Source of the DNA: Arenibacter catalasegens
Lineage (GTDB): Bacteria; Bacteroidota; Bacteroidia; Flavobacteriales; Flavobacteriaceae
DNA length: 64,000 nucleotides
NCBI RefSeq assembly: GCF_002909235.1
Contig: NZ_PHQQ01000032.1
Span: forward strand, 1 to 64,000
Direction: 5' to 3'
Positions 1 to 64,000 of the stretch are shown one piece after another. A program made the translations under genes and the position numbers. The notes under the pieces are model-generated. The model saw only the letters and a list, made by a program, of their open reading frames with translations. It ran no database searches and was not told the origin of the DNA. Within the stretch, counting starts at the first letter, position 1; every line of letters starts with the position of its first letter.

Positions 1-125
1 TTCGATAACCAACGATGCTGGCGTGGAGCCGAACGAGACGATAGTGCTGGGGCTAAGTGCCGCCACTGGCGATGCTTCTCTGGTTGCCCCGACCTCGACG
101 ACCTATACGATAAACAATGATGACA
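1..125 (+). repeat. Calx-beta coding repeat, copy 1 (identical to 364-488)
   Basis: Bases 1-125 recur without any difference at 364-488, a period of 363 bp or 121 codons. The repeat covers the end of one Calx-beta unit. Identity at synonymous sites points to recent duplication or gene conversion within the adhesin gene. Confidence 0.9.
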
Positions 126-3100
126 GCGTTACGGTGTCGTTTTCCTCAGCAACGGGATCCGGTCCGGAGAACACTGGGGCGAACCTCCCTACGCTTTTCG
201 TGACGGGAACGGTTACGGCCGCGACCACAGTAACGGTGACGAATTCGGGTACCGGCACGGCGACCAGTGGTGTTGACTATACCTTTACGAGCCCCCAGGT
301 GGTGAACATCCCTGCTGGTGTGTACGACGGAACTACAGCGACTGACATACCTATACCGACCCTTTCGATAACCAACGATGCTGGCGTGGAGCCGAACGAG
401 ACGATAGTGCTGGGGCTAAGTGCCGCCACTGGCGATGCTTCTCTGGTTGCCCCGACCTCGACGACCTATACGATAAACAATGATGACAATTATATAGCTA
501 GTATTACTGCTAACGATGCGACAGCTACTGAGGCCGGCACGACCACGGGACAATTCACAGTGGACCTTGGTACGGCGAACACCACTGGAAGCGCCATCGT
601 TGTGAATTTCAATATCGCTACTGGGGGCTCTAATGCGACCAATACTACGGACTATGCGGATATCGGCACGAGCGTCTCAATAGCCAATGGGCTGCGGACG
701 GGAGTTGTCACGGTTACCCCCGTGGACGATGCAATTGCCGAAGGTTCCGAGACGGTGATACTCACTTTGGCGACGGGTACAGGCTATTCTATAGCGGCGG
801 CACCTAATAATACAGCTACGGTGACCATTGCTGACAACGATACCGCGGGAGTTTCAATCAATGATATTTTAGTCAATGAAGCTGATGGTACAGCAACTTT
901 TACTGTAACCTTAAACGGAGCTGTTTTTCTTGGGACAACAGTTACTTATTCTACCGCCAACAATACCGCTTTGGCTGGATCGGATTATGACGCTGATTCA
1001 GGAACAATTTCTTTCCTAGGATTTAATAATGAAACACGAACAATTACAATTGATATTAACGAAGATATCCTGGTTGAAGGCACGGAAACCTTTTTTGTAA
1101 ACCTGACCAATGCTACTGGTTTTGCCCAACTGGGCAAGACACAGGGGATCGGAACTATTGTGGATAACGATAGCTATGTCGCTAGCATTATCGCAACCGA
1201 TGCTAATGCGGCAGAAAGCCCATTAGATTCAGGTTCTTTTACTGTTGGTTTAAACACTACAAACTTAACAGGCGGACCTATTGATATAAATTATACTGTT
1301 AGTGGTACTGCTACTTCCGGTTCGGATTATATAGCACTAGCAGGCACGGTATCTATCCCAAATAGTCAGGAAAGTAGTACGATTACGGTTACCCCCATCA
1401 ATGATTCCGAAGTGGAAGCAGGTTTGGAAACGGTGATAGTGACTCTGGGAACAGGAACGGGATATACAGCTGGTGCGCCCAACAACGCCACAGTGAATAT
1501 AGCTAGTGAGGATATCGCTGGAATTTCAATAGATGATGTTTTGGTAAATGAAGATGATGGCACCGCTACATTTACAGTTACTTTAAATGCCAATGTTCCT
1601 TCAGGAACCACGGTGACCTACACCACCGCCAATAATACAGCTACGGTTGGATCGGATTATGACGCTAATTCCGGAGCACTTATTTTCTTGGGATTAAATA
1701 GTGAAACCCAGTCAATCACAGTCAATATTTTAGATGACGGTGTGGCAGAAGGCACGGAGACCTTTTTTGTTAACCTCACCAATGCCACTGGCTTGGTCCA
1801 AATAGATAAGGCCCAGGGGGTAGGGACCATTGCGGATAACGATAATTGCATGGAAGCACCCCTAATAAATAGTACGCCTACTATTTTTTGTGCTGCTTTT
1901 ACGCAGGACTTGGATGCCTATACAGACAGTGCTGTTCCTGCTGGTTTTGAGCTGATATGGAGCAGTAATAGTGATTTCTCTATTGAGGGTGCCAGATTAA
2001 ATACCAGTGTCGTAGATTTTGAGGCTACCTTTTACGGGTTTTTGTATAATGAAGGCACAGGCTGTATTAGTCCACCCTTGGAGGTGACCTTGGTGCGCAA
2101 CGTGCCTCCTGAAATACTAAGTACCACCCCGACAACTATTTGTGGATCAGGTACGGCAACAATTAGTGCCACTATAACGGCCGGAGGTAGCTTGTTTTGG
2201 TATGTTTCAGAATCTGGTGGGGCTCCACTGGGAGAAGGTAGTAGCTTTGAAACACCCAGTATTAATATTACCACCACTTATTATGTGGAGGCTTCTGCTA
2301 ACGACTGTATCACGGTACGGACGCCAGTTATTGTTACGGTTGCCGATCCAGTTGATCCTGGTACCACTACAGATGATTCAGTCTGTAGTATAAGCGGAGG
2401 AGGACCTACAACTATAGATTTGGATACCACTAGGACTGCAGGTAGCAATGGGGTTTGGACTTTAGTAGGCAGCTCTCCGGGAACAGTCACTATAGGTGCC
2501 GATAACATTGTTGATTTTGAGGGTGCCGTAGACGGGGACTACATTTTTAGATTTACGACCAATACAGCTGTTTCCCCATGTGCAGACGAAAGTGTTGATG
2601 TTACTATTACGGTGACCTCTTGTACCATGGATAGTGACAATGACGGTATTATCGATAGGGATGAAATTGCTTTGGGCTTGAATCCGAATAATCGGGATAC
2701 CGATGCCGATGGCATTAACGATGGTGTAGAAGTAGGACCTGATATAAGTAATCCGATAGACACGGACAGTGATGGGATAATTGATGCTTTGGAGTCCAAT
2801 ATCCTGGATTCGGATAATGACGGTATTGTAGATCAATTAGATCCTGCGAACAATAATCCTTGTATCCCTAATATTTCCGATGTCTGCCGAATTGATCTTA
2901 GTTTAGAGAAAATAGTAGATAAGGAAAGTGTTTTTGTAGGAGGAGATCGCACAGTTATCTTTACCATTACCCTGACCAATCTAAGCCAGATCATGGTTAC
3001 CAATGTTGCGGTTAACGATCTTGTAAGCCGTGCAACCGGGTTCCTGTACTTGAGTAGTTCTGCTACTAAGGGGATATATGATGCAGTGGCTGGAGTATGG

Positions 3101-3541
3101 CAATTGGATGAGATTTTGGCGGAAGAGGTGGTTACCTTGACCATTACCGCTGAGGTGACTGAAGTGGGTACTTACCAGAATATAGCCGCTATAGTAGACT
3201 CTTTCCCTGAAGATAGTAATGCGACCAATGATAGGGCAACGGCTAGTGTAACAGTTACGCCGCGATCGACAGATGAATGTGGATTTCTTTTTAATATGAT
3301 ATCTCCTGATGGAGATGGCACAAACGATTTGTTGCGTATTAACTGTATTGAGGATTATCCCAATAACAGCCTTCAAATTTTTGATCGTTACGGCAATGAG
3401 GTCTTTACGGCCAATGGCTATGACAATTCTTGGATGGGAACAGGTAAAAATGGAGATTTGCCAAAAGGAACTTACTTTTATATACTGGATCTCGGCGATG
3501 GAACGGAAGTGCAAAAAGGTTGGATCCAAATCATAAGATAA
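1..3541 (+). CDS. Giant Calx-beta repeat surface adhesin with T9SS type B C-terminal domain (5' partial)
   Basis: The frame is open from the first base, so this is the 3' part of a larger gene. About six Calx-beta-like units (to nt ~1850) end in Asn-Asp-Asp or Asp-Asn-Asp motifs typical of calcium-binding beta-sandwich linkers. Two Ig-like segments follow (~1850-2340), then Asp-rich thrombospondin type 3-like repeats (~2630-2840, DSDNDGI and DTDADGI), a DUF11-like domain (~2890-3255) and a C-terminal CHU_C/type B sorting domain (~3275-3538, with SPDGDGTND and LPKGTYFY). Such proteins cross the outer membrane by the type IX system and act as adhesins or matrix proteins. The next two genes encode the PorP/SprF and OmpA partners usual for type B cargo. 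The first ~840 bases use many GCC and ACG codons, unlike the AT-rich remainder. The ligand is unknown. Confidence 0.9.
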   Translation, partial: SITNDAGVEPNETIVLGLSAATGDASLVAPTSTTYTINNDDSVTVSFSSATGSGPENTGANLPTLFVTGTVTAATTVTVTNSGTGTATSGVDYTFTSPQVVNIPAGVYDGTTATDIPIPTLSITNDAGVEPNETIVLGLSAATGDASLVAPTSTTYTINNDDNYIASITANDATATEAGTTTGQFTVDLGTANTTGSAIVVNFNIATGGSNATNTTDYADIGTSVSIANGLRTGVVTVTPVDDAIAEGSETVILTLATGTGYSIAAAPNNTATVTIADNDTAGVSINDILVNEADGTATFTVTLNGAVFLGTTVTYSTANNTALAGSDYDADSGTISFLGFNNETRTITIDINEDILVEGTETFFVNLTNATGFAQLGKTQGIGTIVDNDSYVASIIATDANAAESPLDSGSFTVGLNTTNLTGGPIDINYTVSGTATSGSDYIALAGTVSIPNSQESSTITVTPINDSEVEAGLETVIVTLGTGTGYTAGAPNNATVNIASEDIAGISIDDVLVNEDDGTATFTVTLNANVPSGTTVTYTTANNTATVGSDYDANSGALIFLGLNSETQSITVNILDDGVAEGTETFFVNLTNATGLVQIDKAQGVGTIADNDNCMEAPLINSTPTIFCAAFTQDLDAYTDSAVPAGFELIWSSNSDFSIEGARLNTSVVDFEATFYGFLYNEGTGCISPPLEVTLVRNVPPEILSTTPTTICGSGTATISATITAGGSLFWYVSESGGAPLGEGSSFETPSINITTTYYVEASANDCITVRTPVIVTVADPVDPGTTTDDSVCSISGGGPTTIDLDTTRTAGSNGVWTLVGSSPGTVTIGADNIVDFEGAVDGDYIFRFTTNTAVSPCADESVDVTITVTSCTMDSDNDGIIDRDEIALGLNPNNRDTDADGINDGVEVGPDISNPIDTDSDGIIDALESNILDSDNDGIVDQLDPANNNPCIPNISDVCRIDLSLEKIVDKESVFVGGDRTVIFTITLTNLSQIMVTNVAVNDLVSRATGFLYLSSSATKGIYDAVAGVWQLDEILAEEVVTLTITAEVTEVGTYQNIAAIVDSFPEDSNATNDRATASVTVTPRSTDECGFLFNMISPDGDGTNDLLRINCIEDYPNNSLQIFDRYGNEVFTANGYDNSWMGTGKNGDLPKGTYFYILDLGDGTEVQKGWIQIIR
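364..488 (+). repeat. Calx-beta coding repeat, copy 2
   Basis: Second exact copy of the 125-bp segment at 1-125, offset 363 bp. The sequence diverges immediately afterwards, where a different Calx-beta subtype begins. More copies may lie upstream of the window. Confidence 0.9.
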
Positions 3542-3549
3542 AATTGACT

Positions 3550-4542
3550 ATGAATTATAGAATATACAGGATAAGGTATAGAAATCCTTTATTGCTTTGC
3601 AGCTTGCTGTTATTTTCCGTAACTGTGCTTTTCGGACAGAAGGAACCTCAGTATACCCAATATATGTACAATATTGGGAGTTTTAACCCTGCATACGTGG
3701 GTACAGTGGAGACGCCCGATATTACAGGCTTATATCGCGTTCAATGGTCAGGTATCCCGGGAGCGCCAAAAACGTTGCGATTTGGTGTAAACCTACCTTT
3801 GGCCAATGAAAAAAATGGAATTGGATTTAATGTTGTTAGTGATCAATTGGGACCAACATCCCAAACATACATAGATCTAGCTTATTCATTTCAGGTCCAA
3901 CTCTCGGATGATACCAAGTTGTCTTTTGGTGTAGATGCAGGGGGTTCCTTACTTGATGTAGACTATACTAAAGGAGATTTTGAAAATCCAAATGAGCCTT
4001 TGATCAATAGTGCGGATACCTTTAATAAATTCTATCCTACTGTGGGGGCTGGAGTATTTATGTATCAACAAAATTGGTACATGGGCTTATCAGTGCCGAA
4101 TTTTTTAACCTCTGGAATTTATGCCGATGAAGTAGCTAATATAGTTGAAGATAAGGTACAGTTTAATTTTATAGGAGGCTATGTTTTTGAGCTTTCCGAA
4201 GGTCTAAAGTTTAAGCCTGCCTTTTTAATGAATTACTTAAATGGAGCACCTTTAAACTTAAACCTTTCTACCAATTTTTTAATTCGTGACCTTGTAACTT
4301 TGGGGGCGTCTTATAGATTGGATAATGCTGTTAGCGGATTGGCAGGGTTACAGGTATCCGAAAGTATTTTCTTTGGTTATTCCTATGATTATAATACGAA
4401 TGGCTTAGGGGAGTATAGTCAGGGTTCACATGAAGTAATATTGAAATTTTATCTAGGCAAGGCCAGCGGAAAAAGTAAAAAAGACAAAAATCGAGAGCAA
4501 AAAGGTATGCCTAAGCAAATAGATACCCCAAGGTTTTTCTAA
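3550..4542 (+). CDS. PorP/SprF family type IX secretion membrane protein
   Basis: Outer-membrane beta-barrel protein of the PorP/SprF family, which anchors or assists export of a partner type B T9SS cargo. A hydrophobic signal segment (LLLCSLLLFSVTVLFG) is followed by the family hallmark QYTQYMYN and FNPAYVGT near the mature N-terminus. About 330 residues is the usual family length. I chose the ATG at 3550, which puts the signal peptide at the N-terminus; an in-frame start at 3520 would overlap the adhesin gene and add a charged extension. The gene begins 8 nt after the adhesin stop and ends 7 nt before the OmpA gene, so the three probably form one operon serving the upstream adhesin. The C-terminus is Lys-rich. 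Confidence 0.9.
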   Translation: MNYRIYRIRYRNPLLLCSLLLFSVTVLFGQKEPQYTQYMYNIGSFNPAYVGTVETPDITGLYRVQWSGIPGAPKTLRFGVNLPLANEKNGIGFNVVSDQLGPTSQTYIDLAYSFQVQLSDDTKLSFGVDAGGSLLDVDYTKGDFENPNEPLINSADTFNKFYPTVGAGVFMYQQNWYMGLSVPNFLTSGIYADEVANIVEDKVQFNFIGGYVFELSEGLKFKPAFLMNYLNGAPLNLNLSTNFLIRDLVTLGASYRLDNAVSGLAGLQVSESIFFGYSYDYNTNGLGEYSQGSHEVILKFYLGKASGKSKKDKNREQKGMPKQIDTPRFF

Positions 4543-4549
4543 AACAGTT

Positions 4550-6484
4550 ATGAACATGAGGTTTAAAGTAGTAGTTATATTTTTTATCATTTTATCATCC
4601 TTCGGTTTCGCACAGCAGAAAAAAACCAAAGGGGATATACTGTTTTTTGAGTATTCCTACGGGCAGGCAATTAAAGAATACCAGAAAGAATTGAGGGAAG
4701 GTGTGCTCTCCAATAAGCAGTACTTAAATCTTGCAGATGCTTATCTGTATATTGGGAATTATAAAGAGGCCTCCGAAATTTATGTAAATATTTATCAGAA
4801 AGACACAACGATGTCTACCCACCATTTTAACAAGATGTTACAGTCGTTGTCCAAAACCTCTGAAATTGAAAAGGTCAGGGCGTATTTGGCAACAAAAAAA
4901 GATGGACTGTCAGGGGAATTATTGGAAAATGCTGATTTTAATTATGAGTTAATAGCATCGAATACCAATCAAGAATTGGATTTTAAGATTTTTAATGTTA
5001 GCGGGAATAGCCCACAAGCCGATTTTTCACCTACTTTCTATAAGGATAAGCTGTTGTTTTCCAGTAGTAGGCCAGATGGGTCTAAGAAGGTTTATGGGCC
5101 TTCTGGGGACTCCTATCTAAACATATTTGAGTCTAACATTGAACCTCAAGGCGACATAAAGAGTCCTCAAGAGTTCAAAAATATTTCCGATAGTAATTTT
5201 CATCGTTCTACGCCCTATTATTCGGAGGAACTAGGTTATGTATTTTATGTCCTGTCCAATTCAGATGGGGAGAATTTACAATTCAGTGAAAATGGCAAAA
5301 ATGCATTGTCAATTGGTATGAGCAATGGGCAAGGCTCGTTTAAGTTTATTTTAAGAGATCCGGATACTTCTTTTTATTATCCGTTTTACGAAGCAGCTAC
5401 TGGAAAATTATTTTTTGCAGCAAATTTCGACGATAGTTTGGGAGGTACGGATATTTATTATGTATACACGAATGATGGCTTAATAATGTCTTCGCCAATA
5501 AATCTTGGACCAAGAATTAATACTCCCGGCAATGAAATTGCTCCCTTTATATTTGAAAATAGCCTTTATTTTTCTTCGGACATTTTTTATGGCTTGGGAG
5601 GAATGGATATTTACAGGTCCAACATTCATGCAGACGATAGCTTTAGTATCCCCATAAACCTCGGAGAGGGTATTAATTCCCCGAAAGATGACTTTGGCTT
5701 CATTATTAAAAATAATGATAGCAATGGTCTATTAGGTTATTTTTCATCAAATAGGGATGGGGGAAAAGGGAAGGATGATATTTATGGTTTTAATGTTAAG
5801 GAAAAACCTGGATTAAAAACACTCTCACTTAAAGGTAAAATCTTAACACCCAATAAAAATGGAGTTCATAAGGCAATGGTAAATATTCTTGATGCTGAAG
5901 GCAAGTCCATTAAAGAGGTATATACAAAGGAGTCTGGCGATTATGAGATTGAAATACCTTGGCGGGATGAAATAGTACTTCAAGTCTCTAAAGAGCGCTA
6001 TTCCATGTATAAGAAAGCCTACAGCAAGGATGAATTAGAGGACTTGAACACTGATAGTTTTAATGTGGATCTAGCCTTTATAGATGATATTGTAGAGGAG
6101 AGTGAAGATCAAAGTGTCATCAAGATGAATAAGTTTTATTTTAGCAAGGGCGCTTCTGAAATCACTCCTTTAATAACACCGGAGTTAGATAAAGTGGTGA
6201 ATGCAGTTAAATTGTTTCCTCAAATGCAACTTAGAATAGAATCACATACCGATAGTCGTGGAGGTAGTAGCTCAAATTTTAACCTTTCCCAAAAAAGGGC
6301 CGATGCCATTAAAAAATACCTTTTAAAGCAAGGAGTGCCAAATGGAAATATTCTATACTCTATTGGGTATGGAGAAGACAAATTATTGAACGGTTGTAAG
6401 GATGGTGTTTTTTGCTTGGAAATGTTGCATAACAAAAATGAAAGATCTCTAATAGTAGTGCTTAATTACAAGCTAATGTTCTAG
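4550..6484 (+). CDS. OmpA family protein with TPR/PD40-like N-terminal region
   Basis: Periplasmic or outer-membrane peptidoglycan-binding protein, the usual third member of an adhesin-PorP-OmpA set. A signal peptide (residues ~1-21, ending FGFAQQ) is followed by a TPR-like helical region, then beta-propeller-like PD40 repeats (for example FSPTFYKDKLLFSSSRPDG and the GGTDIY and GGMDIY strands). A short CarboxypepD_reg-like domain follows (~420-500), then a C-terminal OmpA domain with SHTDSRGGSSSNFNLSQKRA near residue 565, which binds diaminopimelate. A second ATG lies two codons downstream at 4556. It probably anchors the PorP/adhesin assembly to the cell wall. No terminator is obvious in the 160 bp that follow. 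Confidence 0.9.
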   Translation: MNMRFKVVVIFFIILSSFGFAQQKKTKGDILFFEYSYGQAIKEYQKELREGVLSNKQYLNLADAYLYIGNYKEASEIYVNIYQKDTTMSTHHFNKMLQSLSKTSEIEKVRAYLATKKDGLSGELLENADFNYELIASNTNQELDFKIFNVSGNSPQADFSPTFYKDKLLFSSSRPDGSKKVYGPSGDSYLNIFESNIEPQGDIKSPQEFKNISDSNFHRSTPYYSEELGYVFYVLSNSDGENLQFSENGKNALSIGMSNGQGSFKFILRDPDTSFYYPFYEAATGKLFFAANFDDSLGGTDIYYVYTNDGLIMSSPINLGPRINTPGNEIAPFIFENSLYFSSDIFYGLGGMDIYRSNIHADDSFSIPINLGEGINSPKDDFGFIIKNNDSNGLLGYFSSNRDGGKGKDDIYGFNVKEKPGLKTLSLKGKILTPNKNGVHKAMVNILDAEGKSIKEVYTKESGDYEIEIPWRDEIVLQVSKERYSMYKKAYSKDELEDLNTDSFNVDLAFIDDIVEESEDQSVIKMNKFYFSKGASEITPLITPELDKVVNAVKLFPQMQLRIESHTDSRGGSSSNFNLSQKRADAIKKYLLKQGVPNGNILYSIGYGEDKLLNGCKDGVFCLEMLHNKNERSLIVVLNYKLMF

Positions 6485-6645
6485 AGGATTTATATTTCTT
6501 CTACTTTTTTTAAGAAAATGGTGGTTGATTGATCTTTACTTATTTAAAATCCCTGGTAGTAAGTCTTAATTAATGGAGAGAAAGGGAGACCTGGAGCAGG
6601 CTATTTGAGCTAAATAAACATGGGAAAACTTTGTAGTTCTATTTC

Positions 6646-7905
6646 TTAGAACAATACCATCCAACAATAATAAATAGAAAATAGGGTAAGGAAAAGAATA
6701 CCTAAGTAGGTCAAAATTTGTAAGTTTCTATTGGGCCTATTAATTTCTGGTATTTCATGGCTCATTACATTTTTTAGATTCATATACCCTATGATCGGGG
6801 CTACTACAAAAGAAACAAAAGTGGCCAATGCCACTAGCATGCCCATATTAGCTGAAAAGATATGGATGACGATATAATTAATAATTGCCAATGATATTAT
6901 TGCAATGGGGAAACCTCTTTTTTTTATATTCCCTTTTTTTGGAAGCAATAAAGTAATAATATCAATACTTACACGGGCTATGGCGTCGTGGGCGGTAATA
7001 CAGGTGCTAAACATGGTAGCGAATGCCGCAATGGCAATAAAAATATACGCCCAGGAGCCAATATTGGCTGTAAACAATTGCACTAACTGATCCGCAAAAA
7101 TGATGGCACTGTTGCTTAGTTCAGTATTGGTTCCATAGAGCGTAAGCCAGCCAATGGTCATAAAGAAAATAGCCAGTATTGCCGTAGTAAAATAGCCAAA
7201 TCTGAACTCTTGCAAGGCCTCCTTTAAGGAAGGTTTGCGATTGGAGTTTTTGAATTTTTCAATACTCCAAAGGCTTATCCAGCTAGAAGCTTCTACTGTA
7301 GTTGGCATCCACCCAATTAATCCTATTAAAAAAAGGATGCCTACGTCATTAAAAATTATGGGTGCCTTAAAGTTCTCTATTGGAGTTACCTGCCCATTGG
7401 CGATTACCAATATTGTTGTCACGAAAAGTGCTATAAATAAAATAGATACTACATATTTTAGGGAGATTTCCAAAAATTTATAACGTCCTACGATAAGTAA
7501 GGCACAGATTAATATAAAAAGGCCGCCGGCCACGACATTCACGGGCGTACTTATTAACTGAAAGAGGTTTATGAGCAATCCGGAGGTAACTACATATAGG
7601 GCTGCTAGAATGGTAAAGGTGCTGAACAGGGTTATGATAGCATAAAAAGTTAAATAGCCTTTGCCTCGATTAAGATAGCCTTCTATAAGTGTTTTATCGG
7701 TGATGTTGGTGTATCTAATTCCGAATTCGAAAAAAGGATACTTTAGTATGTTGGCCAATATAATGGGAATTACCATAATCCACCCATATTGGGCTCCTGC
7801 TTTGGTAGATAAAACTAAATGTGAAGTTCCTATTGCAGTACTAGCAAAAAGTAGGCCTGGGCCAAGGTTTTGAATCAGATTCCTTATGGTGGACATTATG
7901 GACAT
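6646..7905 (-). CDS. Nramp-related divalent metal transporter (atypical)
   Basis: Inner-membrane transporter of about 11 hydrophobic segments resembling the Nramp/MntH family. The N-terminus LGPGLLFASTAIGTSH aligns with Nramp TM1, but the canonical DPGN metal-binding motif is absent, with STAIGTSH in its place. The TM6 position reads MPTTVEASSW where classical members have a Met-Pro-His motif. Metal choice may therefore differ from Mn/Fe. This is inference, because distant Nramp relatives with altered binding sites are known. Starts are possible at 7905 (MSIMSTIRN) and 9 nt later. It lies 23 nt downstream of the SanA-like gene on the same strand, so the two may be cotranscribed. Confidence 0.75.
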   Translation of the reverse strand: MSIMSTIRNLIQNLGPGLLFASTAIGTSHLVLSTKAGAQYGWIMVIPIILANILKYPFFEFGIRYTNITDKTLIEGYLNRGKGYLTFYAIITLFSTFTILAALYVVTSGLLINLFQLISTPVNVVAGGLFILICALLIVGRYKFLEISLKYVVSILFIALFVTTILVIANGQVTPIENFKAPIIFNDVGILFLIGLIGWMPTTVEASSWISLWSIEKFKNSNRKPSLKEALQEFRFGYFTTAILAIFFMTIGWLTLYGTNTELSNSAIIFADQLVQLFTANIGSWAYIFIAIAAFATMFSTCITAHDAIARVSIDIITLLLPKKGNIKKRGFPIAIISLAIINYIVIHIFSANMGMLVALATFVSFVVAPIIGYMNLKNVMSHEIPEINRPNRNLQILTYLGILFLTLFSIYYCWMVLF

Positions 7906-7928
7906 ATCAAGCCTAAATATAACTAAGA

Positions 7929-8564
7929 TTACTTGATTTCAACTTTATCACCATAAAATTTGGGTTGGGTATTAAGTCCTAGATCAATAAATACTTTTAC
8001 ACGTGCAAAATATTCCCTTATCTGCACTTTAAATCCATTCTTTAACGAAATATCATCAGCATTAAAACCAATAGCGTGCAATCCCTTTTCTTCAGCTAGA
8101 AAAATGGCACGTTCATTATGGAACTTTTGCGAAATTATGGTAGCATTTTCCAATCCGAAAATCGCCTTGGCCCGAACCATGGAATCCAAGGTACGAAAAC
8201 CGGCGTAGTCCAAATATATTTTTTCCTTGGGTATACCTCCCTGAATAAGGTCTTTTTTAAAGGTGGTAGGTTCGTTGTAATATAGGGAACTGTTATCCCC
8301 ACTTACCAAAACATATTCAATTTTTCCAGCCTTATACAAATCAAGAGTGGCCTTAATCCTATTGGTGTAATATGGGTTGGAACCCCCACCGACCAATTTG
8401 CTGGAGGTTCCCAGTACCACGCCAACCTTGTTTTTAGGAATCTCAACTACACTCCAAAAAGTTTTGTCTTCAGTAGCCTTCTCAATGATATGGTTACAGG
8501 AGACAAGTATGGCATACACAGAAAACACCCCTAGAAGAAACGTAATGCCAATTTTCTTTATCAT
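7929..8564 (-). CDS. SanA/YdcF-like DUF218 membrane protein
   Basis: Single-pass envelope protein of the SanA/ElyC/YdcF (DUF218) family, members of which affect envelope barrier function. An N-terminal hydrophobic segment (residues ~5-23, ending VSC, possibly a lipobox) is followed by the DUF218 core: GVVLGTS, a YTNRIKATLDLYKAGK helix, VSGDN, and ISQKFHNERA. These are conserved positions of the family. About 210 residues is the normal length. It is upstream of and co-oriented with the Nramp-like gene. The molecular activity of the family is unsettled. Confidence 0.8.
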   Translation of the reverse strand: MIKKIGITFLLGVFSVYAILVSCNHIIEKATEDKTFWSVVEIPKNKVGVVLGTSSKLVGGGSNPYYTNRIKATLDLYKAGKIEYVLVSGDNSSLYYNEPTTFKKDLIQGGIPKEKIYLDYAGFRTLDSMVRAKAIFGLENATIISQKFHNERAIFLAEEKGLHAIGFNADDISLKNGFKVQIREYFARVKVFIDLGLNTQPKFYGDKVEIK

Positions 8565-8685
8565 ACCTCGCTAAATTTAGTTTTAAATGTAGTTAATGCT
8601 ACCATTTCTGAAGGTGAATAAATAATGATTAGTTGATTTGCCTCTGTTTGTTTCCTGAAGTCGTAATTGAACATGTTCTAAAAAT

Positions 8686-8712
8686 AAACCCCGACGTATA
8701 AGGTCGGGGTTT
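8686..8712 (-). terminator. Rho-independent terminator after the CHRD-like lipoprotein gene
   Basis: A perfect 10-bp stem (AAACCCCGAC paired with GTCGGGGTTT) with a 7-nt loop lies 28 bp beyond the stop of the lipoprotein gene. The A/T flanks let it act in either direction. Confidence 0.7.
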
Positions 8713-8739
8713 AAGTACTATCGTTAAAAATTAATTAGT

Positions 8740-9192
8740 TTAGTTGGAATTTGCACCAATATTACCTTGTGTGATGATAATTTCCAAATGGTCTTCATTT
8801 TGATGAATCTTTATGTGTCCATCAAATTTTAGAAGTTGTTCGTAAGTGATTGGTGTTCCATCGTCCAATGTGGTGATAACTGTACTACTCGACTCGCAAT
8901 CACAATCTATTGGTGCTAATGTAATGGCGACTTGCCCACCTGTTTCTAAGTTGTTAAGATAAATAAATGCGGGGTGAATGTCAGTTGAAGAGCCATTTAT
9001 CTCCAACAGAATCGTAGTTGATCCATCTTCATTCTTTTTAAAAGTAACTTTACCAGAAATTTTGGAATTGGAAACAGGGCTCAATGTATACACTTTAACA
9101 CTTGTGGAGGATTTTGTAGAAGAATCATCTTTGCTACATCCAGAAATAATTAAAGACATCGATACTAGGAATAAATAAATATATTTTTTCAT
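8740..9192 (-). CDS. Small secreted lipoprotein, CHRD-like
   Basis: A 150-residue lipoprotein. The N-terminus MKKYIYLFLVSMSLIISGCSKDD has a clear lipobox (ISGC) followed by Ser/Asp, an outer-membrane sorting pattern common in Flavobacteriia. The body resembles a CHRD-like beta-domain: SGKVTFKKNEDGSTTILLEING, then DIHPAFIYLN, and near the end FDGHIKIH. Both are His-containing strands seen in that family. No catalytic function can be assigned. It is transcribed alone, with its terminator directly downstream. Assignment to CHRD is moderate; the lipoprotein call is firm. Confidence 0.7.
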   Translation of the reverse strand: MKKYIYLFLVSMSLIISGCSKDDSSTKSSTSVKVYTLSPVSNSKISGKVTFKKNEDGSTTILLEINGSSTDIHPAFIYLNNLETGGQVAITLAPIDCDCESSSTVITTLDDGTPITYEQLLKFDGHIKIHQNEDHLEIIITQGNIGANSN

Positions 9193-9427
9193 TTTATGGA
9201 GGATTTATAAGCCAAAGATTCTAAAATAAATAGGTCAATATTCTATAAAAACTTTAATCGGTATAAAAAATCGACGAATTGTAAGAAATACCTACTTTAA
9301 ATGTATTTGAGCTAAAATTAACTCCGATAAAACCATGAATAAGCTCCAAAAGGAAAAATATTTGTGGTAGTTATTTTGTATAAAAAGGAGGAGTCATATC
9401 TGGTATTATTTTATTTGTATATACCTC

Positions 9428-9474
9428 AATGAACTATATCGCATACCTTTATTAGGTATGCGATATAGTTCATT
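9428..9474. repeat. Long perfect inverted repeat (21-bp arms, 5-nt loop)
   Basis: Bases 9428-9448 and 9454-9474 are exact reverse complements around TTATT. No T-run follows on either strand, so it is not a standard terminator. It stands alone between the lipoprotein gene promoter and the small basic peptide gene. Confidence 0.85.
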
Positions 9475-9517
9475 AGACCCGTAGATTAGATGAAAGGATA
9501 AATCGGTACCTACTACT

Positions 9518-9622
9518 TTAGGATCTCTTGGATTTCTTTTCCCTTTTTGCCTCTTTTTTTTCCTTAGGAGTTAAAAGAGGTTCTTTTTTTGAATTTTTTT
9601 TTGCGTCTTGACTCTTTGCCAT
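9518..9622 (-). CDS. 34-residue lysine-rich small protein
   Basis: A short open frame read leftwards begins MAKSQDAKKNSKKEPLL and continues TPKEKKEAKREKKSKRS to a stop. More than 40 percent of residues are Lys or Arg and no hydrophobic segment is present. The length and the TPKEKKEAKR core match my recollection of small conserved basic proteins in Flavobacteriia, and the first five residues recall the start of Bacteroidota cold-shock proteins. It may bind nucleic acid, but this is inference. It is isolated, between the inverted repeat and the DUF1080 gene. Confidence 0.55.
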   Translation of the reverse strand: MAKSQDAKKNSKKEPLLTPKEKKEAKREKKSKRS

Positions 9623-9762
9623 GATGATTTTTTTATCAAATGTAATGAATATTCACACTGGTCTTTACATGAAGACAATTTTTTTGAAATTGCAGTAACC
9701 AAATGTGGATGGGGCTTTATAGACTCAAAAGAGCTAATAGGTAATTAAGCTAATATAAAAAG

Positions 9763-10614
9763 TTAGCGGTTTGACGCCACTCTTTTTATAGCCATAAGTT
9801 TTGCAATCACCTTTTCGAGTTTTTTAGGTTTATCTACATATCTTTCCAAATCGACTATTTCTACTTTCCTAATATCAATAGGGTGACTTTCACTTTGTAG
9901 GGAAATACTTCCGCTCTTTAATAATTCTCCTTCCATATCTCCATTAACAGGGTCTAACTGGGGTTTTGTATAGCGCATAACCTCTTCACCGTTTACGTAA
10001 TGAACAATTAAGGAATCTCTTAATACAAGAACTTCTACTCTTGTCCATAGGTCACCATGATATGTTTTGGAAGTGGAATTGGTACAGTGTTGTTTTATTG
10101 TTTTACCGTCTTTTACATATTGGGTACCAGGTGTGCAAAGATTGGCAGTAGAACGTTCATCTTTGCCATTTCCTCCTAATAACTGTACCTCAATAGAATT
10201 TGGAAAATCTTGATCAACAGTCATAGTTGTCGGGTCTTGACCATGAATCATAATCCCACTATTTCTATAGGCCCAGCCAGGCCCTTCCGCAACTTGATTT
10301 CCAATAAACCGGTATTCGACTCCAATTAAATAAGATGAAAATGGCTCCTTGTAAAACAAATGTCCAAATTGCTCGTCGAATTTAGTGTATTGGTCATACC
10401 TCACTTGAATATTTCCATCGTTGACCCGAAAGGTTTCGCTGAAGTTGTCGTTTAGTTTGTGGTGTCTGATTTTTATTTGCCAGTCGGTCAGATCTTTACC
10501 ATTGAATAATTGTTTCCATTTTCCACTTTTTTGTGCTTGGCAGACATTGGAAAATAGAACCAGACCAAGGATAAAAAGAATGGAAATAAGTATATGATTA
10601 GATTTGCTTCTCAT
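9763..10614 (-). CDS. Secreted DUF1080 (3-keto-disaccharide hydrolase-like) protein
   Basis: A signal peptide (ISILFILGLVLFSNVCQAQ) precedes a DUF1080 concanavalin-like domain with the family opening WKQLFNGKDLTDWQIK, the mid-domain GPGWAYRNSGIMIHGQ and SIEVQLLGG, and TRVEVLVLRDSLIVHYVNGE near the C-terminus. Relatives hydrolyse 3-keto-glycosides or bind sugars in the periplasm. It is divergent from the SusC gene, so it may belong to the same polysaccharide locus. The C-terminal ~30 residues form a basic helix beyond the domain. Its exact substrate cannot be read from sequence. Confidence 0.85.
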   Translation of the reverse strand: MRSKSNHILISILFILGLVLFSNVCQAQKSGKWKQLFNGKDLTDWQIKIRHHKLNDNFSETFRVNDGNIQVRYDQYTKFDEQFGHLFYKEPFSSYLIGVEYRFIGNQVAEGPGWAYRNSGIMIHGQDPTTMTVDQDFPNSIEVQLLGGNGKDERSTANLCTPGTQYVKDGKTIKQHCTNSTSKTYHGDLWTRVEVLVLRDSLIVHYVNGEEVMRYTKPQLDPVNGDMEGELLKSGSISLQSESHPIDIRKVEIVDLERYVDKPKKLEKVIAKLMAIKRVASNR

Positions 10615-11371
10615 GGGATGAAATTTAGTTTGAATGGCCTAAAAATAGTATTTTAATTTAAAAGTGAGTCCGGATAATTCACGTCATTTAACATTTTGTT
10701 CATGTGCCTATGCTGTTACTGTAAATGTCATTCAATTGGCTTTGGGCCAAACAATTGCTAGAGAATCCTTAAAGAACCTTGAATTTATGACGGTAAGGTG
10801 TATTGCCATTGCAAATTTTGAAAAGGGAACAATGTTAGCGAATGCCAAGGGATGTCTTCTGTGTGGAACGGTTTTGTGGTGTGTTAAATATAGGTAGATT
10901 GAATTAGTTAGAGCGGACATAAACCAGAGATCCAATGGAATATTCAAATGGATTGATTACTTCATCCCCCAATTTAAATGCTAAAGCTGGGTAGCCAAAA
11001 AAATTTGGGCTTAGTTGGAACTTCCTAAACATTGGACTTTAAGTCGATAGATGGGGTGGCCAGTCACTTGATTTAATAAAATTGTCAATTGTTTTGCATT
11101 ATTATCTTTTTGAATAGATGAAAAAAAGTTTTTTTTTTTGAAATGAATTCCTATCTTCGAAAAGTTAAAGAATTGTTAACATGTAATTTTTGGACTACTT
11201 ATTTAGTAATTCAATACTTAATTGTGATTTTGACAAAAAGGTATTTAGAAAATATCTAAATTATTTTAGGATTTGATTTTTGCTAAAATAAAGGTGCTTT
11301 CAAGAATTGTAGTGATTTTTCTTTAACGAAAGTATCTCAACTAATTAACAACTAACTTAAATCTTTTTATT
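10615..11371. other. 757-bp intergenic region upstream of susC
   Basis: No convincing gene is present; the open frames here are short and have atypical residue composition. The 250 bases before susC are very AT-rich, with long T and A runs, consistent with a promoter and leader region. A TATCTTCG sequence at 11152-11159 is one base from the TAnnTTTG -7 element, but the matching -33 box is only a T-run. Confidence 0.5.
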
Positions 11372-14300
11372 ATGATGAAAAATCGCTTAAAAAAATGGAT
11401 GCCAAAATCGACGGGCTTTCTATTGCCTGTTATGCTGTTCTCCATGGGCATGCCGACAGCATCGGCGCATACTCGATTAACTGAACCTCTTTCTTTTACA
11501 GAAAAAATACAATCGATTGTACAAGGTACCGTCACTGATGAAGATGGAATTCCGCTGCCCGGATCTAGTGTTGTAGTTAAAGGCACTACAACTGGTGCAG
11601 TTGCCGATTTTGACGGTAATTATGCAATTGAGGTGGCTTCAGATGCTATTTTGGTATTTAGTTATATCGGATATAAAACAACCGAGGTCGCTGTTTCAGG
11701 TAAGTCTACTGTAAATGCAAGTCTTGCCATCGATGCCGGACAACTTGAAGAAGTTGTTGTGGTAGGATATGGTACCCAGAAAAAGAAGAACTTGACAGGT
11801 TCGGTAGGTATTGCCGATGCAGAACGTTTAGAGAACAGGCCTATTACCTCGGCAGGTCAAGGCTTACAGGGGGTGGTTCCCAACCTTAATATATCTATTA
11901 GAAACGGCGATCCTACAGGAAGCGCCGATTTTAACATTCGAGGCTTCGAATCCATTAATGGTGGTAGTCCCCTTATTTTGGTAGATGGGGTTCCTATGGA
12001 TCTTGAACGTATTAACCCGAATGATATTAAAAGTGTATCCGTTCTTAAAGATGCTTCGGCAGCCGCTGTCTATGGTGCAAGGGGTGCTTTTGGGGTTATT
12101 TTGGTAGAAACGAAAAAAGGTAGGGTGGGTAAAACCAGTATCAATTTTAGTACACAACAATCTTATGCCAAACCCATTTTTTTTATCGATCCTGTAACCG
12201 ATCCATATGACCTGGTAAATTATCTTAATGAAGCTACTATTCGTACTAGTGGACAGCCACGATATGATGAGGATTATGTAGCTGGAGCTAAAAGGTATTC
12301 AGAAAATCCCATACCCGAAAACGAATGGGGTGTTAAAAACGGTAATTTACGTTATTTCGGAAACAACGATTACAACAATAAGGCTATTGCAGACTTTAGT
12401 CCACAGCAGACTTATGACTTCAGTATTAGCGGTGCCACTGAAAAGGCATCCTATTATGTGTCTTTTGGATACCTGAGTAAAGACGGATACATCAACAATT
12501 CAGAAAAGAACGAGAAGTACAAGCGCTACAATATTTTGATGAAAACCGATTATCAGGTTAATGATTGGTTGAATTTTGATTCTAAGATTGTATATAACAA
12601 TCAAAATAGTGACAAGCCCCATTTTTACAATTGGGACGTTAACATAAATACCGTAGCGAGGGTTACGGCAATTACGCCGCTGAAATTTCCGGACCTTCCC
12701 TTTTATCAAACTCCTGGTGACCGGGATACCTATGCGCCACTTATAGGTGAATATTTCGGAACCTTTTTTCCATATTTTGAAGATGGAGGCCGCGATACTT
12801 TTGTAGCCGGTGACATTTGGTTGACTCAAGGAGTTACCTTAGATCCTGCTCCTGGCCTAAAAATCAGAAGTGATTTTTCGTATAATTCCTTTAACAGAAA
12901 TGACAAGGATGTGGCCAGTAAAATTGAAATCGTTGATACAGATCTAAATGCCGACCCTATACTTAATAACGGTCTTAGTGGAAATGATTATATACAAGAA
13001 ACGAATAATCGCAATGAGTATTATGTTTTTAACGCTTTCGCAGAATACGAGTTCAATGCTGATAGGACAGATAAAGATCACTTCGTAAAAGCTATGATCG
13101 GTTTCAACCAAGAATGGGGGCATAAGCGTTTTTTTTCTGCTCGCGCGCAGACTTTAATAACACCCTTGATCAATAATATTAGTGCAACCACTGGGGCTCA
13201 GACTACGAATGGAAATGAAACTGCGTTTTCACTAAGAGGTGGATTTTATCGTTTGAATTATATTTATAAAGATAGATACCTGTTTGAAGCCAATGGGCGT
13301 TATGACGGTACATCACGTTTCCCAACGGACGATCGTTTTGGTTTCTTTCCTTCTTTTTCTGCAGGATGGAATATATCTGAAGAGCCCTTTATGGCTAGTA
13401 CTGAGGGATGGTTAGAGCAATTTAAGATACGTGGTTCCTGGGGTTCCTTGGGAAATCAGTCGGTGGAAGAAAATTATGGAAATTACCCATACATCACCAG
13501 TTTGGGATCTAGCACCTCACCTTACATTTTGGGGTCAGGTAGAACGCCTTACGTAAGTCCAGGCGGTTTGGTTAGTCCTAGCTTAACTTGGGAAACAGTA
13601 GAATCAAAGAACATAGGTCTTGATTTGGCACTTTTTAAAAATAAGCTAGCTATTACGGCTGATTATTTTACCCGGGATACCAAGGACATGTTGATGTCTG
13701 TAGATTATCCAGGACTTTTAGGTGTAAGCGCGCCAGCGAGCAACGCGGCTGATTTACGTACCAAAGGATGGGAACTTTCCCTTACATGGCGAGATACCTT
13801 CGGGGAACATGGTCGATGGGGCTTGAATCTAGCCTTGGCCGACAGTCAGACCGAAATAACTAAATACATTAACCCATCCGGAGCCTTATCAGAGTATTAT
13901 GTTGGGCAACAAGTAGGAGATATTTGGGGTTATGAAACGGTAGGGATTTTTCAAACAGATGCTGAGGTAGCAGCGGCACCTGATCAATCGCCTATAGGTA
14001 ACAATTGGTCTGCTGGGGATATTCAATATGCAGATTTGAACAATGACGGTAAAATAGATCGTGGAAGTCAGACGCTTGACGATCCGGGGGATTATAAAAT
14101 AATTGGTAATACTACGGCCCGTTATTCTTTTGGAATCAACCCAGACATCAAATATAAAAACTGGTCACTAGATCTATTTTTTCAGGGATTATTTAGAGAT
14201 TACCTTCCTAGCAACGGTAACTGGAATGCCTTTTACCCCAACAACGCCAATCTTGTTGAAAAATATTACATAACCGAATCATGGAACCCGGATAACCCGG

Positions 14301-14599
14301 ATGCTTATTTTGCTGCGCCCTTGATCGGTACTTCCGATAAGCGTAATATTCTACCACAATCTCGTTATGTACAGAATGCCGCGTATATAAGACTTAAGAA
14401 TGTTACCTTAAGTTTTAATTTGCCAAGCACGCTTTTAGAGAACCTTGGTATGAGCAAAGCACAATTGTACATAGCGGGACAGAACCTTTGGGAGTCTACA
14501 AAGATGCATAAACCACTAGACCCTGAATCGATATTTACAGTGACACAGGAATACTATTTACAGCGAATTTTCACATTTGGAGTCAATGTATCCTTTTAA
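11372..14599 (+). CDS. susC: SusC/RagA family TonB-linked outer-membrane transporter
   Basis: TonB-dependent porter importing oligosaccharides across the outer membrane together with SusD. A signal peptide (~1-33, ending PTASA) is followed by a CarboxypepD_reg-like domain (VQGTVTDEDGIPLPGSSVVVKG), the SusC TonB-box-like region VVVGYGTQKKKNLTGSV (residues ~128-145), a plug domain (~145-250, including NIRGFESINGGSPLILVDG) and a large beta-barrel. At 1075 residues it has the usual family length. A start one codon later (11375) is equally possible. SusD follows directly. The substrate is not evident, but the adjacent lyase and GH97 suggest an acidic or glucose-containing polysaccharide. Confidence 0.95.
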   Translation: MMKNRLKKWMPKSTGFLLPVMLFSMGMPTASAHTRLTEPLSFTEKIQSIVQGTVTDEDGIPLPGSSVVVKGTTTGAVADFDGNYAIEVASDAILVFSYIGYKTTEVAVSGKSTVNASLAIDAGQLEEVVVVGYGTQKKKNLTGSVGIADAERLENRPITSAGQGLQGVVPNLNISIRNGDPTGSADFNIRGFESINGGSPLILVDGVPMDLERINPNDIKSVSVLKDASAAAVYGARGAFGVILVETKKGRVGKTSINFSTQQSYAKPIFFIDPVTDPYDLVNYLNEATIRTSGQPRYDEDYVAGAKRYSENPIPENEWGVKNGNLRYFGNNDYNNKAIADFSPQQTYDFSISGATEKASYYVSFGYLSKDGYINNSEKNEKYKRYNILMKTDYQVNDWLNFDSKIVYNNQNSDKPHFYNWDVNINTVARVTAITPLKFPDLPFYQTPGDRDTYAPLIGEYFGTFFPYFEDGGRDTFVAGDIWLTQGVTLDPAPGLKIRSDFSYNSFNRNDKDVASKIEIVDTDLNADPILNNGLSGNDYIQETNNRNEYYVFNAFAEYEFNADRTDKDHFVKAMIGFNQEWGHKRFFSARAQTLITPLINNISATTGAQTTNGNETAFSLRGGFYRLNYIYKDRYLFEANGRYDGTSRFPTDDRFGFFPSFSAGWNISEEPFMASTEGWLEQFKIRGSWGSLGNQSVEENYGNYPYITSLGSSTSPYILGSGRTPYVSPGGLVSPSLTWETVESKNIGLDLALFKNKLAITADYFTRDTKDMLMSVDYPGLLGVSAPASNAADLRTKGWELSLTWRDTFGEHGRWGLNLALADSQTEITKYINPSGALSEYYVGQQVGDIWGYETVGIFQTDAEVAAAPDQSPIGNNWSAGDIQYADLNNDGKIDRGSQTLDDPGDYKIIGNTTARYSFGINPDIKYKNWSLDLFFQGLFRDYLPSNGNWNAFYPNNANLVEKYYITESWNPDNPDAYFAAPLIGTSDKRNILPQSRYVQNAAYIRLKNVTLSFNLPSTLLENLGMSKAQLYIAGQNLWESTKMHKPLDPESIFTVTQEYYLQRIFTFGVNVSF

Positions 14600-14618
14600 T
14601 CTAAAGAAAATATATACT

Positions 14619-16394
14619 ATGAAAACTAATATAATTAAAAACATAATGTGGTTTACGGCAATACTTCTGTTGTTTAGCTGTAACGATGATTTTTTAGAAA
14701 GAGTACCACTTGATAGTGTGAGTGATGCCACTTTCTGGTCTACTGAAAGTGACCTTCAGGTCTATAACAATAACTTTTATGACCTTGCCAGAAATGATGA
14801 TAATGTGCCTATTATGATGGGGCATTTTGATGGGTTTAACAGCCATAAATGGGGTTTATGGTATTTGGATGAGGCCTCTGATAACATCACAGCGCAGCAT
14901 AGTAGGCATGATAGGTACCGATCCTTACGGGCAGGCATTCATGTAGTACCCGATGGACCCGAAATGTATGGTTATAAGGGATGGAACTTTGTTCGCTCCT
15001 TGAACATTGGATTGAAGAACTACGATTTAGCAAATGTTTCAGAAGAGGTCAAAGATAAATATAGAGCCGAAGCCCGTCTTTTTAGAGGTTGGTTCTATGC
15101 AGATAAGGTTTCAAAATTTGGTGACATCACCTGGATCGATGAAGAACTTTCCACAGAGTCAGAAGAGTTGTTCAGTGCCAGAACTCCACGTAGTGAGGTT
15201 ATGACAAATGTTTTGGCAGATTTAAATTTTGCCACTGCAAATCTACCGGAAGCATGGGGAGATGGTGGCAATCATGGACGACTGAACCGATGGTCAGCAT
15301 TGTTGGTGAAATCACGTATTTGTCTTTTTGAAGGTACTTGGCAAAAATACCACGGAGGGACCAATAGTGAAATGTGGCTTACCGAGGCGGCCAATGCGGC
15401 CAAAGAACTTATAGAGGACGGGCCATATTCACTATATAGTACTGGAGATTCTGAGCATGACTACAACGCTTATCACCGTCAATTGGACCTTGATGGTAAT
15501 TCTGAGGTTATACTATGGAGAAAATATGATCCAGGACAGTATACCAATCATGTAATGTCCTATTGGAGGGGTTATAACGGAGGGGCCACTAGAAGTATGG
15601 TCGAAGATTACCTTTGTACCGATGGTCTGCCCATTACCTTGTCCGGACTGTATGCAGGAGATGGTCAAATTGAAGATGTTTTTGAAAACCGGGATCCGCG
15701 ACTAAGACAAACCATTCTGCATCCAGATGATCGTGGGTATTACAATTTTGGTAATAGTGGTGACTTTACGTATCCTCGTGTTACTGGTATGGTAGGAGGA
15801 GAAAAAAGTGCTACTGGCTATCAAATTATTAAAGTCTATGATGTTGCGGCAGCTTATAGGTCGTACAACACTTCATGGACACCGGCTATTACCATGCGTT
15901 TAGGTGAGGCCTTGCTTAACTATGCAGAAGCGGCAGCCGAGTTGGGCACTATTACTCCTGACATTTTGGATATGACAATCAATGCCTTGCGGGATCGGGT
16001 GGCCATGCCACATCTTGATATGGCCAATGTCCCAGTTGATCCACGTTATGTGGGAGACGGAATTACACCATTGCTAGCGGAGATCCGTAGGGAACGTCGC
16101 GTGGAGTTATTTATGGAAGGTTTTCGCTATGATGACCTTAGACGTTGGAAACAAGGAACCAAATTGCAGAAAAAAGATTTGGGTCTGTTGTGGGATGCCA
16201 CAGCTCAGGCACGTTATGCAGGGGCTACGGTTAAAACGGCGGTTGATGCTGGAAACGGAAAGACCTATATAGATCCTTATGGCAGTTCCGATTGGGCGAC
16301 ACCACAATTTGATGAGAACAAACATTATTTGTGGCCAATTCCACTTTCGGAAATTTCGCAAAACCCGGATTTAGGTCAAAACCCTGGGTGGTAA
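14619..16394 (+). CDS. susD: SusD/RagB family glycan-binding lipoprotein
   Basis: Surface lipoprotein that forms the lid of the SusC porter and binds oligosaccharides. The chosen ATG at 14619 gives MKTNIIKNIMWFTAILLLFSC, a lipoprotein signal with cleavage before Cys; an upstream in-frame ATG at 14577 lies inside susC and would spoil the signal. The typical opening NDDFLERVPLDSVSDATFW, the TPR-like helices and the C-terminal ERRVELFMEGFRYDDLRRWK are family hallmarks. The gap to susC is 19 nt. A strong hairpin follows the gene. Confidence 0.95.
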   Translation: MKTNIIKNIMWFTAILLLFSCNDDFLERVPLDSVSDATFWSTESDLQVYNNNFYDLARNDDNVPIMMGHFDGFNSHKWGLWYLDEASDNITAQHSRHDRYRSLRAGIHVVPDGPEMYGYKGWNFVRSLNIGLKNYDLANVSEEVKDKYRAEARLFRGWFYADKVSKFGDITWIDEELSTESEELFSARTPRSEVMTNVLADLNFATANLPEAWGDGGNHGRLNRWSALLVKSRICLFEGTWQKYHGGTNSEMWLTEAANAAKELIEDGPYSLYSTGDSEHDYNAYHRQLDLDGNSEVILWRKYDPGQYTNHVMSYWRGYNGGATRSMVEDYLCTDGLPITLSGLYAGDGQIEDVFENRDPRLRQTILHPDDRGYYNFGNSGDFTYPRVTGMVGGEKSATGYQIIKVYDVAAAYRSYNTSWTPAITMRLGEALLNYAEAAAELGTITPDILDMTINALRDRVAMPHLDMANVPVDPRYVGDGITPLLAEIRRERRVELFMEGFRYDDLRRWKQGTKLQKKDLGLLWDATAQARYAGATVKTAVDAGNGKTYIDPYGSSDWATPQFDENKHYLWPIPLSEISQNPDLGQNPGW

Positions 16395-16413
16395 TAAATA
16401 TAAATCTAATAAG

Positions 16414-16447
16414 ACAAAGCCATCCTCAGTCGATGGCTTTGTTCTTT
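16414..16447 (+). terminator. Terminator or attenuator after susD
   Basis: A perfect 11-bp stem (ACAAAGCCATC with GATGGCTTTGT) and a 7-nt loop, followed by TCTTTT, lies 20 bp after susD and before the lyase gene. It may set higher susCD than enzyme expression within the locus. Confidence 0.8.
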
Positions 16448-16491
16448 TAACGGCCTTAACCATTTCCTAATTAATTTTAAAACTAATATAA

Positions 16492-18378
16492 ATGTCATGT
16501 AAAAAAGTTCAACGCTTTCTTTTGCTAGTGCCCGTAATGTGTCTATTTAATATACACTTAGCGCGAACCCAAGAGAAGGCTACAAGTAATCTACCGAAAT
16601 TACAGAACCCGATTAGTGTACAATACCTCCAAAAAAAACTTAAAAAAGGCGGACCAAAACTGGTGTTGAACCCTAAAATCGAAAAAGACCTTATAAAAAA
16701 ACTAAAAACCGATCCCGTTGTTCAGAATCTATACAAGGCAATTCAGGCCAACGCCATTGACATTCAAAAAGAACCGCTACTGGAAAGAGAATTGGAAGGC
16801 AGACGGTTGCTTCATGTCTCAAGGGAAATGTTGTATCGTATGAATATTTTAGGGATGGTATATCGCATTGAAAAGGATCCGGTTATCCTGGCTCGTATTG
16901 ATGCAGAACTGAAGGCGGTCTGTAATTTTTCGGACTGGAACCCTTCACATTACCTGGATGTGGCAGAGATGTCGATGGCTGTGGCCTTTGGCATCGATTG
17001 GGCCGGTGAGGCATTGCCTTCCACCACCGTCGATTTAGCCAAAACATCGCTTATCGAGAAAGGAATTAAACCGAGTTACAATGAAAAAGGCAATACAGGC
17101 TGGGTAGGAGGTAACAATAATTGGAATCAAGTATGTCATGGGGGTATGATAGCCGCGGCTATAGTTACAGCCGATAAAGATCCTGAATTGGCGGCCAGGA
17201 CCATTGGCAGGGCTTTAGATAGTATCCCACAGGCTCTTGTTTCCTATGGTCCCGATGGTATTTATCCTGAAGGTTCAACCTATTGGTCCTATGGTACTTC
17301 TTTTACGGTATTCACGGCTGCTATGTTCGAAAGTGCATTTGATACTGATTTCGGATTGACGGAATTTCCTGCTTTTATGGAAAGTGCTAATTTTAGATTG
17401 CTTTGTAATGCACCCTCAGGGTGGTATTATAACTTTGCGGATTGTGGTGATAAACGTAGCGAACAGGGGGATATTACTTTGGCTTGGTTCGCTTCCAAAA
17501 CTGGCAATAAGGCTTTTTTTGAGGAAGACCGTTTTTTAGCGCCCGCCAACGAAATGGGAAAATTGGGTAGAAATGCTGGAGCAGGACTGGTATGGGTTTC
17601 CCAATTTAAGGAAAAAGAGGACCAAAAAACTCCCTTGGCTTGGAAAGGTGATGGAGACAATCCTATTGTTATTTTTAAATCTCCTCCTAGCGATCCCCAC
17701 CAATACTATTTTGGTGGAAAAGGGGGAAGAGGGACCGTTAATCACGGGAATATGGATGGAGGGTCTTTCATATTTGAACTTAACGGGGTGCGTTGGTCTA
17801 TAGACGCCGGAAACCAAAACTATCATAATCTAGAAAAGACAGGCTTTGACCTTTGGCACAGATGCCAAGAGTGCGAACGTTGGTCGCTTTTAACGAAAAA
17901 TAATTTTGGACATAGTACATTGACCGTGAACAACCAACACCATAAGGTGGATGGAATGGCCTCTTTTACAGACTTTAAGGATGGTAATCAACCAGAGGCC
18001 ACCTTGGACCTTAGTGCAGCCTTTGAAGGACAATTAGAAAGAGCACAGCGTCGGTTTGTTAAAGATAGCCCAACATCATTGCTTATAGAGGACTCCTTAG
18101 TAGTTTCCGATTCAACGCAATTGGTCACTTGGCAAATGCTTACAGTGGCAGACGTAGAGATTGTTAAAGGTGGGGCAATTTTACGCCAAGACGGTAAGCA
18201 ATTAAAGTTGGAAAATTTGTCTCATCCCGAAATATCGGTATCCGTTGTTTCTGTACATCCGGCGCCATTGGAATTAGATAGACAAATAGAGAACTTAAAA
18301 CGTATCGAATTACGACTGCCAGCGTACACTATTAACGACCGTAAAACGACACTTAGAGTACGTCTTTCCGGAGATTAA
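16492..18378 (+). CDS. Heparinase II/III-like polysaccharide lyase (secreted)
   Basis: Probable polysaccharide lyase acting on uronic-acid-containing glycans. An N-terminal signal region (residues ~8-26) is followed by an alpha/alpha-toroid domain (~60-370) with GGNNNWNQVCHGG and PDGIYPEGSTYWSYGTSF. The latter contains the Tyr cluster that serves as catalytic base/acid in heparinase II-type lyases. A C-terminal beta-sandwich (~390-628) begins HQYYFGGKGGRGTVNHGNMDGGSFIFE, a Heparinase II/III family signature with candidate metal/catalytic His. The 628-residue length fits. It is part of the SusCD locus. The PL family number and substrate (alginate, glycosaminoglycan-like or other) cannot be decided by eye. 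Confidence 0.8.
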   Translation: MSCKKVQRFLLLVPVMCLFNIHLARTQEKATSNLPKLQNPISVQYLQKKLKKGGPKLVLNPKIEKDLIKKLKTDPVVQNLYKAIQANAIDIQKEPLLERELEGRRLLHVSREMLYRMNILGMVYRIEKDPVILARIDAELKAVCNFSDWNPSHYLDVAEMSMAVAFGIDWAGEALPSTTVDLAKTSLIEKGIKPSYNEKGNTGWVGGNNNWNQVCHGGMIAAAIVTADKDPELAARTIGRALDSIPQALVSYGPDGIYPEGSTYWSYGTSFTVFTAAMFESAFDTDFGLTEFPAFMESANFRLLCNAPSGWYYNFADCGDKRSEQGDITLAWFASKTGNKAFFEEDRFLAPANEMGKLGRNAGAGLVWVSQFKEKEDQKTPLAWKGDGDNPIVIFKSPPSDPHQYYFGGKGGRGTVNHGNMDGGSFIFELNGVRWSIDAGNQNYHNLEKTGFDLWHRCQECERWSLLTKNNFGHSTLTVNNQHHKVDGMASFTDFKDGNQPEATLDLSAAFEGQLERAQRRFVKDSPTSLLIEDSLVVSDSTQLVTWQMLTVADVEIVKGGAILRQDGKQLKLENLSHPEISVSVVSVHPAPLELDRQIENLKRIELRLPAYTINDRKTTLRVRLSGD

Positions 18379-18805
18379 TGTAGGTAGTTAGGAGCCATTC
18401 AACTTTGGATTTACATTGTGTAGAATGGTCTACAAAGGAATTCAGTGGTTTTTATATCTTAAATAGCCTTGGTCATTAATATTTGATCAAGGCCATTAAA
18501 GTTTATTTAAGATGGTTTTTGAGATTGATGATAATTTTTAAGTCAATATGGGCAGATGCCGTCATTTATATAAACGCAGAAATACTGACAATATAAGCCT
18601 ATCCAATAAAGTCACTTCGAACCAATGCGTAGAAAACGGACTGATGGAAAAATTCTATGGAAAGGAAATTGATAAGGTGAATTTTGTGCTGGACCTGGCT
18701 GCAGGAAAAGGATACAGTAAACTAATTTTCTTGAAGGGGATTAAACCTATGGTGCTTTTTATTCCTATATTGAAATGCTAAATTAAAACCATATAACCAC
18801 TTGTT
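18379..18805. other. 427-bp gap between lyase and DUF5060 genes
   Basis: An open frame at 18548-18781 encodes 77 residues with no recognisable domain, no signal peptide and uneven codon use, so I do not call it. The rest is AT-rich and may hold a promoter for the next gene. Confidence 0.4.
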
Positions 18806-20623
18806 ATGAAATCATTTAAATCTACTTTTTTTCTAACTAGCTTATTATTCTTTCTTATTCAAAGCGGCCTAATTGGACAAAAAATATCTGGCGAACTTAA
18901 AAAATGGCATAAAGTAACTTTAAATTTTGAAGGGCCTGAGACCTCAGAAACCTCAGATGACAATCCCTTTCTGAATTATCGTTTAAATGTTGTTTTCACC
19001 CATACCGAAAGTGGGACATCATACCAAATACCTGGATATTATGCAGCCGATGGTAGTGCCGGCAACACAGGTGCTATTGCGGGAAATAGTTGGAAAGTCC
19101 ATTTTGCGCCAGATGAAATTGGGGAGTGGACCTATAAAGTAGCATTTAAAAAAGGGAAATGGGCTGCTATCCGGACTTCGGAAAAGCTATCTAGTGGCGA
19201 ATACATGGATGGGGAAACAGGTGTCTTCAGCATTGTGGAATCGGATAAGTCGGGTCGGGATTTTAGGGGCAAAGGCCGCCTACAATATGTAGGGGAACGC
19301 TACCTCAAATTTGCAGAAACAGGTGAATACTTTTTAAAATGTGGTTCCGATGCACCAGAGAACTTATTGGCATACGATCAGTTTGATGGTACTTTCCACA
19401 ATGACGGACATAAAGACAATTTGGTGAAAACTTGGGAGGCACATTTGCAGGACTGGAAAGAAGGAGACCCTACTTGGAAAGGTGGAAAGGGAAAAGAGCT
19501 GGTTGGAGCGATCAATTACTTGGCTTCAAAAGGCATGAACGCCTTTTCCTTTCTTACCATGAATATTGCAGGTGATGATCAAAACGTCTTCCCATATGTG
19601 GATTATGATACCTACGATCGTTTTGATACCTCTAAATTGGATCAATGGGAAGTGCTTTTTGAACATGCCGATAAACTCGGTATGTTTTTGCATTTTAAAA
19701 CCTTGGAACATGAAAACCAGGGACTACTCGACAATGGAGGGACCGGTCTTTATACCAAATTGTACTTTCGAGAACTAATTGCCCGATTTGGGCATCATTT
19801 GGCCCTAAACTGGAATTTGGCAGAAGAGACGGGGGATTGGACCGCGACACCTCCTACCTTTCCCATTGATGTTGCGGAGCGTTTACGCTTGGCGGAATAC
19901 CTTTCTTCCATTGATCCTTACAAACATCATATCGTAATCCATAACGGCGATTGGTTTGATGGGCTATACGGTCCAAATTCCAAATTTACAGGAGCATCCC
20001 TACAGACCAATAGGGACGATTTTAGTAATGTGCACAAATCGGTTTTAAGAATACTTAAGGAATCTAAGGAAGGTGGGAAAATTTGGGCGGTAGCCTGCGA
20101 TGAACCGGGGGATGCGCAACACGCACTTATTACCGATACGGAAGACCCTCAACATAATAATGCTCGAAAAAATGGATTATGGGGAGCTATGATGGCCGGG
20201 GCCTGGGGTACAGAGTGGTATTTTGGATACAAACACCCACACTCGGACCTAAGCTGTCAAGACTTTCGTTCACGTGATCTCTTCTGGGACCAGGGCCGTT
20301 TATGCTTGGAATTCTTTAAAAATAATAATGTTCCAGTTTGGGAAATGGAATCCAACGATTCACTAATTTCTTCCGAGGGGGACTATGTTTTGGCCAAGAC
20401 AGGGACTAATTACGTAGTCTATCTTAAGAACGGGGGCGAATCTACTTTGGATCTGGGTGATAACAACCTGGAGTTTGAAGTACAGTGGTACAACCCCAGA
20501 AAGGGAGGTCCGTTAAAACAAGGAAAAATAAAGGCTATCTCGGGTAGTGGTCCACAATCCTTGGGAATGCCTCCAAAAGAAAAAGACCAAGATTGGGTGG
20601 TTTTGGTCGTTAAGAAAGCCTAG
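18806..20623 (+). CDS. Secreted DUF5060/putative collagen-binding-domain protein, glycosidase-like
   Basis: A signal peptide (FFLTSLLFFLIQSGLIG) is followed by a DUF5060 beta-sandwich (~30-135, with KWHKVTLNFEGPE and GEWTYKVAF). A central TIM-barrel-like region (~150-500) has LKCGSDAPENLLAYDQFDGT, ALNWNLAEETGD with paired acidic residues, and ACDEPGDAQHA. The C-terminal domain resembles the putative collagen-binding domain (PF12904) that often closes such proteins (YVVYLKNGGESTLDL). These features suggest a glycoside hydrolase acting with the neighbouring lyase. NLAEE and the Glu in DEPG are candidate catalytic sites by analogy to clan GH-A, which is inference. It precedes and converges with GH97. 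Confidence 0.75.
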   Translation: MKSFKSTFFLTSLLFFLIQSGLIGQKISGELKKWHKVTLNFEGPETSETSDDNPFLNYRLNVVFTHTESGTSYQIPGYYAADGSAGNTGAIAGNSWKVHFAPDEIGEWTYKVAFKKGKWAAIRTSEKLSSGEYMDGETGVFSIVESDKSGRDFRGKGRLQYVGERYLKFAETGEYFLKCGSDAPENLLAYDQFDGTFHNDGHKDNLVKTWEAHLQDWKEGDPTWKGGKGKELVGAINYLASKGMNAFSFLTMNIAGDDQNVFPYVDYDTYDRFDTSKLDQWEVLFEHADKLGMFLHFKTLEHENQGLLDNGGTGLYTKLYFRELIARFGHHLALNWNLAEETGDWTATPPTFPIDVAERLRLAEYLSSIDPYKHHIVIHNGDWFDGLYGPNSKFTGASLQTNRDDFSNVHKSVLRILKESKEGGKIWAVACDEPGDAQHALITDTEDPQHNNARKNGLWGAMMAGAWGTEWYFGYKHPHSDLSCQDFRSRDLFWDQGRLCLEFFKNNNVPVWEMESNDSLISSEGDYVLAKTGTNYVVYLKNGGESTLDLGDNNLEFEVQWYNPRKGGPLKQGKIKAISGSGPQSLGMPPKEKDQDWVVLVVKKA

Positions 20624-20669
20624 TTTAAGTCCGTATTTGTTAAGAAATTTTTATTGTTTCTTTAAACAT

Positions 20670-20706
20670 CATCAATCCAAATCGATTGGCTTGGTGCTTG
20701 TTTTTT
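20670..20706 (+). terminator. Terminator after DUF5060 gene
   Basis: An 11-bp stem with two G-U pairs (CATCAATCCAA with TTGGCTTGGTG) and a 5-nt loop is followed by CTTGTTTTTT. It separates the convergent DUF5060 and GH97 genes. Confidence 0.65.
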
Positions 20707-20796
20707 GAGATATCACAAATAGGGTAGAGGTTTGCAGATTGGCAAACCTAGTTTAGAGTTTGAATGGTTTTTTCCATTTTATATGTTGTTAAAACT

Positions 20797-22710
20797 TCAC
20801 ATATCTATTCGGTGTAAGACTATTGCCAAACCTGAATTATTTTCTAAACTTTTGTTGATGGTAGTATTGCCATCAACACTTAATTTTTCTATCATAACTT
20901 GGCCTTCTTCTAAACTTTTTGCATCCTGAAAGTAGATTATGGCTTCATAATTTGCAGATGCTTCGAGAAAATCCAATGGAATAATAACTTCTCTTTTTTC
21001 ATTGGCCGTTAAGGATCCTATATACCAGCTTGTCCCGCTTCTACGTGCTACAGTGGCATATTCACCTATAATCCCTTCCAATACCCTGGTTTCATCCCAA
21101 ACCACTGGCAGTTGATCATAAAATTGAAAACCAACGTCCTCTTTTAATATTTTTTCATTATCCCCGGCTCCACCAACTTTGTGTGGCGAACCCTCTGGTC
21201 TATCATACCAATATAGAAACTGCCAAGGGCTGTAGAGCATTATAGATTTGGCCATTTGGGCCGTTTTACCTCCCATTTTTTCGGATACTCGTGAGGCTAG
21301 ATAGCAATTGGTATTGTCAGCTGCCCCAGCCAACATTCGTGTAAAAAGTGTCGTTATGCTTTGTGAAATGCTGGGACTTTCTTCATCTCCTCTTATTCCT
21401 TCTTGAGTCATTAAATTAGGGTACGTTCTAGAATACCCGGTTGGACGGTATTCATCATGTATATCTACCATTAATTTATGATCAGCTGCCTTTCTTACCG
21501 CATCATGCAGCCAGGATGTCCAGTCTTGGGGGCCTACATTTACAAAACCATATTTTACTCCTTTTATTCCCCAGGATTGATACAATGGTAAAATTTCATC
21601 CAATTGTTTTTCCATTGCCCTTCGGTTAACGTATAATATGATTCCAATACCTCTTTCTTTACCATAGGCAATAACCTTGTGCAGGTCTAATGGGCCCGGA
21701 GATCTATTTGGGTCTACTGTTATCGTAGAGGCATCTGCACTGTCTTCATATTCATGTCCGTACCAACCGGCATCAAATTCTACATATTGTAAATTGTGTT
21801 TTACAGCGAAATCCACACAGGCCAGACCACCTTTAGTGGTTAGCGTAACCTCTCTTATAACCTTGCCTGGTTGGATCCATGATAAATCCTCCAATTTGTT
21901 GGGTTCATTTAGATTTTCTACAAAAAAGTTGTTTTCCAGCAATTGCCCTGGACTATTTCCAACCATAACATAGCGCCATGGGGAAACATAACCGGCCTTC
22001 TCAAGGCTTACCTCCCCATCCAAGTCAATTAGTAATGTATTGGCCTTTGTCGGGTCTTTTTTAAATTTGGCTCTGGCGTAATTAACCAATCCCGCTTCGC
22101 CCAAAGCCATATAAGTTGAATCGGTCTTCTTCAAAACCAATGGCCGTTCTAATGCAGCATCAATCTTACTAATATTTGTTTCCGAATAGCTTCCTTGGGC
22201 ATTTGTACTGACCCAAGCCAAGTGATCACTCTCAAAACTAAAGGAAGTAGTTTCTTCGCTCAAAATAAATTGCTTAAAATTTTCGGCATTAAATTGATAC
22301 CTAAAAGCAATACCTTCGTCATAAACCCTGCACATTATCCTTATCTCTTTTCCAGCACCCATGTTGCCTATTAATGGAATAACAACTTGATTATAGATGT
22401 CATTAACTTCTTCCCGTTCCCCATAAGCCGGACTCCACACATTGTTTTCTGAGGTATATTCTGCCTTCCCTATAATATAAGCCTTACCAAAGACGGCAGT
22501 GTCTTTGAGGATGCTATCCAATCCAATCCTAAGCTGAAATTCTTTGTTTTTAGTTAAGTTGAGGTATACATCCTGGCCTTCCTTTGCGATATTTAGGGAT
22601 AAGATACCAGATGGACTTTTAACAGTTATAACATCCCTCTGTTTTGTCTTGCAGGATATAAAGTTCATGGCGATGACCAGCATTATTACATATCGAGTAT
22701 TTTTTCCCAT
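20797..22710 (-). CDS. Glycoside hydrolase family 97 (SusB-like, probably inverting)
   Basis: Alpha-glucosidase/galactosidase family enzyme with a GH97 N-terminal beta-sandwich (~25-290), a catalytic TIM barrel (~300-540) and a C-terminal domain. Motifs include YVEFDAGWYGHEY, MVDIHDEYRPTGYSRTYPN and MTQEGIRGDEE. Where retaining GH97 members have an Asp nucleophile (VDF), this sequence reads GVKYGFVNVG, with Gly. As I recall, the inverting SusB type has that Gly and uses Glu in the HDEYRPTG region as base. An alpha-glucosidase is thus more likely than a retaining alpha-galactosidase. I chose the ATG at 22710 (lipoprotein signal, MNFISC) over the TTG at 22725. It is convergent with the DUF5060 gene. 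Confidence 0.85.
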   Translation of the reverse strand: MGKNTRYVIMLVIAMNFISCKTKQRDVITVKSPSGILSLNIAKEGQDVYLNLTKNKEFQLRIGLDSILKDTAVFGKAYIIGKAEYTSENNVWSPAYGEREEVNDIYNQVVIPLIGNMGAGKEIRIMCRVYDEGIAFRYQFNAENFKQFILSEETTSFSFESDHLAWVSTNAQGSYSETNISKIDAALERPLVLKKTDSTYMALGEAGLVNYARAKFKKDPTKANTLLIDLDGEVSLEKAGYVSPWRYVMVGNSPGQLLENNFFVENLNEPNKLEDLSWIQPGKVIREVTLTTKGGLACVDFAVKHNLQYVEFDAGWYGHEYEDSADASTITVDPNRSPGPLDLHKVIAYGKERGIGIILYVNRRAMEKQLDEILPLYQSWGIKGVKYGFVNVGPQDWTSWLHDAVRKAADHKLMVDIHDEYRPTGYSRTYPNLMTQEGIRGDEESPSISQSITTLFTRMLAGAADNTNCYLASRVSEKMGGKTAQMAKSIMLYSPWQFLYWYDRPEGSPHKVGGAGDNEKILKEDVGFQFYDQLPVVWDETRVLEGIIGEYATVARRSGTSWYIGSLTANEKREVIIPLDFLEASANYEAIIYFQDAKSLEEGQVMIEKLSVDGNTTINKSLENNSGLAIVLHRIDM

Positions 22711-23498
22711 TTCGCTTTTTGTCAATAGTTGTACATTGCAAATGAAAGCTAATATAATTTGAAACCCAACTCAAAACAGTGACATTCTTAGCACGGCCGG
22801 ACTTTACAACTTCATTTAATCGTAATTCCCTATTTATTAGGTAGTATTATTTTGCTGAATATTCAGGCTTGGGCAGGGCTGAAATCAACAATTATTTTCG
22901 AGAAAACCCAAAAGGAGGGAGCATGGTTGGTTACTTCTGATTGAATCCAGGTATAAATTTTTATCAATGAAATAATATTGGTCTAATAATAAAACAAATA
23001 TCGATGCCATTAACCATGACCCGTCAATTACCTTTTTTAAGACAGATTCTCAGCAACCCGGAAAACCTTGTATGGGGTTTTGGTTGAGTTATGGACTAGG
23101 AAGCTCCAATAAAACCTCCCAGAGTTTTGCGTTCTACTTTCGGATGGCAGCGGAAATCCGGCCCTGCAACCTTTAATTTTTAGGCTTTGGGGAGCGGTTT
23201 TTTGCCTTCATTACACCAAGGGGTTTAGGTTAGACAAGGTACAGGCCTATGATATTTACAATTTAACAGTCTTGTAAATATTACTTGATGAATATGGGGA
23301 AAGTGTGGGGGAAAATCATAAGTTAAATAAAAAACCCTTGATAATCATTAGATTAATAAGAGTATTCTTGCTCGAGGCGACAATTGCCTGTCGGCGAGTC
23401 CCATTCGAACATGTTGATAAGAAAGGACTTGTCCTTGCAGGACTACTCTTTTTGTTCCTTGCATTTTTACTCAAATAAATTTGGCAAAATTGAAGGCA
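22711..23498. other. Gene-free region left of the mobile element
   Basis: About 790 bp with no supportable gene. An open frame on the minus strand (23316-23519) has low-complexity, Ser/Lys/Arg-rich composition and no family features. A stretch near 23370-23410 begins CTCGAGGCG like the tRNA-Leu 3' end but cannot be folded into a tRNA. Confidence 0.5.
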
Positions 23499-23525
23499 CA
23501 AAAAAACCAAAGCTTTCACTTTGGT
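23499..23525 (-). terminator. Terminator left of attL (ancestral tRNA-Leu terminator)
   Basis: Read leftwards, a 7-bp stem (ACCAAAG with CTTTGGT) is followed by seven T. It lies directly beyond the tRNA 3' fragment at attL. Before integration it would have been the terminator of the tRNA-Leu gene now at 46084. Confidence 0.6.
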
Positions 23526-23535
23526 CTTTCTTCAT

Positions 23536-23596
23536 TTGTACTCGAGGCGGGACTTGAACCCGCACGGACTAATGTCCATTGGATTTTAAGTCCAAC
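23536..23596. repeat. attL: 61-bp tRNA-Leu 3' repeat
   Basis: Exact copy of 46081-46141. It carries the anticodon arm, variable loop, T-arm and 3' acceptor strand of tRNA-Leu(UAA) but lacks the 5' part, so it is a tRNA remnant and not a functional gene. Sequences differ immediately outside the repeat on both sides. Confidence 0.95.
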
Positions 23597-23693
23597 TACT
23601 ATTGGTCTCTTTTGGCTCTATGTGGTCTCATAATCAATTGTTTATAAGTTATTTATAATTTTCAGAAATCATAAAAATACGAGCAAAACCGCA

Positions 23694-23718
23694 ATTTGTT
23701 GTACCTATGTTGTACCAA
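23694..23718 (+). promoter_or_regulatory. Left copy of 25-bp terminal repeat, overlapping the integrase promoter region
   Basis: A 25-bp sequence (ATTTGTTGTACCTATG and on) occurs here and, in the same orientation, at 46007-46031 near the other end of the element. Within it TTGTACC occurs twice, 11 bp apart. It lies 32-56 bp before the integrase ATG, and a near-consensus -7 box TATCTTTA follows at 23724. It could serve as an integrase arm-binding site and as an autoregulatory operator. Confidence 0.5.
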
Positions 23719-23749
23719 TTTTGTATCTTTAAGTAGTTGAACAACTATT

Positions 23750-24964
23750 ATGGCATCAAGTGTAAAAGTAACTTTACGTAAAAAACCAAACAAACAAGGA
23801 CTCTATCCTCTTGCGGTCCGAATTACCAAAGATAGGCGAACTTCATATCTCTACACAGGTCAGTTTATCGATTTAAAACATTGGGATGCTACAGAGCGAA
23901 TTGTAAAGAAATCATATCCTAATGCCGTCCGGCTTAACAATCTCTTGCTTGCTAAGCTATCAGAGGCTAATACGAAATTATTGGAACTTCAAACAACTAA
24001 GGACGATATTTCGTCAAAACAAATAAAGAATGAAATCAGCGCCCCTTTAAATAAAACCACCTTCAAAGATTTGTCAGAGGGCTATCTTCAAGAAATCAAA
24101 GGAAATGGGAAATTAACCCGATATGCCTCGGATAAAGTGCGTGTAGACCATGTGGCACGTTTTGCTAAAAATAGTTATTTAACCTTTAAAGAAATAGACG
24201 AGGCCTTTCTGAGGAATTTTATGAGTTATTTGAAAGTCAGTAAAAAGCTGTCACAAAGAAGCATTGTAAATAACCTTGTAGTCATTCGAACACTTTTTAA
24301 TAGAGCAATCAAACAAGGGATTGTTGAACGAAAGTATTATCCTTTTGGCGCAGATAAAATCCGCATCAAGTTTCCTGAAACAGAAAAAGTTGGTTTAACG
24401 ATAGAAGAAATTAAGGAGATAGAAGGGCTGGAAAATTTAAGTAAACAAGAAAGCCATGCTCGAAATGTCTGGTTGTTTAATTTTTATATGGCAGGTATGC
24501 GGATAAGTGATGTGCTGCAGATTAGATGGAGCGACATTTATGATGATCGCTTGCACTATCGTATGAACAAGAATGATAAATTACTATCCCTCAAATTGCC
24601 TGAGAAGCTTTTACCTATTTTGAATCAGTATGACAAAGGTAAAGCTAGCGAAAAGGATTTTATCTTTCCGGAAATGAAGAAAGCGAAGACAGAAAATCTA
24701 CAGGACGTTTTTGCCAAAACAAAGACAGCGACAAAAAAGTTCAATAAATATTTGACATTAATTGCAGAGAAGGCGAAGATTGACAAGAAGCTAACGATGC
24801 ATATTGCCCGGCATAGTTTCGGGAACATAGCAGGAGATAAGATTCCGATTCAGATGCTTCAAAAATTGTATCGTCATTCTTCCATTACGACAACAATAAA
24901 TTATCAAGCTAATTTTATGCATAGAGAAACGGATGATGCCTTGGAAAAAGTGGTAAACTTTTAA
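23750..24964 (+). CDS. int: Tyrosine-type site-specific integrase
   Basis: Catalyses integration and excision at the tRNA-Leu att site. The N-terminal arm-binding-like domain (1-90: MASSVKVTLRKKPNKQGLYPLAVRITKDRR) is typical of Bacteroidota integrases, followed by a core-binding SAM-like domain (~105-200) and the catalytic domain (~215-404). Catalytic residues visible are Arg in AGMRISD, His-x-x-Arg in HIARHSFG, His in LYRHSS and the nucleophile Tyr in TINYQ. Full length at 404 residues. Position next to attL and inward orientation match integrative element architecture. Confidence 0.95.
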   Translation: MASSVKVTLRKKPNKQGLYPLAVRITKDRRTSYLYTGQFIDLKHWDATERIVKKSYPNAVRLNNLLLAKLSEANTKLLELQTTKDDISSKQIKNEISAPLNKTTFKDLSEGYLQEIKGNGKLTRYASDKVRVDHVARFAKNSYLTFKEIDEAFLRNFMSYLKVSKKLSQRSIVNNLVVIRTLFNRAIKQGIVERKYYPFGADKIRIKFPETEKVGLTIEEIKEIEGLENLSKQESHARNVWLFNFYMAGMRISDVLQIRWSDIYDDRLHYRMNKNDKLLSLKLPEKLLPILNQYDKGKASEKDFIFPEMKKAKTENLQDVFAKTKTATKKFNKYLTLIAEKAKIDKKLTMHIARHSFGNIAGDKIPIQMLQKLYRHSSITTTINYQANFMHRETDDALEKVVNF

Positions 24965-25103
24965 CTTTAAAACTTCACATTTTATAAAAAATTTCTTTGT
25001 ATTGTTTTCAATTTTAAAAGTCTAAATAAACGTGGGATTAAGTACTATAAGTTCATTTAAGAGATATAGGTATTTTAGCCCCCAATAAGTTTTGGAGTGA
25101 TAT

Positions 25104-25802
25104 TTAATTTAGATGCTTAAAGCAAATCCTTAAGTTATCAATAACGGCATTTGAAGTACCATAGTAAAAGCTATCATCACTTCCAGATTTAATAATAAAC
25201 TGAATTGCCAGAAATTCATTATCTCGGATATATAAATTATTCAAATTAATATGAAAGTTTTGGAATTGTGCCTGAGGGTCTGAATACATTTCATAGAAAT
25301 CGTTTTCAGTAATTTGTCCATCATCAAATCTTTTTAGCTCTGAGTTACTTTCTTTATTGTATTTAGAAATCGCAATTATAAGTGTGTCTTTTGCTTGGTC
25401 AATGTCTGATCCAGAGAATTTGTACCGTCCATTTAAACTTATGAGCGTGTTGGAAAATTTGCTTATATCTAGCCTTATATACCCATTATTCATATTTCCT
25501 TTATAGGTTCTAAACAACGCATAAGAAATTCCCTGGGCATCAGGAAGGTTATATTCGTAAAGAAAACCTAACCCATCATTTTTTCTATATTCTTCATTTT
25601 TAGATGATTCATTCCAGTGATCAATTATCTTAATAAACGAGATTGAATTATTAATATTATTTTCAATTGTACTCTTAGTATGATTAGGTTTAGTACTTTG
25701 TGCTAAAGCTCTATTAACAAAGATTAACAATGCCATTAGCGCTATCAACCAAGTATATATTCTTTCGTTTTGTTTATGTTTAATGCTACCTATTTTCTCC
25801 AT
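25104..25802 (-). CDS. Secreted protein of unknown function
   Basis: 232 residues beginning with a basic stretch and a hydrophobic segment (LIALMALLIFVNRALAQS) that looks like a signal peptide. The rest is hydrophilic with alternating strands and helices and no motif I recognise. It lies 6 nt downstream of the GNAT gene on the same strand, so the two may be cotranscribed. It is convergent with the integrase gene. AT-rich codons match the island's left half. Confidence 0.6.
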   Translation of the reverse strand: MEKIGSIKHKQNERIYTWLIALMALLIFVNRALAQSTKPNHTKSTIENNINNSISFIKIIDHWNESSKNEEYRKNDGLGFLYEYNLPDAQGISYALFRTYKGNMNNGYIRLDISKFSNTLISLNGRYKFSGSDIDQAKDTLIIAISKYNKESNSELKRFDDGQITENDFYEMYSDPQAQFQNFHINLNNLYIRDNEFLAIQFIIKSGSDDSFYYGTSNAVIDNLRICFKHLN

Positions 25803-25808
25803 GGCATT

Positions 25809-26270
25809 TCAAATAGTATTTTTATTATTTCGATATATGTTGGGGTTAAACTTTTCCATATAGATTTCAGGTTTTGGTAACTTTGTAAATCCGAATTTTT
25901 CATAAAGCCATTCCGCTGTACTTGTCAATAAAATCCAGCGTCTTAAATCTTGTAAATCATTATGCTCAATAATTATTTCCATAAGCCATTTACTCAATCC
26001 GAGTCCACGATATTCCTTCAAAATAAAAATATCTCCCAAATATGCTATAGTTGAAAAATCAGAAATTACCCTTGCATATCCAATTTGTTTTTGCTCAAAA
26101 TAAACTCCGAAATTGAGTGAATTATGAATAGATTTTATAACCTTTTCATAAGTGATTCCTTTGCTCCAATCTGATTCATTTGTCAAAAAATCATGAATCA
26201 ATAAAATATCCAACTTTTTCTTGTTGGTTGAAATTAGATACTCATTTTTATGTTTTTCAATAATTTTCAT
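25809..26270 (-). CDS. GNAT family N-acetyltransferase
   Basis: 153-residue acetyltransferase using acetyl-CoA. The core has beta4 ending IAYLGDIFILKEYRGLGLSKWL, where R-G-L-G-L is the acetyl-CoA pyrophosphate loop (consensus R/Q-x-x-G-x-G/A), and a C-terminal WLYEKFGFTKL, the usual GNAT Tyr region. The N-terminal part (GITYEKVIKSIHNSLNFGVYF) is typical of small cytoplasmic GNATs. The substrate is unknown; an antibiotic, polyamine or protein N-terminus are all possible. The first 14 bases overlap the tail of an upstream gene remnant. Confidence 0.85.
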   Translation of the reverse strand: MKIIEKHKNEYLISTNKKKLDILLIHDFLTNESDWSKGITYEKVIKSIHNSLNFGVYFEQKQIGYARVISDFSTIAYLGDIFILKEYRGLGLSKWLMEIIIEHNDLQDLRRWILLTSTAEWLYEKFGFTKLPKPEIYMEKFNPNIYRNNKNTI

Positions 26271-26379
26271 GTGGTACCATATTATCTATTAATGCCCTTT
26301 GTCCATAACCAAAAATGTGCTTTCCATTTTTAACTATTATTCCGGTCAAAGCTCCTAAGTGATATCCATGTTCCAAACA
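26257..26379 (-). pseudogene. Short gene remnant, serine hydrolase-like fragment
   Basis: A 40-codon open stretch with no start encodes LTGIIVKNGKHIFGYGQRA and ends in a stop overlapping the GNAT start. The pattern G-I-I-x-K-N-G-K-x-I-F-G-Y-G resembles the N-terminal strand pair of beta-lactamase-like serine hydrolases, but the catalytic region is missing. I treat it as debris from recombination; identity is weakly supported. Confidence 0.25.
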
Positions 26380-26420
26380 TTAATACATTTCCTTTTCATA
26401 TTGTCTTTTGGGTTGAAGCA

Positions 26421-26726
26421 CTAAAAACCTTTATTGTTTTTAACCTTTGTCATCTGATTTTTATAAGTAGCTGTAGTATACATTTTTATTGCATTGTCAT
26501 TCAAATCTTCACTGTAAAAACCGTTTGATTTTAGAATCCTAATAATATCCCTTTCTTCTATATTTCCAGTCGCCTCAATTCTTAAAACATTATCAATATC
26601 TTCTATGTCTACAGACCACTTGATAATACTCGGGTGTTGGTTGAAAATAGGTTTGATAATTTTTACTTTTTTCTTGGACTTAATATTAGTTTTAAGAATT
26701 AGAATATTTATACTCTCAGCAGCCAT
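26421..26726 (-). CDS. Small HMA-like domain protein without metal-binding Cys
   Basis: 101 residues with a ferredoxin-like fold pattern: INILILKTNIKSKKKVKIIKPIF, then IKWSVDIEDIDNVLRIEATG and a final IIRILKSNGFYSEDL. This resembles heavy-metal-associated domains (beta-alpha-beta-beta-alpha-beta), but the CxxC that binds metal is absent. Similar Cys-less proteins occur in flavobacterial genomes. It is followed 15 bp later by the DUF4386 gene, which is upstream in transcription. Role unknown. Confidence 0.6.
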   Translation of the reverse strand: MAAESINILILKTNIKSKKKVKIIKPIFNQHPSIIKWSVDIEDIDNVLRIEATGNIEERDIIRILKSNGFYSEDLNDNAIKMYTTATYKNQMTKVKNNKGF

Positions 26727-26741
26727 AAATTTTTGTTTTTT

Positions 26742-27443
26742 CTAAACATGATGAAATTGGACTAATTGCTCAATATGTTTACTCTTAATCAAGAGCCATG
26801 TCATAAATAAAATTTCACCGTATGAAGTATAGTCCGAGAGTGTTGGAACCTCCAAATTTGGATAGACAAAAAGAAATATGGAATCTAAAACATAGCCAAT
26901 TCCAGCCACTACTAACATAATTCCTAAAAATTTTGAAACAGGTGTACCTAATTTAAAAATTAACGCACCTAAAGGAAATAGCCAAAGTCCCCAGAATATT
27001 ACAGAGATATGTGAGCCGTGATTGTAAATTGATGAAAAAAGATTAGTTAGATTTTGGCTTTCTTCAACCGAGAAACTATTCATGCCGTTAATGACTATCA
27101 TAGCAAATTGATTATTTTCATTTAACGCAGATATGCCTGCACCAAATAGCATTAATATCATCATGGATAAAGCCATAGTTTTGTTGATACCCGATAATAA
27201 TCTATATAGATATATTACCAGTAGAACACTAACTATGTTCATAATAAGCATGCTAACTATTCCAATTCGAAACAAAAATGGATTATTATTAATATTTGTT
27301 ATTGTTTTTGCTATATCCCCTTCAACCTTTATTTGAGGCAGGGCATACATAAGACTAAACAGTCCTGTTATGGCGAGAATTAAGTAAAACAGTCCTGCAA
27401 ATAATGCATTTTTGTGGGTCTTTCTGTATTTGATGGTTTTCAT
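26742..27443 (-). CDS. DUF4386 family integral membrane protein
   Basis: 233 residues with about six or seven hydrophobic helices (for example ALFAGLFYLILAITGLFSLMYAL, ISVIFWGLWLFPLGALIF and FLGIMLVVAGIGYVLDSIFLF). The helix spacing and the LFPLG..I motif match DUF4386, a Bacteroidota/Firmicutes membrane family of unknown function. It lies 5 nt downstream of the XRE regulator on the same strand, so the group XRE-DUF4386-HMA-like may be one transcript. Confidence 0.75.
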   Translation of the reverse strand: MKTIKYRKTHKNALFAGLFYLILAITGLFSLMYALPQIKVEGDIAKTITNINNNPFLFRIGIVSMLIMNIVSVLLVIYLYRLLSGINKTMALSMMILMLFGAGISALNENNQFAMIVINGMNSFSVEESQNLTNLFSSIYNHGSHISVIFWGLWLFPLGALIFKLGTPVSKFLGIMLVVAGIGYVLDSIFLFVYPNLEVPTLSDYTSYGEILFMTWLLIKSKHIEQLVQFHHV

Positions 27444-27448
27444 TTTTT

Positions 27449-27661
27449 CTATTTTTTGTATGTGAATATTTCTTGTAATGGTTTACCAAAAATTTCTGCT
27501 ATTTTAAATGCTAACTCTAAAGAGGGCGAATATTTCCCTTTTTCTATTGACATTATTGTTTGTCTTGTGACACCCACCTTATCCGCTAACTCTTCCTGAG
27601 TCATCTCATTGTTGAGAAACCGTAATGTCCTTATGGTATTTGATATGTTGCTATCCTTCAT
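27449..27661 (-). CDS. XRE-family small transcriptional regulator
   Basis: 70-residue single helix-turn-helix protein: MTQEELADKVGVTRQTIMSIEKGKYSPSLELAFKIAEIFG is a textbook Cro/C1-type HTH, ending in LQEIFTYK. This short class commonly sits beside a small membrane protein gene, as here (27663-28109, 1 nt upstream). It probably represses its own operon. No ligand domain is present. Confidence 0.9.
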   Translation of the reverse strand: MKDSNISNTIRTLRFLNNEMTQEELADKVGVTRQTIMSIEKGKYSPSLELAFKIAEIFGKPLQEIFTYKK

Positions 27662-27662
27662 T

Positions 27663-28109
27663 TTAAATGCCTTTTCTAGTGTAATAAAATTCAGATATAT
27701 TCTGAACTATGAAGGCTGCAAGTACGGAAAAGTAGAGTAGCTTAAACATGGTTGAAATTGATATCCCCAGAACAAGTAGCCCCATCGTTATTACAAAACC
27801 CAACATAAAAGTGTTGCTAAAATTTTTAGTAGCCCTAAGTTTTATTAGTTCACCAAATTCATCTGTAAGAAATTTTTCTTCTTTCTTTCGGGTAAAAGCT
27901 GAATTAAGTATACTGTATAAAACATATAATATTATTCTAGCAAGAATCATAATCGGTATTAATAGTACTATAGAGGCTCCCCAAAAAGGTAATTCTCCCA
28001 TAGATATCACCTTGTCACTATAAACATTCAGTAAAATGGCGTAATAACTAAAAAAGGTTATGATATCGATGATCAAAAATGCTATAGGTCGTTTTTCTTG
28101 TGTTGTCAT
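27663..28109 (-). CDS. Small four-helix membrane protein (DUF2178-like)
   Basis: 148 residues with four hydrophobic segments in two pairs (IAFLIIDIITFFSYYAILL, IVLLIPIMILARIILYVLY, MLGFVITMGLLVLGISI and LLYFSVLAAFIVQNI) and a charged central loop (TRKKEEKFLTDEFGELIKLRATK). This is the usual partner of short XRE regulators and resembles the DUF2178 group. It is first in a co-directed set with the XRE, DUF4386 and HMA-like genes. Function unknown. Confidence 0.7.
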   Translation of the reverse strand: MTTQEKRPIAFLIIDIITFFSYYAILLNVYSDKVISMGELPFWGASIVLLIPIMILARIILYVLYSILNSAFTRKKEEKFLTDEFGELIKLRATKNFSNTFMLGFVITMGLLVLGISISTMFKLLYFSVLAAFIVQNISEFYYTRKGI

Positions 28110-28204
28110 TATATTCTATATTAAGTTAAATAAATTTAACACAAAGTTAAAAATATTATACACAATGTAAAAGATTTTTAACATAATTTTCACAAAAGGA
28201 TAGT

Positions 28205-29188
28205 TTACAGGCTGATTTTACTGAAATTATTGATTGAAATCACAATTTTCCCTCTTGTCCTTTTTGTGGCCAAATGGCGAAAAGCATCTTTTATGTCAAT
28301 GAAAGGGTAAGTTTTATCAATAACAGGTTTAATATTTCCATTTTCAATTAACGTTTTAATCCAATGTAAATCTTCAGGGTCTATATTTGTATTAAGAATT
28401 TTAATGTTCTTTCCTTTTCTATCATATTTCTTAAAGTTATAGTATAATGAACTGAACATTTTTGTATAAGATTCAAATCCAATAACAACACAAATACCAC
28501 CTTCTGCCAACAGCCCCTTCGTTTCTTTTACTGATAAATTGCCTACTATATCAAGAATTAAGTCATATTTTTCTTTATTTTCTTTGAGTTCATCTTCAGT
28601 ATAATCAAGCACAAAATCTGCACCACAGGATTTTACTAAATTTATGTTTTTTGAACTGCAAACAGCAGTAACTTTCATGTCGAAATATTTTGCCATTTGT
28701 ATTGCGAAACTACCAACCCCTCCTGATGCACCGTTGATCAGTACTTTTTGTCCAATTTTTATTGAACCCTTATCCAACCCCTGTAGTGCTGTGATAGCCG
28801 CAAGTGGTACTGCTGATGCTTCCTGATAGTTGATATTTGAAGGTTTTATACAAGCCCTGGTTTCTTCAATACAAGTATATTCAGCAAATCCTCCGGCTTT
28901 TGTTCTGCCAAAGATTTTGTCTCCTTTCCTAAAGGACCTGATTTCTGAGCCTATTTGAGTCACTACTCCAGAAATATCTGCTCCTAAATAAGGGTTTTTA
29001 GGTTGAAATAATCCATTCGCCAATCGCAAGGGAAATAAAGTGGCACGCAAATAATGCAGATCCATAGGGTTAAGTGAAACTGATTGTACTTGTACCAATA
29101 TTTCATTAGGTCTAGGTTTTGGTATAGGAATATCTTCGACTTGAAGCACTTCTGGTCCTCCATAGATTTTGTAGGATAAAATTTTCAT
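28205..29188 (-). CDS. MDR-superfamily NAD(P)H-dependent quinone oxidoreductase/alcohol dehydrogenase-like
   Basis: 327-residue medium-chain reductase. The N-terminal GroES-like fold (YKIYGGPEVLQVEDIPIPKP, YLGADISGVVTQIG) is followed by a Rossmann domain with VLINGASGGVGSFAIQMAK, the NADPH-binding motif. No Cys/His set for catalytic zinc is evident, so it is a quinone-reductase-type member. It is the last gene of the AraC-START-START-DUF6326-MDR group, starting 7 nt after DUF6326. Such reductases reduce quinones or enones; the physiological substrate is not readable. Confidence 0.85.
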   Translation of the reverse strand: MKILSYKIYGGPEVLQVEDIPIPKPRPNEILVQVQSVSLNPMDLHYLRATLFPLRLANGLFQPKNPYLGADISGVVTQIGSEIRSFRKGDKIFGRTKAGGFAEYTCIEETRACIKPSNINYQEASAVPLAAITALQGLDKGSIKIGQKVLINGASGGVGSFAIQMAKYFDMKVTAVCSSKNINLVKSCGADFVLDYTEDELKENKEKYDLILDIVGNLSVKETKGLLAEGGICVVIGFESYTKMFSSLYYNFKKYDRKGKNIKILNTNIDPEDLHWIKTLIENGNIKPVIDKTYPFIDIKDAFRHLATKRTRGKIVISINNFSKISL

Positions 29189-29195
29189 TGACGTT

Positions 29196-29618
29196 TTAAT
29201 TTATTTCCTTTGGCCATTTGTATGCAGTAGTAAAAGCAATCAGCAACAGCGTTATTTCAACTGTTCCGAATAACCAATAATATAGATCCCATGAGTCAGG
29301 CGTTCCAATTATCATCGTCAACAGCATAATAAAAATAAATAAAACGGCACATATCATATTTATGATACGATTAATATCAGCTTTGAGATAAACAGAGAAA
29401 AATGGCATTAAGGAACATATTATCATCATTGCTGAAGTACCTACTAAATTGTACGGCGTAACCTTGCCAATTCCTGCCATTTTACCATCAATTATGTCCG
29501 GCACGATATTCGGAACATAAAGCCCCATAAAATCTCCATAAACAAAGCAGAACATTACAGATGTCCAGATACCTGCAAGTTTTATTTTAACATCCATTTT
29601 GTGATCATTTAGTTTCAT
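29196..29618 (-). CDS. DUF6326 family membrane protein
   Basis: 140 residues with four hydrophobic helices. The opening KIKLAGIWTSVMFCFVYGDFMGLYVPN is the signature I associate with DUF6326. The start overlaps the end of the START-domain lipoprotein gene by 14 nt, which indicates translational coupling. Function unknown. It often occurs next to MDR reductases and AraC regulators in flavobacteria, from recollection. Confidence 0.75.
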   Translation of the reverse strand: MKLNDHKMDVKIKLAGIWTSVMFCFVYGDFMGLYVPNIVPDIIDGKMAGIGKVTPYNLVGTSAMMIICSLMPFFSVYLKADINRIINMICAVLFIFIMLLTMIIGTPDSWDLYYWLFGTVEITLLLIAFTTAYKWPKEIN

Positions 29619-30285
29619 TTCCTTCGGACAAATTCTTGATACTATTAAATTCTTCTATTAAAAACTTTCCTGCCATTCTGTTCACCATTCCTGATGGCAT
29701 TCCTTTACCTGGATCGAACTGAGCCACATATATTGCCTCTGTATTTTTATTATCCACTGAAACAAATTCCCACTTCCCTCTGATAATGGGCATACGAACC
29801 AATTTATTACTTGCTAGTTTTGGACATTCCTCCCAAGCTTCTTTCCAGCGGATTCCATTAATACCATTATCCGTTTGTTGGTAATATATATATCGTTCGC
29901 ACATTTCTCGATCTTTTATCGGCCACGGCATTTTAGAAATAGAATAGGTGAGCAGACCAGTTGGAGTATCTTCTAAGATTTCTATTACTGGATCCCTTTT
30001 TTCATAGTTTGAATTCTGAATGATTTTGTCTTTTACCCAATAAAGTGGGGTATCTGACACTGATTTTATGATTCCAACTACTTTAAATTCCTTTATATCC
30101 GTACCATTGGTTTCTCGAGAATAAAGTTTACACCCAGATTTATCTTCTTTAACTAACTCCCAGTCTTTTGGAGTTGTAGTTAATGTGTTTGCTTTTTTTG
30201 AGGAAGTGCAGGAGTGAAGCACAAAAGAAGCTGTTAACAAAAGGAATACTATTGGTTTTTGAAGTTGTTTTATCTTATTCATCAT
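29605..30285 (-). CDS. START-domain lipoprotein
   Basis: 226 residues: a lipoprotein signal (IVFLLLTASFVLHSC) then a START/Bet v 1-like lipid-binding domain. Recognisable elements are WELVKEDKSGCKLYSRE, SISKMPWPIKDREMCERYIYYQ (the P-W-P-(I/F)-x-D-R-(D/E) core of eukaryote-like START proteins) and GKGMPSGMVNRMAGKF at the C-terminal helix. It should bind a hydrophobic ligand at the periplasmic face. It is paralogous to the next gene upstream, 2 nt away. Confidence 0.8.
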   Translation of the reverse strand: MMNKIKQLQKPIVFLLLTASFVLHSCTSSKKANTLTTTPKDWELVKEDKSGCKLYSRETNGTDIKEFKVVGIIKSVSDTPLYWVKDKIIQNSNYEKRDPVIEILEDTPTGLLTYSISKMPWPIKDREMCERYIYYQQTDNGINGIRWKEAWEECPKLASNKLVRMPIIRGKWEFVSVDNKNTEAIYVAQFDPGKGMPSGMVNRMAGKFLIEEFNSIKNLSEGNETK

Positions 30286-30287
30286 TT

Positions 30288-30965
30288 TTAGTTTTCGTTT
30301 ATTAATGAAACACTCATCTTTAAATTATTGAAATCTTCAGGCAGCCTTGATTTTACCATCATATTTATCATCCATTTTGGCATGCTCCCACCTGGATCAA
30401 ATTGTAATGTTTGTGAAGCTTCACATTTGCTAGAATTTATCTGTTTAAAATTCCAATCACCAATATCAATTGGCATACGAATTACTTTTTCTCTTGGTTC
30501 AAAACCTATCGCATTAGTATGCTGCCACTTCATTCCCATTTCCGTTTTTGCTTCATTTTCATATAATTCATAGTGTACCACTACATCCCTGTCTCTAAAT
30601 ATTAAAGGTCCTTTCATATATGAATAAAGAATAAATGATTTCTCCTTTTGTTGAATAATCTTGAAGTATCCGTAAGATTTTCCCTTTTTTGATTGGTAGA
30701 ACTTGGGGTTTGTTATCATATCTATAGCGGCATTTTGTGCTTCTTTGATAGATGTATTAATCGTTGCGCTTATTTTGAATTCAAATGCCTTAGAACCTGA
30801 TACATTTTTTTTGTACAGTTTCCAGTCCTCTCTATTATTTTCTTTAATGAGTTCCCATTCCGGGTCAACCTTGGTTTGTACTTGTGCTATTATAGGAAAG
30901 CCATTGCCCAAGCCAAATAGTAGAATAAATGTAAATGCGTGCCATGTAAATGTCCTTTTCTTCAT
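30288..30965 (-). CDS. START-domain secreted protein
   Basis: 225 residues with a signal peptide (FTFILLFGLGNGFPIIAQ) and a START-like domain: WELIKENNREDWKLYKK, GPLIFRDRDVVVHYELYE and GGSMPKWMINMMVKSRLPEDF. It is a tandem paralogue of the adjacent START lipoprotein (same domain order, similar length), differing in having no lipid anchor. It is first gene after the AraC regulator (72 nt gap). A periplasmic lipid carrier or sensor pair is a reasonable inference. Confidence 0.8.
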   Translation of the reverse strand: MKKRTFTWHAFTFILLFGLGNGFPIIAQVQTKVDPEWELIKENNREDWKLYKKNVSGSKAFEFKISATINTSIKEAQNAAIDMITNPKFYQSKKGKSYGYFKIIQQKEKSFILYSYMKGPLIFRDRDVVVHYELYENEAKTEMGMKWQHTNAIGFEPREKVIRMPIDIGDWNFKQINSSKCEASQTLQFDPGGSMPKWMINMMVKSRLPEDFNNLKMSVSLINEN

Positions 30966-31037
30966 CGTGCAAATTTTTAAAAACTAATGAGATGCAAAAA
31001 TCTACAGAAGAATGAGAGCAGGGTTGCCTCTAAGGTC

Positions 31038-31892
31038 TTATTTCTTGTCTAAGAAGTTTAGTTTGTATTGAGAAGGAGAAACGCCATATTTTTTTTGGAA
31101 ACATTTACTTAAATGTGAAGGATTCGTAAATCCCGCGTCGTAAGCTATTTGGCTAATTGATAAGTCCATAGTCATCAGTCGCTTGGCAACTTCTTCGGTT
31201 CTTTTATCAATTATGTACAAACCCGGAGTGGCATTGAATATCTCCTTAAAAGTTTTTTTAAAAGAAGTAAGGCTCATTCCTGTCAATTGGGATAAGTCTG
31301 CTACTGACAAAGGTTCAAACAGGTGTGCTTCGATGATTTCTTTGAATGAAAATTCCCTTTCCGAAAATAAACTCCTTACCATTTTAAGGATGTCCGAAGA
31401 ACTCTCTGTTTGAAGCAGTAGAGTGATGAGTTCTTTGAACTTTAGAATTAGTAGTTCATCAGTTATAGCAGCTTGGTTTTCGAATAAATGCTCTATTCCA
31501 CTAATATAGTTTTCAATGAGTTTGTTGGTGGCCATTTGTACGACATACTTTGATACAGGGCTATTTATCTCTTCCCATTTTTTTGGTTTCTTGTCAGAGA
31601 AAGCAATCTTTAAATTTTCAGGTAAAAAGTGAACGATTATGGAAACTATCTTCCCTGGCTGTTGGTTTGCCAACATACTTCCCAAAGTGATTCCACATAA
31701 AGACATTATTACATTTCCCCGAGTAGCAACAATATTTGATGCCTTATCTATATATTGATTCTCTCCTTCCAAAATGTAACAAAAGCAGGCGGCCGCGGGT
31801 ATTGGAAGTTTTTCATCAATAGGAGTATTGAAGTCTAATAAGGAAAATAGAGGATTGCCAAATAAGTCTATAGAATTGTGATTATTTATCAT
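31038..31892 (-). CDS. AraC-family transcriptional regulator
   Basis: 284 residues: an N-terminal cupin-like ligand domain (~1-170, with PAAACFCYILEGENQYIDK) and a C-terminal double HTH (~188-284): LSVADLSQLTGMSLTSFKKTFKE and ISQIAYDAGFTNPSHLSKCFQKKYGVSPSQYK, the canonical AraC signature. It leads the START/DUF6326/MDR group and is the likely activator of that operon; the ligand is unknown but could be a lipophilic compound given the START proteins downstream. Confidence 0.9.
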   Translation of the reverse strand: MINNHNSIDLFGNPLFSLLDFNTPIDEKLPIPAAACFCYILEGENQYIDKASNIVATRGNVIMSLCGITLGSMLANQQPGKIVSIIVHFLPENLKIAFSDKKPKKWEEINSPVSKYVVQMATNKLIENYISGIEHLFENQAAITDELLILKFKELITLLLQTESSSDILKMVRSLFSEREFSFKEIIEAHLFEPLSVADLSQLTGMSLTSFKKTFKEIFNATPGLYIIDKRTEEVAKRLMTMDLSISQIAYDAGFTNPSHLSKCFQKKYGVSPSQYKLNFLDKK

Positions 31893-32086
31893 CTAAATCT
31901 TTTAATTGCGGATAAAGTAGGAGAACGATCATATATCTATTATATGGGCGTTACCAAGATACTACTTTTAAAACCGATATTCTTGGTCCTGTAAAGCAGC
32001 CGCGATACAAGATAGTTATTCAAGTGCAAAAAAAATCCCCAGAGTGTTCATTTCTGGGCCATTTCAATATTCCCATTAACTACCTT

Positions 32087-32118
32087 TTTATACGACACTT
32101 AGAGTTCGTTTATACGAC
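32087..32118 (+). promoter_or_regulatory. Candidate resolvase recombination site (direct 10-bp repeats)
   Basis: TTTATACGAC occurs at 32087-32096 and again at 32109-32118, 22 bp (about two helical turns) apart, roughly 100 bp before the serine recombinase gene. This resembles res subsites that lie next to their resolvase gene. Confidence 0.4.
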
Positions 32119-32219
32119 CGTATTATTAAACTTTCATTTTTCTTGGTTAATAACTCCTAGTAAGTTCATTTTTCCGGTATAGTTTTCTAGTTTAATTTTA
32201 GATGTATAATTATACCATT

Positions 32220-32903
32220 ATGTTATTTGGCTACGTAAGGGTAAGTACTAAACCCCAAAATCCTAATTTACAAATTGATGCTCTCTTAAAAGAGGGGGTT
32301 TCTGAGAAAAATATCTATCGGGATGTTTCTTCTGGGGCGAAAGCTGAACGTCATGATTTGGATTTGATGATTTCGAAACTTCGAGAAGGAGATACAGTCA
32401 TTGTTTGGAAGCTGGACCGTATTGCCAGAAGTATTTCACATCTATTGAAATTAGTGGACCAGTTTGAAAAACTTGGTGTAAGATTTAAAAGTATCAATGA
32501 CCCGTTTATTGACACTACTTCTGCCCATGGTAAGTTTATCATTACGCTTTTTGGAGCTGTGGCCCAATTGGAACGTGATATTATTATCGAACGCACAACT
32601 GCCGGTCTTAAAAGTGCCCGGCGCAGAGGAATACAACTTGGTCGTAAAAAAGGAATAGGAAAAGAAGCTAAACAAAAGGCTATGTTAGCATCTTCTTACT
32701 ACAAAGAAAATAAATTGCCTATTACAGACATTATGAAATTAGTAGGGATAAAGTCAAAACCTACTCTATATAAATATTTGGCAATCCAAGGAAGAAGAAA
32801 TTGCAAAGAATGTAAAGTTATCTTTTGGGATGAGACCCAAGATTTAGAGAATGCATTTTGTCAGAAACATCTTGAACCTAAAAATAATTTTGTTGGAAAA
32901 TAG
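32220..32903 (+). CDS. Serine recombinase (resolvase/invertase family)
   Basis: Site-specific recombinase of the small serine family. The N-terminal catalytic domain has FGYVRVSTKPQNPNLQIDAL with the nucleophile Ser in VST, then RIARSISHLLKLV and VAQLERDIIIERT. A HTH-like C-terminal region follows (TDIMKLVGIKSKPTLYKYLA) and a Cys-containing tail (CKECKVIFWDE). I chose ATG 32220 because family members start MxxGYxRVS; an upstream in-frame ATG at 32202 adds six residues. It precedes the cassette-like genes and may have rearranged that area. Confidence 0.9.
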   Translation: MLFGYVRVSTKPQNPNLQIDALLKEGVSEKNIYRDVSSGAKAERHDLDLMISKLREGDTVIVWKLDRIARSISHLLKLVDQFEKLGVRFKSINDPFIDTTSAHGKFIITLFGAVAQLERDIIIERTTAGLKSARRRGIQLGRKKGIGKEAKQKAMLASSYYKENKLPITDIMKLVGIKSKPTLYKYLAIQGRRNCKECKVIFWDETQDLENAFCQKHLEPKNNFVGK

Positions 32904-34875
32904 AAAGCCTAAATACCAAGCCGTAATTGAAAGCATTTACTACATATTTGTTGTTGTTGTTTTATTCTTTAGTTTTGCTGATGGGTTGAGTAGTTCTATT
33001 GATTTTATAAACTTACCCATAGCAATTTGGGGTACTGTTGTTATAATTATTTTGTTCTTATTCCTCTTTTATTTCCCTAAATTCAAATGGAAAACAAGTG
33101 AGGGAACAATTATTACCGTCACTAAATTTCAAAAGACACCTTATCTTTTTCTTGCTGCTTGCGTCATTGGATTATGGATTCCTATTGGCATTAATAATAT
33201 TAATCAAAAAAAGACTACCAACCTTAATTTGACTAAAATTGAATTCAATCCCATTTTCCAAGATAACGATACGACCTCTTTTAATGTGTTAATATTAGAT
33301 TTTGAAGATTTTAGAAAAAAACAGACCAATTGTATAGGAAGATCAATTCAGGAAAATCTAAATAACATATCAGCAAATAGTGATTTAAGTCTTTTCCTTA
33401 ATAATCAATATGTTGACAGTATAAAAAACCCTAGAAGTAGGAAAGATGCGGAAAAAATTCAAAAAAATCATAATGCAGATTTAATAATTTATGGTTTAGC
33501 CAAAGACGTGACGAATGATTGTACAGGTGCTGAGCTTGTATTTAGATATAACATTTCGGACAATGTGATTTCTAAGTTAGGGTCTGTAATAAGCGCCAGA
33601 TCATATAAACATGATTCGAACTATGGCTATGCCAATACCCTTGAAATTGAACAAGACTCACTTAAAATTAATTCGATAACCTTGAAAAAATGGGTGAAAG
33701 CGTTGGTAAATGTTAAAGCTGAAAATCCAAATATGGCATTTTTAGAGTTAGATGAAATTTTAAAAAATTCTGAGAACTATATTCAGCTTAAAAGTGACAC
33801 CCTAAAAGGGGACAAATATATAGTAATTGCTGAAAAGAAAAATAAATCAAACCGATTCATCGCTATTGGACAAACTTATTTTGATTTAATGCAATATGAA
33901 AAGGCATTAATAGTCTATGACTCCGCTATTTCTTTGTTTCCTTATGAAAAAGCATTTTATCAAAATCGAGGAGCGATTTATAGTGAATTAGGGGAATATA
34001 ATAGGAGCTTAAAAGATTTTGACAAATACATTTCCTTGAGTCCTACAGAAGCACATGGTTACTATAACAAAGGAAACACAAATCGTCTTATAAAGCAGTA
34101 CTTAGAGGCCATAAACAATTTTAATCAAGCTATTTTATTGAACCCAAATGATATTGCTTTCTACGAATATAGGGGCATTGCATTTAACGCAATTGGGGAA
34201 TATAACAATGCAATAGACGATTTCAACACTATTATTTCTCTAAACCCTAACTTTTCTGGAGCGTATGATGGTCGAGGGTCATCATATTACTCATTGCGAC
34301 AGTATGAAAGAAGTATTGAAGATTTTAAAAAAGCAATTGAATTAAATCCAAATTCAACCAGCGCAATAAATAACTTAGGTGCGACCTATGGTTATTTAAA
34401 AAAATTCGTCGAGGCAATTAGAATTTTTGATAAATCAATAGCTTTAGATTCGACTTATGCGAGTTCCTATTATAACAGAGCGATAGTATATAGCGAATTG
34501 ACTAAATATCGAAAGGCAATTGAAGATTACAATAAGGCAATTGCATTTGAACCAAGCGATTCATATGCATATAATAATAGAGGCTACTGTCTTTTAAAGT
34601 TAAATAAGCCATCAGAAGCTATTCTTGACATCAATAAATCGCTTTCGCTAGACAAGAATAATAGCTGGGCATATAGAAATTTAGCGTGCTACAATATTCT
34701 AAAATCACAAAATGATTTGGCCCTTAAAAATCTTGAAAAAGCAATATCCCTGGGATATGATGATTTTAATTGGATGAATACAGAAGAAATTTTAAATCCT
34801 ATTCGTCTTAAACCAGAATTTCAGAATTTATTAAAATTAGTATCCGAAAGTAAATTAAGTTCAAATAGAGGTTGA
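32851..34875 (+). CDS. Membrane protein with TolB-like domain and C-terminal TPR array
   Basis: 674 residues. Three hydrophobic helices near the N-terminus (~24-45, 55-74, 95-112) are followed by a segment resembling a TolB/adenylate-cyclase-associated N-terminal domain (FNVLILDFEDF, DAEKIQKNHNADLIIYG). About nine tetratricopeptide repeats follow (~330-640) with the pattern AYYNRGxxYxxLxxYxxAIxDFxxAIxLxP. It overlaps the recombinase gene by 53 nt if ATG 32851 is used; a TTG about 40 nt later is an alternative. The TPRs imply protein binding. Adjacent to a trypsin-like protease gene, so the pair could form a sensing-cleavage unit; this is inference. Confidence 0.75.
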   Translation: MHFVRNILNLKIILLENRKPKYQAVIESIYYIFVVVVLFFSFADGLSSSIDFINLPIAIWGTVVIIILFLFLFYFPKFKWKTSEGTIITVTKFQKTPYLFLAACVIGLWIPIGINNINQKKTTNLNLTKIEFNPIFQDNDTTSFNVLILDFEDFRKKQTNCIGRSIQENLNNISANSDLSLFLNNQYVDSIKNPRSRKDAEKIQKNHNADLIIYGLAKDVTNDCTGAELVFRYNISDNVISKLGSVISARSYKHDSNYGYANTLEIEQDSLKINSITLKKWVKALVNVKAENPNMAFLELDEILKNSENYIQLKSDTLKGDKYIVIAEKKNKSNRFIAIGQTYFDLMQYEKALIVYDSAISLFPYEKAFYQNRGAIYSELGEYNRSLKDFDKYISLSPTEAHGYYNKGNTNRLIKQYLEAINNFNQAILLNPNDIAFYEYRGIAFNAIGEYNNAIDDFNTIISLNPNFSGAYDGRGSSYYSLRQYERSIEDFKKAIELNPNSTSAINNLGATYGYLKKFVEAIRIFDKSIALDSTYASSYYNRAIVYSELTKYRKAIEDYNKAIAFEPSDSYAYNNRGYCLLKLNKPSEAILDINKSLSLDKNNSWAYRNLACYNILKSQNDLALKNLEKAISLGYDDFNWMNTEEILNPIRLKPEFQNLLKLVSESKLSSNRG

Positions 34876-34902
34876 AAAAACACACTATATCGAAATTTTT
34901 AC

Positions 34903-34918
34903 AAGTTTAAATAAAGTA
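34903..34918 (+). repeat. Cassette-border motif, copy 1 (variant)
   Basis: AAGTTTAAATAAAGTA, a variant of the AAAGTTCAAATAAAGGAT motif, lies 5 bp before the ATG of the protease-like gene and 28 bp after the TPR gene stop. Confidence 0.5.
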
Positions 34919-34922
34919 GAAT

Positions 34923-35669
34923 ATGTCATCCGAATCAATAGAAGAGTTCTGTTTCCCGGTAATTGGTTATCATCTTGCAAATAGTAAGGCTATTGCTGAT
35001 AATTTATTTGGCACAGCCTCTTACATCAATAATAACATCTTTATAACAGCAGCGCACAGTATTCTCAATGCACATGAATCAGAAATTATGGGTATAGCCA
35101 TTCGAAATAGTTTTCAAACTAAAAGTGGATATACCTATCACCGCTTCGAAGAGTTTGAACTTTTTGAAGATTTAGATATCGGAATTCTTAAGTTGAAAGG
35201 GAGCAATAAAATTGCTAAGGCTAAAAAATGGTCTTTAAAAAATCCCATAATATTGGAAGACGTTTACTCCTATGGCTTTCCATTTGGATTAAATGCATTA
35301 GAGAAAGAATTAATTGTAAGAGGACTTAAGGGTTATGTTGTTACTTCAAGAAAGTTTCATGAATTCAAAAAGACACCTAGAATCCATGAATTATCGTTTC
35401 ATTGTCCAAAAGGGATATCAGGTGCGAGTCTTCATAATTCAAGGACACATTACATTCAAGGATTTATAATTGGGAACGCTTCAACAGAAATGATGATCTT
35501 CGAAGAAAAGGAAGTTGATGAAAAAGAAAATAAAATATCAGTCTTTCAGAAATATGAAACGACAAAATATGGTATTGCAATTTTAGTTGACAACTTATTG
35601 GACCTACACTCCGAAATTTTAGGAAAAACTTTTAGAGATTATTTGAATGGTGAAAATTTGCTTGTTTAA
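34923..35669 (+). CDS. Trypsin-like serine protease domain protein
   Basis: 248-residue soluble protein with the order of a chymotrypsin-fold protease: catalytic His in IFITAAHSIL (~residue 44), candidate Asp in FEDLDIGILKL (~83) and candidate Ser in CPKGISGASLHN (~166). The Ser motif is G-x-S-G-A-S rather than GDSGGP, so activity is probable but not certain. No signal peptide, so it is predicted to act in the cytoplasm. It follows the TPR membrane protein gene and shares orientation. Cytoplasmic trypsin-like domains are common in bacterial conflict systems. Confidence 0.65.
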   Translation: MSSESIEEFCFPVIGYHLANSKAIADNLFGTASYINNNIFITAAHSILNAHESEIMGIAIRNSFQTKSGYTYHRFEEFELFEDLDIGILKLKGSNKIAKAKKWSLKNPIILEDVYSYGFPFGLNALEKELIVRGLKGYVVTSRKFHEFKKTPRIHELSFHCPKGISGASLHNSRTHYIQGFIIGNASTEMMIFEEKEVDEKENKISVFQKYETTKYGIAILVDNLLDLHSEILGKTFRDYLNGENLLV

Positions 35670-35723
35670 TATAACGAAGATTAGGGTCAATTTACAATTA
35701 TGCTAGCCATTCAATTAGATTTA

Positions 35724-35741
35724 AAAGTTTAAATAAAGGAT
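35724..35741 (+). repeat. Cassette-border motif, copy 2
   Basis: AAAGTTTAAATAAAGGAT, immediately abutting the ATG of the following small gene. It differs from the main form at one base. Confidence 0.7.
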
Positions 35742-35951
35742 ATGTTAGAAGATGGTTTTAGGTCGCATAGATATAGCGATATATTGGGCAACTTAAGTGA
35801 GAATGGTTTTCTGACCGCTGAGGATGTTGGCAAGCTGCTAAAAGAATTTACAACCACCCAAAAAATTACTTTTGATTGCATAAGCGATGAAAAGGCCCAA
35901 ATCGTGTCGGAAGCATTAATTGATAACTATCAACGATCAAAGTCTAATTAA
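35742..35951 (+). CDS. Small hypothetical protein (69 residues)
   Basis: Begins MLEDGFRSHRYSDILGNL, mainly helical and acidic, no signal peptide or membrane segment. SENGFLTAEDVGKLLKEF resembles a short helix-loop-helix. Its ATG follows directly after the repeated AAAGTT(T)AAATAAAGGAT motif. I do not recognise a family. It may be a partner of the preceding protease gene or an independent cassette. Confidence 0.45.
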   Translation: MLEDGFRSHRYSDILGNLSENGFLTAEDVGKLLKEFTTTQKITFDCISDEKAQIVSEALIDNYQRSKSN

Positions 35952-35980
35952 ACGATTGGATTCATACGAGCTCAGATGAT

Positions 35981-36589
35981 GTGCGCAAGTCTAAAAAAAT
36001 AGAGAGATAAATGAAACTTCTAATTGCTCTTGCCCTATTTTTGTTCACTTTTTCGGTAACGGGGCAAAATTTTGATACTGAATTTAAGTATACTGATTCC
36101 ATTAATAAAGGCATCTCGATACAGAATAGTTATCCAAAAGGTGGAGATATATACACAGATCCTAATGGTAAAGAATATGTTTTTGCCGTATTTTGGACTT
36201 GTATAACTAATGAGACTGAATCTGACATGGAAATAACTATAAATTTTCCAATTGATTCATTCACGGTTCATTCTTCACCGGACGTAAATTTTAATTTTTA
36301 TCTACCAAAGGAAAAAATGACCATTGAAAAAGATCACTTGTTCGGTTACGGATTAGATTTAAAATCATTTTTAGATAAAAACATAGATAAACCGTCTGAA
36401 TTGCAAGTTACAATTAGTCCGAAAGACTCCTATTCTTTTTATGTAGTTGCACTTTCCAATAGAGGAGTTAATGGCGTGGTACGGGCGGGATTTGAACTAC
36501 AAAAACAAGAACTACTTTATAAAATTAATAACTATGAAATTAATTCTGGTCGAATTATAACAAAAAAATAGTGAGGAGGCTTGCGCACA
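35981..36589. repeat. 10-bp inverted repeats flanking one gene
   Basis: TGTGCGCAAG at 35981-35990 and its exact reverse complement CTTGCGCACA at 36580-36589 bracket the secreted-protein gene. A related TGTGCGTAAAACAAGC lies at 36711, making the 36577-36726 interval an imperfect palindrome that also holds a CTATGG/CCATAG hairpin at about 36598-36613. Confidence 0.55.
36011..36571 (+). CDS. Secreted protein of unknown function
   Basis: 186 residues with a clear signal peptide (LLIALALFLFTFSVTGQ). The mature part is beta-rich (FAVFWTCITNETESDMEITINFPIDSF), suggesting an immunoglobulin-like or jelly-roll fold, but I know no family. It stands alone between two halves of a 10-bp inverted repeat, as in a gene cassette. 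Confidence 0.6.
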   Translation: MKLLIALALFLFTFSVTGQNFDTEFKYTDSINKGISIQNSYPKGGDIYTDPNGKEYVFAVFWTCITNETESDMEITINFPIDSFTVHSSPDVNFNFYLPKEKMTIEKDHLFGYGLDLKSFLDKNIDKPSELQVTISPKDSYSFYVVALSNRGVNGVVRAGFELQKQELLYKINNYEINSGRIITKK

Positions 36590-36624
36590 ACAGTATCCTA
36601 TGGAAAGCCATAGTCCAGTTCTCT

Positions 36625-36642
36625 AAAGTTCAAATAAAGGAT
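36625..36642 (+). repeat. Cassette-border motif, copy 3
   Basis: AAAGTTCAAATAAAGGAT, main form, 90 bp before the methyltransferase ATG. The first ATG after it opens a frame of only five codons. Confidence 0.75.
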
Positions 36643-36731
36643 TAAAATATGCTTTGGGTATCGTAGATGCAAAGCATTCAGTTGTTCGCTTTCCAGAATA
36701 TTAAGGAGATTGTGCGTAAAACAAGCTCAAT

Positions 36732-37319
36732 ATGGTCGATTCCAATATACAAAACAAACCCCAAATCCTTTCTCAAATTCAATCTAAGTCCCTAGAAATA
36801 GGTTTCACTATGCCATCTGATGAATTGGTAGGGGCGCTGCTTAAAACACTGGTAGGTTCTAAACCCAATGCAAACATTCTGGAATTGGGTACAGGTGTTG
36901 GCCTATCATTATCATGGATGGCTGATGGAATGTGTGAGAACTCGTTCCTTACAACAATTGACAATGATCCTGACCTACAAGAAATTGCTAAAGGTTTTTT
37001 TGGCGACGATTCTAGGATTGCTATCATTTGCGAAGATGGTAGCAAATGGATCAAAAATTACAAGGGAGAAAAATTTGATTTGGTTTTTGCGGATGCATGG
37101 CCAGGGAAGTACAGTGATTTGGATGAAATTTTGGATTTAATAAAGCCCGGGGGATTTTATATAATTGATGATATGACTAGACAACCCAACTGGCCTGATG
37201 GACATGATGAGTTTGCCAATCAATTAACCACCAAATTGGAGACTCGAAATGATTTTAATATGACCAAACTGAATTGGTCAACAGGAATAATAGTTATGAC
37301 TAAGAAGTTGAACAACTAG
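36732..37319 (+). CDS. SAM-dependent O-methyltransferase-like protein
   Basis: 195-residue class I methyltransferase. Motif I ILELGTGVGLSLSWMA binds S-adenosylmethionine, LTTIDNDPDLQEIAKGFF carries the acidic end of beta2, and KFDLVFADAWPGKY with KPGGFYIIDDM gives motifs IV-V. The layout resembles catechol-O-methyltransferase-type enzymes (FAD-AWPGKY). Substrate unknown. It stands alone, with a terminator after the stop. Confidence 0.8.
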   Translation: MVDSNIQNKPQILSQIQSKSLEIGFTMPSDELVGALLKTLVGSKPNANILELGTGVGLSLSWMADGMCENSFLTTIDNDPDLQEIAKGFFGDDSRIAIICEDGSKWIKNYKGEKFDLVFADAWPGKYSDLDEILDLIKPGGFYIIDDMTRQPNWPDGHDEFANQLTTKLETRNDFNMTKLNWSTGIIVMTKKLNN

Positions 37320-37366
37320 AAGTTCAATAAATCTATAGTTTGAACCTTACTTAATTTTAATTATTA

Positions 37367-37397
37367 TGTCCAAATATATCTTATTTGGACATTTTTT
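37367..37397 (+). terminator. Terminator after methyltransferase gene
   Basis: A perfect 10-bp stem (TGTCCAAATA with TATTTGGACA) with a 5-nt loop followed by TTTTTTA, 48 bp beyond the stop codon and just before the parDE promoter. Confidence 0.8.
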
Positions 37398-37425
37398 ATT
37401 AATTTAGTTGTAAATTATTTCAGAT

Positions 37426-37650
37426 ATGAATGTTAGTTTCACTAAAAAACAGGAAGAATACATAAACGAGCAAGTTGCTTCAGGCGAGTATCAGAATAAT
37501 AGCGAAGTGATACGAGATGCCTTAAGGTTGCATGGTATTTATAGAGAAAAGGTTATTCAGGATCTAAGGAAGGAAATTGAAAAAGGATGGGATGGCCCAG
37601 ACAGTAATTTGTCAATGAGCCAAATAATAGCATCCAAGAAGAGTTCATGA
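37426..37650 (+). CDS. parD: ParD-like antitoxin
   Basis: 74-residue type II antitoxin of the ParD/CopG family. The N-terminal ribbon-helix-helix is MNVSFTKKQEEYINEQVASGEYQNNSEVIRDALRL, and the C-terminal part is the toxin-wrapping helix. It binds its own promoter with ParE. The gene overlaps the toxin gene by four bases (ATGA), a standard coupling. Confidence 0.9.
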   Translation: MNVSFTKKQEEYINEQVASGEYQNNSEVIRDALRLHGIYREKVIQDLRKEIEKGWDGPDSNLSMSQIIASKKSS

Positions 37651-37943
37651 AATACCCATATTTTCTTTCTGAAGAAACTAAAGCCGATATAGATGAAATC
37701 TATGAATTCGGTGAAGGTAAGTTCGGACAGGACCAAGCCATCAAATATTTAATAGGACTTGAAGAGCACTTTGATAAGTTGAGTGCTAATTATCATATAG
37801 GTCGGACACGGAATGACATCAAAAAAGGTTTATATAGTCTGCCTTATATTTCACATATTATCTTTTACCGAATTTTAAAAGACAGAATAAGAATTGTCAG
37901 AGTTTTATATGGAGGAAGAGATCTTATTAAATTTCTAGACTAA
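37647..37943 (+). CDS. parE: ParE-like toxin (RelE/ParE superfamily)
   Basis: 98 residues: the opening YFLSEETKADIDEIYEFGEGKFG, the central HFDKLSANYHIGRTRNDIKKGLYSLPYISHIIFYRI and the C-terminal DRIRIVRVLYGGRD match ParE toxins that poison DNA gyrase. Paired with the upstream antitoxin, it probably stabilises the mobile element by post-segregational killing. The gene is followed at once by the repeated cassette-border motif. Confidence 0.9.
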   Translation: MKYPYFLSEETKADIDEIYEFGEGKFGQDQAIKYLIGLEEHFDKLSANYHIGRTRNDIKKGLYSLPYISHIIFYRILKDRIRIVRVLYGGRDLIKFLD

Positions 37944-37959
37944 AGTTCAAATAAAGGAT
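37942..37959 (+). repeat. Cassette-border motif, copy 4
   Basis: AAAGTTCAAATAAAGGAT, main form, overlapping the last two bases of the parE stop codon. It is not followed by a gene start; the next ATG reads three codons only. Confidence 0.75.
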
Positions 37960-38135
37960 TGAATACTGAATATTCCAGGTATGAACTGAGAATAAAAACA
38001 GCAATTTATAAATTGGGCCTATTATTAACCACTACTTGCACTGGACAATCTGTTGACAACTTTATTAGTACTTAGTCAATTTTCATTTTTTTGATCCCTT
38101 TTTTCGAATATTTTTATGGCTTACCAAACCACCCC

Positions 38136-38351
38136 ATGACCGACAATATTAGGCGTTTATTCGAGCAAATGGATGTCCCTACCAGGGAAGTAGCATTGGC
38201 CTGCCTTAAGAAAGAGTTCAATGTCAAACACGGGAAATTGGTCAAGAACGAATGGATTATAGGTGGTAGAATTCCCGAAGCCTTCCAAGAAAGAACCGTG
38301 AAATTGTTTCAGAACCTAATAATGAAACAGGCAACTCCAATAGATAGATAA
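38136..38351 (+). CDS. Small hypothetical protein
   Basis: About 71 residues from the ATG at 38136 (MTDNIRRLFEQMDVPTRE). A TTG 45 nt upstream in frame is a less likely start. It is helical and basic with no membrane segment. KNEWIIGGRIPEAFQERT is distinctive, but I do not recognise the family. A terminator follows 33 bp after the stop. It may be the tail of a longer gene interrupted by the nearby group II intron sequence. Confidence 0.45.
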   Translation: MTDNIRRLFEQMDVPTREVALACLKKEFNVKHGKLVKNEWIIGGRIPEAFQERTVKLFQNLIMKQATPIDR

Positions 38352-38384
38352 ATTTCTATAAAGGGTACGAAAACCTAATATCAA

Positions 38385-38413
38385 CTCTGGATTAAACCAG
38401 AGACTTTATTTTT
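38385..38413 (+). terminator. Terminator before the group II intron remnant
   Basis: A 6-bp stem (CTCTGG with CCAGAG), 6-nt loop and trailing ACTTTATTTTT. Confidence 0.55.
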
Positions 38414-38559
38414 CAAATCGAAAGCCATTATCGACACATTGTTTTTGCTACTAATAGAGTTCTACAACAATAAATTATATCTTTTTCGAAAAACCATCCT
38501 CACTCCATTCTTCACTATCTACACCATGATGAACGCAAGAGCCGTCGATGGCTCAACAC

Positions 38560-38730
38560 GTTGTAAAAAATGCAACCCAGTTTGTTTGCCCATTGAAGTG
38601 TATGCCCATGCGACAAATTGCCAACATGATCTTGAAGAGCCGTATGAATCGAGAGGTTCACGTACGGTTCTGTGAGGAGGTTGAGTTGAAACTCCCCTTG
38701 CTTACTCGAATGGCAACAGTTCTTTAAAGG
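38560..38730 (+). ncRNA. Group II intron 3' remnant (domain V at 38637-38670)
   Basis: The 34-nt hairpin GAGCCGTATGAATCGAGAG ... ACGTACGGTTC is a textbook domain V: an AGC-containing stem base, a tetraloop-capped upper stem and a two-base bulge. A domain VI-like stem (GGAGGTTGAG region) follows to about 38710. No reverse transcriptase/maturase gene lies upstream, and the 5' intron domains are not evident, so this is a truncated intron that cannot splice or move by itself. The exact 5' limit is uncertain. Confidence 0.75.
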
Positions 38731-38797
38731 CCACCGTTTTCACTATTATAATAAAATTCTTTATGGAGTTAAGAAATTATTAATCCATTTAGTACAC

Positions 38798-40186
38798 TTA
38801 TAAATCTGGTTTTGGTATAATATTTAGATTAAGTTTAAAGAAGTTATTAGGGTCATATTTATATTTAACATCTTGCAGGCGCGAATAATTTGAACCAAAT
38901 GAAGCAATTATTTTATCGCTATCATCATTATCAAGGTAATTACTATATGCACCACCAGAAGCAAAAGGTGTCATTTTATTATAAAATTCACGAGTCCAAT
39001 TGATATTTTTTTCGTCATTCTCAGCCTCCATCCAACCTGACCATACCCCTAAAACATAAGAGGCGCTTCTTTGAGGGAATGCTGTAGCACTTTCTTCTAC
39101 CCGGGTGATCGCACCTCCAAACGGTTCAAATCCAACAACGGAAAGTTCTCCTGGGATATGATTGGTGTTATTAACAAAAACATCTATTGCTTCGTCTGAA
39201 AGATGATCTATATAATGTGCTTTCCAGTAATATCGCATTCCTTTAGGAGCACCCTTATCAAAACTTGTTTGCAGTGCTATATAGGACATGGGCATTATTA
39301 CCCGAAGAATTGGATTTCCAAAATTTTCAAGGGGTTCCAGAGCCGTTTTACCATCATCCAAACTACCTGCATAGCTTACCACAAGTGCGATTGCAATTTT
39401 TCCTTGAAGTGCCTCAGGGAACGGATCTGCGGGCGGAACTTTTACAACTAAAGCATAACCTGCAAGTTCTTCTGCGGCACTTGATGTGAACTCACTATAA
39501 AACTTAAGCACCTGTTTAGCATCTTCAATAGGATAAAATATCTGTGCAGTCATAATTTCCGGACCTAATTCATGTAGTTTGAACTCAAAAGATGTAACCA
39601 CTCCAAAATTTCCTCCACCGCCGCGAAGTGCCCAAAATAGATCTGAATTTTCGGTTTCATTTGCAGATATTAAATCACCTTTAGCAGTAATTATTTCTAC
39701 GGATAATAAATTATCAATAGTAAGGCCATGTTTACGCCCTAAATAGCCAATGCCTCCTCCCAAAGTCAGACCTGCTATTCCCGTTTTTGACACAATACCC
39801 ACAGGGGTAGCCAAACCGAATTTTTGAGTTTCCTTATCTAGCTCACCAAGTGTAGCTCCCGATTCAACTCTGACTGTTCTTTTAACCGGATCAACAGCAA
39901 CAGCATTCATTTGCGAAAGATTAATCATCAAGCCGTCATCGCAAACTGCCTTTCCTGCAACATTATGTCCCCCACCCTTGATAGAGACCAATAAATCATG
40001 GCTTTGAGCAAAATTCACGCACTTTTTTATATCTTCTGCATTTCTGCAATTTGCTATCATTACTGGTCGTTTGTCAACCATTCCATTCCAGACAGAACGG
40101 CCTTCATCATACCCTGGGTCGAAAGGCATAATTAATGGTTGACTTAAGGTTTGCGAAAATTCCTGAATTGTTATTTGATCTAACAT
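38798..40186 (-). CDS. FAD-binding oxidoreductase, berberine bridge enzyme-like
   Basis: 462-residue flavoenzyme. The FAD_binding_4 domain (~30-200) contains VSIKGGGHNVAGKAV, whose His is the usual site of covalent FAD linkage, and GIAGLTLGGGIGYLGRKHGL. The BBE C-terminal motif is YDPNNFFKLNLNI. The position where bicovalent enzymes have Cys reads VGIVSKTG, so only the 8-alpha-His bond is expected. Family members oxidise sugars, alkaloids or aromatic alcohols. It reads leftwards and ends beside the intron remnant. No signal peptide, hence cytoplasmic. Confidence 0.85.
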   Translation of the reverse strand: MLDQITIQEFSQTLSQPLIMPFDPGYDEGRSVWNGMVDKRPVMIANCRNAEDIKKCVNFAQSHDLLVSIKGGGHNVAGKAVCDDGLMINLSQMNAVAVDPVKRTVRVESGATLGELDKETQKFGLATPVGIVSKTGIAGLTLGGGIGYLGRKHGLTIDNLLSVEIITAKGDLISANETENSDLFWALRGGGGNFGVVTSFEFKLHELGPEIMTAQIFYPIEDAKQVLKFYSEFTSSAAEELAGYALVVKVPPADPFPEALQGKIAIALVVSYAGSLDDGKTALEPLENFGNPILRVIMPMSYIALQTSFDKGAPKGMRYYWKAHYIDHLSDEAIDVFVNNTNHIPGELSVVGFEPFGGAITRVEESATAFPQRSASYVLGVWSGWMEAENDEKNINWTREFYNKMTPFASGGAYSNYLDNDDSDKIIASFGSNYSRLQDVKYKYDPNNFFKLNLNIIPKPDL

Positions 40187-40384
40187 GCGTTAAAATTTTA
40201 AATGAATATTTAGATAACTTCCTGTAAGCATGTGGTTCTTAAACTAATCTATATACCTGGCATAATAAATTGTTGCCAACGTCTACGGCTTTGCGTTGGT
40301 GGGATATTTGAAAAACGTCCAGCCCGGACTATCGCTGATTGAAAAACTCTACCCGAACTTAAGCACAAAGCTAAATTACTAACG
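40187..40384. other. Intergenic segment with an attC-like palindrome
   Basis: At about 40274-40300 CCAACG is paired with CGTTGG across 13 bases rich in TACGGC. It resembles interspersed palindromic elements I recall between accessory genes of Bacteroidota. No gene is present. Confidence 0.3.
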
Positions 40385-40612
40385 TCATGCTGAACTACTG
40401 CTGATAGTAATTTTGGAGACGAGGACTCGCACGTCGCCCCCTGCTATTGCAAATACTTTTGTTGTAAGAATCTTGCCTGATTCCTCGTAGTTAAGTTTTA
40501 AACTATTAATGGTTGCGAATTTATCATTTGATGGTATTGCCTCTTGCGCTGTTTTGTTTGATGCAACAAAGATGATGCAGATGAATAAGATGTTCATAAA
40601 TCTCTTATACAT
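40385..40612 (-). pseudogene. Truncated secreted alpha/beta hydrolase-like gene
   Basis: An open frame starts with a signal-like segment (FMNILFICIIFVASNKTAQ) and continues DKFATINSLKLNYEESG, the beginning of an alpha/beta hydrolase core, but then leaves the family pattern and stops after 75 codons. The oxyanion loop and nucleophile elbow are missing. It is probably an N-terminal remnant, lying next to a complete hydrolase gene of different composition. Confidence 0.5.
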
Positions 40613-40678
40613 CGGTAAAAAATTTTTTACTTTTAAATCCTGTGGCCGTCATTATAATGAATTCCACCAGGCGGTATG

Positions 40679-41512
40679 TCATCCTGCTTGCAATGGGTGT
40701 TTCGAGAAGAAGCTTGCTAATCGTTCGGCAACAGCTTTTGGGTTCGTTTGCAGCATCGCATGAGTTGCATTAGGTACAATGAAATTTTCTGCATTTGGCA
40801 ACCATGTTTGTATCGTCGCGAAAATTTCACGAAAATAGGGCCTGCTATCAGCTCCACTCATATTGATCACCGGCTGAGTGATATGGGTTGCATCCTGCGG
40901 CGTGAACATCCACGGTTGAAGTGCCGATACATCAGACTGAAAGAGCGTATCGGCATCCGCCACCCAGCGTTCAAAGTAGCCTGACGGCAACGTCTGTTCA
41001 AAGTCTGCACGGTAATCAGCACCGGCTACCTCCTGGCCGAAGCCGTCTATTGCGCCCACCTTATTACCCGACTCATACAGGGATCCTGCTTTTGCAGCCC
41101 CCGCACCGAACTCGGGAGAGTTAAAGAGCACTGATGGCAAGGCGGGCTCCAACAGGGCAAGTGAATATACGGAGTCTGGGGCATCCAGTGCGAATTGCAA
41201 CAAAATAACACCGCCGTAGGACTGACCTACCACGTGCGCCCTTTCAATTCCCAAATGTTTCAAAACCGCTTTACAGTCTGCCGCCTGTTGTGAAATACTG
41301 ACTGGGGCTTTGGGGCGTTCACTGTTTCCAAACCCCCGCCGATGATAGTGAATTAGACGATAACGGTTGGTGAGGGCAGGCTCTTCGAGCATCGCAAAGC
41401 ATTCATCTCCCATACCACCATGTACAAACATGACGGGTTCTCCCGATCCAATATCCAGGATTTCCAGTTCCACACCATTGATTTCGGTAAGTTGCATTTT
41501 AGGTAAAATCAT
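40679..41512 (-). CDS. Alpha/beta hydrolase
   Basis: 277-residue soluble hydrolase. The oxyanion region is VMFVHGGMGDE, the nucleophile elbow is VVGQSYGGVILLQFAL (Ser ~105), and the catalytic His lies in VPNATHAMLQTNP (~251); a candidate Asp sits in NMSGADSRPYF. The start may be ATG 41512 or, 15 nt later, 41497 (MQLTEINGVELEIL). The gene is clearly richer in G+C than its neighbours (CCG, GCG and CGC codons), pointing to recent acquisition from another lineage. Substrate unknown. Confidence 0.85.
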   Translation of the reverse strand: MILPKMQLTEINGVELEILDIGSGEPVMFVHGGMGDECFAMLEEPALTNRYRLIHYHRRGFGNSERPKAPVSISQQAADCKAVLKHLGIERAHVVGQSYGGVILLQFALDAPDSVYSLALLEPALPSVLFNSPEFGAGAAKAGSLYESGNKVGAIDGFGQEVAGADYRADFEQTLPSGYFERWVADADTLFQSDVSALQPWMFTPQDATHITQPVINMSGADSRPYFREIFATIQTWLPNAENFIVPNATHAMLQTNPKAVAERLASFFSKHPLQAG

Positions 41513-42299
41513 GATTTCTATTATTAGATGGGTGAGAAAAAATTCTGCTTCATAGCAAACTTTTTAAGCACTGCAATTAAGAAGGTCTTTGTTCGGTTTG
41601 CTTACAACATATGAATGTCGTCATTGATCATATATTCTTTGTATAATTAATGTATCAAACACTCGATTTCCAAAAAAAAAAGATGTGTCTGCTAAATAGA
41701 GGTCAACTTCAGTTCAATTGGAATTGTAAATAAATATTATTCAATTTCTTAACAAGAATTAATAACAAATTATAACACTTCCGAATGTCGTAACCCTTTC
41801 CCCAATAATACGTGCTTTTGAGAGGAAACACTTATTATATATTCTCACATTGCCAAAGACAACTGTGCTTATTATCCCTTTAAAATTCAGTGCTTAAACA
41901 ACTGCAAGAGAATGAGGGAATTATTTATATTCCCCTTTAAGAGGAATTAAAACGGGGGGGATATTTTTTATGCTTGAAAAATATCTTAGGTCTTAAAACC
42001 CAAGCAACAAAATGTAGAATTAATTGTTGTAATCTAAAAGTAAGACTATTTTTTAAACCTTTTATAAAAATTAGGATTATTTTTTGTTGAACGTAAATAA
42101 CAGCATCCACTATTAAGCAGAAAATACCATTAACCAAACTCACCTTCCATATATTGCAATGGCCGTGTGATTTCAACCCTGCTGGAATGCTCTTTATGGC
42201 TATAGACATCTTTGTTAACAGGGTAAGTGATTAGGTGTTCATCTGGCATTACCCCTTAATAACATTTTCGATATCTTCGTTCAAGTTATTAGGCATTTT
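41513..42299. other. 787-bp gene-free stretch
   Basis: AT-rich sequence with only short frames. One on the minus strand at 41937-42209 is hydrophobic but has no family features or clean start context. I see no RNA gene. This could be decayed cargo. Confidence 0.45.
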
Positions 42300-42316
42300 A
42301 AAGTCCAAATAAAAAT
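42300..42316 (+). repeat. Cassette-border motif, divergent copy
   Basis: AAAGTCCAAATAAAAAT, a degraded form of the 18-bp motif, 24 bp before the immunity pseudogene. Confidence 0.4.
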
Positions 42317-42340
42317 TCAAATTTTAATAATTTAAGGTAA

Positions 42341-42637
42341 ATGGAAATTTTAGATTGGATACAGAAATGGTTTAAGGATAATTGTGATGGGGAATGGGAA
42401 CATGGCACAGGTATCCAAATAACCACTCTAGACAATTCAGGGTGGGATGTAGAAATTGACATTTCGTAAACTTCTATAGCAAATACTAATATAAATTGGA
42501 TTCTTAACGAAAATGGAAAACAAGATTGGTATGGTGTGAAAATTGAGAATCAAAAATTTAATACTGCAGTTGATTCCGGAAAACTAAAATTTCTATTAGG
42601 CTTATTTAAAGAGATGATAGAGAAACTCGAAAATTAA
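42341..42637 (+). pseudogene. Imm53-like immunity protein gene with internal stop
   Basis: A single frame of 98 codons encodes MEILDWIQKWFKDNCDGEWE, then ITTLDNSGWDVEIDIS, a TAA stop at codon 43 (42467-42469), then SIANTNINWILNENGKQDWY and KLKFLLGLFKEMIEKLEN. The first half matches Imm53 immunity proteins, which protect against polymorphic toxins (W-x-x-x-x-C-D-G-E-W-E-H, LDNPGW). The stop probably replaced a Glu codon (GAA to TAA). Reading frame and similarity continue past it, so the gene is recently inactivated. No cognate toxin lies nearby. Confidence 0.7.
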
Positions 42638-42668
42638 TACAATTGTTAACAAAGAACTGTGCTTCACC

Positions 42669-42686
42669 AAAGTTCAAACAAAGGAT
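42669..42686 (+). repeat. Cassette-border motif, copy 6
   Basis: AAAGTTCAAACAAAGGAT, one base from the main form, 31 bp after the immunity pseudogene. It is the last copy before the mobilization region. Confidence 0.7.
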
Positions 42687-43092
42687 AGTTTTTCCCTTGC
42701 CCCTGCGGAAGTTAAAAAACACTCAACTCCAAAACCACCTTAGCGGACAAAATCCGCCAATCCGCATCCAGGGTCATTCCGTTTCTGGTTTTTTAACCCC
42801 CTCGGAACCGCTCAAAAGAACAAACGGCAAAAAAAGCCGCTTGCCCTTTCCTTTCCCTACCCACAAAAAACTTGGATATTTCCATGATTCCTTAATTTTT
42901 TCAATACCATATTGGACCAGACAAACTTTCTGTCTGCACCCATTTATACTGATATGGCTTCATATGTTTTAAGAGGTTAAATTATTGATTATAAGATAGT
43001 TATATGTAATATTAATCAACTACATTTATCTTTGAAAAAGATAGCAAGTTGTATTCTAAGTAACTTAGAATTGTCTACTTCTGACGAAGTGT
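42687..43092. promoter_or_regulatory. Candidate oriT region upstream of mob genes
   Basis: No gene is present. Small hairpins occur (GCGGA CAAAA TCCGC at about 42743-42757, CGGC-A7-GCCG at about 42827-42841) in a C-rich block directly before the mobC-like gene, the usual place of oriT in Bacteroidota mobilizable elements. The nick site cannot be fixed by eye. Confidence 0.35.
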
Positions 43093-43113
43093 TTGCCTAA
43101 AAGGTCAAAGAAA

Positions 43114-43500
43114 ATGGAACAACGGAAAAGAGGCCGAAAACGATTGGGAAAAAGTAAGCGGTACCATAACATAATGCTCCGGTTCAACGATATGGAATAT
43201 GAGAGACTCAAGACAATTGCCGGAACCTACAACCTGGACATTTCGCAGCGGGGCGTGATAAGCCCCCTTCTGAGAAGGTTGGTATTGGACAGGGAATCGG
43301 AGGAAAAGGAACGGCTGCCGAACACCTTGGACATAGCCCACCTTATCAACAGGATAGGCAGCAACATCAACCAGTTGGTAAAACTGGCACACTTCAAGAA
43401 CCAGAGAAGTCCCAACAGTAGTTTGGTAGACGAGATACAAAGGACCAATGAACTTATGGATGTACTTATCGAAATCACAAAAGAAGAACAATTGGGATGA
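43114..43500 (+). CDS. mobC: MobC-like mobilization accessory protein
   Basis: Relaxosome accessory protein that helps the relaxase at oriT. About 129 residues from ATG 43114 (MEQRKRGRKRLGKSKRYHNI); a TTG at 43093 in frame would add seven. A basic N-terminus is followed by a ribbon-helix-helix-like segment (IMLRFNDMEYERLKTIAGTYNLDI) and the MobC motif IAHLINRIGSNINQLVKLAH. The stop overlaps the relaxase start (ATGA), so the two are translationally coupled. Confidence 0.85.
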   Translation: MEQRKRGRKRLGKSKRYHNIMLRFNDMEYERLKTIAGTYNLDISQRGVISPLLRRLVLDRESEEKERLPNTLDIAHLINRIGSNINQLVKLAHFKNQRSPNSSLVDEIQRTNELMDVLIEITKEEQLG

Positions 43501-45797
43501 TAGGAAGGATAGGATATGGGGAAAGCTGTCAGGGAATGCTGAACTATGTCTTCGGCAAGGAAGGTATGCGCATACTCGGTTATGGGAATATGTACTCACA
43601 GTACATATCACATAAATTCTTCGGTAGCGTACTCCATTTCCAGGGGCAACGTAATGCCACCAAGAACCGCTATGTCCATATTACCCTAAACCTTCCCCTA
43701 GGGGAACACCTGGATGACAATACCTTCCAAGCAGTATCAAGGGAATATATGGAGCAAATGGGCTACGGGGAACAGCCCTATGTAATGGTAAGGCACACCG
43801 ATACCGGCCATGAGCATGTCCATATAATTACGACCAATGTGGACAATGATGGAAAGGTCCTCGGAATCTTCAACAGCTACCGAAGGAATGTGGCGACCCA
43901 GCAATACCTTGAAAAAAAGTTCGGCCTATCGCCATCGCCACGGATAAAACAGCAGAGGGAACTCCCCGTCTACAGGTCGCCAGAACTACAGTTCGGCACG
44001 GACCCTGCCCAAGGGACGAAGTTCTATTTGCAGGACGTACTGAACGGCATCCTGCAGAAACACAAAGTGAGGAGTTTCGGGGAACTGGCAAAACTCGTAA
44101 AACCCTATCACATACAGGTAAGGCAAACAAAAAACATATCGGGGAGGATAGGGGTGGCCTATGGCCTGGACAATCAAAAGGGCTATAGGACCCGGTTCAT
44201 CAACGGCTCCACCGTGCACCGAAGCTTGAGCGGCCCCAAACTACAAAAAAATTTCGAGGCCAATTCAAAATCGAAGCTACTTCCGATGCACCGCAAGCGT
44301 TTGATGAAACAAATAGAAACTACCTATGGTCTTTTCAAGTCCATCTGTCCACACGAACTACCAGAAGTACTCAAGGAATATCAGGATATCGACATCAAAC
44401 TGGACAGAAAAGGGGATGCCATCAAGGGATATAGCATCTATGACAGATCTGGATATGTATTCACGGAAAGGGAGCTGGGGCAATACATCAGGATGGAGAA
44501 ACGACCCAAAATTTTCGGAAATGGAATCGAAAATACCGAAATTGATACCGACAGCAAACAGTTCGGAATAGAGATCCAAAAACTGATAAAGGAGGCATTC
44601 CAAACAACCTATCTTAAATCCCCAAAACGGGAGGGACTGCTCTCGGAAAGTATTATGACCAAAAATCTAATGGATATCCTTCCGTTTATTATAGACTCAA
44701 AAATCCACATATTCTTTGAACGCTATCTACCAGGGGCTCAAAAAAAATTGCTGCCGGAAATACTTAAACGAGAGTTCCCAACGGTAAGGGATAGATTGTT
44801 CCAATTGGAGACCAAGAAGGAAATAGAAACCTTGAAAGGTAAGTTCAACCTTATCGGCAAGGTATTGGAAAAGGGCATTTTCGATGTTGGGATGGAAAAG
44901 GGAAGCGTCCGGCTTTTATTCCAAGCTTTGGGTGTAAAGTATCACGATAACCAGTTGTCTTTTGCCAATTCGAACAGGCATAAGGTCCCCGTTCGTTTGG
45001 GCGAACTGCCCTTTTCCAAGGCCATGGAGGAATATGTGTCCGCTGGATTTGTACGTCAAAATCATTCGGTGCTGGAACTATTAACGGCACAGAATTCCAA
45101 TAACAGCACTAAGCTGACGGCATCTGCCATTTTTCTTCCCATGGTATTTCCGAAACTTTATCAAACAATGGCACCGATGTATAGGCAACGGTACGAGAGT
45201 GCGGCATTGGGTTCTTACCTAAAATATGCCGAACGCATGCACGCACCCTATGAAAAATCACCGAAAGACTATATCGCTTTTTTCAACGCCAAAGGGTTCT
45301 GTTTTACCAGAACGGAAAATGATTTCGAAGTCAAATCCATTTATACGGACAACGGAACTAGTTATACGCTGTCTAAAAAGACAGGCCTTTATTTGAACTC
45401 CATTCCCGATATAACTAAACTATTAGAGGAACAATATACCGTCATCGGCGGACTTGTTAAAGATGGTAGAGATAATCTAAAAAACCTATGGGCGGGCCAT
45501 TTAATGGAAAGGGAGATGTACGATAGGGTAGCTTTTATGTTGACGGAGGAAAAGGTTTATCCCAACCTGCATCCAGAGATGGTGCAGCACCATATGGACA
45601 GCGGACTTCGTAAAAGTTTGGACGAAGCAATCAAAAGGCAATCCAGTATCCAACAAAACCGTTTGATCAGAAAAGGTGTTTATGCCATCAGTTCATTATT
45701 GGGCAATCGGGGCAAAGGACAAGAAGAGGTCTATAACGGGTTCAAGGATGAAATGACTGATTATTCTAAGAAAAAGGGTAGGGGACTTTCGTTTTAG
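43497..45797 (+). CDS. mobB: Relaxase (PF03432-type mobilization nuclease)
   Basis: 766-residue DNA relaxase that nicks oriT and pilots the strand. The N-terminal domain (~1-200) has GYGESCQGMLNYVFGK with the candidate nucleophile Tyr and YVMVRHTDTGHEHVHII, the three-His metal-binding motif. The long C-terminal part (~250-766) has no recognised domain; its length exceeds most 300-450 residue Bacteroidota MobB proteins. No coupling protein or T4SS genes follow. The symbol follows Bacteroidota usage and is tentative. Confidence 0.9.
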   Translation: MIGRIGYGESCQGMLNYVFGKEGMRILGYGNMYSQYISHKFFGSVLHFQGQRNATKNRYVHITLNLPLGEHLDDNTFQAVSREYMEQMGYGEQPYVMVRHTDTGHEHVHIITTNVDNDGKVLGIFNSYRRNVATQQYLEKKFGLSPSPRIKQQRELPVYRSPELQFGTDPAQGTKFYLQDVLNGILQKHKVRSFGELAKLVKPYHIQVRQTKNISGRIGVAYGLDNQKGYRTRFINGSTVHRSLSGPKLQKNFEANSKSKLLPMHRKRLMKQIETTYGLFKSICPHELPEVLKEYQDIDIKLDRKGDAIKGYSIYDRSGYVFTERELGQYIRMEKRPKIFGNGIENTEIDTDSKQFGIEIQKLIKEAFQTTYLKSPKREGLLSESIMTKNLMDILPFIIDSKIHIFFERYLPGAQKKLLPEILKREFPTVRDRLFQLETKKEIETLKGKFNLIGKVLEKGIFDVGMEKGSVRLLFQALGVKYHDNQLSFANSNRHKVPVRLGELPFSKAMEEYVSAGFVRQNHSVLELLTAQNSNNSTKLTASAIFLPMVFPKLYQTMAPMYRQRYESAALGSYLKYAERMHAPYEKSPKDYIAFFNAKGFCFTRTENDFEVKSIYTDNGTSYTLSKKTGLYLNSIPDITKLLEEQYTVIGGLVKDGRDNLKNLWAGHLMEREMYDRVAFMLTEEKVYPNLHPEMVQHHMDSGLRKSLDEAIKRQSSIQQNRLIRKGVYAISSLLGNRGKGQEEVYNGFKDEMTDYSKKKGRGLSF

Positions 45798-46006
45798 AAC
45801 TCAAAAAAGTGATTTAGTAATTGGATTTAGCACTCTATGGGGTACTTTTTTATGGATAGGGAGTAAAAAGAAAGTTAAAACCTTGCTAAGGTAAAGTATG
45901 ATATAGTGTTTCACTAAATGAAAATAGAAACCTAGTCTATGAATTTTAGCCCGAGACAGCTAATAACAATTAGAATGAAGGAACAAAAAGGCAAAGGAAA
46001 AATACG
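45798..46006. other. Gene-free right end of the element
   Basis: AT-rich sequence after the relaxase gene with no frame of note. It leads into the terminal repeat at 46007. Confidence 0.5.
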
Positions 46007-46031
46007 ATTTGTTGTACCTATGTTGTACCAA
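46007..46031 (+). promoter_or_regulatory. Right copy of 25-bp terminal repeat
   Basis: Identical to 23694-23718 and in the same orientation; the preceding AAAAATACGA also occurs near the left copy at about 23673. It lies 50 bp inside attR. It probably binds the integrase or an excision factor. Confidence 0.6.
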
Positions 46032-46046
46032 GTACTTTTTTTCGAA

Positions 46047-46073
46047 TGAAAAAGCCGAGGCAAAACCTCGGCT
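46047..46073 (-). terminator. Element-borne terminator for tRNA-Leu
   Basis: Read leftwards, an 8-bp perfect stem (AGCCGAGG with CCTCGGCT) and a CAAAA loop are followed by TTTTT. It lies 11 bp beyond the tRNA-Leu 3' end and replaces the ancestral terminator stranded at 23499-23525. Confidence 0.75.
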
Positions 46074-46080
46074 ATCTCCC

Positions 46081-46141
46081 TTGTACTCGAGGCGGGACTT
46101 GAACCCGCACGGACTAATGTCCATTGGATTTTAAGTCCAAC
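46081..46141. repeat. attR: 61-bp tRNA-Leu 3' repeat
   Basis: Exact partner of 23536-23596, here forming the 3' part of the intact tRNA-Leu gene. The repeat ends within the anticodon stem, one base past the shared CCAAC, after which host sequence (the tRNA 5' part) begins. Confidence 0.95.
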
Positions 46142-46167
46142 GTGTCTACCAATTCCACCACTCGAGC
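46084..46167 (-). tRNA. tRNA-Leu (anticodon UAA)
   Basis: Read leftwards, GCTCGAG pairs with CTCGAGT (one G-U) to form the acceptor stem, with discriminator A. The anticodon loop CTTAAAA between TTGGA and TCCAA gives UAA. The long variable arm makes it a class II tRNA, and the T-loop is TTCAAGT. CCA is not encoded. Its 3' part was supplied by the integrated element. Confidence 0.95.
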
Positions 46168-46201
46168 CTAGCTGCTCTGTGCAGTAGCATTTTTACAATG
46201 G

Positions 46202-46274
46202 AGCGAAAAACGGGATTCGAACCCGCGACCTCCACCTTGGCAAGGTGGCGCTCTACCAACTGAGCTATTTTCGC
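46202..46274 (-). tRNA. tRNA-Gly (anticodon GCC)
   Basis: A 73-nt gene read leftwards: acceptor GCGAAAA with TTTTCGC, D-arm GCTC...GAGC, anticodon stem CCACC with GGTGG around TTGCCAA (anticodon GCC), T-arm with TTCGAAT and discriminator T. CCA is not encoded. It lies 34 bp upstream of tRNA-Leu, so the two are probably one transcript. Confidence 0.95.
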
Positions 46275-46439
46275 AATTTAAAATGAACGTGCATCCTTTT
46301 CAGGATGCGGGAGCAAATTTAATATAATTCTATAAAAAGCAAAGAACTTTTCGCTAAAAAGAATCAAAATATTTATAATATGCCCAAGGTGAATATATTA
46401 GAAAGGAATTATGAGCGATACGGCCTTTTGGTACAACTC

Positions 46440-49055
46440 CTAGGCATTTTTCTTTTTGGTGAGCAAACGCTTAATTTCGTTAAGTTTCATCAAGGCTTCA
46501 ACAGGGGTTAAGGTGTTGATATCCAAGTGTGTAATTTCCTCTTTTATCTGTTCCAATAATGGATCGTCCAAATTAAAAAAGCTAAGCTGCATTTCATTTT
46601 GTACCAATTGTAATTTATCGGTGAGTTCTTCGCTGGAATGTGATTTTTCCAGCTTCTTAAGAATTTTGTTGGCTTTATGGATGACTTGCTGTGGCATGCC
46701 GGCCATTTTGGCCACGTGTATCCCAAAACTATGCTCACTGCCCCCAGGGGTCAATTTTCTTAAAAAGAGGACATTGTCTTTTAATTCTTTTACTGATACG
46801 TTGAAATTTTTAATGCGACTAAATGTAGAGGTCATTTCATTTAGCTCGTGGTAATGCGTCGCAAATAAGGTCTTTGCCCGCGCCGGGTGCTCATGAAGGT
46901 ATTCCGAAATGGCCCAGGCAATAGAGATACCATCATAGGTACTAGTGCCACGTCCTATTTCGTCCAATAGGACCAAACTGCGTTCGGAGAGATTGTTAAG
47001 AATGGAGGCGGTTTCGTTCATCTCCACCATAAAAGTAGATTCTCCCATGGAAATGTTGTCACTGGCACCTACACGTGTAAATATTTTATCCACATAACCA
47101 ATTTTTGCGGAATCGGCCGGTACAAAACTGCCCATTTGAGCCAACAAAACAATTAGCGCCGTTTGCCTTAAAATGGCCGATTTACCACTCATGTTGGGAC
47201 CGGTAATCATGATTATTTGTTGCTCGTCCCTATTTAAGTTTACATCGTTGGCAATATAGGCCTCTCCCAAGGGCAATTGCTTTTCAATTACTGGATGCCT
47301 GCCTCCAATAATGGATAGTTCGGTGGAATCATCCATGTCCGGAGAAACATAATTGTTTTCCTTGGCCAATTGGGTAAATCCACAAAGACAGTCCAGTTGG
47401 GCTATTTGATAAGCATTATTTTGTACTGGGGCAATATATTCCTGCATCCAAACTACCAATTGGGAGAACAACTGTTGCTCCAAACTTAGAATTCGCTCTT
47501 CCGCACCTAATATTTTAGCTTCATATTCTTTAAGCTCTTCGGTAATATAACGTTCGGCATTTACCAAGGTCTGCTTTCGGATCCAATCTTCGGGGACCTT
47601 GTCCTTATGGGTGTTGCGTACCTCTATATAATAACCAAAGACATTGTTGGAGGCTATTTTCAGGGAGCTAATGCCAGTGCGCTCAGTTTCCCTTTTCAGC
47701 ATTTTATCCAAATAGTCTTTGCCAGAAAAAGCAAGACCTCTGAGCTCATCCAATTCGGCTGAATATCCCTTTGCAATAGTACTGCCTTTTAGCATGTTGA
47801 CAGGAGCCTCCTCACTGATCATTTCTTTGACCTTGGCTCTTAACATATCACAGGTATGTAACTGATCCCCAATAAGGTTTAGGGCTTCGTTTTTACTTTG
47901 GGTGGTGATTTGTTTTATGGGTACAATGGCCTCCAAGGAATTTTTAAGCTGAACCACTTCCTTGGGATTTATTTTTCCCGTGGCCACTTTGGAAATTAAC
48001 CGTTCCAAATCCCCGATCAACTTAATGCCACTTTGCAATTTATGGTGGGCAACTTCATTATCGGTAAGATGGGTAATGACCTGATGTCTTCTTCGGATTT
48101 TTTCGATATTTTTCAAAGGAAGTGCCAACCACCTTTTTAGCATTCTTCCACCCATAGGCGAAATGGTTTTATCTATGACATCTATAAGCGTAACCGCATT
48201 TAGGTTGTTGGAATGGTATAGTTCCAGGTTTCTTATAGTAAACCGATCCATCCAAATGTATTCCTCTTCCGCAATACGTTGAAGGGTATTGATATGCTGT
48301 AATTGTCTGTGCTGGGTATCGGAAAGGTAATGTAACACCACCCCTGCCGCTACTATTCCATGGGATAAATGGTCTACACCGAACCCTTTTAAGCTTTTAG
48401 TTTTAAAATGATTGGTAAGTGTCTCCAGGGCATAATCATCCTGAAAGATCCAATCTTCCGTAAAAAAGGTATGGAAGTTCTTGCCAAATACTTCAAGGAA
48501 TTCTTTTTTATTGGCTTTTGATACCAATACCTCGTTGGGTGAGAAATTCTGAAGTAATTTGTCTATCTGTTCTTCATTGCCTTCCGATGTTAAAAATTCT
48601 CCTGTAGATATATCTACAAAGGATATCCCCAATCGCTTTCGTCCAAAATGGACAGCACATAAAAAATTGTTGGTCTTGGCCGATAGAATATCATCGTTCA
48701 TGGCCACGCCTGGGGTCACCAGTTCAGTAACACCTCTTTTAACAATGGTCTTGGTTAGTTTGGGGTCCTCCAGCTGATCGCAAATGGCAACACGTTGCCC
48801 CGCTTTTACCAATTTGGGCAAATAAGTATTTAAGGAATGGTGTGGAAAGCCGGCCAGTTCTGTTCTGTCTCCTCCGTTGTTACGATGGGTAAGGATAATG
48901 CCCAGTATTTTTGAAGCCTTTACGGCATCTTCTCCAAAAGTCTCGTAAAAATCCCCAACGCGGAACAATAATAAGGCATCAGGATATTTCACCTTAATGG
49001 TATTGTACTGCTTCATTAAAGGGGTTACCTTTTTTGTTTTTCCTGAGTCGGCCAA
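46440..49055 (-). CDS. mutS: DNA mismatch repair protein MutS
   Basis: 871 residues, full length. The mismatch-binding motif is in [12 protein letters not shown] (Phe-x-Glu), the Walker A is [16 protein letters not shown] and the Walker B is [16 protein letters not shown], followed by the [11 protein letters not shown] helix region typical of MutS. A TTG start at 49055 gives [18 protein letters not shown], matching the usual flavobacterial N-terminus. It recognises mispairs and recruits MutL. The promoter region is shared with the divergent methyltransferase gene. Confidence 0.97.
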
Positions 49056-49225
49056 AGCGATTTTATTAACTTATTTTTGCATTCCTTTCTGAAACAACGA
49101 ATGTAAGGTTTATCTACTGGAATGTACACTATTGTTGATATTTTGGGAATAACTTTATGTTGGTTAGAGAGGTGTTTGACTAAGATTATCGGTATTGTAA
49201 AAAGTGAATATTTAAATTTAATTGA

Positions 49226-49756
49226 ATGCGTAAACTGGAGAATAGCGAATTGGACCGACTTAATGTGGATGAGTTTAAACAGGTGGAAAAGACTCCAATT
49301 TGCATTGTGTTGGATAATGTAAGAAGTCTTAACAATATTGGGTCCGTTTTTAGGACGGCGGATGCCTTTTTGATCGAGAAAATCTACCTGTGTGGCATTA
49401 CTGCAACCCCGCCTCATAAGGAAATTCATAAGACGGCCCTGGGGGCAACAGATAGTGTTGCCTGGGAATATCGTGAAAACGCAAGGGATTTGTTGGAGGA
49501 ATTAAAGAAGAACGAATATACTACGCTTTCTGTGGAACAGGCGGAAAATGCGGTTATGTTGAACGAATTCAAAGTGGATAAAAACGAAAAATATGCCTTG
49601 ATTTTTGGCAATGAGGTAAAAGGGGTTTCCCAAGATGTGGTCTCAAACAGTAATGGCGTACTGGAAATTCCGCAATACGGCACCAAACATTCTTTGAACA
49701 TTTCGGTAAGTGTGGGTATCGTGGTATGGGATCTCTGGGCCAAATTGAAGGCGTAA
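49226..49756 (+). CDS. TrmH/SpoU-family RNA 2'-O-methyltransferase
   Basis: 176-residue SPOUT methyltransferase with a trefoil knot. Motif 1 is VLDNVRSLNNIGSVFRTADAF (Asn and Arg conserved), motif 2 is YALIFGNEVKGVS and motif 3 is LEIPQYGTKHSLNISVSVGI. It methylates ribose in tRNA or rRNA; which position cannot be told from the sequence. It lacks the N-terminal substrate-binding extension seen in longer family members. Divergent from mutS. Confidence 0.9.
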   Translation: MRKLENSELDRLNVDEFKQVEKTPICIVLDNVRSLNNIGSVFRTADAFLIEKIYLCGITATPPHKEIHKTALGATDSVAWEYRENARDLLEELKKNEYTTLSVEQAENAVMLNEFKVDKNEKYALIFGNEVKGVSQDVVSNSNGVLEIPQYGTKHSLNISVSVGIVVWDLWAKLKA

Positions 49757-49791
49757 AATCAATAAAAAAGAATGCCTATATAAAACCAAAA

Positions 49792-49811
49792 ACCCAACCT
49801 ATTGGTTGGGT
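49792..49811 (-). terminator. Terminator for folK-dNK (convergent region)
   Basis: A perfect 8-bp stem ACCCAACC/GGTTGGGT with TATT loop. Read leftwards it is followed by TTTTTGG TTTT, which favours termination of the minus-strand gene. Confidence 0.65.
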
Positions 49812-49959
49812 CGGCAATATATAGTTTGAGTTAGTTAGTTCAAAACCTAAGCGTCTTTCCATCGTAATTTTTAATGATAATTACCACTCAAAACCGCTTT
49901 CTTGGAGGCGCAAGTAAATAAATTGATTTGTTCTGTGCAAGTAATATGTGAAAATTATC

Positions 49960-51105
49960 TTAAAATGATAGTTTCATCGCAAATTTTTGGATTTGGTCCA
50001 ATATCACCTCATAATCGTCATTGTTCTCGACAAAATCTAGTTCACTAACATCTAAAATTAGATTGTTCTGTTCTGGGAAACTTTTGAAAAAGTCGAAATA
50101 CCCTCGGTTTATCTTCTCTAAATATTCAGGAGCAATATTCTGTTCGTAATCTCTTCCCCTTTGCTGTATATTTTGAAGTAAACGTTCCGTGTTTTGGTAA
50201 AGGTAGATGTACATTTTTGGTTTCTTAATCTCTTTGTGCATTAGAGTAAAGAGCTTCCGGTAAAGTTTAAACTCCTCCTCTTGCAAGGTGATCTTGGCAA
50301 AAATAAGGGATTTGTTAATGTCGTAATCGCTCACCATAAAGTTCTTGAACAGGTCATATTGTGAGGTGTCGTCCATAAATTGCTGATAGCGGTCCGCCAG
50401 AAATGACATTTCCAAAGGAAAGGCAAATCTACTCTGGTCTTCGTAAAATTTGGGCAGAAATGGGTTGTCCGCAAATCTTTCCAGCACCAATTTAGCGTTG
50501 AAATCCTGTCCTATCTTATGGGCCAATGTGGTTTTGCCAGCACCAATATTTCCTTCAATGGCTATATAATGCAATTGGGAGAAAAGTTGTGATCTGGTAG
50601 GGTATAAGGTATGTTCGGTTCGGGTAATATTGCTTTTGTCCTTGCATTCTTGTAATAGGTTTCTAGTATCCTTGTTTAAGATAGGGTGATAGAACTGTGG
50701 GGCTATATCCGCCAGTGGCTTGAGTACAAACCTTCTCAATTGCAGGTTGGGGTGTGGTATGGTCAGGGCCTCGGTTTTAATTATTTCCCTATCATAATAT
50801 AAAATATCGATATCTACGGTCCTGGAAGCGTAACCAGTTCCTTGATTGCGCTCCCTACCCAACCTAGTTTCGATTTTCAATAAGTTTTCCAATAAAACCA
50901 ATGGCGTTAGGGAGGTTTCTACAGCAATGCAGCCATTGTAAAAATCTTCACCCTCAAAACCCCATGCCGGTGTTTGGTAGATCGGTGATATCTTAACAAC
51001 TCTTCCAATAGTGGCTTGGATCAAAAACACCACCTCCTGTAGGTGGTTTAGTTTGTCCCCTAAATTACTTCCAAGTGAAAGATATGTTGTTACAGTCTTT
51101 TTCAT
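49960..51105 (-). CDS. folK: Fused HPPK (FolK) and deoxynucleoside kinase
   Basis: 381 residues with two domains. Residues ~1-160 are 6-hydroxymethyl-7,8-dihydropterin pyrophosphokinase: YLSLGSNLGDK, SPIYQTPAWGF and RTVDIDILYYD. Residues ~178-381 are a deoxynucleoside kinase: the P-loop IEGNIGAGKTTLA, then FPLEMSFLADRYQQF and YLYQNTERLLQNIQQRGRDYE. It thus joins folate synthesis and nucleotide salvage in one chain, a fusion known from Flavobacteriia. The start at 51105 gives MKKTVTTYLSLGSN with the correct family N-terminus. Confidence 0.93.
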   Translation of the reverse strand: MKKTVTTYLSLGSNLGDKLNHLQEVVFLIQATIGRVVKISPIYQTPAWGFEGEDFYNGCIAVETSLTPLVLLENLLKIETRLGRERNQGTGYASRTVDIDILYYDREIIKTEALTIPHPNLQLRRFVLKPLADIAPQFYHPILNKDTRNLLQECKDKSNITRTEHTLYPTRSQLFSQLHYIAIEGNIGAGKTTLAHKIGQDFNAKLVLERFADNPFLPKFYEDQSRFAFPLEMSFLADRYQQFMDDTSQYDLFKNFMVSDYDINKSLIFAKITLQEEEFKLYRKLFTLMHKEIKKPKMYIYLYQNTERLLQNIQQRGRDYEQNIAPEYLEKINRGYFDFFKSFPEQNNLILDVSELDFVENNDDYEVILDQIQKFAMKLSF

Positions 51106-51236
51106 AATCAGCGGGCAAAGTAAACAAAAGAAATTTACTTCATAAAGGGAAATAACAAAAACACGGGTAAATTTTATAGGACTTATTCAAGTTACTAATT
51201 CTAATGGCTCTTAGGGATATAATTCAATATTTATAA

Positions 51237-51265
51237 TTGCATAAATTCCACTTTGGCTATCTTTG
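51237..51265 (+). promoter_or_regulatory. sppA promoter (Bacteroidota sigma-A type)
   Basis: TTG at 51237-51239, an 18-bp spacer, then TATCTTTG at 51258-51265, an exact fit to TAnnTTTG. The start codon of sppA is 26 bp downstream. Confidence 0.7.
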
Positions 51266-51291
51266 TTGGTTATTAGCAATACTTATATCGA

Positions 51292-53052
51292 ATGAACTTT
51301 TTAAGAAATTTATTAGCGGCAATTATTGGTTGCCTCATTGCCTTTGGAATTGTGTTTGTAATGTTCCTGGTTTTGGCAGCCCTCATAGGAAGAGGTGAAG
51401 ATACAGTGGTAGTCAAGAATAATTCCGTATTGGAAATTCAATTACAAACCCCGATCAACGATTATGTAGGGATGGACGAAAGCAATCCTTTTGCGGGGCT
51501 TTTTAATGTAAATCAAGGATTGGACGATATTTTGCATGCCATTCGTGTAGCCAAGGACGATAACAAGATAAAAGGGATAAGCCTAAATAATAATGTGATT
51601 ATGGCTGGTTTATCACAAACCAAAGCAATACGTGATGCGCTGTTGGACTTCGAAAGTAGTGGGAAATTCATATACGCCTTTGGAGATTTTTACACCCAGA
51701 AAGATTATTATTTAGCCAGTGTTGCTAAGGAAGTATATCTTAATCCTGTGGGAGACTTGGATTTTAAAGGACTTTCTACTGAAGTGTTATTTTTTAAGGA
51801 ACTTCAGGAAAAGACCGGCATTAAAATGGAGGTAATTCGCCATGGGAAATACAAAAGTGCTGTTGAACCTTTTTTGGCAAACGAAATGAGTGATGCCAAT
51901 AGGACACAGATCAAGGAGTTACTGGACGCCTTATGGAATTCCATGCTTACTAATATTTCTGATAGTAGGGATATTTCCATGGAAAGTTTAAACCTAATAG
52001 CGGATACCTTAGGCACCAGAAAACCAAAATATGCAGTTTTGTCTGGATTGATTGATGATGTGGTGTTCTTTGATGAATATGAATCAAAAATCAAGAAGGC
52101 ATTGGAGATCGAGGATGATAAAGATATTAACTATGTTGCCATATCGGACTACATTAGGACAGCCAACAGGATAAAAATTAAAAGCGGTGAAGATAAGATA
52201 GCTGTGATTTATGCTCAGGGTGAAATATGGTACGGTGAGGGCGGCTCGGATGTAATTGGTCAAGGAATTATTAATGATGCGCTCAAAAAAGCTAGGGAAG
52301 ATGATGAAGTTAAAGCGATAGTGCTTCGGGTAAATTCTCCAGGAGGTAGTGCGTTGGCTTCCGATATTATCTGGCGCGAAATTGAAATTACCAAGGCGTC
52401 TAAACCAGTGTTGGTATCTATGGGCGATGTTGCTGCTTCTGGGGGGTACTACATAGCCGCCGGAGCCGATAAAATTTTTGCTGAACCCACCACCATTACG
52501 GGGTCTATTGGTGTTTTTGGTACAGTGCCCAATATTAGTGAACTGGCCAAGAATATGGGTGTAAATGCAGAACAAGTGGGGACCAACAAAAACTCGGTGG
52601 AGTATTCCCTATTTGAACCAATGAACGATAATTTTAGAAATAATGTGCTAGAGGGGATAGAGGCAACTTACGAAACGTTTTTGGAAAGGGTGGCTCAGGG
52701 CAGGGGTATTACTATGGCTCAAGCAGATAGTCTGGCCCAAGGCCGAGTATGGAGCGGGGTAGATGCTAAACGATTGGGATTGGTTGATGAACTCGGTGGA
52801 CTCGATGAAGCTATTGCCGAGGCAGCCAAAATGGTGAATCTTGACAAATATGGCATTAAAAAACTTCCAAAATATAAATCTGATTTCGAGAAGTTTATGG
52901 AAGATATGGGTGGTGCCAGTGCCAAGAGCAAAGAGACCTTTATTCAGCAGGAAATTGGGTTAGAAGCCTATTCCATTCTAAAGGAAATAAAATCCGCGAT
53001 GGAAAATAAAGGAGTTCAGGCCAGAATGCCTTTTACCTTGAATATCAAATAG
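51292..53052 (+). CDS. sppA: Signal peptide peptidase SppA, 67K type
   Basis: 586-residue membrane-bound serine/lysine protease that cleaves leftover signal peptides. One N-terminal transmembrane helix (~8-33) is followed by tandem SppA/ClpP-like domains. The catalytic Lys lies in RHGKYKSAVEPF of the first half and the nucleophile Ser in GDVAASGGYYIAAGAD of the second half, as in the two-domain E. coli-type enzyme. Terminator follows 33 bp after the stop. Confidence 0.95.
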   Translation: MNFLRNLLAAIIGCLIAFGIVFVMFLVLAALIGRGEDTVVVKNNSVLEIQLQTPINDYVGMDESNPFAGLFNVNQGLDDILHAIRVAKDDNKIKGISLNNNVIMAGLSQTKAIRDALLDFESSGKFIYAFGDFYTQKDYYLASVAKEVYLNPVGDLDFKGLSTEVLFFKELQEKTGIKMEVIRHGKYKSAVEPFLANEMSDANRTQIKELLDALWNSMLTNISDSRDISMESLNLIADTLGTRKPKYAVLSGLIDDVVFFDEYESKIKKALEIEDDKDINYVAISDYIRTANRIKIKSGEDKIAVIYAQGEIWYGEGGSDVIGQGIINDALKKAREDDEVKAIVLRVNSPGGSALASDIIWREIEITKASKPVLVSMGDVAASGGYYIAAGADKIFAEPTTITGSIGVFGTVPNISELAKNMGVNAEQVGTNKNSVEYSLFEPMNDNFRNNVLEGIEATYETFLERVAQGRGITMAQADSLAQGRVWSGVDAKRLGLVDELGGLDEAIAEAAKMVNLDKYGIKKLPKYKSDFEKFMEDMGGASAKSKETFIQQEIGLEAYSILKEIKSAMENKGVQARMPFTLNIK

Positions 53053-53084
53053 GATTTATTAAATCGAAAATATAATTAAACCAA

Positions 53085-53120
53085 AAAAGACCGTCCAAAA
53101 ACAATTGGGCGGTCTTTTTT
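53085..53120 (+). terminator. Terminator after sppA
   Basis: A 12-bp stem with one G-U pair (AAAAGACCGTCC with GGGCGGTCTTTT) followed by six T. Confidence 0.85.
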
Positions 53121-53318
53121 AATTCTAGATCATCGGTTTTAATAACTAAACCTTTCCCTGTTACCTTCGGATATCCCAATTGGCCAGTTAACCCTTTGTG
53201 GCAATTGATTTCTTAACTATTCACTGAGTTTTGTTATTCTTCAATTATCACATCTTTATGCTATTCCGGAAATAGTCTATTTGTTTTAAATTTAATATGG
53301 ATTAAAACATAAAATAGG

Positions 53319-54212
53319 ATGACTAAAACTACTTTGTTTCGTTTATTATTTATCTGTTCCTGTTTTGTTTCTTTAGGACAAAACTCAATAGATAAAATCA
53401 GGAAGGAATATGATAGTTTAACAAAAAACACAGTTTATGGCAATAATCCTGACACTGGGAAATATTATGATATTAGGGGTTTTAAAATGTATTGCGAAAC
53501 GTATGGTACAGGGGAACCATTGCTTTTAATTCATGGAAATGGAGCAAGTATCAGCGCATTTGTAAAACAAATACCCTTCTTTTCAAAAAAGTATAAGGTT
53601 ATTGTCGCTGATAGCAGAAATCACGGTAAGTCAGTGGATAAGTTGGATTCACTTTCCTATGAAATGATGGCCGATGATTACGCTGCCTTACTATCGCAAA
53701 TGAAAATTGATTCAGCTTTTGTTTTGGGTTGGAGTGACGGAGGTGTAAATGGGTTGCTAATGGCGATCAGGCACCACGAAAAAGTAAAAAAATTGGTTAT
53801 AACAGGAGCCAACCTGCAATCGGACTCATCGGCAGTTTCGCCGAATGTGCTTCAAAGGGCAACAAAAACCTATAATATGTTTAAAAAAATGTTTGCCGAA
53901 GTAGGAGCTAAAACACCCTTGGATTCTATAGTATTCAAGTATAGTAAGTTGTTGGTAGAACAGCCAAATATTACTGTGGAAGATCTGCATAAAATAACCT
54001 TACCGACCTTGGTTGTTGGAGGGGATCACGATGTCATTAGACCTAATCATACCTTAAAGATATTTCAAAATATTCCAAATGCATATTTGTGGATTTTACC
54101 CAATTCAGGGCATTATACATTGGTGACCCATACAGATGAATTTAATAAAGTTGCCGATGACTTCTTTACAACAAAATACAGGATAATTGAGGATAGGGAT
54201 AGGGATTTTTAA
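53319..54212 (+). CDS. Secreted alpha/beta hydrolase
   Basis: 297 residues with a signal peptide (LLFICSCFVSLGQ). The oxyanion loop is LLIHGNGAS, the nucleophile elbow is VLGWSDGGVNGLLMA (Ser ~139), the Asp lies in VVGGDHDVIRPN and the His in PNSGHYTLVTH. The GWSDGG elbow is common in Bacteroidota periplasmic esterase-like enzymes. Substrate unknown. It is flanked by strong terminators and so is transcribed alone. Confidence 0.9.
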   Translation: MTKTTLFRLLFICSCFVSLGQNSIDKIRKEYDSLTKNTVYGNNPDTGKYYDIRGFKMYCETYGTGEPLLLIHGNGASISAFVKQIPFFSKKYKVIVADSRNHGKSVDKLDSLSYEMMADDYAALLSQMKIDSAFVLGWSDGGVNGLLMAIRHHEKVKKLVITGANLQSDSSAVSPNVLQRATKTYNMFKKMFAEVGAKTPLDSIVFKYSKLLVEQPNITVEDLHKITLPTLVVGGDHDVIRPNHTLKIFQNIPNAYLWILPNSGHYTLVTHTDEFNKVADDFFTTKYRIIEDRDRDF

Positions 54213-54257
54213 TAATTGAAAATCAGGTTTTGATTTTTGGACAACGATATTGATAAT

Positions 54258-54294
54258 AATAAGGCCGTCCAACAAATGGTTGGACGGCCTTATT
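54258..54294. terminator. Strong bidirectional terminator
   Basis: 16-bp perfect arms (AATAAGGCCGTCCAAC and reverse complement) with a 5-nt loop between two convergent genes. T- and A-rich flanks serve both directions. Confidence 0.9.
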
Positions 54295-54315
54295 TAGTTT
54301 GGTTTAATTTATTAA

Positions 54316-56307
54316 TTAATTTTTAACCAAGTTTATTTCTACACGTCTGTTTTCCGCACGTCCTGCTTTGTACATATTGGTAGCAATTGGTTTGCTTTCG
54401 CCGTATCCAATGGATGTTAACCTAGAGCTGTCGATTCCCTTTTCAACTAAGAAATTCTTAACCGAAAGTGCCCTTTCCTCGGAAAGTTTTTGATTGGACG
54501 GTACACTGCCTATGCTGTCGGTATGCCCTTCAACCGTAAATTTGGCATTGGGATATTCGTTAAGGATCTTAATGATGTCTACCAAGACATTGGTAGATTC
54601 TATTTTGATCGTGGCCTTTCCAGAATTGAACAAAATGGTCTTGGCGTATTCGTTTAAGGTTTTTTGGACCTCTTCAGTAAGTTCGGGACATCCTTTGTTG
54701 GCCACTGTTCCAGCTACATCAGGGCAATTGTCATCTTTATCCAATACACCGTCATCATCCGTATCAGGCCAAGGACAGCCATTATTTTCTGCTACTCCCG
54801 CTTCTTCGGGACAGTTGTCATCCTTATCCAATACACCGTCACTATCAGTATCTTCCCAAGGACAACCGTTGTTTTCCACTGGTCCTGGAACCTCAGGACA
54901 ACCATCTACCTTATCCAATACGCCATCTTCGTCTTTGTCTTTTGGTCTGGATTGGTAAATTGGAATTTTTAAACCTGCATAAACATCCGCACCTTTAGAT
55001 TGGTCGCTTGTTAATACTGTTAGAATAGATCCGGAACCAATATACAATGGCCCTGCCCTTAATCCAGCTCCCCACTGTACGCCTATGTTTTGGACATAGC
55101 TAACAGGAGAATAAAAACTGAACCATTTGCTTTCGAACCTAGGGGTAAGCGAAACAATGTTGGCAATACTATTGGTATTGGTATTACTTTTTGAGGTTAT
55201 TGATAAATCGGTATTTAGATTCATATAAAAGTGATTGTTGATATTCCAATCAGCATTTAAATGCAAGGCTGTGGGCAAAACGGCTTTGGATGCGTTTCCA
55301 GACCTAATCTGTGTGTAAAGATTGTTTAGTTTGTCCTCAAATCCTTCTTCGTTGTCAAAATCGTCTTCGCTAATAGAATTGGTAATGTCATAAGCCTCTT
55401 CGGTCCCTTTATATTTAAGGCTACCTAGGTCCGTTAAGGATAGTCCAAATTTCAATTTGTATTTGTTAATGTCTTTGGGAGCGTAGGGATTGCCATCCTT
55501 ATCCATCACCGTATAGTCCGCAAAATTTGGGCGCCATTCGTAAACAAAACCTAGGTCTACCCCAAAGCCGTCCGCACTTTTAACAAATTCGTAGTCTTCA
55601 AAATCGTTCGTTATGTTGTCACTGTTGCCATAGGATATTTCACCTTGGGAATCAATGCTTCCCGTAGTTCCGGAACCGTCAGCGTCATAATCTATAATTA
55701 TATTCTTTCCACTGGAATAAGCGTTGCCATAACCCATTAAGTATTTTAAGGAGATACCTCCCTTAAGAAAATGTTGTTCCTCGTTCATAAGCACTGTGGC
55801 ATAGGTAATCCCTGTTTCTGCCCAAGCATTGGCGCTCATCTGATAATCGCCTTCATTTACGTTGAAATCCTCATTTTCATCGAACTCATTGGAAATATTA
55901 TCATAGGTATCTCCGTTTATTTCGTTGACATTGAAAAATACCCTACCTCTGGTAAAAACAGCTAATGAATTTTTAGAGTTGATGTTGAACAAGAATGATG
56001 GTCCCAAAATATCAACATTGCCATAAGCGTTATTTGCATTTTTGGGCGATTTTGTTCCATCATCATCAAAATCAAAACTGTCTTTAAAAATATCGCCAAA
56101 TTTTGCACTGTAATAGTCGTTTCCTATTAATCCACTAACCCCTATAAGGTTTATGTCCGTTTTAAATCTAGAGTCCACTATATTGGCCGGGTTGGACATT
56201 AGCCCATGCACCCCATTGTAATTGTCAGTACCTAGTCCAATATAAGACTGACCCTTTACTACTGCGGTTATTAGAATTAGGAATGCTACTAAAATACTTT
56301 TGTTCAT
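54316..56307 (-). CDS. OmpA family outer-membrane protein with DUF5723-like barrel and TSP3 repeats
   Basis: 663 residues. Signal peptide ([17 protein letters not shown]), then a ~430-residue beta-barrel region opening [23 protein letters not shown], as in DUF5723 proteins. Three Asp-rich calcium-binding TSP3 repeats follow (~465-545: [39 protein letters not shown]), then an OmpA domain (~550-663) with [11 protein letters not shown] and [12 protein letters not shown]. It links the outer membrane to peptidoglycan. Single gene, with a terminator shared with the convergent hydrolase. Confidence 0.9.
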
Positions 56308-56445
56308 GCTTAAAAATTTTGTTTATTTCTTTTTTATTGTTAATCGATTCTTGTTCCCTTAAATTTGATTTTTTTTCAAGAATCAAAGTGTAGAAACGTT
56401 TTTATTGGAATTAAATTATAATATGTTAAAATATTTTATTGTTGT

Positions 56446-57171
56446 ATGGAGAATTCAGTCTTAAAGGATGAGGATAAAAAGCTAGCTTTTAAGATTTACC
56501 TCTATTTGGGAGCTTTGTTCATTACCTCTTTGGTGGTTTCCAATTTAATTTTTCAAAAGTTTTTTTATTGGAAGCCTTTTGGGGATGTTACGGTTTTGGG
56601 AGCGTCGCTTTTTGAAATTTCTGTGGGCATTTTACCCTATCCCTTAACGTTTTTGATTACGGATCTGATATCGGAAATTTATGGCAGAAAAAAAGCAAAC
56701 CAGATTGTAACCGCAGGAATTTTTGCGTCCTTTTTTTCAATGGGAATCGTTCTGTTGGCCAATAGTGTTCCCGCACTACCAAACTCACCAGTCAACGATG
56801 AGGTATTTAACCATGTTTTTGCATTATCCCCTATTGCTGTTTTAGCCTCAATGTTGGCTTATCTTTTTGCCCAATATATAGATATCGGTATCTATCATTT
56901 TTGGAAAAGAATAACGCATGGGAAACACTTATGGCTTCGTAATAATTTCTCGACTTTTCTCTCCCAATTTATAGATACGTTTACGGTAGTGGGGCTTCTG
57001 TGTGTTTTTAAAGTACTGCCATGGTCTATGTTTTACGGACTAGTTATCAGCGGTTTTATTTTTAAGATAATTGTGGCCTTCTTCGACACCCCTTTTCTAT
57101 ATTTTTTCGTATATCTATTTAGAAAGCGGTTTAATTTGAAAGTAAACCAGGAAATTGACCTTGAAGCATAA
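56446..57171 (+). CDS. Queuosine precursor transporter (YhhQ/VUT family)
   Basis: 241-residue inner-membrane protein with about six helices. The typical opening TSLVVSNLIFQKF and the FPLTFLITDLISEIYGRKKANQIV-type segment (here PYPLTFLITDLISEIYGRK) identify the family. The later FLSQFIDTFTVVGLL is the second signature. It imports 7-cyano-7-deazaguanine (preQ0/preQ1) for tRNA modification. Not in an operon with other queuosine genes here. Confidence 0.92.
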   Translation: MENSVLKDEDKKLAFKIYLYLGALFITSLVVSNLIFQKFFYWKPFGDVTVLGASLFEISVGILPYPLTFLITDLISEIYGRKKANQIVTAGIFASFFSMGIVLLANSVPALPNSPVNDEVFNHVFALSPIAVLASMLAYLFAQYIDIGIYHFWKRITHGKHLWLRNNFSTFLSQFIDTFTVVGLLCVFKVLPWSMFYGLVISGFIFKIIVAFFDTPFLYFFVYLFRKRFNLKVNQEIDLEA

Positions 57172-57569
57172 TAAAATCACCTTTTTGTTGTTCTTAACGA
57201 AGAACCCAATAGTTCAATTTTGATAAAGCGTTGTAATGGTGATGGCCAAGGCCTAAACTGTTTTTCCTTTCTATGTTAAATATTATTTAAACTATATGGA
57301 AATTGGGCTTGGACTTGTCTATTTATTGTAGAATTGCGTCAAAATTTTAATGCATATGTTTAATGAAATAGCCCCGTTTTAAGTAATATTGGGCGATTTG
57401 GTTTAGATAAAGGATATCGTAGAAAAGGATTTGTATGCTACAGCTGGTATTTAAGGCCTTCGGGATTATCTTGAATAATGGGTTGATATACATGCAAGGC
57501 CTGGGAATTAATTACATAGACCAATAAAAAACAGGTCTTTCAGATACAAAAAAGTTTAAATAGCAACAG
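57172..57569. other. 398-bp gap before the AsmA-like gene
   Basis: No gene or clear hairpin. AT-rich and probably contains the promoter of the next gene. Confidence 0.5.
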
Positions 57570-60302
57570 ATGAAAAAGAAAATTTTAAAGATTGTCGGTG
57601 GGGTATTTTTGGTATTAGTTTTATTATTAATTGCTACTCCATTTTTCTTAAAGGGAAAAATTGCCGATATCATTAAGAATAAGGTAAATAATAATATTAA
57701 TGCCACCTTCAATTTTTCCGATGCGGATTTAAGTCTATTTAGAAGTTTTCCAAATGCTACCGTTACTTTAAGTGATATAACACTAATTAATAAGGCACCT
57801 TTTGAGGGAGATACTCTTTTTGCTTCTAATAAGGTAACCTTGGACATGTCTATTAAGGAACTGTTTAAGGACGCAAGTGAGCCAATTGCTATAAAAAGTC
57901 TAATCCTTGATGGTCCATTGTTAAATGTAATAGTGGATAAGGAAGAAAAGGCAAACTATGATATCGCCATTAATGACGGTTCTTCTCCAGTGGATACAGC
58001 GTCTACTGATAGCGGTTTCTCATTATCAATGGAATCTTATGGCATTAATAATGCAACTATAAATTACAATGACCTTTCTAGCGGTATGTTTTTTGCAATT
58101 TCTGAAATGAACCACAAGGGAAAGGGCGATCTCTCCTTGGAAAATTCTGAGTTGGATACAGAAACCAGTGGTTTGGTTTCATTTGAAATGGATAGCACAA
58201 AATATTTGAATAAAAATCCAGTGCAATTGAAGGCACTTATTGGGGTTGATTTAAAGGAAAATAAATATTCCTTTTTAAAGAATGAGGCCATGGTAAATCA
58301 ATTGGCCTTAGTATTTGATGGCTTTGTGAAATTGAATGAAGATAACCAAGAGGTAAACATTTCTTTTAAAACGGTGTCTTCAGACTTTAAAAACTTCTTA
58401 GCGGTTATCCCAGCGGCATATTCCAAAAATATAGAACAGGTGTCAACTAGCGGAAATTTTACGGTTGCGGGTGAGTTTAAGGGCATTGTGGACGAAGATC
58501 ATATTCCACAGTTTAAAATTGATATCAATTCGGATAACGCTTCCTTTAAATATCCCGATTTGCCAAAATCGGTTAGAAATGTTTTTATAGATACAGAAAT
58601 TTCCAATAATACTGGAATTGTAGAAGATACCTATGTGGATATCCGCAGATTATCCTTTATGATAGACGAAGATAAGTTTAATATGGTAGCCAAAATAAGT
58701 GAGCTTATGGGCAATACCAAGGTGAGCGCCAAGATAGATGGAAAGATGAATTTGGCAAATATCTCCAAAGCTTATCCGGTACCGGCCGATTTAAATTTAA
58801 AGGGAATCTTAAATGCGGATATTTCCACGGCTTTCGATATGGCATCCATTGAAAAGAAGAAGTATGAGAATACGAAGACCAATGGCACCTTAAATTTAAA
58901 GGACTTTGAGTATAAATCCGATGAATTTCCCAATCCTATTATTTTAAAAAATACATCAGTCACATTTAATCCAACTACGGTAACCCTTAACAAATTGGAA
59001 GGGGCAACGGGCAAGACCGATTTTGATGCTTCGGGAACCATCAACAACCTGCTGGGGTTTATGTTCAATAATGAAAATGTGGAGGGCAACTTCAATCTAA
59101 GGTCCAATACTTTTGCCATTAACGATTTTATGGTGGCTGAAACGGCTACGGAGAACCTTGGGGGAGGAAAAGAGGCACCAACTAAATCCACCGAAGAAAA
59201 AATTAAGATACCTTCTTTTTTGGATTGTACCATAAATGCTACCGCCAACACTGTGATTTACGACAACCTTACCTTGAAGGATGTGAAGGGTACGCTTCAA
59301 ATAAAGGATGAGAAGGCGATACTAACCAATATGACATCTTCAATATTTGATGGTAAATTGGCATTGAACGGGGAAGTGTCCACCAAGGAGGCCACACCTA
59401 CTTTTGCTATGAAATTAGGGATGGCAAGTTTTAAGATTGCAGAGACTTTCGAGGCTTTGGAAATGTTTAGGACATTGGCGCCTATTGCAAAAATCCTTCA
59501 AGGAACCTTAAATTCGGATGTGCAGATATCAGGAAGTTTAAAAGATGATTTTACGCCCAATTTAAATACCATTTCGGGTAATATTTTGGCAGAATTATTG
59601 ACGAATCAAATCGATGCAAATAGTGCTCCATTAATTTCTCAACTTGACAGTAAATTGAGTTTTTTAAATTTGGAAAAATTGAATTTAAAAGATTTGAAAA
59701 CGGCTTTGACTTTCGAGGACGGTGTGGTAAAGGTAAAACCGTTTACTATTAAATATCAGGATTTTGCCATAAATGTAGCCGGTAGCCATACTTTCGATCA
59801 AAAACTGAACTACGCAGCCACTATTGAAGTACCTGCCAAATATTTAGGAAAGGATATTGCCAATTTAATTGCCAGAATTGATGAAAAATCTTTGGAGAAT
59901 TTGACCATTCCTGTAACAGCAAATATAGGAGGAGGTTATAGTAGTCCTACTGTGACTACGGACCTTACTTCAGGCATAAAAAATTTAACGGCTCAACTTA
60001 TTGAAGTTGAAAAACAAAAATTAATTAATAAAGGAAAGGATAAGGCGAAGGATTTTATTGGGGATCTTATCACCAAAAACCAACAGGCCACGGATTCCAC
60101 CAAAAAGAAAAATCAAGAGAGCGCCAAAGATGTTATTGGAGGTCTTTTGGGTGGAACAACCAAAAAAGCTGATTCTACAGGGAAAACGGATACTACGGCC
60201 ATAGCGAAAAAAGAAGCCCAGAAAGAAGTTGCCAAAAAAATAATAGGAGGACTTTTTGGTAAAAAAAAGGAGGCAGAAAAGGAGAAAGATAGCGTGCAAT
60301 AA
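57570..60302 (+). CDS. AsmA-like outer-membrane biogenesis protein
   Basis: 910-residue envelope protein. The N-terminal helix (ILKIVGGVFLVLVLLLIATPFFL) anchors it in the inner membrane; it is followed by the AsmA N-terminal region (FSDADLSLFRSFPNATVTLSDITLIN) and a long beta-strand-rich body with a C-terminal AsmA_2-like part (GTLNSDVQISGSLKDDF). The tail from ~830 is Lys/Ala/Asp-rich and includes two GGLLGG or GGLFG segments. The family resembles bridge-like lipid transfer proteins moving phospholipids to the outer membrane. Confidence 0.88.
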   Translation: MKKKILKIVGGVFLVLVLLLIATPFFLKGKIADIIKNKVNNNINATFNFSDADLSLFRSFPNATVTLSDITLINKAPFEGDTLFASNKVTLDMSIKELFKDASEPIAIKSLILDGPLLNVIVDKEEKANYDIAINDGSSPVDTASTDSGFSLSMESYGINNATINYNDLSSGMFFAISEMNHKGKGDLSLENSELDTETSGLVSFEMDSTKYLNKNPVQLKALIGVDLKENKYSFLKNEAMVNQLALVFDGFVKLNEDNQEVNISFKTVSSDFKNFLAVIPAAYSKNIEQVSTSGNFTVAGEFKGIVDEDHIPQFKIDINSDNASFKYPDLPKSVRNVFIDTEISNNTGIVEDTYVDIRRLSFMIDEDKFNMVAKISELMGNTKVSAKIDGKMNLANISKAYPVPADLNLKGILNADISTAFDMASIEKKKYENTKTNGTLNLKDFEYKSDEFPNPIILKNTSVTFNPTTVTLNKLEGATGKTDFDASGTINNLLGFMFNNENVEGNFNLRSNTFAINDFMVAETATENLGGGKEAPTKSTEEKIKIPSFLDCTINATANTVIYDNLTLKDVKGTLQIKDEKAILTNMTSSIFDGKLALNGEVSTKEATPTFAMKLGMASFKIAETFEALEMFRTLAPIAKILQGTLNSDVQISGSLKDDFTPNLNTISGNILAELLTNQIDANSAPLISQLDSKLSFLNLEKLNLKDLKTALTFEDGVVKVKPFTIKYQDFAINVAGSHTFDQKLNYAATIEVPAKYLGKDIANLIARIDEKSLENLTIPVTANIGGGYSSPTVTTDLTSGIKNLTAQLIEVEKQKLINKGKDKAKDFIGDLITKNQQATDSTKKKNQESAKDVIGGLLGGTTKKADSTGKTDTTAIAKKEAQKEVAKKIIGGLFGKKKEAEKEKDSVQ

Positions 60303-60453
60303 TCTAATGCTGTATGGCTACAACTCTAAAAGTGCCATTAATAGTTGCAATTCAATAGGAGCATACCTATTTACTTGATGGGTATACTCCTGCGATTATT
60401 TAAATCGTTATAATTAACATTCTTATTATGGAGTTTGTCGTGGTGTTTAAATA

Positions 60454-61335
60454 TTAGGTTGGCGACAATACATCTTCCAAAACTTTTATTAAATCATTGG
60501 GGCTTTTTAGGTAGGTTACCATATTGTCATTATCCTTAAGTTCAAAATTAATGGGACTGCCCGAAAATAGAAGGGGTGTTTTGGACTCGGATGATAATTT
60601 AAAAACTTTTTCTTCAACTATTGAGGGTGTTGTAGTAACAAAAAAGGTAAGGAGGTAATTTGGTTTTACCAACTCTGCCATGGTTTTTACGTTGTCATGG
60701 GGCACATTTTGTCCAAGATAAAAAACTCTCCACCCTAGTTTTTTAGCAATAAAGTCAGACAATAATAAACCTATTTCATGACTTTCACCTTCAGCTAAAA
60801 ACAATATTATCTTTGGAGCATTTTCTGGAGCAATCGGTAATAGATCTATAGCAGAACATATTTTTTGTCGAATTAAGTTTGATACAAAATGTTCCTGTGC
60901 CGGCATAATCTTATTGATGCCCCACAGAACCCCCACCTTGTGCAGAAATGGATAAATAACGTCGGTGAAAGTGGACAATATGCCATTTTTGATAATTTGG
61001 GACTTAATTATATTGTCAAATTCTTGTTCGTCCAAATTAATCATACTTAATATCAAGGCCTTAACTTCCTCGTCTTGGTTAGAATCGATCAAAGCCTCTG
61101 AAACCATTCTGTGGATATCGTCGTCGGACATCTTGCCTATGGCTGATAATCGAACACCTTGATTTCTTAAGATGCTTATGTTTAATAGCTTTTTTAATTG
61201 ACTGTCCGAATAAAATCGAATATTGGTATCTGTTCTTTCTGGAACTAAAAAATCATATCTACTCTCCCATTTTCTCAGGGTATGAGAAGTAATACCTGTT
61301 AGGGAAACTATTTGTGCCATGGAGTACCTGCTCAT
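60454..61335 (-). CDS. MerR-family regulator with B12-binding domain (CarH/LitR-like)
   Basis: 293 residues. N-terminal MerR HTH (~1-70: YSMAQIVSLTGITSHTLRKWESRY), then a B12-binding-2 helical domain (~75-175) and a cobalamin-binding Rossmann domain (~180-293). LWGINKIMPAQEH fits the W-x9-E-H motif that caps adenosylcobalamin in CarH photoreceptors. GESHEIG gives the E/D-x-H-x-x-G His that ligates cobalt. It is therefore predicted to be a light-responsive repressor of carotenoid genes, in line with the phytoene synthase gene at the window edge. It diverges from the fasciclin gene, so it may control the shared 150-bp region. Confidence 0.88.
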   Translation of the reverse strand: MSRYSMAQIVSLTGITSHTLRKWESRYDFLVPERTDTNIRFYSDSQLKKLLNISILRNQGVRLSAIGKMSDDDIHRMVSEALIDSNQDEEVKALILSMINLDEQEFDNIIKSQIIKNGILSTFTDVIYPFLHKVGVLWGINKIMPAQEHFVSNLIRQKICSAIDLLPIAPENAPKIILFLAEGESHEIGLLLSDFIAKKLGWRVFYLGQNVPHDNVKTMAELVKPNYLLTFFVTTTPSIVEEKVFKLSSESKTPLLFSGSPINFELKDNDNMVTYLKSPNDLIKVLEDVLSPT

Positions 61336-61430
61336 CCTAATGTCTAAGAAATTTTCAAGTAAAGTTAAACAAAAATTCTAATGACCAATGGGTGGTTGAA
61401 TATTTTTGTCTAATTATTTATATGAAAAAG

Positions 61431-61460
61431 TTGTACAAAACAAAATAATTATTATATTTG
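61431..61460 (+). promoter_or_regulatory. Promoter of the fasciclin gene
   Basis: TTG at 61431-61433, a 19-bp spacer and TATATTTG at 61453-61460, fully matching the Bacteroidota consensus. An 8-bp palindrome TTGTACAA overlaps the -33 element and could be an operator for the divergent B12-dependent regulator. Confidence 0.7.
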
Positions 61461-61488
61461 TCGAACTATACACATAAAAACATTAGAC

Positions 61489-63498
61489 ATGAAAAAATTT
61501 AGTATTTACTTTTTAGCATTAATCAGTTCTATGTTACTTGTTGTATCATGTAGTAATGATGACGATAATGACATAATTGATGAGCCCACTTTGTCTACCA
61601 TAGTGGAAACAGCTCAGGACACGGATATTTTAAGTAGCTTGGTAGCTGCTTTGTCCAAGGCGGATGAGAATCCTGATTCAGATTTGATCGGGGCATTGAA
61701 CGGTGAAGGAACTTTTACCGTATTTGCACCGACCAACACTGCTTTTACAGCACTTTTGGCCAGTTTAGATGGCTTTGATAGTCTGGAAGATTTTGATACT
61801 TCAGAGGAACGGGAGATTCTCGCAATGATCTTGAAATACCATGTAATTGTTGGTGCGGCCGCTAATTCTAGTTCGCTTTCCGATGGTAGTGAATTTACTA
61901 CTCTGCAAGGTGAAAAGATTACGATCAGTATTGACGGTGATGTTTACGTTCAGGATCCTACCGATACGGATGCAAAAGTGGGGCCAGCAGACATTTTGGC
62001 TTCCAACGGTATTGTTCATGTAATAGACAAAGTATTGGTTCCCCAAGCGGTTTTGGACGCCTTGGAACCAGAGCCCTTACCTAATATTGTAGAATTGGCG
62101 ATGGGTACCGAATTCTTATCGCTATTGGTAGGGGCCTTGGTTCAGGCCGATGCCGGTTTGGTAGACCTGTTGCAGACAGATGGTCCATTTACAGTGTTCG
62201 CACCTACGGATACTGCATTTGCAGCCCTATTGGATGCATTGGGTGATGATTACAATAGTTTGGCTGATTTTGACACTCCAGAGGAAAAAGCACTGTTGGC
62301 ACAGATTTTAAAATATCACGTAGTCGCAGGAACGGCAGCTTATTCTACGGATCTGTCCAATGGACAAATGGTAGAGACCGCCCAGGGAGAATCCGTAACG
62401 GTAAATTTAACCGGGGGTGTTTTTATACAGGATAAGACCGATGTGGACGCAGCAGTTGCTCCGGCCGATATCGCAGCCGGCAACGGGGTAGTACATATTA
62501 TTGATAAAGTGTTATTGCCACAGGAAGCCTTGGATGCCCTAATGCCACCAACGCCTAATATTGTAGAGTTGGCTATAGATACCGAATTCTTATCGCTATT
62601 GGTAGTGGCCTTGGTTCAGGCCGATGCCGGTTTGGTAGACCTGTTGCAGACAGATGGTCCATTTACAGTGTTCGCACCTACGGATACTGCATTTGCAGCC
62701 CTATTGGATGCATTGGGTGATGATTACAATAGTTTGGCTGATTTTGACACTCCAGAGGAAAAAGCACTGTTGGCACAGATTTTAAAATATCACGTAGTCG
62801 CAGGAACGGCAGCTTATTCTACGGATCTGTCCAATGGACAAATGGTAGAGACCGCCCAGGGAGAATCCGTAACGGTAAATTTAACCGGGGGTGTTTTTAT
62901 ACAGGATAAGACCGATGTGGACGCAGCAGTTGCTCCGGCCGATATCGCTGCCGGCAACGGGGTAGTGCATATTATTGATAAAGTGTTATTGCCACAGGAA
63001 GCCTTGGATGCCCTAATGCCACCAACGCCAAACATTGTAGAGTTGGCTATGGATACCGAATTTTTATCGCTATTGGTAGGAGCCTTGGTTCAAGCCGATG
63101 CCGGTTTGGTAGACCTGTTGCAAACAGATGGTCCATTTACAGTGTTCGCACCTACGGATACTGCATTTGCAGCCCTATTGGAAACATTGGGTGATGATTA
63201 CAACAGTTTGGCTGATTTTGACACTACAGAGGAAAAAGCACTGTTGGCACAGATTTTAAAATATCACGTAGTCGCAGGAACGGCAGCTTATTCTATGGAT
63301 CTGTCCAATGGACAAATGGTAGAGACCGCCCAGGGAGAATCCGTAACGGTAAATTTAACCGGAGGTGTTTTTATTCAGGATAAGACCGATGTGGACGCAG
63401 CAGTTGCTCCAGCCGATATCGCAGCCGACAATGGGGTGGTTCATGTGATCGATAAGGTTTTGTTACCACAGGAAGTACTTGATGCTTTAGGACACTAG
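61489..63498 (+). CDS. Lipoprotein with four fasciclin domains
   Basis: 669-residue surface lipoprotein: signal ending LLVVSCSND with Cys as the lipidation site, then an acidic linker and four fasciclin (FAS1) domains. Each has the hallmark FTVFAPT(D/N)TAF and the VVHIIDKVLLPQ or IVHVIDKVLVPQ strand. Domains 2-4 are nearly identical, encoded by 474-bp tandem repeats; domain 1 is divergent. FAS1 domains mediate adhesion. It is the first gene between the light-type regulator and the phytoene synthase and may be coregulated with them. Confidence 0.93.
   Translation: MKKFSIYFLALISSMLLVVSCSNDDDNDIIDEPTLSTIVETAQDTDILSSLVAALSKADENPDSDLIGALNGEGTFTVFAPTNTAFTALLASLDGFDSLEDFDTSEEREILAMILKYHVIVGAAANSSSLSDGSEFTTLQGEKITISIDGDVYVQDPTDTDAKVGPADILASNGIVHVIDKVLVPQAVLDALEPEPLPNIVELAMGTEFLSLLVGALVQADAGLVDLLQTDGPFTVFAPTDTAFAALLDALGDDYNSLADFDTPEEKALLAQILKYHVVAGTAAYSTDLSNGQMVETAQGESVTVNLTGGVFIQDKTDVDAAVAPADIAAGNGVVHIIDKVLLPQEALDALMPPTPNIVELAIDTEFLSLLVVALVQADAGLVDLLQTDGPFTVFAPTDTAFAALLDALGDDYNSLADFDTPEEKALLAQILKYHVVAGTAAYSTDLSNGQMVETAQGESVTVNLTGGVFIQDKTDVDAAVAPADIAAGNGVVHIIDKVLLPQEALDALMPPTPNIVELAMDTEFLSLLVGALVQADAGLVDLLQTDGPFTVFAPTDTAFAALLETLGDDYNSLADFDTTEEKALLAQILKYHVVAGTAAYSMDLSNGQMVETAQGESVTVNLTGGVFIQDKTDVDAAVAPADIAADNGVVHVIDKVLLPQEVLDALGH
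62084..63491 (+). repeat. Three tandem 474-bp fasciclin repeats
   Basis: Equivalent bases (the GAATT of TEFLS) fall at 62110, 62584 and 63058, exactly 474 bp apart. The first two units differ at only a handful of bases, the third at somewhat more, showing recent in-frame duplication. Confidence 0.93.
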
Positions 63499-63537
63499 AA
63501 GAGGGTTAAAAATAGTGTGCTTTAGTTTGGTTGTGAA

Positions 63538-63570
63538 AACTGACGGCCTATAAAGGGTCGTCGGTTTTTT
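63538..63570 (+). terminator. Terminator after the fasciclin gene
   Basis: Stem AACTGACGGCC with GGGTCGTCGGTT (some G-U pairs) and a TATAAA loop, followed by six T. Confidence 0.7.
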
Positions 63571-63749
63571 ATAAATAATAGGCTCCTGTACAATATCAAT
63601 AAATGGATTAAAGGAGAAGGTGCATTGTGAGAAAGGGATTTTATGCTTTTTGAAAAGTAAGTAAGTAGTAACCAAACCTTTCGGCTCCAATACTTATGCT
63701 TTAGTTCTTTTGAAAATTATTATATATTTAATTTAAAATACGACAAACA

Positions 63750-64000
63750 TTGAAAGCGCTCTTCGATTCTTCTAGTTTAAAATGCAGTAAATTGGTTACC
63801 CGTACCTATAGTACTTCATTTTCTTTGGGCATTAGATTGTTTGCTCCAAAAATAAGACCAGCTATTTACGCCATTTATGGTTTTGTTAGGTACGCCGATG
63901 AGATTGTAGATTCATTTCATGATTACGATCAAGAGGAATTGCTGACCGAATTTATCCAGGATTATAAATTGTCCTTGAAAAGAAAAATCAGTTTAAATCC
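63750..64000 (+). CDS. crtB: Phytoene/squalene synthase family protein (3' truncated)
   Basis: The frame opens with TTG at 63750, giving (M)KALFDSSSLKCSKLVTRTYS, and runs off the window after 83 codons. TFSLGIRLFAPKIRPAIYAIYGFVRYADEIVD-type residues (here TSFSLGIRLFAPKIR and YADEIVDSFHD, the first D-x-x-x-D prenyl-diphosphate motif) identify a phytoene synthase, which joins two geranylgeranyl diphosphates in carotenoid synthesis. No ATG fits the frame near the start. It follows the fasciclin gene after a terminator, so it needs its own promoter; an A/T-rich block lies just upstream. Confidence 0.9.
   Translation, partial: MKALFDSSSLKCSKLVTRTYSTSFSLGIRLFAPKIRPAIYAIYGFVRYADEIVDSFHDYDQEELLTEFIQDYKLSLKRKISLN

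Follow-up and report, generated by a model that had tools for sequence, protein, structure and literature searches.

Integrons are the textbook route for collecting and reshuffling single genes, and they need one family of tyrosine recombinases and a folded DNA site. For DNA invertases (Gin, Hin) and Tn3/gamma-delta resolvases the sites are fixed and number two or a few, each a short inverted repeat with a 2-bp centre; in nature, these enzymes recombine mostly sites on one and the same molecule. The Xer (pdif) modules of Acinetobacter plasmids are genes bounded by short recombination sites of about 28 bp, which use the host XerC/XerD. As described in PMC8618304, integrons comprise one recombinase gene, an entry region and a tandem series of cassettes that all point the same way and carry a site at the 3' end, as well as recombinase-less (CALIN-like) arrays, with many genes of unknown function; PMC12247911 describes the rAID systems of Bacteroidales, in which a recombinase lies 5' of co-oriented short genes with conserved motifs between them. 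Here we analysed a stretch of 64,000 nucleotides from Arenibacter catalasegens (henceforth referred to as 'the window'), in which an earlier note, made from the sequence alone, had proposed a cassette array built by recombination at a short site, a system it did not recognise. The results support this proposal and point to integron-like gene swapping in marine Arenibacter relatives, apparently by a completely different enzyme from that of true integrons; the literature searched, outside which lie most subscription papers and other preprints and which gives a weak negative, contains no description of such swapping or of a serine recombinase accompanying cassette arrays.

The 18-bp site and its copies in the window

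The recurrent word picked out in the earlier note is real: the window holds exact copies at 36625 and 37942 and copies with one mismatch at 35724 and 42669, all four on the + strand. Allowing up to three mismatches we found six matches (these four, 34856 and 59292, the last within a gene and outside the array region), compared with 0.35 expected in dinucleotide shuffles, none of 100 of which reached six; plain repeat noise was rejected. The consensus, AAAGTTYA-AA-TAAASGAT, spans 18 bp and forms an imperfect inverted repeat around a 2-bp centre, an architecture that, judged by sequence, is that of a serine-recombinase crossover site. Information is limited to these 18 bp (227 sites), the columns outside carrying at most about 0.2 bit, and the centre is AA in 192 of 230 sites; for these counts and for the within-ORF counts given below, ten of 80 loci (examined earlier, five of them from matrix-training genomes) were left out. 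The earlier note had mentioned neither the inverted repeat with its 2-bp centre nor a link to the serine recombinase at 32220-32903.

Sites were scored with a matrix whose training set came from Arenibacter and a few relatives; a perfect site reaches 28.3. The array follows a + strand gene for a small serine recombinase (32220..32903; 227 aa from this ATG; PF00239, Pfam E=7.3e-41), which has the same orientation as the array, and an inverted site copy (AAAGTTTAATAATACGGT, 32117..32134, - strand), 86 bp ahead of the recombinase start, is the left limit of the unit conserved in related loci. Between the recombinase and the first sites lies a TPR-repeat protein gene (32851..34875, +; ORF and Pfam), and degenerate sites are found at 34856..34873 (TAAGTTCAAATAGAGGTT, +, score 15.2) and 34902..34919 (CAAGTTTAAATAAAGTAG, +, score 12.2, four mismatches to the word of the earlier note), the latter immediately 5' of the ATG of a trypsin-like protease gene (34923..35669, +; PF13365, E=2.6e-6) that forms the first cassette-like unit. 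The next junction site (AAAGTTTAAATAAAGGAT, 35724..35741, +, one mismatch, matrix scan) also lies at an ATG, so that two copies do abut start codons, as had been claimed. It is followed by a 215-bp cassette (35733..35947, +; ORF 35742-35951, without a Pfam family at E 0.01), which aligns over 213-215 bp at 89-99% identity in six other loci of G000, G005, G009 and G016, the right-hand site being below threshold in two of the six, and by a junction site that is a good copy by matrix (AAAGTCTAATTAAACGAT, 35939..35956, +). Then come a single-gene cassette (36011..36571, +; no hit in Pfam or in NCBIfam at E 0.01), a junction site of exact consensus (36625..36642, +, word search), an O-methyltransferase gene (36732..37319, +; PF01596, E=5e-12) and a ParD-ParE toxin-antitoxin pair (37426..37943, +; PF03693, PF05016), whose parE stop codon overlaps a second exact junction site (37942..37959, +, word search). 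Behind it lie the first 411 bp (37951..38361, +) of a 508-511 bp cassette, with 87-88% identity (query 1-411) to G005, G006 and G011; the homology ends at 38361 with other DNA beyond, which suggests an insertion, and the 3' end of a group II intron lies inside the array at 38635..38711 (+; RF00029, 64.7 bits). A degenerate site (AAAGTCCAAATAAAAATT, 42300..42317, +, score 13.3), an Imm53 immunity gene with an in-frame stop (42341..42637, +; PF15580, E=8e-16 and 1.8e-8 for two pieces searched separately) and the last junction site (AAAGTTCAAACAAAGGAT, 42669..42686, +, one mismatch, word search) complete the array.

The picture drawn in the earlier note thus needs some correction. Its copies at 34903 (here 34902) and 42300 are present but weak, and its list otherwise stands but lacks the good copy at 35939, the degenerate one at 34856 and the inverted one at 32117-32134. 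The copies do share the + strand, but the genes around them are not all co-directed, since two between sites 37942 and 42669 (38798-40186 and 40679-41512, -) lie on the strand opposite to the array. The region has eight + strand copies, and where these fall within an ORF of at least 80 codons, they do so by no more than 30 nt; copy 42669 is 26 nt inside an apparently spurious ORF of 109 codons that starts with TTG. Across arrays, 8 of 229 sites lie more than 45 nt inside ORFs of at least 100 codons, the figure for random positions in those arrays being 527 of 820. The motif is thus rare inside genes; finding it there equally often was what the earlier note had named as evidence against its proposal.

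The small serine recombinase and its sites

The recombinase combines a Resolvase N-terminal domain (PF00239) with the conserved Ser and Arg residues of a small serine recombinase: Ser9, Arg7, Arg67 and Arg70, which we take to be the catalytic residues, are invariant in an alignment of 14 relatives, and the nearest solved relatives by sequence are the DNA invertases 4m6f and 3uj3 (both presumably Gin) and gamma-delta resolvase (2gm4/1gdt). Alignment A1 omits recombinases with an in-frame stop (G016 C11, G333a, G033) and partial ones (G067, G054, G007), and in the unrooted tree the row G000C45_ctl was disregarded (end branch about 10, probably wrong frame), the other long branches being unsure.

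Using the alignment of 14 relatives we scanned for recombinase loci, kept the best 80 of 442 and counted sites scoring at least 18. In these best 80 loci, 281 sites lay downstream of the recombinase on the same strand and one downstream on the opposite strand, while upstream there were six on the same strand (five in locus L163) and none on the opposite strand beyond the 130 bp before the gene; a reversed-sequence control gave two sites. At least one site was found in 60 of the 71 loci having at least 3 kb downstream, and none within the examined stretch of the remaining 11. Without the five loci from matrix-training genomes the four counts were 253, 1, 6 and 0, and without all ten earlier-examined loci (70 remaining) they were 230, 1, 6 and 0, with 51 of 61 loci positive. 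A protein-only search of 299 genomes of the family yielded ten new loci, eight with at least two downstream same-strand sites, one (G248) with a single such site and one (G033) with none; 12 other PF00239 proteins (several large) from 11 such genomes had no site of at least 18 in the examined stretches (best score 17.8). Distant recombinase relatives in G552 (two loci) and G665 had no site down to a score of 12, and three loci on plasmids, two of Aureispira and one of Runella, taken from 3 of the 3825 matching records, had none of at least 18, so that, on this limited sample, the arrays seem limited to one recombinase subfamily. In a third recombinase subgroup (G005 C24, G016 C19) no 12-mer was present three times, and a recombinase match at E 1e-60 occurred in 3 of 395 sampled genomes of the phylum, Arenibacter catalasegens included.

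The inverted site ahead of the recombinase gene (at about -90) was recognisable in 60 of the 80 loci. Identity around it was 70% to the right, 88% within the site and 35% to the left in 398 locus pairs, picked for at least 60% right-side identity. The centre is AT in 36 of 52 of these sites, which therefore should not pair with AA sites and are probably binding or control sites. On the other side of the gene, a site 63 bp past the recombinase stop codon, with homology breaking there, was found in 4 of 18 loci; these four, all closely related, are 90-98% identical from stop codon to site and 22-29% beyond, and the other loci have a gene or other DNA after the recombinase. The site just 3' of the recombinase, present in some loci, is likely the cassette entry point. 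A search with the flanks of the G016 C11 unit found no empty chromosomal site in other genomes, because the right flank is present elsewhere and the left flank only as stretches of about 60-165 bp.

Cassette exchange and its explanation

The sites delimit 324 cassettes with a median of 579 bp, and in 190 of 196 cassettes the longest ORF is on the site strand; as in integrons, these are tandem arrays of mobile cassettes of one polarity. The cargo is diverse: 96 Pfam families found a match among 140 cassette proteins, drawn at random from 189 + strand ORFs of at least 60 codons, and no family matched more than four of them. With one genome compared per species, 25 cassette families had more than one member, and the same cassettes turn up elsewhere, in other arrays and other genera, beside different neighbours and in exchanged order, with the homology stopping at the motif. 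Gene order is thus not conserved; a conserved order across all copies was the other finding that the earlier note had set against its own reading. Within arrays of both loci (84 of 2210 HSPs), 116 of 168 HSP ends lay no more than 20 bp from a site in both sequences versus 0 of 168 random ends, and 52 did not, although many HSPs come from related loci and are not independent. [Muricauda] yonaguniensis and Flagellimonas amoyensis share an identical 720-bp cassette (1.00 rounded), whose flanks are alike only to random-pair level, and in 24 pairs from 11 of the 25 shared families the flanks of 71-100% identical cassettes likewise showed no greater likeness than random pairs. Similarly, G003 and G017 are 98.6% identical for 4.5 kb up to a site and unrelated directly beyond it.

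We put at roughly 85% the probability that the array belongs to a gene-cassette platform based on a small serine recombinase of the resolvase/invertase superfamily. Downstream of the recombinase gene, cassettes lie in a row on the same strand; most consist of one ORF and some of a toxin-antitoxin pair, and each ends 3' in a single 18-bp site. A recombinase dimer would bind the two 8-bp arms, both strands would be cut at the 2-bp centre and half-sites exchanged between two copies; two direct sites would allow the cassette between them to be deleted as a one-site circle, and recombination of such a circle with a site of an array would insert the cassette, every cassette being held in one orientation by the asymmetric AA centre. 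The arrays, their site and its tie to the recombinase, the orientation and the exchange of whole cassettes with site-bound breaks are seen in the sequences, whereas catalysis by this recombinase, circular intermediates, the entry point and expression of the cassettes are inferred; least secure is the uptake of cassettes from outside, given the mostly intramolecular action of natural resolvases and invertases.

It is possible, though unlikely, that the 18-mers are recombination sites at which the serine recombinase only excises, resolves or regulates itself, and that cassettes spread by homologous recombination and array-carrying integrative elements, or are exchanged by a host or element tyrosine recombinase. 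The tie of site position and strand to the recombinase, which holds in the loci first examined and in those added later, argues against this, as do the site itself (to our knowledge one of 18 bp with a 2-bp centre is neither Xer nor lambda-type) and the cassette flanks, which at random-pair likeness offer no homology for crossover; it draws some support from arrays without a recombinase match in the examined stretch (G000 C15, G006 C11, G011 C12, G011 C23, G005 C6, G005 C25) or with a weak fragment only (G000 C22, E 4e-4), from a gene with a partial, below-cut-off tyrosine-recombinase match that adjoins the last site in G016 C11 and G011 C23 (G017 having the same flank), and from the resemblance of the inverted sites 5' of the recombinase gene to a control region. 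A conserved expression signal (a ribosome-binding or terminator element) copied with genes is very improbable, even with two window copies at start codons and the purine-rich AAAGGA in the word: 47 of 190 stop codons fall within the site, which therefore belongs to the preceding gene, array-to-array homology stops at the site, and 23 of the 33 matches with up to two mismatches in the Arenibacter catalasegens genome are in four arrays (C15, C22, C26, which is the window, and C41), a reversed-word control giving six matches. A ribosome-binding signal was accordingly rejected, as the earlier note had argued. Hardly credible is an ordinary integron or its remnant, with an IntI tyrosine recombinase and folded attC, for although the layout is shared (recombinase, tandem co-oriented small cassettes, toxin-antitoxin pairs, recombinase-less arrays), TIGR02249 exceeds its cut-off in 0 of 12 genomes, the associated enzyme being PF00239, sub-cut-off tyrosine recombinases occur in those 12 and in all 14 control genomes, and outside the 18 bp there are no notable conserved positions and no extra folding (mean energy with DNA parameters -7.3, shuffled -6.2, for 120 stretches of 120 nt with a site at their end; -8.05, shuffled -7.2, for 120 random cassette stretches), on which grounds attC was rejected.

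Comparison with known systems

Overall, it is quite probable that the cassette platform is a second, independently evolved integron-like gene-capture machine, with a small serine recombinase and double-stranded 18-bp sites, in many genera of marine Flavobacteriaceae, which trade cassettes from a large pool, most of them uncharacterised and some carrying defence or toxin-antitoxin genes. If so, the cassette-array strategy arose more than once, gene flow in marine Bacteroidota could be approached in a new way, and the system could provide a compact, orientation-controlled assembly tool.

Xer (pdif) modules differ in having no dedicated serine recombinase. DNA invertases and Tn3/gamma-delta resolvases belong to the same protein family as the enzyme described here, whose sites, in contrast, are many and direct, in arrays of changing genes. 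The rAID systems, as described in PMC12247911, share the upstream recombinase, the co-oriented short genes, the conserved separating motifs and the phylum Bacteroidota, but differ in enzyme, a predicted tyrosine recombinase, and in cargo, orphan T6SS immunity genes, whereas here a serine recombinase accompanies mixed cargo, with one Imm53 gene in the window and no immunity family among the 25 commonest Pfam matches of the 140 cassette proteins. The layout features of integrons given in PMC8618304, including the many genes of unknown function, are found here, the entry region as a candidate site in four of 18 loci, and the system appears to work like an integron yet lacks what defines one, with no IntI above cut-off and no folded attC. 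In place of these, it has a serine and not a tyrosine recombinase, an 18-bp site with a 2-bp centre, and a recombinase gene that runs in the same direction as its array.

The site and the associated recombinase

The earlier note had described an 18-mer recurring between unrelated genes, and at its positions we found the 18-mer on a single strand and more often than expected by chance; the listed copies are present, although those at 34902 and 42300 are weak and a good copy at 35939 had been overlooked. An inverted motif copy lies at 32117-32134 in the window. The 5.45-Mb genome that contains the window carries additional motif arrays on contigs C15, C22 and C41, besides the window contig (C26). 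Among 149 genomes searched (this genome and its relatives), 40 had at least one motif match at one mismatch, and at least five matches occurred only in 6 of the 18 Arenibacter genomes (G000, G005, G006, G009, G011 and G016), in which a reversed-pattern control gave 0-1 matches.

Upstream of the window array, on the array strand, lies the gene (32220-32903) for a serine recombinase of 227 residues (PF00239), whose matches to NCBIfam models are all below the model cut-offs. For its relative on C41, the nearest solved structures are the DNA invertases 4m6f and 3uj3, together with gamma-delta resolvase, and Ser9 and three Arg are unchanged across 14 recombinase relatives. A protein-only search in this family (299 genomes) yielded 13 recombinase loci in 10 genomes; of the ten newly examined, 8 have at least two motif copies downstream on the same strand, the locus in genome G248 has a single downstream copy, at 15.5 kb, and in that of G033 no downstream motif copy was found. 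A scan of 84,980 species gave 442 recombinase relatives, and in the best 80 of the 442 loci, which we retained, sites are biased to the downstream side of the recombinase, on its strand. No downstream site was found in 11 of 71 loci (L128, L132, L135, L162, L163, L185, L189, L190, L197, L198 and L199); L198 is a Kiloniella gene, and L163, where the recombinase match covers the C-terminal part only, has five sites upstream and none in 3.2 kb downstream. Around 12 other serine recombinases from the same genomes, used as controls, no site scoring at least 18 was found (best score 17.8) in stretches that cover 1.6 to 11.3 kb on the downstream side and reach as far as 10.3 kb on the upstream side. 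In the recombinase tree, whose root is not fixed, arrays accompany 26 of 31 and 28 of 36 rows of the two main groups; the array-bearing L155 and L157 lie outside both, as do the tested outsiders G552, L198, G665, G005 C24 and G016 C19. A third serine-recombinase subgroup, without arrays, carries AGTTTCGTTAATTAACCTTTTACGG(A/C)ACT (with at most five changes) directly before the start codon, and this motif also occurs no more than about 160 bp to the left of four array recombinase genes; its positions are 4970 in L033, 13008 in L072, 10635 in L074, 7750 (-) in L077, 9247 in L208, 9601 in L209 and 6828 (-) in L097.

In 227 sites from the 70 newly added loci of the best 80, information is limited to 18 columns, adjacent columns holding at most about 0.2 bit. 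Compared outward from the centre, five of the eight positions agree between the arms and a sixth agrees in part; the site is therefore an imperfect inverted repeat with a two-base centre, which is AA in 192 and AT in 29 of 230 sites. The cut made by serine recombinases is staggered by 2 bp, and the sequence of the stagger sets orientation. No attC-type hairpin was seen, and folding beside sites (calculated with DNA parameters) was no stronger than elsewhere in cassettes.

Cassettes and their exchange

The 324 units between sites (100-4000 bp) have a median length of 579 bp, and 73% are shorter than 1 kb. In the sample used for polarity (196 of 203 units, with a longest ORF of at least 50 codons), this ORF lies on the site strand in 190 of 196 units, and its stop codon falls within the site in 47 of the 190 and within 100 bp before it in 107. 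Gene interiors are avoided (8 of 229 sites inside). The families of 140 randomly picked cassette proteins are scattered, and include four of the beta-lactamase family, a few HTH, glyoxalase, acetyltransferase and TPR proteins and one Abi_2; isolated cassettes have defence-like matches (e.g. AbiD, PD-T7-4), and ParDE and YafQ toxin-antitoxin genes are also present in Arenibacter arrays. Within the window array, a group II intron 3' end (RF00029) lies at 38635-38711, homology of the cassette starting at 37951 to its relatives ends at ~38361, and an in-frame stop breaks an Imm53 immunity gene (42341-42637) directly before the last site. Past the array, 43093-46274 holds mobilisation protein and relaxase genes, followed by tRNA-Leu and tRNA-Gly; the array may lie at one end of a mobilisable element.

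Six other loci contain matches to the 215-bp cassette of the window, with alignments 213-215 bp long and identities of 89-99%. Altogether, 62 cassettes fall into 25 families of two or more members. Six of these families (F10-F15) occur only in the near-identical G006 and G011 arrays and the members of F22 all lie within one array; the others are spread over separate arrays, both inside a genus and between genera (Arenibacter paired with Flagellimonas, Allomuricauda or Maribacter), and their neighbours mostly differ. The order of F23 and F24 is reversed between loci L179 and L181. In 24 cassette pairs of 11 families, identity is 71-100% inside and 0.40-0.59 per side in the 100-bp flanks, compared with 0.37-0.63 (mean 0.48, n = 59) for random pairs under the same alignment; the exception is one pair with a flank of 0.95, in which the next cassette is also common to both. 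Of 2210 between-locus HSPs, 84 fall inside arrays, and 116 of their 168 ends have a site no more than 20 bp away in each of the two sequences, versus 0 of 168 random positions. The 4.5 kb that end at a site are 98.6% identical between G003 and G017, which are unrelated directly beyond it, and G017, G016 C11 and G011 C23 have a common right side and three different left sides. These alignments show cassettes exchanged, with breaks at the site. A seven-cassette array is common to two species (G006 C11 and G011 C12) at no less than 99% identity, with no serine recombinase match in the surrounding stretch examined.

Limits of the unit and proposed working

Of 70 loci, 52 have an inverted site ~90 bp ahead of the start codon of the recombinase gene, and 25 of 70 have one directly before it. 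Across 398 locus pairs, selected because their right sides are at least 60% identical, identity around the -90 site is 70% to the right, 88% within, 35% in the 57 bases to the left and 29% beyond; judged by this conservation, the site looks like its left boundary. Unlike array sites, most of these -90 sites (36 of 52) are centred on AT. On the other side, 63 bases separate the stop codon from the first site, and this interval is 90-98% identical in 4 of 18 loci, all close kin, among which the DNA beyond that site is unrelated; the remaining 14 have other DNA at this position. In these 4 of 18 loci, the first site has the appearance expected of an entry site.

In the simplest reading, the recombinase would join and separate sites. 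We infer catalysis by the recombinase, cassette circles, capture from outside and a role for the inverted sites; the main doubt about this mechanism is that joining of separate molecules is rare among small serine recombinases, and of the two halves of the claim cassette deletion is the safer.

Comparison with integrons and rAID

In the genomes searched with the integron-integrase model, tyrosine recombinases match below its cut-off, with 10 to 42 partial matches per genome and up to about 129 bits for one of these. In functional outline the array system agrees with an integron, but neither of the two defining integron features tested was found. Nor is the system rAID, which uses a predicted tyrosine recombinase (PMC12247911). 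Since the defining integron features are missing and the system is not rAID, we name it new: it works like an integron and is not one. Cassette arrays as a concept are already known, and the newness lies in the enzyme and the site.
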